Assembly (NCBI GenBank): GCA_944350365.1
Contig: CALVOU010000005.1
Coordinates: forward strand, 1-44,170
DNA from: an uncultured Bacilli bacterium
Lineage (GTDB): Bacteria; Bacillota_I; Bacilli_A; RF39; UBA660
Reading direction: 5' to 3'
DNA: 44,170 bases
Shown: positions 1 through 44,170 of the stretch, piece by piece
Layout of the letters: each line of letters starts with the position of its first letter
Numbering within the stretch: position 1 is the first letter of the stretch
Notes under the pieces: model-generated
What the model was told of the DNA's origin: nothing
Databases searched by the model: none
What the model saw: the letters and a program-made list of their open reading frames with translations, nothing else
Position numbers and translations under genes: made by a program

Positions 1-1322
1 CCATAATATGGTTGACCTTTTTCATTAATTTCCTTAATTTTTTCGACAGATTGTCTAAAGAATGACTTATCCGATAAACCTAGTCCGATTACTTCATCAA
101 TTTCGTAATCTTTCTTACTATAGAAACGGTCATATCCTAAAGACTGATGCATTACTTCACGATTCCAGTATGAACCATTATTGGCATGCATAGAGAATGT
201 ATAATAGCCTTTTTCTTGTAATAATTTAGGAATCGTTACATATTCACGATTAAAGTAACTAACGAAAGCAGTTCCAGTATTAGTTGGCATCAATGAAGTA
301 TTGAATGTAAATTCTGAATCACTTGAAGTACCAACACTTACTTGAGAATAGAAGTTACTAAAATATAAAGATTCACTTGCTAGTTTATTTAAGTTTGGTG
401 TTAGTTCTTGACCATTAAAGCTTAATTCCATAACGATCTGTTGAATACTTTCTGCGTGAATAGAAATAATATTTTTTCCTTCAAAAATACCTGTATATTC
501 ATTAATCGTTGTCTGTTCATCACTTCTACCTTCATAGTATTCATTGAACCTTTTTAAGGCATTATCATAACCGAATAAAGTCGTTAATTTAGGCTCGATA
601 CTTTTTACCAAGTCATTTAGATGATAAGTATAAATACCAAATTTCATCACAATGTATTCACGATTCCATTGTTTCGCAAAACGGCCAATTTCTAGTGAAG
701 TTAACATACTGATAAATATAAAAGCTAAAACACCTGCGGTAGCAAAAGAAGTGATGGCTTTCTTTTGATCACGTTTATTTCTATTTCTAGCTTGAAAACG
801 TTTTGTCTTTTTTAATCGTAAATAAGTTAGTGTTAACGCAACTGGTGCGAGGAGATAAACAAAATCTTGAACTTTTAATACATTTTCTGTTACCGCATCT
901 CCTACCTGGAATAAATACTCTAAAGTACCAATCAAAGATACAGATACAAATGATGTATAGAATGTATAATAAAGGGAATTAATTACACAAATTACACTCA
1001 AAATAATACTACAGACTAACAAATAAGGAAATCGATTCTTTTCCTTTAGTAAATAACTGACACCACCAATAGCAATAATTACCGCTGCATCAGCTAAAAT
1101 TGGTTTAATATTTAAAATATCCTTTACTGTCAAATAACGTAATAAAGTCGAAGCAAAAAGGGAAACAAGGATAAATACAATCATTAAAATATTGTTCTTA
1201 ATCATTTCTACGATTCTATTTATCATTAATATAAAAAATCGCTTGGGATTTGTTACGACTCCAATCGCTATTTTCCTAATATTATTTGATGTCTTTTTGA
1301 TAAATTTTTCAATTTTCTTCAT
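1..1322 (-). CDS. LtaS-like lipoteichoic acid synthase (sulfatase family), 3' end outside window
   Basis: This gene runs off the left edge, so only about 440 N-terminal residues are visible. They read as a basic cytoplasmic N-terminus, a block of hydrophobic segments up to about residue 215, then an extracellular alkaline-phosphatase/sulfatase domain. The motif GTSSDSEF at about residue 332 matches the catalytic-threonine motif of LtaS-type glycerol-phosphate transferases. LNxLAxESLYFSNFYSQ and the later FSMHANNGSYWNR block are also typical of the family. The ATG at 1320-1322 is preceded by a GGAAGGATTAG ribosome site. The likely role is polymerising polyglycerol phosphate onto a membrane anchor outside the cell. 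Other sulfatase-type phosphoglycerol transferases are possible, since the C-terminus is missing. Confidence 0.85.
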   Translation of the reverse strand, partial: MKKIEKFIKKTSNNIRKIAIGVVTNPKRFFILMINRIVEMIKNNILMIVFILVSLFASTLLRYLTVKDILNIKPILADAAVIIAIGGVSYLLKEKNRFPYLLVCSIILSVICVINSLYYTFYTSFVSVSLIGTLEYLFQVGDAVTENVLKVQDFVYLLAPVALTLTYLRLKKTKRFQARNRNKRDQKKAITSFATAGVLAFIFISMLTSLEIGRFAKQWNREYIVMKFGIYTYHLNDLVKSIEPKLTTLFGYDNALKRFNEYYEGRSDEQTTINEYTGIFEGKNIISIHAESIQQIVMELSFNGQELTPNLNKLASESLYFSNFYSQVSVGTSSDSEFTFNTSLMPTNTGTAFVSYFNREYVTIPKLLQEKGYYTFSMHANNGSYWNREVMHQSLGYDRFYSKKDYEIDEVIGLGLSDKSFFRQSVEKIKEINEKGQPYY

Positions 1323-1380
1323 TTCCACTAATCCTTCCTGATTTTCATTATAGCACTTTTTTTATCGTTTCACAATTTTT

Positions 1381-1414
1381 TCGAAAAATTAAACATGACA
1401 ATATTGTCATGTTA
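1381..1414 (-). terminator. Intrinsic terminator after the YihY gene
   Basis: A perfect 22-base palindrome (1392-1413, arms AACATGACAAT) lies just after the stop codon at 1424. On the minus strand it is followed by TAATTTTT. It separates the YihY operon from the LtaS-like gene. Confidence 0.65.
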
Positions 1415-1423
1415 TTCGAGTAG

Positions 1424-2275
1424 TTATACACTTAGTTGTTCTTTATTATTTGTTTCACTTTCTTTTTTTACATCTTCTCTACTGGCATTAAGAGCCATAC
1501 CCACTACAAAGACATAAGATAATAGGTATACCCATAATAATAGAATTAAAAGGTTAGCAATACTACCATATAATAGGTTATAACTATTAAATGTATTGAC
1601 ATAGAACGAGTAAACTTCTGTTGCGATAATCCAAGTCACTGTGGTAAACAAGGCACCTGAAGTTGTTGTTTTACTCGCAATTTGGGTATCGGGAGCCATT
1701 GTATATAAAAGTTTAATACAAAAGAAGATAAGTAAAAACGAAATTGGGTACTTTAAAATAGTATAAGCGGTTGAGATAGTTGTAATAATTGGTTCAGCTT
1801 TAATTACCTCTCCTAATAAAGAAATTAAAGTATCACCATAAGCTGGCACAATTAACATGAATAATAATAGAATAACTAAAATTATCGTCATGATAATTGC
1901 TTTGATTCGTCTAGTAATATAATCTTTACTTTCTACTTTGTAGATCATATTTGCTCCGATAATCATCGAATGTGGTCCATTTGAAGCAAGAATGAATGCC
2001 GAAATATAGAAAATAGCAATATTTAAATTCATGCTCTTACCATCGATTGCGGCATTAATAAAAGACGCTATTTCTTTAGGAAGACTATCATTGATAATTT
2101 CCATCAAGGATTCGATGGACAACGAAAAGTTAGCACTGATCGTCGCAATGAGAGCTACTAGCGGAATAATCGACAAAACTAAGAAAAAAGCCAGTTGACC
2201 GGGCAATATTCGCATTTCTGGCTTTTGAATAATCTTATATAGTCGTTTAAAAAATCTTTTCATTCTTTTCTTCAA
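1424..2275 (-). CDS. YihY/BrkB family inner membrane protein
   Basis: 283 residues from a TTG start, or 279 from the ATG at 2263, which is as plausible. The family signature PGQLAFFLVLSIIPL near residue 25 is clear, followed by further hydrophobic segments, including IIMTIILVILLLFMLIVPAYG and the final LLILLLWVYLLSYVFVVGMALN. Family members were once annotated as ribonuclease BN, but are now treated as polytopic membrane proteins of unknown transport role. It is the last gene of a three-gene operon behind the GGDEF sensor (17-base gap) and ends at a terminator. Confidence 0.88.
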   Translation of the reverse strand: MKKRMKRFFKRLYKIIQKPEMRILPGQLAFFLVLSIIPLVALIATISANFSLSIESLMEIINDSLPKEIASFINAAIDGKSMNLNIAIFYISAFILASNGPHSMIIGANMIYKVESKDYITRRIKAIIMTIILVILLLFMLIVPAYGDTLISLLGEVIKAEPIITTISTAYTILKYPISFLLIFFCIKLLYTMAPDTQIASKTTTSGALFTTVTWIIATEVYSFYVNTFNSYNLLYGSIANLLILLLWVYLLSYVFVVGMALNASREDVKKESETNNKEQLSV

Positions 2276-2292
2276 AGTGCATCACCACTTTT

Positions 2293-4326
2293 TTATTTTA
2301 TTTTTTCTTTATTGGTTCTCATTTCTAATGTAGCTTCATTAATCGCATCATCGATTGTCTTAATATCATCAGTAATCATACTAAATCCAGTCGCTGCACC
2401 AAAACCATGTGGTAATTCTTTTAATTCTTTATTTAGTTTTTTACAGTAAGTATCTACTTGTTTTTCACTATAACCAACAAGGTATACTAGGAATTCATTT
2501 CCGTCAGTTCTGATAATTTCACTGTTTTCTAATTGGGTATTTACTAGTATAGAAGCAGCTGTTGTAATCAATTGATCTCCTGCTTCATGTCCATAATTAT
2601 CATTTACATATTTGACATTATTTAAGTCGACAATAACTACTGCCTGTGGATATACTTTACTTTCCTCCCAAGCCTTCATATTTCGATTTAAGTAGTTACG
2701 ATTTTTTAAAGAAGTTAAAATATCCGTATATTTTCTACGATCTTCTTTCTTCACTTCTTTTACTTTTTTCTTACGTTTTAAGATAATATAGATAGCTGTT
2801 AAAATAAGTAGTGGTAAAAGAATGATTCCTAGAATAATTAGATATAACTCTTGGAAACTTGTTCTTTCTAATAAAGAAAGATTTAAGGAATTTAATCCTG
2901 TCAAGCGATAATTATAATAAGAATTTGTCATAATGATGTAAGAGAATAGTTCTGCAAAATCTTGATTGGTTGTTTTAACCATGAAGTTGTATTCATTAGT
3001 CATTTTATCTTCGTATAAAACTTCATATTTAGAGAACTTACTATTTCGATAGTAGTTATAAATTTCTCTATCTACAATGATCAAATGATTCCCTGCAGTT
3101 AGATCATCAAGGCTATCTACTTCTTTGACATTTGCTTTACTGTTTTCTTGAATATAAGAAGTTAAAAGACTATTTTTTAACATCATCACTTGTTTGTTCT
3201 TTAAGCCTTCAAAGGTATTAATTACTTCCCCACTATCTAGACGAGCTAATATGACATACTCTTCTACCATTGGAGAAAGTGTTTCTGTATACTCATTTCC
3301 TTGATAACCAAAATAATTGAAATAGATATCTACTTCTCCGTTATCAATTGCTTGTTTTAATTCTTCTACAGTATCATATTTTTGATAAGTAAATTCGATA
3401 TTGGTTAATCTTTGCATTCTCGCTATGTATTCAGAGGCAATACCTGATGGTGTGCCATCTATCGTTACTTCATATGGTGTATTCTCTACATAACCATAGA
3501 CATATGACCTAGAGATTAAATCTGCTTTGGCTTTATCATTTAAGCCTCGCTCACTAGTATAATAATTTAAATATTCTTTATTGTAAGTAACTACATAATC
3601 GTCTTGTTTCCATTTTTCAAAGTATTTTCTAACGATATTGTTTAACTCTTCATTATCTTCTGTTAGAGTAAGTACTATTTTTTTGGACATCTCTGTGAAA
3701 TAATAATTTGTATAGTATGCCTCATTACTTAATGTTTGATCTAGATAAAGGATTTGAGGAATTACCATCATGGTAATCGTACCTGCTTCGTAATCAGCAA
3801 TCATTGTCTCAATTGTATCATAAGTTTTGAAGGTTAGACTTTGCCCAGTCTTTAAGTAATACGTTAATTCTCCAGCATCCGCTGTAAATACGCCAATTAC
3901 CTCGTTTTGAATTTCTGAGATATTGTCGTAGCGAACATTTTTCGCACTAATTGCGACATAACCATCTTCTGCTAACAACAAATCATTATCTGTTAAGGCA
4001 GTATCATTATTTAGAATTCTAAATCGTAATCCATTTGTAGTAGGTTCTGCTGTTTTTAAATAAGAAATCTTATTGAACTCTAATTCGGTATCCATTTCAA
4101 AATTATCAATAAAATCAAAAATGACACCGGTACCTGCCATTGAAAAAATCGGTACGTTATTGACAATTTCTAAATCATATTTGGTTCCAGAATTATTGGA
4201 AATCCATCTTTTTTCTAGTACAGTTAAATTGGTCCTGTCATCCGTATAATTTAAAAATACATATAAGCCAACAAATACTAATAACGCAATCGCGACTGGA
4301 ATAATAATTATTAATTTCTTTTTCAT
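2293..4326 (-). CDS. Membrane sensor with solute-binding modules and a degenerate GGDEF domain
   Basis: 677 residues: a TM helix at about 5-25; an extracellular region to about 490 that looks like one or two type-3 solute-binding modules (for example the segment around EYIARMQRLTNIEFTY and VDIYFNYFGYQ); a second TM helix at about 493-515; and a C-terminal diguanylate-cyclase-type domain beginning near YTDILTSLKNRNYL. VDLNNVKYVNDNYGHEAGD is the conserved substrate/metal region. The signature loop at about 608-612 reads DGNEF instead of GG(D/E)EF, so cyclase activity is doubtful. It overlaps the upstream 162-aa gene by one base (TAATG), which suggests translational coupling. It could bind an amino acid or small ligand and signal inward; the ligand is unknown. 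Confidence 0.82.
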   Translation of the reverse strand: MKKKLIIIIPVAIALLVFVGLYVFLNYTDDRTNLTVLEKRWISNNSGTKYDLEIVNNVPIFSMAGTGVIFDFIDNFEMDTELEFNKISYLKTAEPTTNGLRFRILNNDTALTDNDLLLAEDGYVAISAKNVRYDNISEIQNEVIGVFTADAGELTYYLKTGQSLTFKTYDTIETMIADYEAGTITMMVIPQILYLDQTLSNEAYYTNYYFTEMSKKIVLTLTEDNEELNNIVRKYFEKWKQDDYVVTYNKEYLNYYTSERGLNDKAKADLISRSYVYGYVENTPYEVTIDGTPSGIASEYIARMQRLTNIEFTYQKYDTVEELKQAIDNGEVDIYFNYFGYQGNEYTETLSPMVEEYVILARLDSGEVINTFEGLKNKQVMMLKNSLLTSYIQENSKANVKEVDSLDDLTAGNHLIIVDREIYNYYRNSKFSKYEVLYEDKMTNEYNFMVKTTNQDFAELFSYIIMTNSYYNYRLTGLNSLNLSLLERTSFQELYLIILGIILLPLLILTAIYIILKRKKKVKEVKKEDRRKYTDILTSLKNRNYLNRNMKAWEESKVYPQAVVIVDLNNVKYVNDNYGHEAGDQLITTAASILVNTQLENSEIIRTDGNEFLVYLVGYSEKQVDTYCKKLNKELKELPHGFGAATGFSMITDDIKTIDDAINEATLEMRTNKEKIK

Positions 4327-4814
4327 TATTCTCCACCTTCTGTAGTTGTACTAATATCTGTTTTTTCTCTATCTTTTGTCCATGAGAAGTCAGAACTATT
4401 ATGATGTTTGTAACCAATAATTGGGAAATTATTTTCTGCTTCGTCAGTTTTTACGATAAACACTTGAAAATCGTAATATCCTTTTTGGCTATCTGTAAAT
4501 AAGTCCAATATCCCGTTAATTGTTGCTTTGGCATCATCAATACTTGTATCGTTCTTGACTGTAATCATTAAATTGATTGTTCTACCATTCTCACGCAAGC
4601 TAACACTTTCTACTCGCTCATTTTCTGTAATTTTTGCCTTTACTTGATCATAAATTGTTTCATCTACTTCTACTTTACCTACTAAACGATCTCCATAAAT
4701 GGCTTTTCCTTCATTAGGAAAAAATAGTTGTTTAGCTTGGTATAAGCAAAAAACTAAAGCAGTAAATAAAACAATCGCAATAATCGTGAATTTATTTTTT
4801 CGGATTATTTTCAT
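4326..4814 (-). CDS. Small membrane-anchored protein, unknown function
   Basis: 162 residues with a basic start, one hydrophobic segment (about 10-27, FTIIAIVLFTALVFCLYQA) and a mixed alpha/beta extracellular domain rich in charged residues. The family is not recognised. It is the first gene of the operon with the GGDEF sensor and the YihY protein. It sits behind a good promoter at 4884-4912 and shares a TAATG overlap with the sensor gene, so the two products probably act together. It may be a partner or a ligand-handling subunit of that sensor; this is inference from position only. Confidence 0.7.
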   Translation of the reverse strand: MKIIRKNKFTIIAIVLFTALVFCLYQAKQLFFPNEGKAIYGDRLVGKVEVDETIYDQVKAKITENERVESVSLRENGRTINLMITVKNDTSIDDAKATINGILDLFTDSQKGYYDFQVFIVKTDEAENNFPIIGYKHHNSSDFSWTKDREKTDISTTTEGGE

Positions 4815-4883
4815 CTAATACACCTCACGTATCTTTTGGTACTTGTACCTGATTAACTATATTTCATCTTTGTATGATATATG

Positions 4884-4912
4884 ATTATACAATAAATTCC
4901 TCTTTTTTGAAA
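4884..4912 (-). promoter_or_regulatory. Sigma-A-type promoter for the sensor operon
   Basis: On the minus strand, TTTCAA (4907-4912) and a perfect TATAAT (4884-4889) are separated by 17 bases, upstream of the ATG at 4814. Confidence 0.65.
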
Positions 4913-4923
4913 GTCTTTCTTAT

Positions 4924-6336
4924 TTATTTGTTTAGTTCTTCTTGAAGAAGACGACTGACGATAGCGGCATTAGCTTGTCCTTTGGTTTCTTTCATGATCT
5001 GTCCCATCAAGTATTTAATCGCTCTATCTTTTCCCTCGTGATAATCTTTTACACTTTCGGGATTAGCTTCGATTACTTTGGTAACGATTTCTAGTAAAGC
5101 ATTTTCATCACTAATAGTTTTTATTCCCTTTTTTTCAATAATTTCTTTGATTGATAGATTGGTTCCCATTAAATCCACTACGATATCTTTAAATACTTTA
5201 TTGGTTATTTCTCCTGTACTTAGCATAGTGGTTACTTCTCTTAATTTATCTTTCGTTAATGAAGTTTCCGTAATTTTTTTCTCTGTTTTATTTAGATAAG
5301 AAGAAATATCTCCTAAAAGTAAGTTACTCGCAATCACTAAATCGATGTCCTCTAGGCCTAATAGAAAATCACTTAGTTGTTTATTTTGAATTAGTTTATC
5401 ACTATTTACGGAAGATATTCCTTTTTCTAAATAGAAAGCACGTCGTTTATCGGGCATGACTTCAAGTGTTTCTTTTACTTTTTCAATATCGTTATCGGTA
5501 ATGATATAAGAAGGTAAATCTGGTTCAGGAAAATAGCGGTAATCATTTCCCGTTTCTTTTACTCGCATCAAAATCGTGCGATCTTGTTTTTCATCGTATC
5601 TTCTTGTTTCATCATGGATTACGTTTCCTTGTTCTAATTCTTGAATTTGGCGAATTGCTTCACTAGAGATTGCCCGCCCAACACTACTAATTGAACCAAT
5701 ATTTTTGGTTTCCGTTCTAGTACCTAACTGATTCGTTTTCGATACCGATACATTGACATCACAACGCATACTTCCTTCTTCCATCTTACAGTCAGAAACA
5801 TTCGCATAGAGAAGAAGTTCTTTTAACTTTTCTAGGTAAGCCATTGCTTCTTCAGGACTGTTCATATCTGGTTCTGAAACAATTTCTAATAAAGGAACGC
5901 CATTTCGATTAAAATCTAAATAAGACTTGGTATCAGCATGAGTACTTTTACAAGTATCTTCTTCTAAATGAATATCATGAATACCGATTTTTTTCTTTTG
6001 TCCATCTACTTCAATTTCTACGTAGCCATTTACTCCGATTGGATTTCTAGCTTGAGTAATTTGATAGCCTTTAGGTAGATCAGGATAAAAATAATTTTTG
6101 CGGTCGAATACTACTTTTTTATTAATTTCACAGTTTAGTACTAAAGCGACTTTAATTCCTAATTCTACTCCATATTGATTTATTGTAGGAAGAGTACCTG
6201 GCAAGGCAAAATCGATTTCGTTAATATTCACATTGGCTACCCCACCATAATTATTTAATGAATCACTAAACATTTTGGCATTGGTTTTTAGTTCACAGTG
6301 TACTTCAATTCCTACTGTTGTTTTATAGTCATTCAT
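4924..6336 (-). CDS. gatB: Asp/Glu-tRNA(Asn/Gln) amidotransferase subunit B
   Basis: 470 residues, close to the usual GatB length. The N-terminus TVGIEVHCELKTNAKMFS and the blocks DLPKGYQITQ, LDFNRNGVPLLEIVSEPD and MRCDVNVSVS are diagnostic. The C-terminal helical YqeY-like domain ends KGQANAAIVSRLLQEEL. GatB holds the kinase and tRNA-binding part of GatCAB, which converts misacylated Glu-tRNA(Gln) or Asp-tRNA(Asn). The start ATG overlaps the stop of the 97-aa ORF (TAATG), and its ribosome site GGAGGT lies inside that ORF's last codons. Confidence 0.97.
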   Translation of the reverse strand: MNDYKTTVGIEVHCELKTNAKMFSDSLNNYGGVANVNINEIDFALPGTLPTINQYGVELGIKVALVLNCEINKKVVFDRKNYFYPDLPKGYQITQARNPIGVNGYVEIEVDGQKKKIGIHDIHLEEDTCKSTHADTKSYLDFNRNGVPLLEIVSEPDMNSPEEAMAYLEKLKELLLYANVSDCKMEEGSMRCDVNVSVSKTNQLGTRTETKNIGSISSVGRAISSEAIRQIQELEQGNVIHDETRRYDEKQDRTILMRVKETGNDYRYFPEPDLPSYIITDNDIEKVKETLEVMPDKRRAFYLEKGISSVNSDKLIQNKQLSDFLLGLEDIDLVIASNLLLGDISSYLNKTEKKITETSLTKDKLREVTTMLSTGEITNKVFKDIVVDLMGTNLSIKEIIEKKGIKTISDENALLEIVTKVIEANPESVKDYHEGKDRAIKYLMGQIMKETKGQANAAIVSRLLQEELNK

Positions 6337-6471
6337 TATTTTACCTCCAATCCATTCGTCAATTTTAAATATTTTAGTGCTGGGTTTATCTCTTTGTTTT
6401 TTTGTTGTTCATTATTTGCTTCTAATCCATTCGTTAGTTTTAAATATTGTACAGCTTGGTTTATATCATCA
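6336..6471 (-). repeat. 75-base imperfect tandem repeat upstream of gatB
   Basis: Two copies at a 75-base offset share the core ATCCATTCGT..TTTTAAATATT (plus strand). The second copy is cut short by the stop codon of the 97-aa ORF. The repeat carries the Shine-Dalgarno of gatB. Confidence 0.75.
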
Positions 6472-6629
6472 TTGGTATCACCTGATATTTTACCAACATA
6501 GATAATACGATGACTAGCTATCCTCTCTATACTTTTTATTCTCATCGCAAGGGGTGAAGCAAGGAGCCATGAGGCTATACTAGTCATTATTACATTTTGT
6601 TTAATTTCTTTTCTTTTCAAAGTTTTCAC
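6336..6629 (-). CDS. 97-aa ORF of unknown function with a duplicated C-terminal motif, between gatA and gatB
   Basis: A small ORF wedged between gatA and gatB. Residues from about 56 to the end contain a 25-residue unit present about one and two-thirds times: INQAVQYLKLTNGLE and INPALKYLKLTNGLE. At DNA level this is a 75-base tandem repeat (about 6336-6396 and 6411-6471), and the right end of each unit resembles a ribosome site plus ATG context. The N-terminal half is basic and mildly hydrophobic. I recognise no family. It may be a real small protein or a by-product of duplication of the gatB translation-initiation region; the intact frame and TAATG coupling to gatB favour translation. Confidence 0.5.
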   Translation of the reverse strand: MKTLKRKEIKQNVIMTSIASWLLASPLAMRIKSIERIASHRIIYVGKISGDTNDDINQAVQYLKLTNGLEANNEQQKNKEINPALKYLKLTNGLEVK

Positions 6630-6632
6630 TCC

Positions 6633-8060
6633 TTACTTTAGCTTCTTTTCTAAATCATACGCAAGTTGATACATTTTTGCTTCTTCAAAACGATTACCAA
6701 TAATGTGTAAGCCGATTGGCATATTATCTTGATCTTTTCCCATTGGGATACTCATTCCAGGTAATCCAGCCATATTGACAGGGATAACTAATACATCGTC
6801 CATAAATGATTTTGTTGGATCATCTAAGTTTTCATCTAACGGGTAAGCAACAGTTGTCGTAGTTGGTCCAAGGATAAAGTCATACTCTTTAAATACTTTA
6901 TCAAATTCTTGTTTCATGGCATTTCTGATCATTAACGCTTTATCGTAATATGTTTTGGCATTATCTCCACTTAATAGATAACTTCCTACCATAATTCTAC
7001 GTTTTACTTCTTTACCAAAGCCTTCTCCTCTTGTATTTTCATACATTTCTTCGACACTGGAAGAGTTTTCACTACGGTAACCAAATTTTACCCCGTCAAA
7101 ACGAGCTAAGTTACTACTTGCTTCTCCCATTGCGATGATTTGGTAAAGGGTTACTGCTTGATCGAGATATTTCATATCGATGTACTCTACAGTATTCCCA
7201 TTTGCTTCTAATATTTCTACTACCCGATTTAATTTTTCTATGATGATTGGAGATACAATATCACTTACAAAATATTTAGGAATCGCTATCTTCATGCCTT
7301 TTACTTCTTGGCCAATCAAGCGAGTGAAATCTTCTATTTCTTTATCAGCACTCGTGAGATCTTTTTTATCTCTTCCGACTAGTGTATTTAATAATAATGC
7401 ATTTTCATATACATTTCTCGTCATTGGTCCAATTTGATCTAAGCTTGACCCAAAAGCTATTAGTCCATATCTAGAAACACGTCCATAGGTTGGTTTCATG
7501 CCAACAATTCCTGTATAACTTGCTGGCTGACGAATAGAACCACCTGTATCTGTTCCTAGCGCAAGAGGGACTAATCCTCCCGCTACACAAGCTGCACTAC
7601 CCCCTGATGAACCACCAGTAATTTTTGTTGGATCAACTGGATTTTTAGGAGAACCAAAATAACTTGTTCTACTAGTAGATCCCATAGCGAATTCATCCAT
7701 ATTGGTTTTTCCAATGATAATCATCTTTTGTTCTTTTATCTTTTCAATTACCGTAGCATCGTAAATAGGAATATAATTTTCTAACATTCTAGAGGCACAA
7801 GTAGTCCTAATTCCTTTTGTTGAAATATTATCTTTTATCGCAATAGGGATTCCCCATAGTAAATTATCTTTTTCTACTTCTTGCTTAGAAAGCTCTTTCG
7901 CATACTCGGTTGCTTCTACCTTATTTACAGTAATAAAACTATTTAGGATACTATTCTCTTCGATTTTTTCATAACATTCTTCTACTAAATCGAGCGGCGT
8001 TATCTCTTTATTCACTAATCGACTGTGGATTTCTTTTATACTTAATTTTAAATTATTCAC
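6633..8060 (-). CDS. gatA: Asp/Glu-tRNA(Asn/Gln) amidotransferase subunit A
   Basis: 475 residues with the complete amidase signature. The Ser-cisSer-Lys triad is placed at K76 (GIPIAIKDNIS), S151 (in GGSSGGSAA) and S175 (DTGGSIRQPA), so the glutaminase/amidase should be active. It supplies ammonia to GatB. The start is GTG (8058-8060), inside the end of gatC with an 8-base overlap, which implies translational coupling. Order and strand are the usual gatC-gatA-gatB, except for the extra ORF before gatB. Confidence 0.97.
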   Translation of the reverse strand: MNNLKLSIKEIHSRLVNKEITPLDLVEECYEKIEENSILNSFITVNKVEATEYAKELSKQEVEKDNLLWGIPIAIKDNISTKGIRTTCASRMLENYIPIYDATVIEKIKEQKMIIIGKTNMDEFAMGSTSRTSYFGSPKNPVDPTKITGGSSGGSAACVAGGLVPLALGTDTGGSIRQPASYTGIVGMKPTYGRVSRYGLIAFGSSLDQIGPMTRNVYENALLLNTLVGRDKKDLTSADKEIEDFTRLIGQEVKGMKIAIPKYFVSDIVSPIIIEKLNRVVEILEANGNTVEYIDMKYLDQAVTLYQIIAMGEASSNLARFDGVKFGYRSENSSSVEEMYENTRGEGFGKEVKRRIMVGSYLLSGDNAKTYYDKALMIRNAMKQEFDKVFKEYDFILGPTTTTVAYPLDENLDDPTKSFMDDVLVIPVNMAGLPGMSIPMGKDQDNMPIGLHIIGNRFEEAKMYQLAYDLEKKLK

Positions 8061-8346
8061 CTATCATCACCGGAACCTCTACAAAATTACCAGTCACAGC
8101 TGGCACATTCTTTTTTATTTCTTCAAAACTTACACTACTTGTTTCTTGATCACTTCTTAAAACAGAATCTTGTTCAACAGGAGTAACCAATAACTCTTCA
8201 CTTTCTACTTCGATATCATTAATTTTATCTACATCATCTAAAAGTTTCTTTAAGTCTATTTGGTATTTCTCTATTTCTTCATCTGTTACTTTTATTCTCG
8301 CTAGATGAGCAACATGTAATACTTCTTCTCTTGATAATTTATTCAT
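8053..8346 (-). CDS. gatC: Asp/Glu-tRNA(Asn/Gln) amidotransferase subunit C
   Basis: 97 residues, normal for GatC. LSREEVLHVAHLARIKVTDEEIEKYQIDL and the end PAVTGNFVEVPVMIGE are typical. GatC wraps around and stabilises the GatA-GatB interface. It is the first gene of the operon. The ATG at 8344-8346 has a strong AGGAGG site placed right after a T-tract hairpin in the leader. Confidence 0.95.
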   Translation of the reverse strand: MNKLSREEVLHVAHLARIKVTDEEIEKYQIDLKKLLDDVDKINDIEVESEELLVTPVEQDSVLRSDQETSSVSFEEIKKNVPAVTGNFVEVPVMIGE

Positions 8347-8357
8347 TTTTTCCTCCT

Positions 8358-8394
8358 AAAAAATATACATAGCGATTGGCTATGTATCATTATA
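8358..8394 (-). promoter_or_regulatory. gatC leader: TATAAT followed by a 9-bp hairpin and T-run before the ribosome site
   Basis: On the minus strand, TATAAT (8389-8394) is followed almost at the expected start point by a perfect hairpin (8365-8387, arms ATACATAGC, five-base loop) and then ATTTTTT just before AGGAGG. It may be an attenuator, or a 5' stem that stabilises the mRNA. No good -35 is visible. The 163-base gap is too short for a T-box, and the AGGGTGG T-box motif is absent. Confidence 0.45.
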
Positions 8395-8509
8395 TCATGA
8401 AATTGTTGATTTGAGTATTTTTATATTTCTTGTTGTGTTTGTACTTTATTTATATTAAGTATTGTTATTAAGAAGTTCTTATTTTATCTAATGGCTAATC
8501 TCATTAGAG

Positions 8510-9021
8510 TTAGGATAGATTGGGACCTTGTTTGTTTTTCTTCCTATTTAAATATACATTTACTAGTTCTAGTGGAGATTCATGATTAGTACTTTGAATC
8601 ATTTTAGAATCTAGTATCCCGCTATCGATAAATAAGTCATAGTTAATGGAAACGTCATAATCAGATATGGTTTTGGCAAATTCTTTTAATGATTCAACCT
8701 GTTTTTCCGTTAATTCATCTGGAAATAAAAATGTTCCCATCTTTCCATATGCTTGTAAACTCTTTTCATCATACTTGGTCATGTTTAGAAAAACAATGAT
8801 TCCTAACTGAGTAAGAAAATAGGCGGCAACTTCGGGCTGATGTCTAACACTCAACTGCTTGAAAATTGAATACTCTGGAAATGTTTTCGTTGTGTATTCG
8901 GTTAGATTTACAATATGAAGAGAGTCTTCGTCATATATACCATAATTTTCGATTATTCCATCGGATAAACCTTTATTTTCAAATTGATCTCCATGGATAA
9001 AGGTTATTTTATAATGATCCA

Positions 9022-9022
<1 letters not shown>
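8510..9022 (-). CDS. Unknown 170-aa protein at the end of the pcrA-ligA operon
   Basis: I place the start at the ATG 9020-9022, which overlaps the ligA stop (TAATG) and has GGAGG eight bases upstream. A longer frame inside ligA exists but lacks support. The product is acidic, soluble and without signal or membrane segments (begins MDHYKITFIHGDQFENKG). I recognise no family. Tight coupling to ligA and the pcrA operon suggests co-expression with DNA repair genes, but gives no function. Confidence 0.65.
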
Positions 9023-11016
<1,994 letters not shown>

Positions 11017-11493
11017 TTATTCTTGGTTTTGAGTATCCTCTTTTTCTCCGCTTGGTACTAATACGCCATTTTCATTGATATCGATTGTTTTATTCCATTC
11101 GCCTAATTCTTCATCGACAATTTTTTCTACTACTGCGTTATATGTGGATTCTGTCTCATAAGGACCATATACATCTTCATTCTTGGCATCGATAATATAG
11201 AATAATACTGATACACTATCCTCAGTATTGTCTAAAGCCTTTAACCCGATGTAGTTATCGCTTGTTTGAAACTCGGCGATATATTCTTCTATTCCTATTG
11301 TTTTACCTTCTAATTCGATTTCTAAATTTCCTTCTACTTCTTTACCAATCACCATCTCGGTATCATTGATTTTTTTTAGTTCGTATCCTTGAGGAAGATC
11401 TGTGTATGTCCAACCTGTCGAAAATAAACTACACCCGGATAAAAAGAACAATGTAGTGATAAAAATTAGAAATAATACTAACTTCTTTCCCAT
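11017..11493 (-). CDS. Small lipoprotein of unknown function
   Basis: 158 residues with a clear lipoprotein signal: basic start, hydrophobic core and lipobox LSGC with cysteine at about residue 21. The mature domain is acidic and small. It overlaps the 3' end of the nucleotidyltransferase gene by 16 bases and sits directly upstream of ligA. Bacillus also has a lipoprotein gene near pcrA-ligA, but I see no clear similarity to that family here. Confidence 0.75.
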   Translation of the reverse strand: MGKKLVLFLIFITTLFFLSGCSLFSTGWTYTDLPQGYELKKINDTEMVIGKEVEGNLEIELEGKTIGIEEYIAEFQTSDNYIGLKALDNTEDSVSVLFYIIDAKNEDVYGPYETESTYNAVVEKIVDEELGEWNKTIDINENGVLVPSGEKEDTQNQE

Positions 11494-12401
11494 AAGTTCT
11501 CTGGATATTCTCCTTCTTCAATCATTTTTCGTAAAGCTTTAACAACCGGTTCTGTATCTTCTTTATAAGTTACGCCAATCCATTTTGCGGTTGTCGGTAA
11601 TACTTCTACTGTAGCGTATCCATCTGAAATTGCGTTACTTAAAACATCAGGAATTAGAAATTCACAAGAAGTGAGATCCTCGGCATGGGTTTGAAAAAAT
11701 TGATTCATTTGACTTTCGATATAAGAAAAAATCGACGGAGTAAACACAAGCATATTCATGGAAACTAAAGTGTTTTTATCTACAGAAAAACGAGGTTTAC
11801 CACTTAATGGTTCAGCTTCTATCTTTCCATTTATTTTTTCTACTTTACTTTCAATTAATTCGGTTAAATAATTATTTTTACTTTTACAAACACCTCTTTT
11901 TACTGACCCATTTTCTGTTAGCGTATTTTCTACATTATAGCCAACTAAAGCATATTGATTTTTTGAAGTAGAAGTTTTTTGTTTTAAAAATTCCGCCGCA
12001 GTTTTGAAAGCATCATAGCCATAGAAGTCATCGGCATTGATTACGACAAAATTTTCCATTATTTTATCCTTCGCGCAAAGTATCGCATGAGCAGTTCCCC
12101 ATGGTTTTTTTCGCTCTTGAGGAATCTTAACCCATGCTGGTATTTCGGTTTGTTTTTGAAATGCGTATTCTACAGGAATAATTCGTTCTATTCTTTTTCC
12201 TATCGTGTCTTTAAAATCCTGTAAGTTTTCTTCTTTAATGATAAATACTACTTTAGTAAATCCCGCTCTTATCGCATCATAAACAGAATAATCTGTCAAA
12301 AATTCTCCACTTGGTCCAAATGGTTCGATTTGTTTTAATCCTCCAAAACGGCTTCCCATTCCGGCAGCCATGATTAATAATGTCATGTTTTCTTTTTCCA
12401 T
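11478..12401 (-). CDS. Nucleotidyltransferase (sugar-phosphate NTP transferase fold)
   Basis: 307 residues. The start LLIMAAGMGSRFGGLKQIEPFGPSG is the nucleotide-binding G-x-G-x-R-F-G-G-x-K motif of NTP-transferase enzymes. GTAHAILCAKD and the metal-binding FVVINADDFYG complete the active site. The exact substrate cannot be read from sequence; choline-, sugar- or other phosphate-activating roles are possible. It lies in the pcrA-ligA operon, two bases after the 135-aa gene, with a clean AGGAG site. Confidence 0.85.
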   Translation of the reverse strand: MEKENMTLLIMAAGMGSRFGGLKQIEPFGPSGEFLTDYSVYDAIRAGFTKVVFIIKEENLQDFKDTIGKRIERIIPVEYAFQKQTEIPAWVKIPQERKKPWGTAHAILCAKDKIMENFVVINADDFYGYDAFKTAAEFLKQKTSTSKNQYALVGYNVENTLTENGSVKRGVCKSKNNYLTELIESKVEKINGKIEAEPLSGKPRFSVDKNTLVSMNMLVFTPSIFSYIESQMNQFFQTHAEDLTSCEFLIPDVLSNAISDGYATVEVLPTTAKWIGVTYKEDTEPVVKALRKMIEEGEYPENLWERS

Positions 12402-12402
12402 T

Positions 12403-12810
12403 TTATCTCCTTTTTCTTAAGTATTTATTTGGTTCATTCTTAGCGTTAATGTTTTGTCTTAACATTTCTAAACTATCTTCAAGATGTTCCCCTTTACCTG
12501 ATAAGATAACAGTATCTTTTTTTAAATCATTATAGGGACCAGTAACTTCTCGTTTGATGATATCGGCATGAATTTTATTGTCTGTTAATTGGTAACTACA
12601 ACGCAAAAAAGTATCCTGAAAATTTAATAATGGTCTTATCGCATCGAGTAAGTCTTTAGGGAGCAGATAAATACTTACTTCTTCTATTTTCTCGATTCGA
12701 TAAGGGTGTATTTGCTTCAAGCAACAGGCACTTAAATTGTCATTAAACTGTTTAGAAACGAGTAATTGTTTTCCACTAGTTAACGCTACTTCAATATTCA
12801 TTAGACTCAT
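12403..12810 (-). CDS. Unknown 135-aa protein
   Basis: A soluble protein without signal or TM segment, between pcrA (10-base gap) and the nucleotidyltransferase. The ATG at 12810 has a GGGAG site. Two adjacent cysteines (ACCLKQ) near residue 29 and a basic end (KYLRKRR) are the only notable marks. I recognise no family. Its position between repair and sugar-activating genes does not settle its role. Confidence 0.65.
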   Translation of the reverse strand: MSLMNIEVALTSGKQLLVSKQFNDNLSACCLKQIHPYRIEKIEEVSIYLLPKDLLDAIRPLLNFQDTFLRCSYQLTDNKIHADIIKREVTGPYNDLKKDTVILSGKGEHLEDSLEMLRQNINAKNEPNKYLRKRR

Positions 12811-12819
12811 TTTTTCTCC

Positions 12820-14928
12820 CTACACTTTCTTAATACTTTTATGGTTTTTCATCAACTTCTTTATCCCATAAGGGCTCTTAAAGGCAATACTAATTAAGGT
12901 ATTGGTTACTTCGACAACCCTACCAGCCCCAAAGATATCGTGATAGGCAAAGTCCCCAACTTTCCAGTTGACATCCTCTTGGTGATAATTTTCTTCATGA
13001 TTGGTTTTTATGTGAACTTCTTCTTTATCTAGTTGTGGTTTCTTTCCTTCTGTCATGATCAAATCTTCTTCGATTTCTTGAATAAACCTGCTTGGTGGAT
13101 TTACTTGATCTCTACCAAATAATACCCTTTTTCTCGCATTTAATAGATATAATTTTTCTTTAGCCCTAGTAATCGCTACATAAGCTAATCTTCTTTCTTC
13201 TTCGATTCCCCCACTATCCATTAAGGAATTAATATGTGGGAAGATTCCTTCTTCTAACCCGATGACAAAAACATAGTCGAATTCCAATCCTTTAACAGAA
13301 TGTACTGTCATGAGACTCACTTTATTCTTTGGATCCTGATAATCATCTCGGTCACTGACTAAACTAATTTGATATAAGAAATCTTCTAGTGAGACTAAGC
13401 CATATTCATCTTCAAAACTTTTGGTTACCGTTTTAAATTCTTCCAAGTTTTCTAGATGGTTTTCTGCTTCGAGTGTTTTTTCGTTTTCTAATTCTTTTTT
13501 CATTCCCGTTGTTTCTAAAACTAAGTCAATCAATTCTGTTAACGTACTTTTTTCAGCCTCTTTTTTTAGTTTTTCAATTAAATTTTTAAATTCTAATTCT
13601 TTACCAGAATCAATCGCTTCATATAAACTAATCTGTTCTTGATTCTTTTTTTCGGTTAATTTCTCTATCGTTCTTAACCCAATTCCTCTTTTGGGTACAT
13701 TGATGATTCTCTCCAAAGAAACATCATCTTTACTATTAAAAATCAAACGCAAATAGGCAATTAAATCTTTAATTTCTTTACGATTATAGAAAGTCATTCC
13801 CCCTACGATTCGATATGGAATGCTTTGTTTCATCAATTCTTCTTCGACTGTGCGAGACTGGGCATTGGTTCGATAAAGGATTACTATCTCTTCTGGATTT
13901 GTTCCGTTCGCTAGTAGTTCCTTGATATGATTCGCTACATACGAAGCTTCATCTTTTTCACTCTCGGCACGATAATAAGTAATTTTATCTCCTTTTCCTT
14001 TAGTACTCCACAAATTTTTCTCTTTCCGTTCACGATTATGTTTAATTACTTGATTGGCAGCATCCAAAATATTAGAAGTCGAACGATAATTTTGTTCCAA
14101 CTTGATCGTTGTGGCGTCTTTGTAATCTTTTTCAAAATTTAAAATATTACGGTAGTTAGCCCCTCTAAACGAATAGATAGATTGTGATTCATCACCGACA
14201 ACACAAATGTTTCGAAATTTAGCACTCAACATCTTGGTTAACATATACTGAGCTTCATTGGTATCTTGGTATTCATCAATTAATATATATTGAAAGCGCT
14301 GTTGATATTTTTCTAAAATATCTTTGTTTTCTCTAAATAACCTTATCGGTAAAATTAATAAATCATCAAAATCAACAGAGTTATTTTCTCGTAGCGTCTT
14401 TTCATATTCATAATAAACGGTCAATACTACTTTTTCAAAATCAGTTGATGCGTGGTGTTCATACATGACTGGAGTCACCATTTCATTTTTACAACCACTA
14501 ATTTTACTTTTAATGGCATTAGGATGATATTCCTTTGGATCTAAGTTCAATCGTTTCAAAATCCGTTTAATTACGCTTAATGAATCATCACTATCTAAAA
14601 TACAAAAATTCTTTTCATAACCTAAATAAGCATAATTTTCTCGTAAAATCTTTAAACCAAACGAGTGAAAAGTAGATACTTGGACAATATTAGCTACTTC
14701 ACCCACTAGTGTAGTTAACCTTGTTTTCATTTCTTTAGCGGCTTTATTCGTAAAAGTAATCGCTAAAATATGGTAAGGGTCCACTTCTTTTTCCTCAATT
14801 AAATAGGCAATTCTCGTCGTTAATACCCGAGTTTTTCCACTTCCAGCACCAGCTAGAATAAGTAATGGACCTTCTGTTTTTAATACGGCTTCTTTCTGAT
14901 TTTCGTTTAAGTTATCTATATTTATCAT
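12820..14928 (-). CDS. pcrA: ATP-dependent DNA helicase PcrA/UvrD
   Basis: 702 residues of a superfamily 1A helicase. NENQKEAVLKTEGPLLILAGAGSGKTRVLTTRI is the Q motif plus Walker A. YILIDEYQDTN is motif II, VVGDESQSIYSFRGA motif III, and VSLMTVHSVKGLEFDYVFVIGLEEGIFPH motif V/VI. The end, VGDFAYHDIFGAGRVVEV, is the tudor-like RNA-polymerase-contacting tail found in PcrA. It works in repair, plasmid replication and removal of RecA filaments. It heads the operon that continues to ligA. Confidence 0.97.
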   Translation of the reverse strand: MINIDNLNENQKEAVLKTEGPLLILAGAGSGKTRVLTTRIAYLIEEKEVDPYHILAITFTNKAAKEMKTRLTTLVGEVANIVQVSTFHSFGLKILRENYAYLGYEKNFCILDSDDSLSVIKRILKRLNLDPKEYHPNAIKSKISGCKNEMVTPVMYEHHASTDFEKVVLTVYYEYEKTLRENNSVDFDDLLILPIRLFRENKDILEKYQQRFQYILIDEYQDTNEAQYMLTKMLSAKFRNICVVGDESQSIYSFRGANYRNILNFEKDYKDATTIKLEQNYRSTSNILDAANQVIKHNRERKEKNLWSTKGKGDKITYYRAESEKDEASYVANHIKELLANGTNPEEIVILYRTNAQSRTVEEELMKQSIPYRIVGGMTFYNRKEIKDLIAYLRLIFNSKDDVSLERIINVPKRGIGLRTIEKLTEKKNQEQISLYEAIDSGKELEFKNLIEKLKKEAEKSTLTELIDLVLETTGMKKELENEKTLEAENHLENLEEFKTVTKSFEDEYGLVSLEDFLYQISLVSDRDDYQDPKNKVSLMTVHSVKGLEFDYVFVIGLEEGIFPHINSLMDSGGIEEERRLAYVAITRAKEKLYLLNARKRVLFGRDQVNPPSRFIQEIEEDLIMTEGKKPQLDKEEVHIKTNHEENYHQEDVNWKVGDFAYHDIFGAGRVVEVTNTLISIAFKSPYGIKKLMKNHKSIKKV

Positions 14929-14948
14929 GTTCTTATCTCCTTAAAGCT

Positions 14949-14954
14949 ATTATA
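14949..14954 (-). promoter_or_regulatory. -10 element of the pcrA promoter
   Basis: TATAAT on the minus strand lies 21 bases before the pcrA ATG, with AAGGAG between them. The -35 is poor. Confidence 0.45.
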
Positions 14955-15010
14955 CTATAAGACGTATTTTTTAGAAAGTAAATGGCCCCTTTTTCTCCTA
15001 ATTTAAGCAA

Positions 15011-15316
15011 TTATTCTTCTTGCAACAACAGATAAAACATTAAGTATTTTATGTTTTCCTTGCTTTTTAATTTTATTTTTCTCTTTCTCACTTCTGTTAC
15101 TATATAAACATAGTCTGACGGAGTAGAAATCAGTAAGCTATCGATACTTACATCAAAATAATCGGCAATACTTTTTAACGTAGCTACACCAGGATTGTGT
15201 CCCTTAAAAATGTATAATAATGTCGTATAATGTAAATCACATACCTCAGCTAATTGTGGATAACTAGTGATTCCTTGTTCTAACATCAATTGATCAATAT
15301 ATTTTCGATTTACCAT
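15011..15316 (-). CDS. XRE-family small DNA-binding regulator
   Basis: 101 residues from the ATG at 15314-15316 (GAAGGGA site upstream); a TTG at 15340 would add eight residues. Residues about 7-60 form a Cro/CI-type helix-turn-helix: SYPQLAEVCDLHYTTLLYIFKG for the two core helices, then TLKSIADYFDVSIDSLL. The C-terminal third is basic and unlike known effector domains. It stands alone between pcrA and recX, so the target genes are not evident; autoregulation is typical for such proteins. Confidence 0.82.
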   Translation of the reverse strand: MVNRKYIDQLMLEQGITSYPQLAEVCDLHYTTLLYIFKGHNPGVATLKSIADYFDVSIDSLLISTPSDYVYIVTEVRKRKIKLKSKENIKYLMFYLLLQEE

Positions 15317-15396
15317 ACTATATACTTCCCTTCTTCTCAAATTCTAATCATCAGAAGGAAAAGTGTAAATATTTTTTGGAAAAATTACAAAATTTT

Positions 15397-16140
15397 CTAT
15401 TCTTCTTTTCGAAATCCTTTTTGATATAATTTTTGTTTTATTCGCCACTCCAATTCTTTACCTTGGTATTTTTTACTTAATTTTTGAAATAGTTTTTGAT
15501 ATTCTTCTTGATATAAATTCGTATCATCTACTTCTATTTTAGAAAGCTCATATTGATATATGGAAGCATGGTAGCCTAATCTTTCTAAATCCATCTTTAG
15601 TTTTTGTTTTAACCTAGTACTACTTTTTCGTTTATTTATCCGTAATTGTTTCTGGATATAATTTTGTACTTTTTCTTGTTCTAATTCTTCGTTAAAACAA
15701 ACTAAAGCACGCTCTATTTCTTCATCGTTGATTTCATTTTTTCTTAATTCATCCGCTATTTTTAAAGGGCCATCCATAGAAAGGACCATTCTATCATGAA
15801 CAAAAGCATCGGCATAAATACTCTCTTGTAAATAGCCTTGACGGCTTAATATTTCTAAAACCTGTTCTATTTTTTTGGCGTCAACCTGTTTTTGTTTTAA
15901 ATAAGTAGCGATTTCTTTTTTGCTTCGCATTTTGATCTTCAAATAATTTAGGGCTACTGTATATAATTGATAGGTTTCATTTTCTTGTTGGATCTGTTCT
16001 AGTTGTTTGGTATCTACTTCTTTACTTCTTAATAATTCATATTTTAATATTAAATCTTCATGGGCGAGAATCTCTTCGCCATTTTCTAAGACAAACTTAA
16101 CCATGCCGTCTTTTCGTTTTTTAAAATGAACGATTTTCAT
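15397..16140 (-). CDS. recX: RecX regulatory protein
   Basis: 247 residues from the ATG at 16138-16140, chosen because GGGGTGGT sits seven bases upstream; a longer frame to 16206 would run into rpoZ. The three-helix repeats of RecX are visible: ALNYLKIKMRSKKEIATYLKQKQV, VLEILSRQGYLQESIYADAFVHDRM, and a C-terminal copy around YQEEYQKLFQKLSKKYQG and IKQKLYQKGF. RecX modulates RecA filaments. Length is normal for Firmicutes, which have long RecX proteins. A TATAAT at 16163-16168 could start it separately from rpoZ. Confidence 0.9.
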   Translation of the reverse strand: MKIVHFKKRKDGMVKFVLENGEEILAHEDLILKYELLRSKEVDTKQLEQIQQENETYQLYTVALNYLKIKMRSKKEIATYLKQKQVDAKKIEQVLEILSRQGYLQESIYADAFVHDRMVLSMDGPLKIADELRKNEINDEEIERALVCFNEELEQEKVQNYIQKQLRINKRKSSTRLKQKLKMDLERLGYHASIYQYELSKIEVDDTNLYQEEYQKLFQKLSKKYQGKELEWRIKQKLYQKGFRKEE

Positions 16141-16172
16141 TCTACCACCCCTACTGATTAATATTATACCAC

Positions 16173-16198
16173 GCAAAAAGGTTAATCTCTTAACCTTT
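16173..16198 (-). terminator. Terminator of rpoZ
   Basis: Arms AAAGGTTAA (16177-16185) and TTAACCTTT (16190-16198) with a four-base loop, followed on the minus strand by T residues. The hairpin overlaps the rpoZ stop codon. Confidence 0.8.
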
Positions 16199-16390
16199 CT
16201 TGACAATAATTAAATTTTCTGCTATCTCTTCTAATGCCCTTCCCAAATTCTTTTTAGATTTGTATTTATACTCTGGCATTTGATAATGACCGGTAGCGGC
16301 CATTTGTTTACTTCTTTTACTGATAATATGAACTAATAGATATTTGGAACCGATTGTATTTAGTATTTTATCAATAGATGGATAGATCAC
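16190..16390 (-). CDS. rpoZ: RNA polymerase omega subunit
   Basis: 66 residues. PSIDKILNTIGSKYLLVHIISKRSKQM followed by KNLGRALEEIAENLI is the omega pattern, in which the first helix and the conserved A-x-R-A-R-Q-like stretch contact the beta-prime subunit. The start is GTG (16388-16390) with AAGGTGAT ahead of it. It is short but within the range for Gram-positive omega proteins. It is followed by its own terminator and then recX. Confidence 0.9.
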   Translation of the reverse strand: MIYPSIDKILNTIGSKYLLVHIISKRSKQMAATGHYQMPEYKYKSKKNLGRALEEIAENLIIVKKG

Positions 16391-16561
16391 TGTATCACCT
16401 TCCCTATACGATTATCATAAGATTATTTTCAATAGAATACAAGTGATTTACACAAATTATACAAAAATTGACACTAAGAAAAGAAGAAAAATAGTTTACA
16501 TAACAAAATTAATTTTATTTTCTTTCACTTTCTAACCATGATACGTTCTAATTGATTGAAG
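16391..16561. other. Intergenic region between rpoZ and the CotD-like gene
   Basis: Very AT-rich. On the minus strand it holds a TATAAT-like element for rpoZ near 16456-16461 without a good -35. I see no RNA gene or reading frame of note. Confidence 0.4.
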
Positions 16562-16588
16562 GCAAAAGAAAAAAGTCTTTCGACTTTT
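16562..16588 (-). terminator. Terminator of the CotD-like gene
   Basis: The stem AAAAGTC/GACTTTT with a GAAA-type loop (16571-16588) is followed on the minus strand by TTCTTTT. It overlaps the stop codon. Confidence 0.8.
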
Positions 16589-16937
16589 ATCTGAAATTAC
16601 AACAAGAGCCACATTGTACTTCACTACATACGTTTTCTTCACAGCATGAGTAAGATGGCTGGTAAGTATGTTTGAAAACATGATGATTAATTACTCTAGT
16701 ACGCATTGGACAAACGTGTGGAACTTGATGGACAAATGTACGGTTAACTACTCTTTCTTGCATTGGTTCGATGATTGGTCGTCCGATACTACCACCCATC
16801 ATCGTATTATTGGCCATATTCATTGCAGGGGCCATTTGATTATTATTGATATCGATATCTAAGTCAACTGCCATATTGTCTGCATTAAATTCATTGTTGA
16901 TCGTATTTTGTCTATCATAACAACAATTTCTAAACAT
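16587..16937 (-). CDS. CotD-like spore coat protein
   Basis: 116 residues, Asn/Met-rich in the first half and Cys/His-rich in the second. The stretch VVNRTFVHQVPHVCPMRTR followed by VINHHVFKHTYQPSYSCCEE resembles the His/Val/Pro-rich core of CotD-family coat proteins. Cysteine pairs (CC at 5-6, CCEE, CC near the end) fit cross-linking in a coat. A strong AGGAGG precedes the ATG. Upstream, AATATGATA resembles a mother-cell sigma -10, but this is weak. If correct, the host can probably form spores. Confidence 0.72.
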   Translation of the reverse strand: MFRNCCYDRQNTINNEFNADNMAVDLDIDINNNQMAPAMNMANNTMMGGSIGRPIIEPMQERVVNRTFVHQVPHVCPMRTRVINHHVFKHTYQPSYSCCEENVCSEVQCGSCCNFR

Positions 16938-17018
16938 TATTTTTTCCTCCTATCTAGTTTATCATATTCAGATAGAGAAAACGTTACTAATTTCTTCGCC
17001 CATATTTTCTTTTATTTT

Positions 17019-18326
17019 TTAGAAAGGTAGCTTCATGTTGCCATTCGCCATTTGTTTCATCATTTTTTTCATTTGTTCAAATTGAGTTAGTAATTTATTT
17101 ACTTCTTGAACGGATAATCCACACCCTTTCGCAATTCGTGTCTTGCGACTGGCTTTAATGATTTCTGGTTTTTTTCTTTCTAAAGGTGTCATCGATAAAA
17201 TAATTGCTTCTACATGAGCCATTTGTTTAGGATCAATATTGATATTATTTAAACCCATTTTTTTCGCACCAGGTAGTAATTTAATTAGATTTTCTAATGG
17301 TCCTAATTTTTTGATTTGTTTCATCTGTTTCAAGAAGTCTTCTAAATCAAATTTACCGGACTGCATTTTCTTAGCTGCTGACAATGCTTCTTCCTCATCG
17401 ATTTCTTCAGTAGCTTTCTCTACCAAGGAAATGATATCTCCCATACCGAGAATACGACCGGCCATTCGTTCGGGATCAAATTTATCTAGACCATCCATCT
17501 TTTCGCTGAGGCCGATAAATTTGATTGGTACGTTGGTTAGATGTCTAACGGATAACGCTACACCACCTCTAGTATCTCCATCTAATTTAGTTAATACTAC
17601 TCCGGTTAATGGTAAATTCTCGTTAAACCCTTCGATAACATTGATGGCATCTTGTCCCATCATGGAATCAATCACTAATAAAATCTCTTGAGGTTGAATT
17701 GCTTCATTTAATTCTTTTAATTCATCCATTAATTCTTCATCGATATGAAGACGTCCGGCGGTATCGATTAATACATAATCAAAATGATTTTCTTTAGCAT
17801 AATCAAGGGCATGTTTCGCAATTTCTACCGGGTCTTTCTTTCCTTCTTCGTATACCTCGATATTTAATTCTTTGCCAATTTGTTTTAACTGCTCAATTGC
17901 CGCAGGTCGATATACATCTCCGGCTACTAATAGAGGCTTTTTGGCATGTTTTTTTCGTAAAAAACTGGCTAACTTACCAATCGTGGTTGTCTTACCACTA
18001 CCTTGTAACCCAACTAACATTAAAATTGCGGGGTTTCCTTTTACATTTAATTCTTCGACATTACCACCTAGTAATTCGGTAAGTTCATCTTTGACAATTT
18101 TTACAAATAAGTCACCCGGTTTAATACTTTTCTTTACTTCTTCCCCTAGAGCTTTCTCTTTTACGTTATTGGTGAATTCTTTAACTACTCTATAGTTTAC
18201 ATCAGCTTCTAGTAAAGCAAGTCGAATTTCTCTCATCATATCACTGATATTATCTTCAGTAATTTTTCCATATCCTTTTATTTTATGAAGAGCATTTTGT
18301 AATCTATCTCCTAATGTTTCAAACAT
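17019..18326 (-). CDS. ffh: Signal recognition particle protein Ffh
   Basis: 435 residues: an N domain (FETLGDRLQNALHKIKGYGKITEDNI), a GTPase G domain with GLQGSGKTTTIGKLA near residue 105, DTAGRLHIDEELM and TKLDGDTRGG, then a methionine-rich M domain ending FEQMKKMMKQMANGN that binds signal peptides and 4.5S RNA. It delivers nascent membrane proteins to FtsY. It is transcribed alone here, not directly after ylxM as in many Firmicutes. Confidence 0.98.
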   Translation of the reverse strand: MFETLGDRLQNALHKIKGYGKITEDNISDMMREIRLALLEADVNYRVVKEFTNNVKEKALGEEVKKSIKPGDLFVKIVKDELTELLGGNVEELNVKGNPAILMLVGLQGSGKTTTIGKLASFLRKKHAKKPLLVAGDVYRPAAIEQLKQIGKELNIEVYEEGKKDPVEIAKHALDYAKENHFDYVLIDTAGRLHIDEELMDELKELNEAIQPQEILLVIDSMMGQDAINVIEGFNENLPLTGVVLTKLDGDTRGGVALSVRHLTNVPIKFIGLSEKMDGLDKFDPERMAGRILGMGDIISLVEKATEEIDEEEALSAAKKMQSGKFDLEDFLKQMKQIKKLGPLENLIKLLPGAKKMGLNNINIDPKQMAHVEAIILSMTPLERKKPEIIKASRKTRIAKGCGLSVQEVNKLLTQFEQMKKMMKQMANGNMKLPF

Positions 18327-18353
18327 TTTATCTCCTCCTTATTTCGCATTTAT

Positions 18354-18382
18354 ATTATAACGTAATTTTTTCTAAATGACTA
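18354..18382 (-). promoter_or_regulatory. Promoter of ffh
   Basis: TAGTCA (18377-18382), a 17-base spacer and TATAAT (18354-18359) on the minus strand, with GGAGGAG before the ffh ATG. Confidence 0.65.
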
Positions 18383-18400
18383 GATATTTCATATGATAAG

Positions 18401-18440
18401 AAAAAAGATAGAACTAAACTTTTACTTGTTCTATTCTATC
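18401..18440 (-). terminator. Terminator downstream of the surface protein gene
   Basis: The stem ATAGAAC/GTTCTAT (18408-18414 with 18428-18434) ends on the minus strand in a run of six T. It lies about 120 bases after the surface-protein stop codon. Confidence 0.6.
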
Positions 18441-18494
18441 TAAAATGTAGCATTTTTCTGCTTATCTCCATTTTTCTTCTTTTCCTCATGTTTC

Positions 18495-18546
18495 TCTCCC
18501 CTCCACGAAAGGGTGTGGAAAGAGCAAAGTCGAGGAGCATGGGGTA
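18495..18546. other. GC-rich, foldable segment after the surface protein gene
   Basis: This 52-base segment is much richer in G and C than its surroundings. It contains inverted arms TCCAC and GTGGA around an eight-base loop, with CCCC and GGGG further out. It starts about 10 bases beyond the stop codon of the surface protein. It is too long and complex for a plain terminator and has no T-run. Function unknown. Confidence 0.45.
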
Positions 18547-18556
18547 CATTATTTCT

Positions 18557-20095
18557 CTATTCTACCACTACATATGGATTCTCCTTAGTCCCATCCGCTC
18601 CACCTTCTACCTTTACTCCAGGCTTTAGTGAAATCGCAGGTCGGACGTCGCGCGAGTTGTTGACGTTGTAGTTGCTAAGGTCACCAGTCGAGACAACGTC
18701 GAACACACCCGCACTATTGCCATTGAAGGAGCGAGGTGACAAGGTCCACCAATAATTACCAGTATATAAATGATAACTACTATTGCTTTTTGCAAAAACT
18801 CCTCCCGCATACGCTATCTCATCGGCAGTTAATAACGCTACTGGATATGTTAAAGCTCCATTTCCATTCTCTCTATTTACCGTAAATCGATCATTCTCAT
18901 TTACGCATTCTAATGATGGTGTTTTACTTACAGCCAACCTATTCCTAGCTCCATACATTGTTGTTTCTATTCCTACCCCTGTTCCGGTGTAAGTGCTATC
19001 TGGAACTACACTTCGATCATTACACCAGACAGTATCTTCTAGCTGATTGGTATATTCCGTCATATTTTCTTCATACCAATTATCAATAACTCCTTTTATT
19101 GTGGAATTATTGGTATTGGCATGAGTTTCTTCATAACTAGATGAACCCGTTGTTCCATACATGTATCCTACATAAGCATTATCATTGTGACTAGCATTAA
19201 ATGTACTATTTCCTATTGTTGTAGAACTTCCGGTTGTATTCATACATTGACCACTTTCATTAGGCTTGCCATTATAAATTAGTTTTACTCCTCCGGTTTC
19301 TGTTGTTCTTACTATCTTCCAACAGAAATTGGCAAACTTGACATTATTATTTTCTACTGCCCCTCGATAATACATAATTGGATATTGATTATTTTCTGTC
19401 CCATTTAATATATATAATCCTTTTCCATTCGTATCACTTGATATTTCTGAAAAGTCAATTCCAGTAGAACTCGTTACATAAGTACTAGCGATATTATCTA
19501 AGACCGCTTCTTGTTTCATTAGATTAGCTAAACTCTTGTTTACTGCTTTCTTTTCCGTTGTTGCGACTACTTGACCACTAAATATTAACCCTTGATCTTC
19601 ATTTTGTAAGGCTCCTGTTTCTTGTAACCATATTTTTAAAATATAATACTGCTTTTCACCTGGTTGAATAGCTATATCCGTATTCATTTCTATTGTATTA
19701 TTTCCATCACTAAAATTACCATTAGCGACTTCTTCTTGTTCTACATAACTTTCATTAGCCTTATACAACTTCCATTTTAAGTTTTCACTCTTGGCATCAG
19801 CTTCCCCCTTTTTAAGAGTAATATTATCTAAATACATATAATACGTAGCTTCTAAAGTACCAGTATTTTCTATCGTAAACTGATGTATTCCTGCATTTTC
19901 TTCTTCGGTTGGATTTACATTTTCCAACGAGATATCTTGTCCAGTTAAATACGTTAATTCTAAAGTACCTGACTGTACTGTCTGTTCATCTGACGTAGCC
20001 ATTGCGGTAAAATAAGCATGACTTCCACCCATTAAAATTAAAGTTCCTGCTATGATTAGTAAACTAACGATTAGTGTTTTTCTATTCATTTGCAT
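18557..20095 (-). CDS. Surface protein: SipW/TasA-type N-terminus fused to a C-terminal lectin-like variable domain
   Basis: 512 residues. The N-terminus (hydrophobic stretch, then SHAYFTAMATSDEQTVQSGTL) is the SipW-dependent signal plus start of a TasA/CalY-type beta domain, which runs to about residue 185. A short helical link (KSLANLMKQEAVLDN) leads to a Gly/Asn/Thr-rich region. From about 225 on lies a domain of the C-type-lectin-like kind, with GALTYPVALLTADEIAYAGG and YWWTLSPRSF and ending RDVRPAISLKPGVKV. The WTLSP to RPAI section is the surface loop region that varies in diversity-generating-retroelement targets. Its code (about 18631-18750) is 55 percent GC and uses AAC, GAC, TAC, GTC and CGC, unlike the rest of the gene. 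The protein is likely exported and exposed. Ligand unknown. Confidence 0.78.
   Translation of the reverse strand: MQMNRKTLIVSLLIIAGTLILMGGSHAYFTAMATSDEQTVQSGTLELTYLTGQDISLENVNPTEEENAGIHQFTIENTGTLEATYYMYLDNITLKKGEADAKSENLKWKLYKANESYVEQEEVANGNFSDGNNTIEMNTDIAIQPGEKQYYILKIWLQETGALQNEDQGLIFSGQVVATTEKKAVNKSLANLMKQEAVLDNIASTYVTSSTGIDFSEISSDTNGKGLYILNGTENNQYPIMYYRGAVENNNVKFANFCWKIVRTTETGGVKLIYNGKPNESGQCMNTTGSSTTIGNSTFNASHNDNAYVGYMYGTTGSSSYEETHANTNNSTIKGVIDNWYEENMTEYTNQLEDTVWCNDRSVVPDSTYTGTGVGIETTMYGARNRLAVSKTPSLECVNENDRFTVNRENGNGALTYPVALLTADEIAYAGGVFAKSNSSYHLYTGNYWWTLSPRSFNGNSAGVFDVVSTGDLSNYNVNNSRDVRPAISLKPGVKVEGGADGTKENPYVVVE
18631..18750 (-). other. Candidate variable region of the surface protein
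   Basis: I counted 66 G/C in these 120 bases. The codons for the stretch LSNYNVNNSRDV are almost all AAC or AAC with the adenines changed (AGC, TAC, GAC, GTC, CGC). Asparagine elsewhere in the gene is mostly AAT. The segment ends at RPAISL, a common boundary of such variable regions. No reverse transcriptase or template repeat is present in the window. Confidence 0.55.
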
Positions 20096-20128
20096 TTTCC
20101 CTTTCTCTATCTCTGTATGATTAACTTA

Positions 20129-20157
20129 ATTATAGGATAAATTCTTAGATAAGTAAA
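20129..20157 (-). promoter_or_regulatory. Promoter of the surface protein gene
   Basis: TTTACT (20152-20157), a 17-base spacer and TATAAT (20129-20134) on the minus strand, 34 bases before the ATG. Confidence 0.65.
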
Positions 20158-20268
20158 TAATGTAATTTAAAATGTAAAAATTGTAAATTTGAAGATAGCT
20201 CCTATTATTGTAAAAATCAATAAATAAAATTCATTTCCTGGATTCTCTAGTTCTGACCTATTACATAA

Positions 20269-20300
20269 GAAAAAGTGCTACACCAGGGTAACACTTTTAT
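20269..20300 (-). terminator. Terminator of the ftsY-ylxM-herA operon
   Basis: Long hairpin AAAGTGTTAC...GTGTAGCACTTT around a CTGG-type loop, followed on the minus strand by TTTTTCTT. It overlaps the end of the ATPase gene. Confidence 0.8.
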
Positions 20301-22051
20301 CTATTTGTCCAACGAGTAACTACGTCACAACTACTACTTTGTGGCATTGGGTTCGGCATATCTAATTGGATAATTAACGGAATCTTAAACGCTGAACCGA
20401 AACCTAAACAATTTCCTACTTGAAGTGACTTCTGTTTTTCGATGGTATCTTCAGTAATATTAGGAATCATTTTTGTAATATATTCAATATCACGTGGGTG
20501 ACTCATTTTAAAGATTAAGAAATTAGAACATTGGGAAATTACCGTTTCGCTAATATCGACTGGTCGCTGCGAAATCAAAGAAATAATAATTCCGTATTTT
20601 CTTCCTTCTTTCGCAATTCGATCAAAAATATTATAACCAAATAGGAATTCGTCTTGATCTTTTTTTACATAACGGTGAGCTTCTTCTAGTAAAATATTAA
20701 ATGGCATACTACCACGTTCTATTTTCTTAGATAACTCCATTAATAACCGAGCAAAAATTTTAACAATCGATTTAGCAAAGGCATCGTCTACATCTTCTAA
20801 GTTGATATTTACAATTTGAAATTTTTTATTATCTTGAACAATCAAACTTCCTAGGAATTGATCAAGTCTAACAAATTCTTTATAATCAAAGAATTTAGCA
20901 TTACTACCGATGACTAAATCATGTAGTTTTACTTTTAACGTAATCGCATCAGCATAAACATTTTCATTTCTTAACCACCCTTCACTGATTAACGTAAAGT
21001 TAAGCGCTTTTTCTAAGTCAGGTAGTGTAAAAAAATGTTGTTTATCTGGTTCAAATTTATTTAATTCTGGATCGATAAATTTGTTTACATATTCGGTTAA
21101 TAGTACTCGTTCTGAAAATTGATCTGTCGAATCAATCAAGAAACATTCATGTAGTTTTCTTGTATAACCGATTCCTTGAACAACCGCATTTAGGTTAAAT
21201 TCGTTAGTTGAACAGGTATTGAAAATCGAAAAGATTTCGTCTCTCTTACTAGCTGATCCTTGATTAGAATACATGATTGTCATAATAGCACTCGCAATTA
21301 AATGATTTTTATAGCGAATGGCCAAGGCATCAGATTGTGAGAAAATACGCACTAATTTCATCATTTTTTCGATAATAGAAATTTGAGTATGCGTTGTTGC
21401 GGATAAAAGAAGAGCGATATCTTCTATATTTAATAACCATAATGGAATTTTAAGAATTTCCCCATGATGGACACTATTGGCATTGGTTGTTAGAAAACGA
21501 TAATGGTAATTAGGATTAATTTGGTTCAAATTTTCAAAGGCACTATAGTATTCACCAGATGAATCAAAAATTAAAAAATTAGAACGATAAGGAACGAACT
21601 TAGGATTGGTAAAAATATTTTGAATCACCCGAGCGACACCGCAACTTTTACCACTACCGGTATTACCAAAAATACACATATGATTACTGAATAATTCGTT
21701 CATATCGGCATAAATCTTTTTACCGGCATAGAAAGGGCTAATGCCTAATTCTAAGGCGCCTAGTTTTTCTTCCCCGACAATTAAAGTGAATTCATTAACT
21801 TCAAGCGCTCTAATTCTCGCATTTAAACTGGGCTTTCTAAGCACACCACCAATAAACTTTCCATTTTTAATTTCTCCTAATAACCTTACTTTTACTGCGC
21901 CATCTTGTAGATCTTTTACTTCCGCTAGTATCGATTTTTCTGGATCTTCCAAGACTAATGGCATATTCATAATATCTGTTTCTACTTTAACATTATCTAG
22001 TAGTTTAATATGTGCATCTTGTTCACCTATAAAAATAATTTTATCAAACAT
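20297..22051 (-). CDS. HerA-type ATPase (DUF87 family)
   Basis: 584 residues. An N-terminal HAS-barrel-like beta domain (about 1-100, with AVKVRLLGEIKNGKFIGGVLRKPS) precedes a RecA-type hexameric motor: Walker A GNTGSGKS at 129-136, Walker B NILLEEAHRY and a sensor-like LIFKMSHPRDIEYI. HerA proteins pump DNA, usually with the nuclease NurA; no NurA is next to it here. Stand-alone bacterial members often belong to defence or plasmid-handling modules. It is the third gene after ftsY and ylxM and ends at a terminator. A translocase role is likely; a partner is not visible. Confidence 0.82.
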   Translation of the reverse strand: MFDKIIFIGEQDAHIKLLDNVKVETDIMNMPLVLEDPEKSILAEVKDLQDGAVKVRLLGEIKNGKFIGGVLRKPSLNARIRALEVNEFTLIVGEEKLGALELGISPFYAGKKIYADMNELFSNHMCIFGNTGSGKSCGVARVIQNIFTNPKFVPYRSNFLIFDSSGEYYSAFENLNQINPNYHYRFLTTNANSVHHGEILKIPLWLLNIEDIALLLSATTHTQISIIEKMMKLVRIFSQSDALAIRYKNHLIASAIMTIMYSNQGSASKRDEIFSIFNTCSTNEFNLNAVVQGIGYTRKLHECFLIDSTDQFSERVLLTEYVNKFIDPELNKFEPDKQHFFTLPDLEKALNFTLISEGWLRNENVYADAITLKVKLHDLVIGSNAKFFDYKEFVRLDQFLGSLIVQDNKKFQIVNINLEDVDDAFAKSIVKIFARLLMELSKKIERGSMPFNILLEEAHRYVKKDQDEFLFGYNIFDRIAKEGRKYGIIISLISQRPVDISETVISQCSNFLIFKMSHPRDIEYITKMIPNITEDTIEKQKSLQVGNCLGFGSAFKIPLIIQLDMPNPMPQSSSCDVVTRWTNR

Positions 22052-22069
22052 AAATTACCCCTTTTCTTT

Positions 22070-22360
22070 CTATATCCATTCTTCTAATTTTTTTCGTGTT
22101 TCTTGATCTAATCCTTGAATTAACTCTTTTATTTTCAAGGATTTTTCATATAATTTTAATTTTTCTTCATAGAATAATAATTTTTCTTCAACAATTTTTA
22201 TTTGACCATGAACGGCATTTCTACTTACCTGATTGTTTTCCGCAATTTCACTTAGAGATAAGTCAGCAAAATAGTAATCTTCAAAATACCCTTGTTGTTT
22301 ATCAGTAAATAAACTACCGTAATAATCATATAGGTTATTTAAATAAATCTTTTTATCCAT
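22070..22360 (-). CDS. ylxM: YlxM/p13-like SRP-associated helix-turn-helix protein
   Basis: 96 residues from the ATG at 22358-22360 (TAGGAG site); a GTG six bases earlier overlaps that site. YYGSLFTDKQQGYFEDYYFADLSLSEIAENNQVSRNAVHGQIK is the sigma-70-region-4-like helix-turn-helix of UPF0122, followed by a coiled helix. The family associates with SRP and is normally encoded next to ffh. Here it directly follows ftsY (8-base gap) and is separated from ffh by two other genes. Confidence 0.93.
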   Translation of the reverse strand: MDKKIYLNNLYDYYGSLFTDKQQGYFEDYYFADLSLSEIAENNQVSRNAVHGQIKIVEEKLLFYEEKLKLYEKSLKIKELIQGLDQETRKKLEEWI

Positions 22361-22368
22361 AAGCACTC

Positions 22369-23535
22369 CTACATCATATCTTTAAATAAGCCATATATAT
22401 ATTGTTCGATATCGAATGGCTGAAGATCTTCTTTAGTTTCTCCTAAACCGATATATTTTACAGGGATGTTGACCTCTTCTTTAATCGCTAACACGATTCC
22501 ACCTTTAGCTGTACCATCCAACTTGGTAAGAACTATACCGGTAATATTTGTAATTTCTTGAAAACTTTTGGCTTGACTGATTCCGTTTTGACCGGTAGTC
22601 GCATCGATAATTAAAAGAGTTTCATGAGGTGCGCCTGGTATTGCATTTTGAATCACACGATTAATTTTTTCTAATTCTTTCATTAAATTTACTTTATTTT
22701 GTAATCGTCCAGCTGTATCGATCATCACGACATCATAATTTTCTTGTTTAGCTTTTTCTAATCCATCATAGACAACCGATGCAGGATCAGCACCTTCTTC
22801 TTTTCCGACAAAGGAAACCCCTACTTTTTCACTCCATTCTTCTAGTTGTTTGGTTGCGCCAGCTCGAAAGGTATCTCCGGCAACTAATAATACTTTTTTT
22901 CCTTCTTCTTTTAATTTCCAAGCAAGTTTTCCAATCGTTGTGGTCTTACCAACACCATTTACCCCAATAAATAATAATACCGTAGGTCCATCTGGATTAT
23001 AGTTAATCTTGTTTGTTAAAATGTTATCGTCTACATAAATAATGAATAACTCATCGACAATAATCTCTTTTAATGCTTCTGGATCTTCTATTTTTTCTTT
23101 TTGTACTCGACTTCTTAAACGATCCATAAATTCCATAACGGTATTTACTCCAATATCAGCCATGATGAGAATTTCCTCTAATTCTTCAAAATACTCTTCA
23201 TTCACACGGCGATACTTAGAAGTTAAGTTCATTAAATTAGAAACAAAACCCTTCCTGCTTTTGGTTAATCCTTTTTCGTATACTTTATTGGCTTTTTTGG
23301 TTGGTTCTGTACTTGGAGAGTGTTCTTTATTACTTTCTAATTCTTTTTTCTTTTCTTCTTTCGAAGGTACTTCTTGTTTTTTCTGTTCTACTGATGTTTC
23401 TTCCTGTTTTATCTCTGTTACGGAATGTTTTTCTTCTTCAATAGTTTGTTCTTCTTTTTGAGTTTCTATCTTTTCCTGTTCTTGAGGTTTACTTTCCCCT
23501 TTAAACATACTTTTAATTTTACTAAATAGTCCCAT
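22369..23535 (-). CDS. ftsY: SRP receptor FtsY
   Basis: 388 residues: an N-terminal Glu/Lys-rich acidic A region (about 10-85), then the NG GTPase with IGVNGVGKTTTIGKLA (Walker A), DTAGRLQNKVNLM and TKLDGTAKGG, ending IGLGETKEDLQPFDIEQYIYGLF. It receives Ffh-ribosome complexes at the membrane. It is the first gene of the ftsY-ylxM-herA operon, with a clean AGGAGG start signal. Confidence 0.98.
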   Translation of the reverse strand: MGLFSKIKSMFKGESKPQEQEKIETQKEEQTIEEEKHSVTEIKQEETSVEQKKQEVPSKEEKKKELESNKEHSPSTEPTKKANKVYEKGLTKSRKGFVSNLMNLTSKYRRVNEEYFEELEEILIMADIGVNTVMEFMDRLRSRVQKEKIEDPEALKEIIVDELFIIYVDDNILTNKINYNPDGPTVLLFIGVNGVGKTTTIGKLAWKLKEEGKKVLLVAGDTFRAGATKQLEEWSEKVGVSFVGKEEGADPASVVYDGLEKAKQENYDVVMIDTAGRLQNKVNLMKELEKINRVIQNAIPGAPHETLLIIDATTGQNGISQAKSFQEITNITGIVLTKLDGTAKGGIVLAIKEEVNIPVKYIGLGETKEDLQPFDIEQYIYGLFKDMM

Positions 23536-23655
23536 ATTTCCTCCTGTTGATGATGATTTTTCTTACTTCATTATAACAAACTTTATTTTATTTTACTATA
23601 GTTATACCAATTATCTTTTCCTGAAAAATATTTCTTTTTTTGATTTTACTTACTA

Positions 23656-24435
23656 TTATCCGGTTTCTACTTCAATACAAATCGGATAATGATCACTATA
23701 GTGTTCTAGTTCTGGATCCTTAATTGCTTCAATTTTATTGATTTTCCAAGTATTCGGAATAAATATGTGGTCAATTGCGACATCTTCTTTCGATTTAGCA
23801 AAAGTTTTTTGGTTATATTCTACTCTTTTTAATCCCATTTGATTTAACATCGCAATAAAACGAGTAAAAATAGGATCCCCTTTATCGGTATTAAAGTCAC
23901 CAGTTAAAATAATTGACTTCTTTTGTTTTTTTAGTATTTTTTCTACTTTTTTTAATTGACTATTTTTTATACTTTCAATATGACAGTCTAAGTGAGTATT
24001 GATAACTACAATTTCTTCCTCTCCTATTTTTAGATTAGATAGCGTAATAATTCTAGGAGTTAATGAACGATATTTAAAAATCCCATTATAGATTTCTTTA
24101 ATACTTCTTGGTAACCACGGTAGAGAATAAGTTTTGGTATCAACAACTGGAAAATGAGTAATAATCGCATTGGATTCGTTATATTTTTTTAAGGTTTTTA
24201 TTTTCTTTACAAATCTACCTTTTCCATAACGATAATCTCCTAATATATGATGATTGGAGAAACTTTCTCTTATTACTTGCATCGTACTTTCAATTAACTC
24301 TTGCGTACATAAAATATCTATTCTGTAATCAATTAGTAATTTATGATAATTTTTTCTAATCATTTCCGTAGTCAAATCTGGAATTAAATTATCATTTCTA
24401 ACATTAAAAGTACATACTTTTATTCTATGTCCCAT
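23656..24435 (-). CDS. Endonuclease/exonuclease/phosphatase family protein
   Basis: 259 residues of the EEP fold. KVCTFNVRND, ILCTQELI, VVINTHLDCH, ILTGDFNTDKGDP, AIDHIFIP and HYSDHYPICIEVE hold the full set of metal and catalytic residues, so it should be an active phosphodiesterase or nuclease. There is no signal peptide, so it is cytoplasmic. It is a single gene with an extended -10 promoter upstream. The substrate (DNA, inositol phosphate or lipid) cannot be told from sequence. Confidence 0.88.
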   Translation of the reverse strand: MGHRIKVCTFNVRNDNLIPDLTTEMIRKNYHKLLIDYRIDILCTQELIESTMQVIRESFSNHHILGDYRYGKGRFVKKIKTLKKYNESNAIITHFPVVDTKTYSLPWLPRSIKEIYNGIFKYRSLTPRIITLSNLKIGEEEIVVINTHLDCHIESIKNSQLKKVEKILKKQKKSIILTGDFNTDKGDPIFTRFIAMLNQMGLKRVEYNQKTFAKSKEDVAIDHIFIPNTWKINKIEAIKDPELEHYSDHYPICIEVETG

Positions 24436-24523
24436 TTCCCATCTTCTCCTCTTACTTACTATATATGCCGGTTAATTTATTTTGCTTCTTTATGAATGGC
24501 GTGGCCATCTAGTTTCTAGTTAT

Positions 24524-24532
24524 ATTATAGCA
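24524..24532 (-). promoter_or_regulatory. Extended -10 promoter of the EEP gene
   Basis: TGCTATAAT on the minus strand (24524-24532). No convincing -35, as is common with a TGn extension. The 212-base gap 24436-24647 otherwise shows only this and the plus-strand promoter. Confidence 0.5.
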
Positions 24533-24621
24533 CATAAACTGATTATTTTTGGGTTTTATGTTTAGGAACTTACTGTTTTATTTTTCCTAACTCTATTAAT
24601 AGCACTTAATTAGTTTTTTCA

Positions 24622-24645
24622 TATAATACATTAGTAAAGGAGGAA
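24622..24645 (+). promoter_or_regulatory. -10 element and ribosome site of the ABC uptake operon
   Basis: TATAAT (24622-24627) lies 20 bases before the ATG, with AAAGGAGG between. The -35 is weak. No TPP-type riboswitch motifs are seen, which argues against thiamine control. Confidence 0.5.
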
Positions 24646-24647
24646 AT

Positions 24648-24947
24648 ATGAGAAAATTTTTATATGTTTTACTTATTTTTATTATAGTCCTTGCGATTGC
24701 TAGTTTGTTTTTTTTGGACTTAAATAAGAATGAGGAAAAAGATTCTTCTTTGGAAAAAATTACAGTGGCTGAAGTTGCGCATACAATTTTCTATGCTCCA
24801 CAATATGTGGCAATCAGTCAAGGCTTTTTTGAAGAAGAAGGCTTAGAAATCGAACTATTGTTGACACCTGGTGCAGATAAAGTATCAGCTGCTGTTTTAT
24901 CTGGGGATGTTCAAATTGGTTTTTCTGGTAGTGAAGCATGTATTTAG
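24648..24947 (+). pseudogene. 5' half of an ABC substrate-binding protein gene, cut by the mobile element
   Basis: It encodes 99 residues plus a stop supplied by the inserted DNA. A hydrophobic N-terminal anchor (about 4-24) without lipobox cysteine is followed by ITVAEVAHTIFYAPQYVAISQGFFEEEGLEIELLLTPGADK, the start of an NMT1/SsuA-type binding protein. The last residues GFSGSEACI continue in the downstream half as YVYNAGEKDY. Joining 24946 to 29902 gives a normal-length 331-residue protein. In its present state the fragment cannot bind substrate. Confidence 0.9.
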
Positions 24948-24970
24948 GTCATGGACGGTTAAGGGAAAAT
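24945..24970. other. Left attachment site
   Basis: TA core at 24945-24946, and inside the element the arm TAAGGGAAAAT (24960-24970), 14 bases from the core. Confidence 0.65.
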
Positions 24971-26659
24971 TTATCGATAATCCATTAGAAACTTGATAAA
25001 ATCGCCTCCTGATGAAAATTCCCATTTTTCCTTATATTTCATTATGGATTGATCATAATCTACCAAGATATTTACTCCTGTTTTTAACATTATTTCTAAT
25101 CTTACTAAATGGCGATTATTATTTATTTTGGAAACATAAACATGATCTACCAATAAATCTATATAACTAGATAAATGATATTTAAAATCTAGTTCTTTAT
25201 CTAGTTGACTAATTAATTGTTTATTTTTTTCTCTTTCTACCGGTAACTTAGATTCTAAACCTTGTAGTTCTATGTTGAGATGATAAAGTTTCTGATTCAA
25301 GGCTTCATTTTTCTCTTTAAATTCTTCGTTGGTTATACAGTTACTGCTTACTAGTTCAAATAGTTTTTCTTTTTGAGTTTCTAAATTTATCCGGTTCTTA
25401 GCTAAATTAGATTTTTTCTGAGTAAGTTCCTCATCTATATTGTATTTTTTTATTCTATTAATGAGCCGTTCTTTTATTTTTTCTTTGTTTGGGAAGAATT
25501 TACTGATTATGTACTGGAACAAGATATCGAGATTAGTTTCTTTTAGTAGTGGGCTACTACAGTACTTAAATCCTCTTTTATATAATCGACATGACCAATA
25601 ACGATAATCATTCTTGCGATTCGTTTTTCTACCCGATCTGGTATAAGCAATTTTATGTTCTTTACAGATTAATTTTCCACTGTAAGCATAGTTACTTTTT
25701 TTATTTATTCTTTCTTTACTATGATAATTGTTTTGTTTTTTAGCTAGCTCATTATTTACTCTATCCCATAATTCTTCAGAGACAATAGGAGGAATTTTTT
25801 TATTGTCTTTATAGACTATCCATTTATCTTTAGTAATCTGTTTAGTTATTCCAGATTTATAATCTAAGACGGTTGTTTTATTGCCACAATAGTAACCTTT
25901 ATATTTAGGATTCATCAAGATTCTTCTAATTGTCGTTGTATCAAAAGGTTTTCCTTTGCGATTAAGATATCCCATTTTTTCTAATTGAATCGATGTTTTC
26001 TTTAAGCTAGAATAACTATCGTATAAAGTAAACATCTTTTTCACAGCAGTAGCTTCCTTTTCCATTATTTTTAAACTGCCTTTATCTTTTATATACCCAT
26101 AGATATTATTACTTCCTAACACTACACCTCTTTTTATCGATTGTTTTAATCCGAACTTCACATTTTCTGATAGCTTTCTTAAATCGTCTTGAGCGATGCT
26201 TGCCATTAAAGTTAGACGAAATTCTGAGTCTGGTAAAAAGGTATTAATATTATCATTTAAAAAATAAACACCAACACTGTATTTTAATAATTCTTCTGTA
26301 TATTGAATACTATCTAAAGTATTTCTCGCAAATCGGGGAACGCTTTTCGTTAGAATTAAATCGAATTGATCTTTTTGCGCATCTTCGATCATTTTTAGAA
26401 AAGCTTCTCTTTTATTTACACTTTTTCCACTAATTCCTTCGTCAATATAGCCATCTACGAAGAGCCATTTAGGATTAGATTGAATTAAATGGGAAAAATA
26501 GTCTACTTGATTGACTACCGATGTAGCTTGTTCGTCACTATCACTTGAAACTCTTGCGTAAAAAGTAACTCGTAAAGTTAAATCATAGATTGATTTTCCG
26601 GTTGATATTTGCCTTCTTATTTCTTCTACTAATGAATATTTTTTCTCTTTATTCATCAT
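24971..26659 (-). CDS. Large serine recombinase (integrase)
   Basis: 562 residues, usual for large serine integrases. The resolvase domain holds VTFYARVSSDSDEQ with catalytic Ser38, then IDEGISGKSVNKREAF and LILTKSVPRFARN. Next come the recombinase domain (YDSYSSLKKTSIQLEKMGY... RKGKPFDTTTIRRILMNPKYKG), a zinc ribbon with CKEH...CRLYKRGFKYC and a C-terminal coiled-coil region (about 410-495). It cuts and joins two short att sites with a two-base overlap. The gene ends almost at the left junction, the usual position. A start at residue 2 is equally possible. Confidence 0.96.
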   Translation of the reverse strand: MMNKEKKYSLVEEIRRQISTGKSIYDLTLRVTFYARVSSDSDEQATSVVNQVDYFSHLIQSNPKWLFVDGYIDEGISGKSVNKREAFLKMIEDAQKDQFDLILTKSVPRFARNTLDSIQYTEELLKYSVGVYFLNDNINTFLPDSEFRLTLMASIAQDDLRKLSENVKFGLKQSIKRGVVLGSNNIYGYIKDKGSLKIMEKEATAVKKMFTLYDSYSSLKKTSIQLEKMGYLNRKGKPFDTTTIRRILMNPKYKGYYCGNKTTVLDYKSGITKQITKDKWIVYKDNKKIPPIVSEELWDRVNNELAKKQNNYHSKERINKKSNYAYSGKLICKEHKIAYTRSGRKTNRKNDYRYWSCRLYKRGFKYCSSPLLKETNLDILFQYIISKFFPNKEKIKERLINRIKKYNIDEELTQKKSNLAKNRINLETQKEKLFELVSSNCITNEEFKEKNEALNQKLYHLNIELQGLESKLPVEREKNKQLISQLDKELDFKYHLSSYIDLLVDHVYVSKINNNRHLVRLEIMLKTGVNILVDYDQSIMKYKEKWEFSSGGDFIKFLMDYR

Positions 26660-26915
26660 TAAAATTCTCTTTTCTATCGAGAAATAGTCTTACATTTAGT
26701 GGTGATATAAATGATAGAGATTCTGATTTTAATGTTTTTTCAAAATGTTGTTTTACTTTTAATATTTCTTGATCAATTTCTTCTTTTAACTTTTCATAAG
26801 TAGAAAAGAAAAGAAGATTATATTCATATAGTTGTTTGGATAAGTGTTTCTCAAAGAGTAAATTTAAATGGTTATCTGATAAAATCAAATTTTTAAAATC
26901 TATCGTGTTTTCCAT
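26649..26915 (-). CDS. Small protein upstream of the recombinase, unknown function
   Basis: 88 residues from the ATG at 26913-26915 (GAGGTG site); a GTG at 26924 overlaps that site. It overlaps the recombinase start by 11 bases, so the two are co-translated. It is helical, charged, and without cysteines or a membrane segment. No family is recognised. Position makes it a candidate for a recombinase accessory or directionality factor, but the sequence does not show a DNA-binding motif. Confidence 0.7.
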   Translation of the reverse strand: MENTIDFKNLILSDNHLNLLFEKHLSKQLYEYNLLFFSTYEKLKEEIDQEILKVKQHFEKTLKSESLSFISPLNVRLFLDRKENFNDE

Positions 26916-26988
26916 TTTTTTCACCTCATAAAATCTTATGAGATTATGGCACTTTTATGTTCTCGATAGAATTTCAATGAAAAAGGGT

Positions 26989-27046
26989 AAGAAAAAAATA
27001 GGCCAATATCTGGTTTACTCTAATTGATATTTAACCTATTTTTCTT
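26989..27046. terminator. Bidirectional terminator inside the element
   Basis: Long inverted repeat: AAGAAAAAAATAGG (26989-27002) pairs with CCTATTTTTCTT (27035-27046), and inside it AATATC with GATATT. A- and T-rich outer arms allow it to act on both strands. It separates the exporter genes from the recombinase genes. Confidence 0.75.
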
Positions 27047-27089
27047 ATGATTATCATATATCTGATAGCTATTTTTAGATTTATTTTTT

Positions 27090-28700
27090 CTAGTTTTTGA
27101 TGTCTCGTTTAATATACACGATATTGGTGAGGATATATAGGATAATGCTAATTATTAACGAACTTATGATTCCTGTTCCTAGATTGTATGAAACATTTCT
27201 TAATGAATCAACATAAATTTCAGCATTACTTAGGATATAACCGCAATCTAAATACCAGAATGGTGTATATACTATATTGGGAAAACTATTGGTTATCATC
27301 ATAATCCAAAGGAAGAAAGATACCACAGATAAAGAAGAGATTATTCCTACCGTTAAAGAAGTATTCAATGTTACTGCGGATAGGAAGAATAAAACACTTA
27401 AGAAACAGATGATTGGTATACTAGCTAGAAAGATATCTTTTAAAATGTAGAGATAGTAATTTACTTCTTTAACTTGGCCACCTACATAGACTAATTTGGG
27501 ATCTAATAAATCATTAAAGCCATATTGAATACCGGCAAGTAAGCTAATGATTACAAGACCTAATAGCCATATGAGATAAGTATCTAATAGTAAATAGATA
27601 AATTTACTTAGTAATATTTTCCATCTTTGAACCGGTGTTGTGATGATGTTTTTTATCGTTCCTTTACTATGTTCACGGCTGATAATTCCACTATTCGTAA
27701 TCGCTACAATAATCATGACTACAACAGATAAATGAAATACTTGATTTACTTTTATTTTGGTATTCATATATCTAATGCCTTCTGTTACGCCATCTAATAG
27801 ATTGTAAGAAATATCATGTTCAATTTCATGCTCTGTACTGTATAATAAGATTTCTCTATTTTTTATCGCATCATTTTTTAATTTTGTATTATAGGTCACA
27901 TATTCCTGATAAGAAGCATAATCACCAGATGGTGTTTGATTGTACTCTTCTTCATCCATAATTTCTATTTCAGCGTTTTCTTCTAGACGTTGATATTGTA
28001 AGTAATTTAATCCTAAAAAGTCTGTATTCGTTTCTACCTTCTTGTCTAATAAAATTTGAACAAATTCGTCTTTTTCTATTTTTCCATGATCTACTTGATA
28101 CTGTAAATATAAATAGTATTTATCTTCTTCTAGTAATTGTTGATAATCTGTTATTGTTTGTAGATTATTTTTATATAGTTCTTCTAGTTTGGTCAAATTT
28201 CTACCATTATCGATATCAGCTGATAAAATATTTTGACATATTTTTATTCCATATACACTAGAATTTTCATCTTTGTAATCACAAAATTCTAAAACTTCTT
28301 CATATCTTTGTTCATTTACTATTTTTTCGATTAAGAAATTTTCTGATAAAGTCGGTAATACTTGTTCATCGATGAAGGCAAACTTCCAATCATTCTGATG
28401 ATTTATTTTTTTGTTTAGCAGTATATTCATATAGTCAATATAGTTCCTGCTAAAAAACATTTCATATTCATCGTCTAACGTTTTTTCTTCTTTTTTTTGT
28501 AAGTTATTAAGGGCATTTTCGAAAGACTCGATACTTATTTCCAAACCTGTATCATCATAAGTTGCTTTTTCTTCCAAAAGGTTATCCGTATAACGAATGA
28601 GGAAAAGAGAAGCAATGATTAATACTATGGTGATGATTAGCCATCTTTTTACATTGTAATTTTTAATAAATTCACTTTTGACTAAATTAATTATTTTCAT
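27090..28700 (-). CDS. ABC-2-type exporter permease with large extracellular domain (element cargo)
   Basis: 536 residues from the ATG at 28698-28700 (GGTGA site); longer starts at 28712 or 28718 are less likely. TM1 (about 18-36) is followed by a roughly 280-residue charged extracellular domain. Further TM helices from about 325 to the end form the ABC-2 membrane part, including the coupling region ISREHSKGTIKNIITTPVQRWKILLSKF. The gene overlaps the ATPase gene by 14 bases. Exporters of this kind remove antimicrobial peptides or lipophilic compounds. The large outer domain is unusual compared with the 230-250-residue BcrB/LanEG permeases. Confidence 0.85.
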   Translation of the reverse strand: MKIINLVKSEFIKNYNVKRWLIITIVLIIASLFLIRYTDNLLEEKATYDDTGLEISIESFENALNNLQKKEEKTLDDEYEMFFSRNYIDYMNILLNKKINHQNDWKFAFIDEQVLPTLSENFLIEKIVNEQRYEEVLEFCDYKDENSSVYGIKICQNILSADIDNGRNLTKLEELYKNNLQTITDYQQLLEEDKYYLYLQYQVDHGKIEKDEFVQILLDKKVETNTDFLGLNYLQYQRLEENAEIEIMDEEEYNQTPSGDYASYQEYVTYNTKLKNDAIKNREILLYSTEHEIEHDISYNLLDGVTEGIRYMNTKIKVNQVFHLSVVVMIIVAITNSGIISREHSKGTIKNIITTPVQRWKILLSKFIYLLLDTYLIWLLGLVIISLLAGIQYGFNDLLDPKLVYVGGQVKEVNYYLYILKDIFLASIPIICFLSVLFFLSAVTLNTSLTVGIISSLSVVSFFLWIMMITNSFPNIVYTPFWYLDCGYILSNAEIYVDSLRNVSYNLGTGIISSLIISIILYILTNIVYIKRDIKN

Positions 28701-29670
28701 GTTCTTCACCATTTTCAAAGCTTTCGGTTTCAGAAAAATATTCTTCTTCTAAACTGATGTTTTTATATTTTACTTCTTCGATTCCGAACTCTTTTACTAA
28801 CCTTCCTTGATCAATAATCACTACTCGATCACAAATATTTTCTACTTCTGATAAAATATGACTACTAATTAAGATACTCATATTTTGTTCTTGACTGATC
28901 GTCTTTAACATTTGTCTTAATTCTCTTCTTCCTTTTGGATCTAACCCATTTGTCGGTTCATCTAAAATTAGTAATTTAGGCTTTTTTATCAAAGCATTGG
29001 CTATCGCTAGACGTTGTTTCATTCCTAACGAATATTTCTTTACTTTATCATTGATTCGTGTTTTTAATCCTACAAATTCAATGATTTCCTCAACATATTT
29101 TTGATCATGAAGATCATTTAGTAATTCTGTTATCTTTAAATTTTTTCGTCCAGTAAGTTGATCATACATATCTGGTTTTTCGATAATCGACCCTACTTTA
29201 GATAGTGCTTGTTCTAATTGTTTTTTCGTATCATAACCACAGATTTTTACACTACCTTTATCACAGTAGTAAAGACGAAGAATTGTTTTTATCAATGTAG
29301 TTTTCCCCGCACCATTCGGACCAATTAAACCGATAATATCTCCTTCATAAATGGTTAAGTTAATATTATCTAGAATTTTTCTTTTTCCAAAAGATTTAGA
29401 TAAATTACTTACTTCTAATACTTTACTATGATGATTAACATCTATTTCTTTTTTCTTAAAATTTCTTTCGCCATTTAAAAGTTCTTGTACTGTTACATGA
29501 AATATTTTAGATAACTCTGTTAAATAAGATATATCTGGTGCGTTAATTCCACGTTCCCATTTAGAAATTGAAGTATCTAATATTCCTAACTTATCCGCAA
29601 GTTCTTTTTGAGTGAGCTTATATTCTTTTCTAAGTTTACTAATAAATAATCCCATTTTTTCTTGGTTCAT
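28687..29670 (-). CDS. XRE helix-turn-helix fused to an ABC ATPase (element cargo)
   Basis: 327 residues from the ATG at 29668-29670 (GAGGTG site). Residues about 4-66 form an XRE DNA-binding domain (ISKLRKEYKLTQKELADKLG, then TSISKWERGINAPDISYL). After a short linker (about 67-83) comes a complete ATPase: LEVSNLSKSFGKRKIL, Walker A GPNGAGKTT, signature YSLGMKQRLA, Walker B KLLILDEPTNGLDP and the H-loop in SILISSHILSEVE. The SLGMKQ form of the signature is typical of BcrA/LanF-type peptide exporters. The fusion suggests that the pump can sense its own activity and regulate its promoter. Confidence 0.93.
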   Translation of the reverse strand: MNQEKMGLFISKLRKEYKLTQKELADKLGILDTSISKWERGINAPDISYLTELSKIFHVTVQELLNGERNFKKKEIDVNHHSKVLEVSNLSKSFGKRKILDNINLTIYEGDIIGLIGPNGAGKTTLIKTILRLYYCDKGSVKICGYDTKKQLEQALSKVGSIIEKPDMYDQLTGRKNLKITELLNDLHDQKYVEEIIEFVGLKTRINDKVKKYSLGMKQRLAIANALIKKPKLLILDEPTNGLDPKGRRELRQMLKTISQEQNMSILISSHILSEVENICDRVVIIDQGRLVKEFGIEEVKYKNISLEEEYFSETESFENGEEHENN

Positions 29671-29768
29671 GATAAACACCTCAAGTTCATCTTAACAATT
29701 TATGAATAAAAAGTATATAGCTTATTCCGCTAGTTATCATTTACTTTATTTTTCAGAGAAAAATCAAC

Positions 29769-29933
29769 ATGAGTAATACAAAAATAATTGAAATTAAATT
29801 AAATGATAATCAAAAACTTTCTTTGCCTTTTCAATATACTAATAGGTATAATTTGGATATAATGATTATTTTACTATTATCCTTTAGGAGACAGCTAGCT
29901 ATGTTTATAATGCCGGCGAAAAAGATTATTTGA
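29769..29933 (+). CDS. Possible 54-aa ORF across the right junction
   Basis: ATG at 29769-29771, stop TGA at 29931-29933. The first 25 residues (MSNTKIIEIKLNDNQKLSL...) look like the start of a normal protein. The frame then crosses the element end into host DNA in a different frame from the transporter gene. The ribosome site is weak. It could be a remnant whose 3' part differs at every insertion site, or chance. Confidence 0.25.
   Translation: MSNTKIIEIKLNDNQKLSLPFQYTNRYNLDIMIILLLSFRRQLAMFIMPAKKII
29876..29901. other. Right attachment site
   Basis: TA core at 29900-29901, and inside the element the arm 29876-29886. Read inward from the core on the opposite strand, the arm is TAAAGGATAAT, a 9 of 11 match to the left arm at the same 14-base distance. 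The palindrome AGCTAGCT (29893-29900) lies at the end. Confidence 0.65.
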
Positions 29934-30598
29934 AAACATTTGCGCAATTAACCCAGAAAGATGGTTCTTTCTTAGTCTCAAGAGAAAAATATGAAGACTT
30001 TACTCTTGATGACTTACGAGGAAAAAGTGTGATTGGTGGTAGAAAAGGTGGTATGCCTGAAATGACATTTGAATGGGCACTTCGGCAAAATGGAATCGAT
30101 CCGGTTAACGATTTAGATATCGATACAAGTGTTGCCTTTGCGGCAATGTCTGGCGCTTTTATGGGTGGGCAAGGAGACTTTGTAACCTTATTTGAACCTA
30201 ATGCTACTCAAATTGAAAATCAAGGTTTTGGTTACGTAGTAGCATCCATCGGTGAACTTGGAGGAGTTGTTCCATACACTTCTTATAGTGCTAGAATCAG
30301 TTATATTGAAGAAAATCCAGAGATCATTGAGAAATTTACAAGAGCTATCCAAAAGGGGTTAGATTATGTACACAATCACAGTGATAAAGAAGTTGCTAAC
30401 GCGATTATCGAATTCTTCCCAGATACCTCTATGAATGATTTAGTAGAAGTTATTGCTCGATATCGTAGTATCGATGCATGGCCTACTACAACAGATTTCA
30501 AGGAAGATTCATTCTATCATTTACAAGATATCATGAAAGCAGCAGGAGAGCTGGATAATACGGTAAAATATGAAGATTTAATTTATACTAAGGATTAG
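29900..30598 (+). pseudogene. 3' half of the ABC substrate-binding protein gene
   Basis: 232 residues in the frame of the host gene, beginning YVYNAGEKDYLKTFAQLTQKDGSFLV and running to a natural stop. GGRKGGMPEMTFEWALRQ, AAMSGAFMGGQGDFVTLFEP and YVVASIGELGGVVPYTSY are conserved NMT1-like blocks. A TTG at 29930 opens a reading frame but has no ribosome site and would lack the first lobe and signal. It is followed by the ATPase gene one base after its stop. The true substrate (sulfonate, pyrimidine or other) is not clear. Confidence 0.9.
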
Positions 30599-30599
30599 T

Positions 30600-31349
30600 A
30601 TGAAAAAAATTCTTACGATTGATAAAGTAAAAAAAATCTACCATGATACAAGCGGAGAGATTGTCGCAATCGATAATATCTCTCTTGATATTTACGATAA
30701 AGAACTTGTCGCAATCGTTGGACCTTCTGGATGTGGAAAAACTAGTTTACTTTCTATCCTATCTAATCTGGAAGAAAAATCAGCAGGAAAAATTACCTTT
30801 CATAAAGAGAATATCCGTATGGGATACATGCTACAAAAAGATGCCTTATTTCCTTGGCGAACTATCTTAGATAACTGCTTAATCGGATTAGAAATCAGTC
30901 ACACGTTAAATGAAAAAACGAAACAACGAGTTATTGATTTACTCAATACTTATGGATTAGGGGAATTTATCTATAAATATCCTAATTCTTTATCCGGTGG
31001 AATGAGACAACGCGTCGCTTTAATCAGGACGCTAGCGATTGATCCAGATATTCTTTTATTAGACGAACCATTTTCTGCTCTGGATTCAATGACCCGTTTA
31101 TCCTTATCAGATGATGTGTATCAAATTATTAAAAATGAGGGAAAAACAGCTATTTTGGTCACTCATGATTTATCAGAAGCAATTTCTATGTCTGATCGCG
31201 TGGTTGTACTTAGTAAACGCCCAGCAGCGGTTAAAAAAGTTTACGATATTCATTTGACGGATAAATCTACGCCCATTCAAAATCGTAAATGTAAGGAATT
31301 TAATTACTACTATGATCAGATTTGGAGGGATCTAGATGTCCACTTATAG
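30600..31349 (+). CDS. ABC uptake ATPase (SsuB/TauB/NrtD type)
   Basis: 249 residues: Walker A VGPSGCGKTSLL, a Q-loop region with GYMLQKDALFPWRTILDN, signature LSGGMRQRVALIR, Walker B ILLLDEPFSALD and switch VTHDLSEA. LFPWRT is typical of the nitrate/sulfonate/taurine/thiamine-precursor group. It energises import through the permease encoded next, with which it overlaps by 14 bases. The partner binding protein is interrupted, and its translation may reach this gene only weakly. Promoter activity from the element cannot be excluded. Confidence 0.94.
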   Translation: MKKILTIDKVKKIYHDTSGEIVAIDNISLDIYDKELVAIVGPSGCGKTSLLSILSNLEEKSAGKITFHKENIRMGYMLQKDALFPWRTILDNCLIGLEISHTLNEKTKQRVIDLLNTYGLGEFIYKYPNSLSGGMRQRVALIRTLAIDPDILLLDEPFSALDSMTRLSLSDDVYQIIKNEGKTAILVTHDLSEAISMSDRVVVLSKRPAAVKKVYDIHLTDKSTPIQNRKCKEFNYYYDQIWRDLDVHL

Positions 31350-32136
31350 TGAAGAACATAAACAATTTTTACGAAAAAGAAGAAAAAATAAAATCTTCGT
31401 CCATTTCTTTCAAATTGCGATTATTGTCTTCTTTTTGGCTATCTGGGAAATTAGTGCCCAAAGGGGATGGATTAATACTTTTTTATCTAGTTCACCATCT
31501 AAAGTTGTAGATACTTTTTGTTCTTTATGGCAACAGAACGATTTACTTAATCATATCTGGATTACCGTGTATGAAACCTTAATTAGCTTTAGCATTGCCT
31601 TGATCATCGGCTTTCTCGTTGCTTCTATTCTATGGTGGAATAAAACAATTGCTAAAATTGTCGATCCATACTTAACGGTCATGAACTCTTTACCTAAAGT
31701 CGCTTTAGGTCCCCTTATTATTATTTGGGTAGGTGCTAACACAAATTCCATCATCTTTATGGCACTACTCATTTCTACTTTCATTACCATCATTAACATC
31801 TACAGTGGCTTCAACTCAACCGATTCCTATTATATTCGGTTATTACAGACATTAAATGCAAAGAAATATCAAATATTCTATAAATTAATTGTTCCTAGTA
31901 ATAAAAATACAATCGTAAATTGTCTTAAAATTAATATTAGTATGTCTTTGATTGGCGTAATTATGGGTGAGTTATTGGTTTCTAAAGAAGGATTGGGTTA
32001 TCTAATCATGTATGGATCACAAGTATTTAATATTAACTTAGTCATTACTTCAGTCGTCATTTTAGGGATTGTCTCTTATGTCATGTATTATATTATTTCC
32101 TGTATAGAAAAAAAGATGATTAAAAACTCTTCTTAA
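31336..32136 (+). CDS. ABC uptake permease (SsuC/TauC type)
   Basis: 266 residues with about six TM helices. The EAA-type loop (about 170-195, LLQTLNAKKYQIFYKLIVPSN) and VALGPLIIIWVG fit the BPD_transp_1 family of sulfonate/nitrate-type systems. It overlaps the ATPase gene by 14 bases and ends in a terminator hairpin. With its binding protein split, the importer is presumably inactive in the present state. Confidence 0.93.
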   Translation: MSTYSEEHKQFLRKRRKNKIFVHFFQIAIIVFFLAIWEISAQRGWINTFLSSSPSKVVDTFCSLWQQNDLLNHIWITVYETLISFSIALIIGFLVASILWWNKTIAKIVDPYLTVMNSLPKVALGPLIIIWVGANTNSIIFMALLISTFITIINIYSGFNSTDSYYIRLLQTLNAKKYQIFYKLIVPSNKNTIVNCLKINISMSLIGVIMGELLVSKEGLGYLIMYGSQVFNINLVITSVVILGIVSYVMYYIISCIEKKMIKNSS

Positions 32137-32152
32137 TCATCTTCTCTTATTT
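32115..32152 (+). terminator. First terminator of the ABC uptake operon
   Basis: GATGATTAA (32115-32123) pairs with TTAATCATC (32133-32141), overlapping the stop codon, followed by a T-rich stretch. Confidence 0.7.
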
Positions 32153-32160
32153 AATAACTA

Positions 32161-32190
32161 GATAGATATTTATTTATCTGTCTTTTTTTT
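32161..32190 (+). terminator. Second terminator of the ABC uptake operon
   Basis: GATAGATA and TATCTGTC form an eight-pair stem (one G-T) around TTTATT, followed by eight T. Confidence 0.75.
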
Positions 32191-32197
32191 GATTCTT

Positions 32198-33427
32198 TTA
32201 AGCGTTTTTCTTAACCTTCTCTACTGCTTCGATTAAGTTATCCGCTGTAGTGGCACCTGGAATCGTATGACGGATCTCTGAATCTTTGACGATAAAGGTG
32301 TTAGGAAAAGATACGATATTAAATTCTAAAAAAAACTCCCCTGTTTGATCAATTAATACTGGAAAAGTAATATCTTTACTTTCAATAAAACTTTTGATTT
32401 GTTTCTGACTTTTTCCCTCTACCTGTGGAGAAACTACAGTTAATAGCGCTACATCTTTTTCATTTTCTTCATAGTGTTCATATAGTTCTTGGAGTTCATT
32501 TAATTCTTTTTTGCAGGCGCTACAATCAGTTGACCAGAAATGTAATAATACGGTTTTATCTTTATAATCCTCCCAATTATGTTGTTGATTATTTTGGTCA
32601 ATTAAAGAAAATCTTTCGATATGAGAAACTTCTTGTTGATTGTTGGATTGGGAAGGAGTTCTACCTGGACAGGTCGCTAATCCAGTTTCTTTATTTATCT
32701 TACAATTTTCATTAGTAACCGATGTTTGTAACTTCCAAGTATTTACATTCGTGATTACTGTATATGTTCCCGCAAGAATTAAAAGTATTCCTCCTAATTG
32801 TACGGCTTTGGTTAAAATATTTTGCTTTCGTTTTAAGAAATTTAATGCTTCTCTGGTAAATAATCCTAATATTAAAAATGGAATAATAAACCCAATTGCG
32901 TAGATAAGTACTAATAAGTTACCAAGTAACATACTATCTGCACTTCCGGCCATAATTAATACTGAAGATAAAGCAGGGCCTACACAAGGTGTCCAAGCAA
33001 AACTAAATAAAAAGCCCATGATAAAAGCCATAAATGGATTCATCTTTTTAGGATTGATCTTTACATTTAATTTTTTCTCTTTTTGAAGAAAAGGTAATTT
33101 AATCACTTTTAATTGGAAGAGACCTAATAAAAGTATAATTATTCCACCAATGATTGCGATAATCGTTCTAGCTTCTTTAAAGAATTTTCCTATTGCGGTA
33201 AAAGATAGCCCCAATAAGAAAAATGACATTGAAATTCCTAAAACGAAAAATAAGGTATATAAAAATACTCTTTTTCTTTTATAAATAATGTTTCCAGCTT
33301 GATCTCTTTCTTTTGCACTACCTGCTAAATAACCCATATAAATTGGTAATAAAGGAATTACACATGGGGAAAAGAAAGAGACAATACCTTCTAATAATAC
33401 GGTTACAGATTGGATAATAAAACTCAT
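32198..33427 (-). CDS. CcdA-type thiol transporter fused to a TlpA-like thioredoxin
   Basis: 409 residues. The first 230 or so form the six-helix CcdA/DsbD core with the two redox cysteines in SFFSPCVIPLLP and SFAWTPCVGPALS. A linker leads to an extracytoplasmic AhpC/TlpA-like domain with the redox pair in STDCSACKKEL and FPNTFIVKD. It would carry reducing power across the membrane to proteins outside. Natural CcdA-thioredoxin fusions are known in Gram-positives. It is a single gene with its own AAGGAGG start. Confidence 0.9.
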   Translation of the reverse strand: MSFIIQSVTVLLEGIVSFFSPCVIPLLPIYMGYLAGSAKERDQAGNIIYKRKRVFLYTLFFVLGISMSFFLLGLSFTAIGKFFKEARTIIAIIGGIIILLLGLFQLKVIKLPFLQKEKKLNVKINPKKMNPFMAFIMGFLFSFAWTPCVGPALSSVLIMAGSADSMLLGNLLVLIYAIGFIIPFLILGLFTREALNFLKRKQNILTKAVQLGGILLILAGTYTVITNVNTWKLQTSVTNENCKINKETGLATCPGRTPSQSNNQQEVSHIERFSLIDQNNQQHNWEDYKDKTVLLHFWSTDCSACKKELNELQELYEHYEENEKDVALLTVVSPQVEGKSQKQIKSFIESKDITFPVLIDQTGEFFLEFNIVSFPNTFIVKDSEIRHTIPGATTADNLIEAVEKVKKNA

Positions 33428-33562
33428 TTATAACCTCCTTTTATTATCTTAAATGCCTAGTATATTCTAACAAATTTTCTATCACTGTACAAGAAAATTT
33501 TATAAAAATTGTTGGAACTAGTTTATCGCATTATTCTACTTATCTATTTTACGAATATTTCT

Positions 33563-33596
33563 CATAGAAAGAGACTAGGCTTCGTACCTAATCTCT
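33563..33596 (-). terminator. Terminator of the 186-aa gene
   Basis: AGAGACTAGG (33570-33579) and CCTAATCTCT (33587-33596) form a ten-pair stem with one G-T pair. T residues follow on the minus strand. Confidence 0.75.
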
Positions 33597-33613
33597 ATTC
33601 ATTATTAATCAAA

Positions 33614-34174
33614 TTATTCCATTTCTTTTTCGCAATCTAAAGTCGTTTTTAATGTATAATCTTGTTTACCATAAGGACTTGTTGGATAAATTCTAACGAT
33701 AGTATTATCATAGTCACACCCATATTCTCCAATATGCTTTTCGATTTCGCTTTCCCCAATATATTTATTATTGATCATCGCATTTATACTAACCGGAATT
33801 CCCTCCGTTGTGAAATTAGATAGGAAAGTAGGTACATCTCCGTCAATCATCTCATTTTCTTGTAATTTTACTAATTGTTCATAATAATAATCTTCATAAA
33901 ATCCTCTTACTGTCTTCTCTAAATAATTTTCTGTTTTTTCTTCAGGAGTATTTCCTTTATCAGAATTAAATAAGAATATCGCAATAATAATCACAATCAC
34001 AATTAAAATCACAATTATTCCATAAATAGATAATTTCTTTTGTTTATCTGTTAGATGTTTAAAATCCCATTTTTTTAACTTAGATGAATTCTTTTGGTGA
34101 GAAACTTTTTTTTCAGTTATTTTTTCCTTTTCTTTTCCTTTATTTTTGGTAGTATCGGTTTTCCCTCTAGCCAT
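33614..34174 (-). CDS. Membrane-anchored protein with a charged N-terminus, unknown function
   Basis: 186 residues from the ATG at 34172-34174 (GGAGTGGG site). A very basic, Lys-rich cytoplasmic tail (about 1-48) precedes one strong TM helix (about 50-70) and an acidic outer domain. The two cysteines near the end (YGCDYD and LDCEKEME) could form a disulfide. It lies after the HelD-like gene and is followed by a terminator. No family is recognised. Confidence 0.68.
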   Translation of the reverse strand: MARGKTDTTKNKGKEKEKITEKKVSHQKNSSKLKKWDFKHLTDKQKKLSIYGIIVILIVIVIIIAIFLFNSDKGNTPEEKTENYLEKTVRGFYEDYYYEQLVKLQENEMIDGDVPTFLSNFTTEGIPVSINAMINNKYIGESEIEKHIGEYGCDYDNTIVRIYPTSPYGKQDYTLKTTLDCEKEME

Positions 34175-34232
34175 TTTACCCACTCCTTACTATCTAGTAA
34201 GATTATAATATTTTTCTAATAAAATTACAACT

Positions 34233-36281
34233 CTAAAATACTTCTTTTTGGTTGTAGATAATTAGTTCATGTTGACATCTAGTACAAGCTACATAATAAA
34301 GATAGCGCTCAGATTTCTTATAAAAATTATCTGGGGTAGTATAGATAATTACTGCATCAAACTCTAAACCTTTGGCAGTGTAAGAAGGGATAATTACCAT
34401 GTCACGATTAAATTTTTCTGTGTTTGTGTTCAATAAACTAATTCTTTCAATATCCTCTTTTAGACATTCATATACCAATGATGCCTCAGTATCATTTTTA
34501 GTGATAATGGCGATAGACTTATTATTTTTCTTTAACTTCTTAATATCGGTTAATAGTTGTTCCTTTAAATTTTCTTCCTGTCTAAATATGACTGGGTGAT
34601 TATTCTTTTTTCTAATCGCTTGAATGTGATTTAGTCCAAGAATTTTGTTGGTGTATTCGATAATTTCCTGACTTGAACGATAAGTTTTACATAATTCTAA
34701 ATAACGGCAATCTTCGGTAAAGATTTCTTTTAGTTCATTTAACGAATGATATTTATAATAAGGATTTATTGTTTGATTCACATCTCCTAGAATAGTAAAA
34801 TTACTACGTGGAAAAATATTTTTAATGATATGATATTGAAGTTTATTGTAATCTTGGGCTTCATCGATTACAACTTCTTTTATTAATCCTCGATATTCAA
34901 ATCCTTCTAGTAGACCTTTTAAGTAAGTAAAAACACAGGCATCTTCATATTTAATTTCTCGTTTACTTACGGTTTCTTTTATTTCTTTATCTGTAAGACT
35001 AGTGGGATAATGGTTTTTAAAGTATTTACTATGATAAAAGTTGATATAAATTTGTTTAAAATCTTTCTTTATATTAAAAGCTTTATACAATAAAGAGATG
35101 ATCTGTTTAGCCTTACCTTTCTTTCCTTCATAGTGATAATCACACAATTTATAAGCAATCGCTGGGATTCGTTCAAAAAGTAGGAAATGTTGATATCGTT
35201 TTAATAAGTGATTCAATTCGTCTTTACTATAATAAATCTTATCAAACACGATTCCATCTATGAAATAGGCCTGTTGGTTTAAGTCGTGAATATATTGATC
35301 AAGATCATCGATAATCTCATCACTTTGTTTATAAGCTACCCAGGCTGAATTAGTTTCTTTTCCTTTATAATAACGCTCGATAAATGCAGTAAATTCTTCG
35401 ACATGTCTAAATTCTGTAAGGTTTGCTTCTAAAAAGCTATTAAAGGTACATTGAAGGGTATTCTCTTCTCCTAGTTCTGGTAAAACGTTAGAAATATATT
35501 CTGAAAAAATATGATTGGGAGAAAAAATAATGATATTATTTGAAGTTAGATTATTAATTTTATATAAGAGAAAAGCAATACGGTGTAGAGCTACCGAGGT
35601 TTTACCACTACCGGCAATTCCTTGAACAATTAGTGCTTTATCTTCTGTGTTACGAATAACTGCGTTTTGTTCTTGTTGAATGGTATTGACGATATTCTTC
35701 ATTTTATCACTAGATTCTTGGGAAAGAACATCTTGTAGTACTTCATCATCGATATTAATACTGTTATCGAAAACGCGTTTTAGCTTACCTCTTTCGATTT
35801 TAAATTGGCGTTTATTCGTAAGTTCCCCACTTACAATTCCATCTGGTGATTGGTAAGAAGCTTTGCCAACTTCATAATCGTAAAATAAACTACAAATCGG
35901 TGCACGCCAATCATGTACATAATAATGTAAATCTTCTTCTACATGCGTGATTCCAATATAAATTTTTTGAGGATCTTCTCCTTCTGCTTGAAAAGTGATC
36001 GAAGCAAAATAGGGACTTTCTTGAATCCGAAATAATTTTTGAAAATATTTTCTTCTTGCTTCAGCTATAGTTACTTCTAAATCACTTGCTCCTATCATGG
36101 TTCGCATTTCCGCTGGATCCATATCATGTCTGGTATCCCAGATCAGTTCCTTGAACTCTTTAATTTTTTCTTCTTTATCATAGAGTTCTTGACCGAGTTC
36201 TGAGATGTATTTTCTGATTAATTCCAATGTTTTCGCCAAATGTTGTTGTTCTTTTGCTAGTTCTTCTTTTGTAATTTCCAT
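34233..36281 (-). CDS. HelD-like UvrD-family helicase (RNA polymerase recycling)
   Basis: 682 residues from the ATG at 36279-36281, chosen for the GGAGGT site six bases upstream; a longer frame to 36377 has no signal. It starts with a coiled-coil arm (EELAKEQQHLAKTLELIRKY...) followed by the DWRAPICSLFYDYEVG block and the split helicase core: IVQGIAGSGKTSVALHRIAFLLY, VIDEAQDYN, ILGDVNQTIN and TAKGLEFDAVIIY. The arm plus DWRAP motif is specific to HelD, which removes stalled RNA polymerase from DNA. Confidence 0.9.
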   Translation of the reverse strand: MEITKEELAKEQQHLAKTLELIRKYISELGQELYDKEEKIKEFKELIWDTRHDMDPAEMRTMIGASDLEVTIAEARRKYFQKLFRIQESPYFASITFQAEGEDPQKIYIGITHVEEDLHYYVHDWRAPICSLFYDYEVGKASYQSPDGIVSGELTNKRQFKIERGKLKRVFDNSINIDDEVLQDVLSQESSDKMKNIVNTIQQEQNAVIRNTEDKALIVQGIAGSGKTSVALHRIAFLLYKINNLTSNNIIIFSPNHIFSEYISNVLPELGEENTLQCTFNSFLEANLTEFRHVEEFTAFIERYYKGKETNSAWVAYKQSDEIIDDLDQYIHDLNQQAYFIDGIVFDKIYYSKDELNHLLKRYQHFLLFERIPAIAYKLCDYHYEGKKGKAKQIISLLYKAFNIKKDFKQIYINFYHSKYFKNHYPTSLTDKEIKETVSKREIKYEDACVFTYLKGLLEGFEYRGLIKEVVIDEAQDYNKLQYHIIKNIFPRSNFTILGDVNQTINPYYKYHSLNELKEIFTEDCRYLELCKTYRSSQEIIEYTNKILGLNHIQAIRKKNNHPVIFRQEENLKEQLLTDIKKLKKNNKSIAIITKNDTEASLVYECLKEDIERISLLNTNTEKFNRDMVIIPSYTAKGLEFDAVIIYTTPDNFYKKSERYLYYVACTRCQHELIIYNQKEVF

Positions 36282-36413
36282 ACTAACCTCCTTACTTAAA
36301 CGCCAAAAAACGAACTCTATTAGGAGATCGTTTTCTTTTTTTGCTCTAATCAAGCTGCGTAGCCTTAATACTATCAAATTTTTACTTAATTGTCTACTTA
36401 TTTAGTTGAGTTT

Positions 36414-37220
36414 TTATCTTGTATTTAAGCTTTGGAATTTTTCTAGTCGTTTAATAGGAATTTCTAGTGTTGATTTTCTTTCTACTTGATCATTCATTGA
36501 TGTCACTAGATAACAACTTGGAATGCCTAGGTATTCAAGTTGTATTTCTACTTCAGGAAATTTTGTTAGTACTAAGCAAGAAGAAGGAATACGAGAGAAA
36601 GTTTCTTGATCAGTAAGTGTAATAGGTTGAATGGATTGTTTTTCTAAGTTTAATTTGGCAATTCGTGATAAGCTATCCCATGTTTTTTGATCAATATATA
36701 AATTTTGAACAGTAGATTTTTCTTCGTTAGTATCTACTAATTGCTCTTTTTCTTTCTTGCTAGACTTTATTTCGTTGAGTTCTGGTAAAAATTTAATTTG
36801 ATAATCTGTTTGCGGTAGCGATTGATTGTATAATAAACTACAACTACAGGTAGCTATATTTAGTAATTTACCATTAGTGAGTACCTTGGGATTATTACTT
36901 ACGATCAAAGTACTTTCGCGTTTTAGTTGCTTTTTTAGAAAAATACTCTTTAGTAATTGTTCACAAGTTGTTGGTTTATTTTTTTCTCCTGCTTCTACAG
37001 TTGGTATTAATCGGTTTAAATGCGTAGTATGTAACCACTTGGTGGCATATTTTTTGTCTCCCAAAGTAAAGGCAATCACTTGGAAGGAGCTAAGTGATTT
37101 GATTCCTTCTTTAATTACACTTTCGTACATGGGATATTGCGAACGTTCTTCCATCTTTTTTCTCGCTAAAAATTTCGTAATACTATCCATATCTAAGAGA
37201 ATCGTTTGTATGTTATTCAT
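36414..37220 (-). CDS. Unknown protein, perhaps a degenerate HAD-like fold
   Basis: 268 residues, soluble. TILLDMDSITKF near the start resembles HAD motif I (DxD). VIAFTLGDKKYATKWL could be motif II, and TLIVSNNPKVLTNGKLLNIATCSCS the motif III/IV region, where the expected acidic pair is not preserved. The C-terminal half is unlike HAD caps. If the reading is right, it is probably not an active phosphatase. It lies directly after tsaD with a 24-base gap, likely in the same transcript. The function is unknown. Confidence 0.6.
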   Translation of the reverse strand: MNNIQTILLDMDSITKFLARKKMEERSQYPMYESVIKEGIKSLSSFQVIAFTLGDKKYATKWLHTTHLNRLIPTVEAGEKNKPTTCEQLLKSIFLKKQLKRESTLIVSNNPKVLTNGKLLNIATCSCSLLYNQSLPQTDYQIKFLPELNEIKSSKKEKEQLVDTNEEKSTVQNLYIDQKTWDSLSRIAKLNLEKQSIQPITLTDQETFSRIPSSCLVLTKFPEVEIQLEYLGIPSCYLVTSMNDQVERKSTLEIPIKRLEKFQSLNTR

Positions 37221-37244
37221 TTATTTTCCCCCCTGATTATTTGT

Positions 37245-38249
37245 CTATTTTAATATTATGCTAGATTTTGGATTTAAGTCTAAATTAGCTGTTCTTTCTA
37301 AACGATAGGCGTAGTAACCAGACGCAGCAATCATCGTAGCATTATCGGTACAATATTTTATATCAGGTACACTACAAGTGATATTCTCTTGCTCACAAAG
37401 AGTAGTTAAAGTATTTCTGATTCCTTGATTCGCAGCTACTCCTCCAGCTATAATTAAATGGTTTACCTGATAATCTTTTAAGGCTTTCATCGTTTTTTTA
37501 CTGATAATTTTTACTACTGTATTTTGAAAAGAAGTAGCTAAATCTTTTTTTCTAATTGGTTGATTTCGTTGTTTTTCGTTATGTACTAAATTAATTACCG
37601 CACTTTTTAAGCCACTGAAACTAAAGTTATAAGAATCATCATTCAGTGGGAGTGGTAAGGAATAGGTATCTTCACCAAAGCTAGCCCACTTATCTATCGT
37701 CGGACCACCTGGGTATGGTACACCGATGATCCTTGCTACTTTATCATAGCACTCGCCTACTGCGTCATCTAATGTACCACCTATTTTCTCAAAGCAATAG
37801 TGATCTTTCATGTAAATTAATTCGGTGTGTCCACCACTTACTACCAAAGCAATTAGTGGAAATTTTAATTCTTCTTTTAGGTTATTCGCATAAATATGTC
37901 CCGAAATATGATGAACGGGAATTAATGGTTTCTGGTAGAGATAGGCTAACGTTTTAGCTGCTTCTACTCCTACTAATAATGAACCAATAAGTCCTGGGCC
38001 ATAAGTTACCGCAATCGCATCCATCTCTTCCATTGTCATATTAGCTTTCGTAAGACATTCTTCTATTACCATCGTTATATTCTTCACATGATGACGACTA
38101 GCTATTTCTGGAACAACCCCACCAAAATCTTTGTGGATATCAATTTGTGAAAGTACAACGGTAGCAATTTCTTCCGTTCCGTTTTTTACAATTGAACAAC
38201 TAGTTTCATCACAGCTAGACTCTATAGCGAATATATATACATCTTTCAT
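37245..38249 (-). CDS. tsaD: tRNA threonylcarbamoyladenosine transferase subunit TsaD
   Basis: 334 residues from the ATG at 38247-38249, which overlaps the rimI stop in [19 protein letters not shown] is the ASKHA start, [11 protein letters not shown] and [11 protein letters not shown] carry the metal-binding histidines, and [14 protein letters not shown] and [13 protein letters not shown] complete the active site. With TsaB, TsaE and TsaC it forms t6A at position 37 of ANN-decoding tRNAs. It is the fourth gene of the tsaE-tsaB-rimI-tsaD operon. Confidence 0.97.
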
Positions 38250-38674
38250 TTTATCAACTCTTTCTCCATTAACCAAGCATCCATTCCTTGGTAATAATTT
38301 TTTCTAGTAGCTACTTGCCGAAAACCATATTTCTCATAAAGATGGATGGCTTTAAAATTATCTTTTCTTACTTCTAGGGTAATATTTTCAATTTCGTTTT
38401 TTTGGCAGTCTTCTATCATGTAGCTCATTAATTGACTAGCTATTCCTTGATTTTGATAATTGGAGAGTACAGCTATATCAATTAACTCGGCTCGTTCATA
38501 AAGAAAAGTATAGTGGATAAACCCAATGGGAATACCGTCAATTTCATATGTAAAATATTTTGTAAACGAATTGTCTATGAGTTCTTGTTTTACATCGATT
38601 TTCCCCAAAATCTGTGGAAAACTTTTTCTTAGAACTTCTATTTTACAATTATCCACAACTAATTTTACGATCAT
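38246..38674 (-). CDS. rimI: RimI-like N-acetyltransferase
   Basis: 142 residues of the GNAT fold. [25 protein letters not shown] contains the acetyl-CoA loop (R/Q-x-x-G-x-A), and [20 protein letters not shown] is the conserved C-terminal GNAT motif. The family acetylates the N-terminus of ribosomal protein S18 and is regularly encoded between tsaB and tsaD. It overlaps tsaB by four bases. Confidence 0.92.
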
Positions 38675-39315
38675 ATGAGTTCTTCCTTTTGTTTTTCCTC
38701 AGCTTCTGTTAATTTCAGATAGTTAGGATTGACAGCATGGGGATTTGATTCGACATTATCTTTACAAAATTCTACAATTTTCGCAAAATTAGGATCATAT
38801 TTTTCACAGTTATTTTCTAATCCTTCGATCGGCGTATTTGTAATAATTGTATACTCACCTGGTAAATGTTCAATCGCACACTTTAAAGCTTCGATGCTCA
38901 TATATTGATCTTTTAATACTGGTCGATTTTCTTCATCGTAAATTGCTGCGTAGCCATAACCTCGTCTTGCGTCGATAAAAGGAACTTTATAAATCTTTTC
39001 TTTTTTCGTCGAAAGTGCCATTGCCATTAAGCTAGAGACAGTACTAATTTTCTTTTTTAAACTCCAAGCATATGTTTTAGCAATAGTTACCCCTATTCTT
39101 ATTCCAGTAAACGATCCTGGTCCATTTACAACGAGAATTTTATCTACGTCTTTAGGATCAACATGACCCTCTTCTAACATTTCTTTAATTTTTGGTAAAG
39201 TAAAAACAGACAAATCTTTATCTAACTTCGCTTTGATTTCGCCTGTTATTTGATTATTCATTGAAATAGCAGAATATAAATAGTTAGTTGTAGTATCTAT
39301 ATATAAAATCGTCAT
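38671..39315 (-). CDS. tsaB: t6A scaffold protein TsaB
   Basis: 214 residues from the ATG at 39313-39315, which overlaps the tsaE stop as ATGA. TILYIDTTTNYLYSAIS and VNGPGSFTGIRIGVTIAKTYAW are characteristic of the TsaB/YeaZ ASKHA fold, which binds TsaD and TsaE. The protein lacks the metal-binding histidines of TsaD, as expected. Confidence 0.95.
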   Translation of the reverse strand: MTILYIDTTTNYLYSAISMNNQITGEIKAKLDKDLSVFTLPKIKEMLEEGHVDPKDVDKILVVNGPGSFTGIRIGVTIAKTYAWSLKKKISTVSSLMAMALSTKKEKIYKVPFIDARRGYGYAAIYDEENRPVLKDQYMSIEALKCAIEHLPGEYTIITNTPIEGLENNCEKYDPNFAKIVEFCKDNVESNPHAVNPNYLKLTEAEEKQKEELI

Positions 39316-39770
39316 AAAACTGCCTCGCATAAATCTTCATAGACACGACCAATTGGCGTAATGACAATTATTCTTGTATCTTCGATATCCTCAGAGATTT
39401 TGATCTTGATCTCTAATCTTTCCGGTGGTAAATAATCCTTAATCATATCAGCCCATTCGATAATGACAATACCATCTTTATGAAAATATTCTTCAATTCC
39501 CAAATCGGCTACTTTTCCATCTAGACGATAGACATCCATGTGATATAAATCCATCTCTCCTGAATCATACTCTTTAATAATATTAAACGTGGGCGAGGTA
39601 ATAGGTTCTTCTACGCCAAGGGAAGCAGCAAAACCTTTTGTAAATACGGTTTTTCCACTACCTAGATCGCCTTCTAAGCAGATTACCATGTTAGGAAATT
39701 TCTCTGACTCAATGTTTTCTGCTAATTCGATTGTATCTTGTTCACTTCTACTTGTAAATTTATATGTCAT
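39312..39770 (-). CDS. tsaE: t6A ATPase TsaE
   Basis: 152 residues from the ATG at 39768-39770 with GGTGAT upstream; a GTG at 39779 overlaps that site. The P-loop CLEGDLGSGKTVFTKGFA, then TSPTFNIIKEYDSG and the conserved YHMDVYRLDG, IIEWAD are all present. It supplies ATP turnover to the TsaB-TsaD complex. It heads the operon, whose promoter overlaps the terminator of the neighbouring gene. Confidence 0.97.
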   Translation of the reverse strand: MTYKFTSRSEQDTIELAENIESEKFPNMVICLEGDLGSGKTVFTKGFAASLGVEEPITSPTFNIIKEYDSGEMDLYHMDVYRLDGKVADLGIEEYFHKDGIVIIEWADMIKDYLPPERLEIKIKISEDIEDTRIIVITPIGRVYEDLCEAVL

Positions 39771-39786
39771 CTTTATCACCTAATTC

Positions 39787-39816
39787 ATTATAGCAAAAAG
39801 GAAATAGGTTCGACAA
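39787..39816 (-). promoter_or_regulatory. Promoter of the tsaE operon
   Basis: TTGTCG (39811-39816), an 18-base spacer and TATAAT (39787-39792) on the minus strand. The -35 lies in the loop and arm of the neighbouring terminator. The leader would be only about 12 to 15 bases. Confidence 0.55.
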
Positions 39817-39836
39817 CCTATTTCCTTATCTTTTTT
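39800..39836. terminator. Terminator after the 81-aa gene
   Basis: A perfect 11-pair stem, GGAAATAGGTT (39800-39810) with AACCTATTTCC (39815-39825), around CGAC. On the minus strand it ends in TTTTT, and on the plus strand in a longer T-run, so it can work both ways. Confidence 0.88.
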
Positions 39837-39849
39837 TATTTTTCATGTT

Positions 39850-40095
39850 TTATGTAGCAGCTTCTAAATACTCAGCAAGAAGTCTAAGAGTATCTGGATT
39901 ATCCACAGTAGAAACGAATATTTTTCCATCCTTTATTTCTTCACAAAGCATTTGATATTCATCAATGATATTTTCTTCGTCATCACTGACTCTAACTGCA
40001 AAATAATAGTTTTTGCCTTGATAAATTGCTTGATTTAATATTAAGTATTTAGCTCCATTTTTTAGATGCATAATTTTATTGATTCTGTTCTCCAT
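39850..40095 (-). CDS. Small acidic protein, unknown function
   Basis: 81 residues with AGGAGG before the ATG. It appears to be one compact alpha/beta domain: NKIMHLKNGAKYLILNQAIYQGKNYYFAVRVSDDEENI. It recalls DUF1292-type small proteins, but I am not sure. It follows the 1260-aa gene after 18 bases and precedes the terminator, so the two share a transcript. Confidence 0.65.
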   Translation of the reverse strand: MENRINKIMHLKNGAKYLILNQAIYQGKNYYFAVRVSDDEENIIDEYQMLCEEIKDGKIFVSTVDNPDTLRLLAEYLEAAT

Positions 40096-40113
40096 GAAAT
40101 CCTCCTATTCTTT

Positions 40114-43100
40114 TTACCTTGTTCTAGTATTTTCTTCTGCATTTTCTAATGATTGCCCAAATTCACTTGGTGTGATTACGCTACGTGCAAGTGTACCATC
40201 TTCGTTTTGCCAAGTACTTACGATTGTTTTTCCTTCATTACCAGCTTGAACTAGGGCATCAACACCATTAATTTCACTAAGAGTTCCATCTGCTTCTACT
40301 TGATACATTTTTCCGGCTTCTACATTCGTATTTTGCCAAATGTCTTGAACGCTACTTGATTGAGCATATAGCTGATTTTGTTGAGTGGCTGCACTATGGA
40401 TGTCTTTGTATACTGCATCACTACCCGTTGCGATTCTAGCTTGCTCATCGGCTAATACTTGCGTAGCAATATTATTATTATCAACTACTGCAGTTTCAGT
40501 GGATACTTGTTGAATTGCTTCGTCAACGGCACTAGCTATTGGTGATTCAGCAATTAGTTCATCATCTGCTTCTTGGCTTATTTCCTTTGCAGTTTTTTCG
40601 ACTTCTGCAACCTTATCATTTCTAAAAGCACTAATGCCAGATATAGCAATTGTTCCTATTATACCTGTTGTTGCTAATAAAGCAGCGGCTTTAACTGGGT
40701 GTTCTTTAATCCAATTTAAGACTTTCTTAGCTTGCTTTTTCAAGCTATTTAATATTCCACGTAATTTTGTATTAGGTTCGGTTAATTTGTCTACTTCTTC
40801 ATCGTCTAATTTAAGGATGCTTTGCTTATCCTGTTTCTTTCTATTGGAATCATCTTTCTTTGGATCTGGGTAATCCTTATTTTTTACTTTCTCATATAAT
40901 TCAATATATTCATTAATTTTTTGCTCAAGATCTTGCTTTTCTGCCTGTATATTCTGAATTCTGTTTGCTAATCTAGCTATGATAACATCAGATGTAAGTT
41001 TTGAAGTATCAAGTCCTGCACCATTCTTTTTATACTCATTCATTACCCTATCTTTTTCTTCTGGTGTTCCGTTTTTCAATATATTTAAATTAGCTTCGTA
41101 TTTTTTTGATGCATGATTAAGATTATCTATAATTGGTTGAGCAATCTTTCTTAGTGTTTCTTCTACTTTCTCTTTACTTTCATTATTTCTTATTCGATCC
41201 TTTAACTCTTTATCTAAATCATCAATAGGAAAATTAATTGTTACTTTTTTTGCCTTTGACGATAATAGATTCTGCTCACCTTCCAAAAGGGCTTTGATAT
41301 TTTCAACTTCGGAATTATTAATTGTTTTACTAGTTAGCATTTCCTTAACTTCATTATTAATACTATCTAATATTGCTTTACGCTCTACTTGATCAGTAGT
41401 TTGCTCTAATTTTGATACATTGGTATATATAGCTTCTAATCCTTGTTTTCTATTATTATTTACTGGTTGTTGTGCTTGTTTAGCTAAATATTGATCGTAT
41501 TTAATCTTATAGTTTGCAAATTTTTGTAATGCTTCGTTTAAAGGTTGTAGATAAACACTATATTCATTAGCATGCTTTAAATCATCAAGTGACTGTTTGA
41601 AATTTATCAAATCTTCAGCAGAAATTTCATCCGATGGATTATTATTAATTTTATAAAAGACTTGTTTAGCTTGTTGTTCTTCTGCGATATTAAATTGACC
41701 TGCTGTACTTCTTAAAAAGCTTTCATCTATTTTAGGTTTTTCAGGGGCTTTTAACCCATTTTCTGTATTGTAATAATCTATAAATTCATTAAGCGATTTA
41801 GCCAATGGTTCTAAATAAACACTATTTGCATTTTTATCTTTTAGTCTGTCTATCGCTTCTTTAAACTCATCTAATTCTTTTCTAGTTAACTTCTCATTCT
41901 GGTTAGAATTAATCTTTAAAAATGCTTGCTTAGCCTGCTGCTCTTCTGCAATATTAAACTGGCCTGCCGTATTTCTTAAGAAACTTTCATCTAGTTTTGG
42001 TCTTTGCATATTTTGAGAAAGATTATTATCAACAAGTTCAGCAACTTTTCTATTGTTTACAGAATTATAGTAATCTGTATAGTCTTGTAAAGCTTCTGTT
42101 AATGGTTCTAGATATATACTATTAGCATTTTTCTCTCTTAGATTATCAACTGCTTCTTTAAATTCTAATAGTTCTTCTTTACTCATTTCTGGATTTGAGT
42201 TGGAATTAATTTTCAAAAATGCTTGTTTAGCTTGTTGTTCCTCCGCAATATTAAATTGGCCCGCTGTATTTCTTAAAAAACTTTCGTCAATTTTTGGTCT
42301 TTCTATTGGAACAGGATTATTTTCTTGATTATAATATTGTGTAAATTCATTTAAGGCTTTTTCTAATGGTTCTAAATAAATGCTATAAGAATTTTTACTT
42401 TTTAAATTATCTATTGCCTCTTTGAATTCTTCTAATTCTTCCTGAGTTAACTTTTCATTCTGATTAGAATTAATCTTTAAAAATGCTTGTTTAGCTTGTT
42501 GTTCTTCTGCAATATTAAATTGGCCCGCTGTATTTCTTAAAAAACTTTCGTCGATTTTTGGTCGTAAAGTTTTTTTCTTCGTGAAATTCGGTTGATAGTT
42601 TGGCTGGAGAGTATTTTGTTTCGCAGCCTCATTTTCAATTATATTTTTTAATTGATTCTTATAATGGTCAACTAGATTTTGATATTTTTCTACTTGCTCA
42701 CGATTGCCTTGTTCAATTTTATTTGCAGTTTGCTGAATCAACTGTTCAGCCTTTTCCTTAATAAAGCAATATCTCACGTCCATTTTCGCTTTATAATCCT
42801 CATCATAGGACAAATATCCATCCTTATCTTTATCTGGTTCAGATTGATTACTAACTGGTGTTGTTGGTCCCTGATTGCCATCTAAAGTCTTTGAAAAATT
42901 CTTCTCAATATCTGCTAACTTTGCTTCTAAGTCTTCTTTCTTTATATCAGTAGACACTTGAATAGCAGTAGTTGCATTGGCTATTATTTCTAATGAAGGG
43001 AGTACTTTAGCAACATCTAGAGCATAATTAATTTCTTTTCTTCTTCTAGCTACTTCGGACAATTCCTCGTCTATTGCTGTTTTTTGTTCATTAAATGCCT

Positions 43101-43896
43101 CATAATCAATATTTTGATCTTGACTAGCAGCGAGTATATCTTGAGCCTGTCTATAGACGACGTCGATAATTTCTTCTTCAGCGCCTTTAGCATCTTCTTT
43201 TAAAACATCCACATATTTCTCGGTGATTATCATGCCATAATTTTCTATTTCATTAATATAATTAGCTATATATTGTCTATTAAAGTCATCAACATTATTG
43301 ATTTCTATTTTATCCCCAGTATATCCATGTTTTTTTAATTCATCTACAATTGCCTGAGCACTTGATAATCGTTTAGTATTATATTTTTCCTGTAACTGTT
43401 TTAGTTCTTCTTCAGAATAAATTTCATTTAATGGTAAAGTGGCATCAAAGTTATTAATGCCCTCAACTAACTCATTCATCCAACCATATACTTCATTACT
43501 GTCGTTCCAATCTATATCGTTTTTGGTCATAAAATTATGATAAAATTCATCACTAGCCTTTTCTCTTTTTTCTTGTTCCTCTCTAGCTAGTGCTTCTGCT
43601 CTAGCAGACATAACTAAAATAGGAGACCTAGGGCCCTTATCTCTTTTTTTAAACTGTTCTGAGAATGCTGCCATTAGATAGTTATTCTTTGCAGCATCGG
43701 CATTATTTTCATAAATCTCTAATCTCACTTTTAGTAATTGCACTTCAATATCCTCAGTGGTCTGGCAATTTTCTGTAGTAATTGGAATTCCATAGATTTG
43801 ACTTTCTACTTCATTTCCTGTTTCTTGTCTTTTAGCCAACATTCTATTGGCCAATTCAATAATTGATTCATTTTCAAGCTTTTCCAATCTTTCCAT
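40114..43896 (-). CDS. Very large repeat protein with one C-terminal membrane helix, unknown function
   Basis: 1260 residues. The first 440 or so are charged and helical, with predicted coiled coil. Residues about 445-800 hold four copies of an 87-100-residue unit that starts RPKIDESFLRNTAGQFNIAE and continues with a helical stretch ending near IYLEPLxxAL. A further helical region leads to one TM helix at about 1085-1108 (VKAAALLATTGIIGTIAISGIS), then an acidic tail of about 150 residues. There is no N-terminal signal, so most of the protein is probably cytoplasmic and anchored near its C-terminus. The family is not recognised. Two promoters precede it. Confidence 0.8.
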   Translation of the reverse strand: MERLEKLENESIIELANRMLAKRQETGNEVESQIYGIPITTENCQTTEDIEVQLLKVRLEIYENNADAAKNNYLMAAFSEQFKKRDKGPRSPILVMSARAEALAREEQEKREKASDEFYHNFMTKNDIDWNDSNEVYGWMNELVEGINNFDATLPLNEIYSEEELKQLQEKYNTKRLSSAQAIVDELKKHGYTGDKIEINNVDDFNRQYIANYINEIENYGMIITEKYVDVLKEDAKGAEEEIIDVVYRQAQDILAASQDQNIDYEAFNEQKTAIDEELSEVARRRKEINYALDVAKVLPSLEIIANATTAIQVSTDIKKEDLEAKLADIEKNFSKTLDGNQGPTTPVSNQSEPDKDKDGYLSYDEDYKAKMDVRYCFIKEKAEQLIQQTANKIEQGNREQVEKYQNLVDHYKNQLKNIIENEAAKQNTLQPNYQPNFTKKKTLRPKIDESFLRNTAGQFNIAEEQQAKQAFLKINSNQNEKLTQEELEEFKEAIDNLKSKNSYSIYLEPLEKALNEFTQYYNQENNPVPIERPKIDESFLRNTAGQFNIAEEQQAKQAFLKINSNSNPEMSKEELLEFKEAVDNLREKNANSIYLEPLTEALQDYTDYYNSVNNRKVAELVDNNLSQNMQRPKLDESFLRNTAGQFNIAEEQQAKQAFLKINSNQNEKLTRKELDEFKEAIDRLKDKNANSVYLEPLAKSLNEFIDYYNTENGLKAPEKPKIDESFLRSTAGQFNIAEEQQAKQVFYKINNNPSDEISAEDLINFKQSLDDLKHANEYSVYLQPLNEALQKFANYKIKYDQYLAKQAQQPVNNNRKQGLEAIYTNVSKLEQTTDQVERKAILDSINNEVKEMLTSKTINNSEVENIKALLEGEQNLLSSKAKKVTINFPIDDLDKELKDRIRNNESKEKVEETLRKIAQPIIDNLNHASKKYEANLNILKNGTPEEKDRVMNEYKKNGAGLDTSKLTSDVIIARLANRIQNIQAEKQDLEQKINEYIELYEKVKNKDYPDPKKDDSNRKKQDKQSILKLDDEEVDKLTEPNTKLRGILNSLKKQAKKVLNWIKEHPVKAAALLATTGIIGTIAISGISAFRNDKVAEVEKTAKEISQEADDELIAESPIASAVDEAIQQVSTETAVVDNNNIATQVLADEQARIATGSDAVYKDIHSAATQQNQLYAQSSSVQDIWQNTNVEAGKMYQVEADGTLSEINGVDALVQAGNEGKTIVSTWQNEDGTLARSVITPSEFGQSLENAEENTRTR
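41640..42565 (-). repeat. Four in-frame direct repeats in the large-protein gene
   Basis: Units begin near 42564, 42302, 42002 and 41737 on the minus strand (spacing 262, 300 and 265 bases). The first 90-100 bases of each unit are nearly identical, mainly the code for PKIDESFLR(N/S)TAGQFNIAEEQQAKQ. Such identity suggests recent copying or recombination. Confidence 0.88.
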
Positions 43897-43926
43897 GTCA
43901 CATGCCTCCCTATTTTTACTATTTTC

Positions 43927-43955
43927 ATTGTATCAAAATTTAGTACATAATTCAA
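43927..43955 (-). promoter_or_regulatory. Proximal promoter of the large-protein gene
   Basis: TTGAAT (43950-43955), a 17-base spacer and TACAAT (43927-43932) on the minus strand. GGGAGG lies before the ATG at 43896. Confidence 0.6.
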
Positions 43956-43992
43956 CAATTTTCAGATACAATCTCCTCATTAATGCCTACAT

Positions 43993-44021
43993 ATTATAAC
44001 ACAATTACTGAGGAAAGGCAA
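43993..44021 (-). promoter_or_regulatory. Distal promoter of the large-protein gene
   Basis: TTGCCT (44016-44021), a 17-base spacer and TATAAT (43993-43998) on the minus strand, downstream of the 5S rRNA end. Confidence 0.6.
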
Positions 44022-44100
44022 TTTTTAGCTAAATGAACAGGATTGGAAAAACTTGAACTTTACTGTAAAATGTTATTTTTTTTTAAAGAACGCAAAAAAA

Positions 44101-44170
44101 CCTTGGCGACGTCCTATTTTAGCCTACACTATCGTCGGCGCTGAAGAGCTTAACTTCTGTGTTCGGGATG
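44101..44170 (-). rRNA. rrf: 5S ribosomal RNA, 3' part only
   Basis: Read on the minus strand, the sequence CCGAACACAGAAGTTAAGCT and the following TCTTCAGCGCCGA match the universal 5S rRNA core. It ends with GGACGTCGCCAAGG. The 5' part lies beyond the window. Right after the 3' end comes TTTTTTT, so the terminal stem probably serves as the end of an rRNA operon. Confidence 0.95.

Follow-up and report, generated by a model that had tools for sequence, protein, structure and literature searches.

How does a gene in an AT-rich stretch of bacterial DNA come to end in a short and sharply bounded GC-rich block, and is that block still being rewritten? The question is raised by a stretch of 44,170 nucleotides from an uncultured Bacilli bacterium, the whole of which is called the window here. 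On its minus strand a gene at positions 18557-20095 encodes a protein of 512 amino acids with a putative SipW/TasA-type N-terminus, a middle domain and a C-terminal DUF6273-like (C-type-lectin-like) domain. A sequence-only reading of the window had singled out a block of 55% GC in this last domain (18631-18750) and proposed that it is the remote target of a diversity-generating retroelement (DGR). As to composition the proposal holds: with a GC content of 0.55 against a window mean of 0.31, the block ranks first among the 4405 overlapping 120-bp segments of a 44-kb scan, and third-position GC climbs from 0.18 over the preceding 60 codons to 0.68 within it. The C-terminal WTLSP...VRPAISLKPG is present in the protein as described. 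The codons had been said to look like AAC with altered bases, and the alignment with the template described below bears this out: the codons facing template AAC or AAT are changed at first and second bases, while all 14 retain the form NNY and 11 of the 14 the form NNC. It was also right that the window holds neither a reverse transcriptase nor a template; none is found among its open reading frames, and both lie on another contig, C35. Several questions follow. What could have written the block? Is it still within reach of that machinery? Where was it diversified?

The host genome (G000) is a draft assembly of 1.47 Mb in 80 contigs with a completeness of 95.8%. When the block was used as the query against it, two more strong matches were obtained, C1:378-598 and C35:13912-14023, the latter with an E value of 4.2e-18. 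The match on C35 is a template repeat of 112 bp on the minus strand, which is followed on the same strand by an Avd-like open reading frame (about 13330-13711) and then by a reverse transcriptase gene (11838-13340; 500 amino acids). The near-copy beside a reverse transcriptase and an Avd-like gene, for which the sequence-only reading had proposed to search the rest of the genome, is thus present. The reverse transcriptase is the single one in the genome: the matching part, C35:12471-13142 (PF00078, E 1.3e-19), lies on the same strand directly downstream of the template. The enzyme matches the PHROG reverse-transcriptase family of phages with an E value of 1.6e-81, its translation contains IGAMTSQ (of the IGxxxSQ type) and YMDD motifs, and its best match among solved structures is 8ub7, 'Reverse transcriptase' (328 amino acids, E 2.5e-25), which we take to be the DGR enzyme of BPP-1. 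Near the C-terminus a MutS_I domain is found above the Pfam cut-off (residues 353-391, E 0.00027); to our knowledge the BPP-1 enzyme has no such extension. Reverse transcriptases related to the C35 enzyme were found in 161 of the 386 family genomes sampled (E 1e-20). Relatives at the family level, from several genera (e.g., L150-L157), are about 490-510 amino acids long and align up to residues 475-490; judged from these sequences, other genomes probably have a C-terminal extension of MutS_I type too. Matches of the Avd-like frame are weak (NF033474 DivGenRetAVD, E 0.0012, 19.1 bits against an NCBI curated cut-off of 80; phrog_3206 'Avd protein of DGR', E 0.0044), and comparison of its product with solved structures gave chance matches only; its position and size fit Avd. 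Contig C35 begins 252 bp upstream of the template, within a repeat that is also found 3' of the C1 target and of a target in a related species (G015:C25). Because the contig breaks off in a repeat that follows other targets, an unassembled cis target likely lies beside this contig end, upstream of the template.

How targets would look while they are being rewritten can be seen in the match on C1, denoted VR2 here (VR, variable repeat), which belongs to a gene whose product is 82% identical to the window protein and is thus its paralogue. Against the template, VR2 has mismatches at 19 of the 32 adenines and at none of the 80 other bases (p = 2.5e-13). In the related species G015 an identical template is accompanied by five VRs on five other contigs, each of which departs from it at 13-18 adenines and at 0-3 other sites. 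The template of a third species, G016, has 21 non-adenine differences from the C35 template and none at adenines, as expected if selection keeps the adenines. Taken together by sequence, the system of the host genome is a multi-target DGR whose targets would be surface proteins of SipW/TasA type that end in DUF6273. The exact template-like pattern was not found in viral contigs, nor were relatives of the target protein.

In the assembly of G015 the reverse transcriptase gene (G015:C26, L065, 699-2220) is interrupted by one or more stops and by a change of frame. The targets of this species look freshly diversified despite the broken gene, and its cassette DNA is 97.9% identical to that of the host genome; the element may be either a recently dead DGR or one affected by assembly errors. 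One further stretch of that genome, G015:C58:18277-18525, was considered as an unmutated VR and set aside: it passes from the template 5' flank through a VR lengthened by one AAC into the 3' end of a target, lies at a contig end, and is probably an assembly chimera.

The copy in the window, VR1, has a different appearance. Its limits, 18637-18748 on the minus strand, were set from the gap-free alignment to the 112-bp template (C35:13912-14023, minus strand). With the template as query, VR1 is matched at 77% identity (E 2.1e-18), and the 26 mismatches fall on 15 of the 32 template adenines and on 11 of about 79 other sites (p about 0.0004). The expectation that differences are limited to adenines therefore holds for VR2, where it applies to 19 of 19, and fails for VR1, where it applies to 15 of 26; this share of 58% is under the 75% reached by nearly all described DGRs (PMC8144416). 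The 11 other mismatches deserve attention. Eight are at third codon positions. At every one of these sites VR2 and all five G015 VRs have the template base and none has the base of VR1, and at most five of these private bases are shared with any other single copy. A similar separation is seen in the 3' coding flank, where VR1 is 79-85% identical to the active targets and these are 91-99% identical among themselves; over the 450 bp upstream the values are 83-90% for VR1 against active copies and 82-92% among the active copies. The comparison of flanks and private bases argues that template bases have been homogenised in the active VRs but not in VR1.

The 3' end of the repeat points the same way. 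By analogy with BPP-1 we infer that this end serves as the IMH (PMC3240598). In the candidate region of VR1 (18637-18649, minus strand), three of the final 13 bases are non-adenine mismatches (GACGTCCGACCTG against GGCGTTCGGCCTG); VR2 and the G015 VRs have no non-adenine mismatch in these 13 bases. Farther downstream, at 18494-18524 on the minus strand, lies the remnant of an inverted repeat, whose stem, 10 bp long at the C1 target, is shortened to about 5 bp here, and the DNA fold downstream of the target has a z score of -0.92 for VR1 against -3.70 for VR2. The hairpin is missing behind several active G015 targets as well, so that it was rejected as a generally required homing signal and its decay at VR1 is not decisive. 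A short inverted repeat right behind the active VRs was no more stable than shuffled sequences (z 0.18). No template closer to VR1 was found in the genus or family genomes searched. Going by these sequence comparisons, VR1 was most likely diversified in the past and is now no longer rewritten.

We therefore favor, with a probability of roughly 0.8, the explanation that VR1 is a remote target VR of the C35 DGR, which would have been diversified in the past and would since have escaped rewriting. The sequence-only proposal of a DGR target thus finds support, with the qualification that the block is better regarded as a target of the past, or one served only rarely, than as one that is actively diversifying. 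On the model of BPP-1, the enzyme would make cDNA from the template RNA, misreading adenines, and the mutated cDNA would replace the VR in the surface gene. By the same analogy, each replacement would alter the loop by which the C-type-lectin-like domain binds its ligand; the domain itself would be displayed by means of the SipW-type exported N-terminus. The window copy may have been diversified earlier by the C35 template or a close relative of it and then have come out of reach of rewriting. Its binding loop would thereby be fixed and the repeat would gather mainly silent point mutations; we propose that the mismatches of VR1 outside adenines are mostly silent because it has escaped.

Where did the diversification take place? 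The segment carrying the target gene, 18405-20265, is about 1.86 kb long (limits about +/-15 bp) and occupies this locus in the host genome alone: in four relatives (G001, G015, G007 and G016) the flanking HerA-like and ffh genes are joined directly. The flanks of this empty site in G001 are 96% identical to those of the host genome. Since the non-adenine divergence of VR1 is 14% against a flank divergence of 4%, it is probably older, by this measure, than the arrival of the gene at the ffh locus, or of another source. Movement of DGR parts between species is suggested in addition by the cassette itself, of which 3.6 kb is 97.9% identical between the host genome and G015 when the ffh loci are 85-89% identical; transfer of the cassette is the most likely explanation of this difference. 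The window gene could accordingly have come in already diversified in another lineage, or as a moved cassette, and never have been a target of C35 in this genome, and the wide scatter of its family would also fit. A donor copy was not found in the genus genomes, and later rewriting would still have been possible after an arrival of this kind. We regard this alternative as possible though somewhat doubtful; it is compatible with past diversification and later escape and differs from it solely in the place where diversification occurred.

Another possible alteration was noted elsewhere in the window. An ABC-transporter substrate-binding protein gene is apparently split into 24648-24947 and 29930-30598 (plus strand) by inserted DNA, some 5 kb long and spanning about 24948-29900, that contains a large serine recombinase, a small open reading frame and an HTH/ABC-transporter pair, with the 6-bp TTTAGG at both edges (24943 and 29883).

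Could VR1 instead still be active, being served by a second template that bears the 11 private bases and is unassembled or recently lost? There would be room for one: 252 bp upstream of its template C35 runs out in a repeat, the assembly lacks about 4% of the genome, and relatives carry diverged templates, such as that of G016 with its 21 differences, none of them at an adenine. However, only one reverse transcriptase was detected in the host genome, and no copy more than 78% like VR1 occurs in any genome of the genus. The private bases are absent from the C35 template and the active VRs and are shared to the extent of at most five with any other copy, and the placement of eight of the 11 at third codon positions is the pattern of drift in a translated gene. 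We consider a second template unlikely. That the block is simply a lectin loop that evolves fast, resembling the template by common ancestry and not by copying, would suit the high variability of this loop in paralogues without a template match, but the leap of third-position GC at the edge of the template match (0.18 outside, 0.68 inside), the enrichment of VR1 mismatches at template adenines (p = 0.0004) and the nearly pure adenine-changed copies represented by VR2 and the five G015 VRs make it extremely improbable.

What would be varied by such a system? The C-terminus of the window protein matches Pfam DUF6273 under the cut-off (E 0.002). Comparison of the target family with solved structures by sequence gave chance matches only, and a single-sequence structure model of the window protein was uninformative (mean pLDDT 36), so that the lectin fold rests on the DUF6273 similarity and on published models of DUF6273. 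The SipW/TasA-type N-terminus, another element of the sequence-only reading, is weak in the window protein itself, in which TIGR04088 scores 18.1 bits, under its cut-off of 19, and TIGR04089 likewise falls short; it stands on firmer ground in the C1 paralogue, where Peptidase_M73/camelysin is above the cut-off (25.4 bits against 22.5). A SipW-type signal peptidase (TIGR02228, above cut-off) is encoded at C1:30873-31391. The natural reading, from sequence similarity and analogy with the modelled domains, is that the window protein would be a lectin at the cell surface whose loop varies; it may act as an adhesin, as the sequence-only reading suggested. The window also encodes, at 40114-43896 on the minus strand, a protein of 1260 amino acids in which four long repeats, nearly identical to one another, are built around RPKIDESFLRNTAGQFNIAEEQQAKQAFLKINSN; its EF-hand matches are weak. 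Elsewhere in the host genome, at C13:11146-13347, the N-terminal TasA-like module occurs four times in tandem without the lectin part; these modules may be subunits of a fibre for the variable proteins.

VR1 belongs to a large family. There are 22 further matches to the window protein in the host genome, the template among them and many cut at contig ends, and relatives occur in 13 of the 17 genus genomes (E 1e-10). Third-position GC of the block forms a gradient, from 0.73-0.81 in the active copies through 0.68 in VR1 and 0.57-0.70 in seven copies of G007 to 0.2-0.3 in many paralogues; some of the low-GC paralogues keep the NNY form at each of the 14 template-AAC positions, and the loop is strongly variable also where there is no match to the template. 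In the single genome G007 there are at least seven VR-like blocks rich in GC (L073, L074, L114-L117), and a reverse transcriptase of DGR type was not detected in it. Its seven GC-rich copies differ at 0.62 of template-adenine sites and at 0.27 of the others (2.3-fold); they may be either orphan targets or targets of a missing cassette. On these sequence patterns we tentatively suggest that the surface-lectin family of the genus may be largely made by DGRs, with diversified copies leaving the reach of the enzyme and persisting as fixed binding variants. The routes out of reach might be loss of 3' identity, movement of the gene and loss of the reverse transcriptase. The family might then preserve old specificities as an archive, VR1 being a young entry and the AT-rich paralogues old ones. 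Selection for small polar residues and tyrosine in the binding loop could account for part of this pattern.

Within the searches made, three features are possibly new: the SipW/TasA-type display, the fusion of reverse transcriptase with MutS_I, and a graded series of copies from active to escaped. Metagenome surveys of DGRs have been blind to targets away from the reverse transcriptase (PMC8144416). Such remote targets can be found, since the present one was recognized from nothing but the texture of its codons and then borne out by the genome. This genus brings together copies of a single target family that are active, recently escaped and possibly long escaped, a series that allows one to ask how the rewriting of a target stops and whether useful variants persist. 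If the lectins sit on TasA-like fibres, this would be a chromosomal bacterial system that varies surface adhesion.

How does the system compare with those already known? With BPP-1 (PMC3240598, PMC12875486) it shares a reverse transcriptase, an Avd or (here) Avd-like gene, a template, a VR at the 3' end of the target gene and adenine-directed mutations, whereas the BPP-1 cassette belongs to a phage and has one adjacent target. In BPP-1 the hairpin follows the VR closely and is a strong promoter of homing (PMC3240598, PMC12875486); here the hairpin lies about 120 bp downstream and is found at some targets only. DUF6273 targets of gut phage DGRs, the tentaclins, have been modelled as C-type lectins with the VR on a hypermutated surface beta-hairpin (PMC10743442). 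The VR lies within the DUF6273 domain in both cases, but tentaclins are phage proteins with immunoglobulin-like domains and two targets inside the DGR cassette (PMC10743442), whereas the present family is bacterial and chromosomal, with a predicted SipW-type exported N-terminus and dispersed targets. A MutS-like protein, MSL (PF01624), has been named as a DGR accessory protein (PMC10053308); the same Pfam domain is fused here to the C-terminus of the reverse transcriptase. The closest precedent is the TvpA-family DGR of Treponema denticola, in which one reverse transcriptase and one template serve as many as seven target genes dispersed about the chromosome (PMC4891356), and by which dispersed as well as leftover targets are already known: T. 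denticola isolates have 'suspicious', excessively mutated targets and also targets left over from lost or different DGRs. Both systems have dispersed targets that are surface proteins with a C-type-lectin fold (predicted in the present case). The accessory protein of T. denticola is of the HRDC kind and the targets are FGE-sulfatase-like, with no SipW/TasA-type N-terminus described for them in the passages considered (PMC4891356), whereas here the accessory protein is Avd-like and the targets are of the DUF6273 type.
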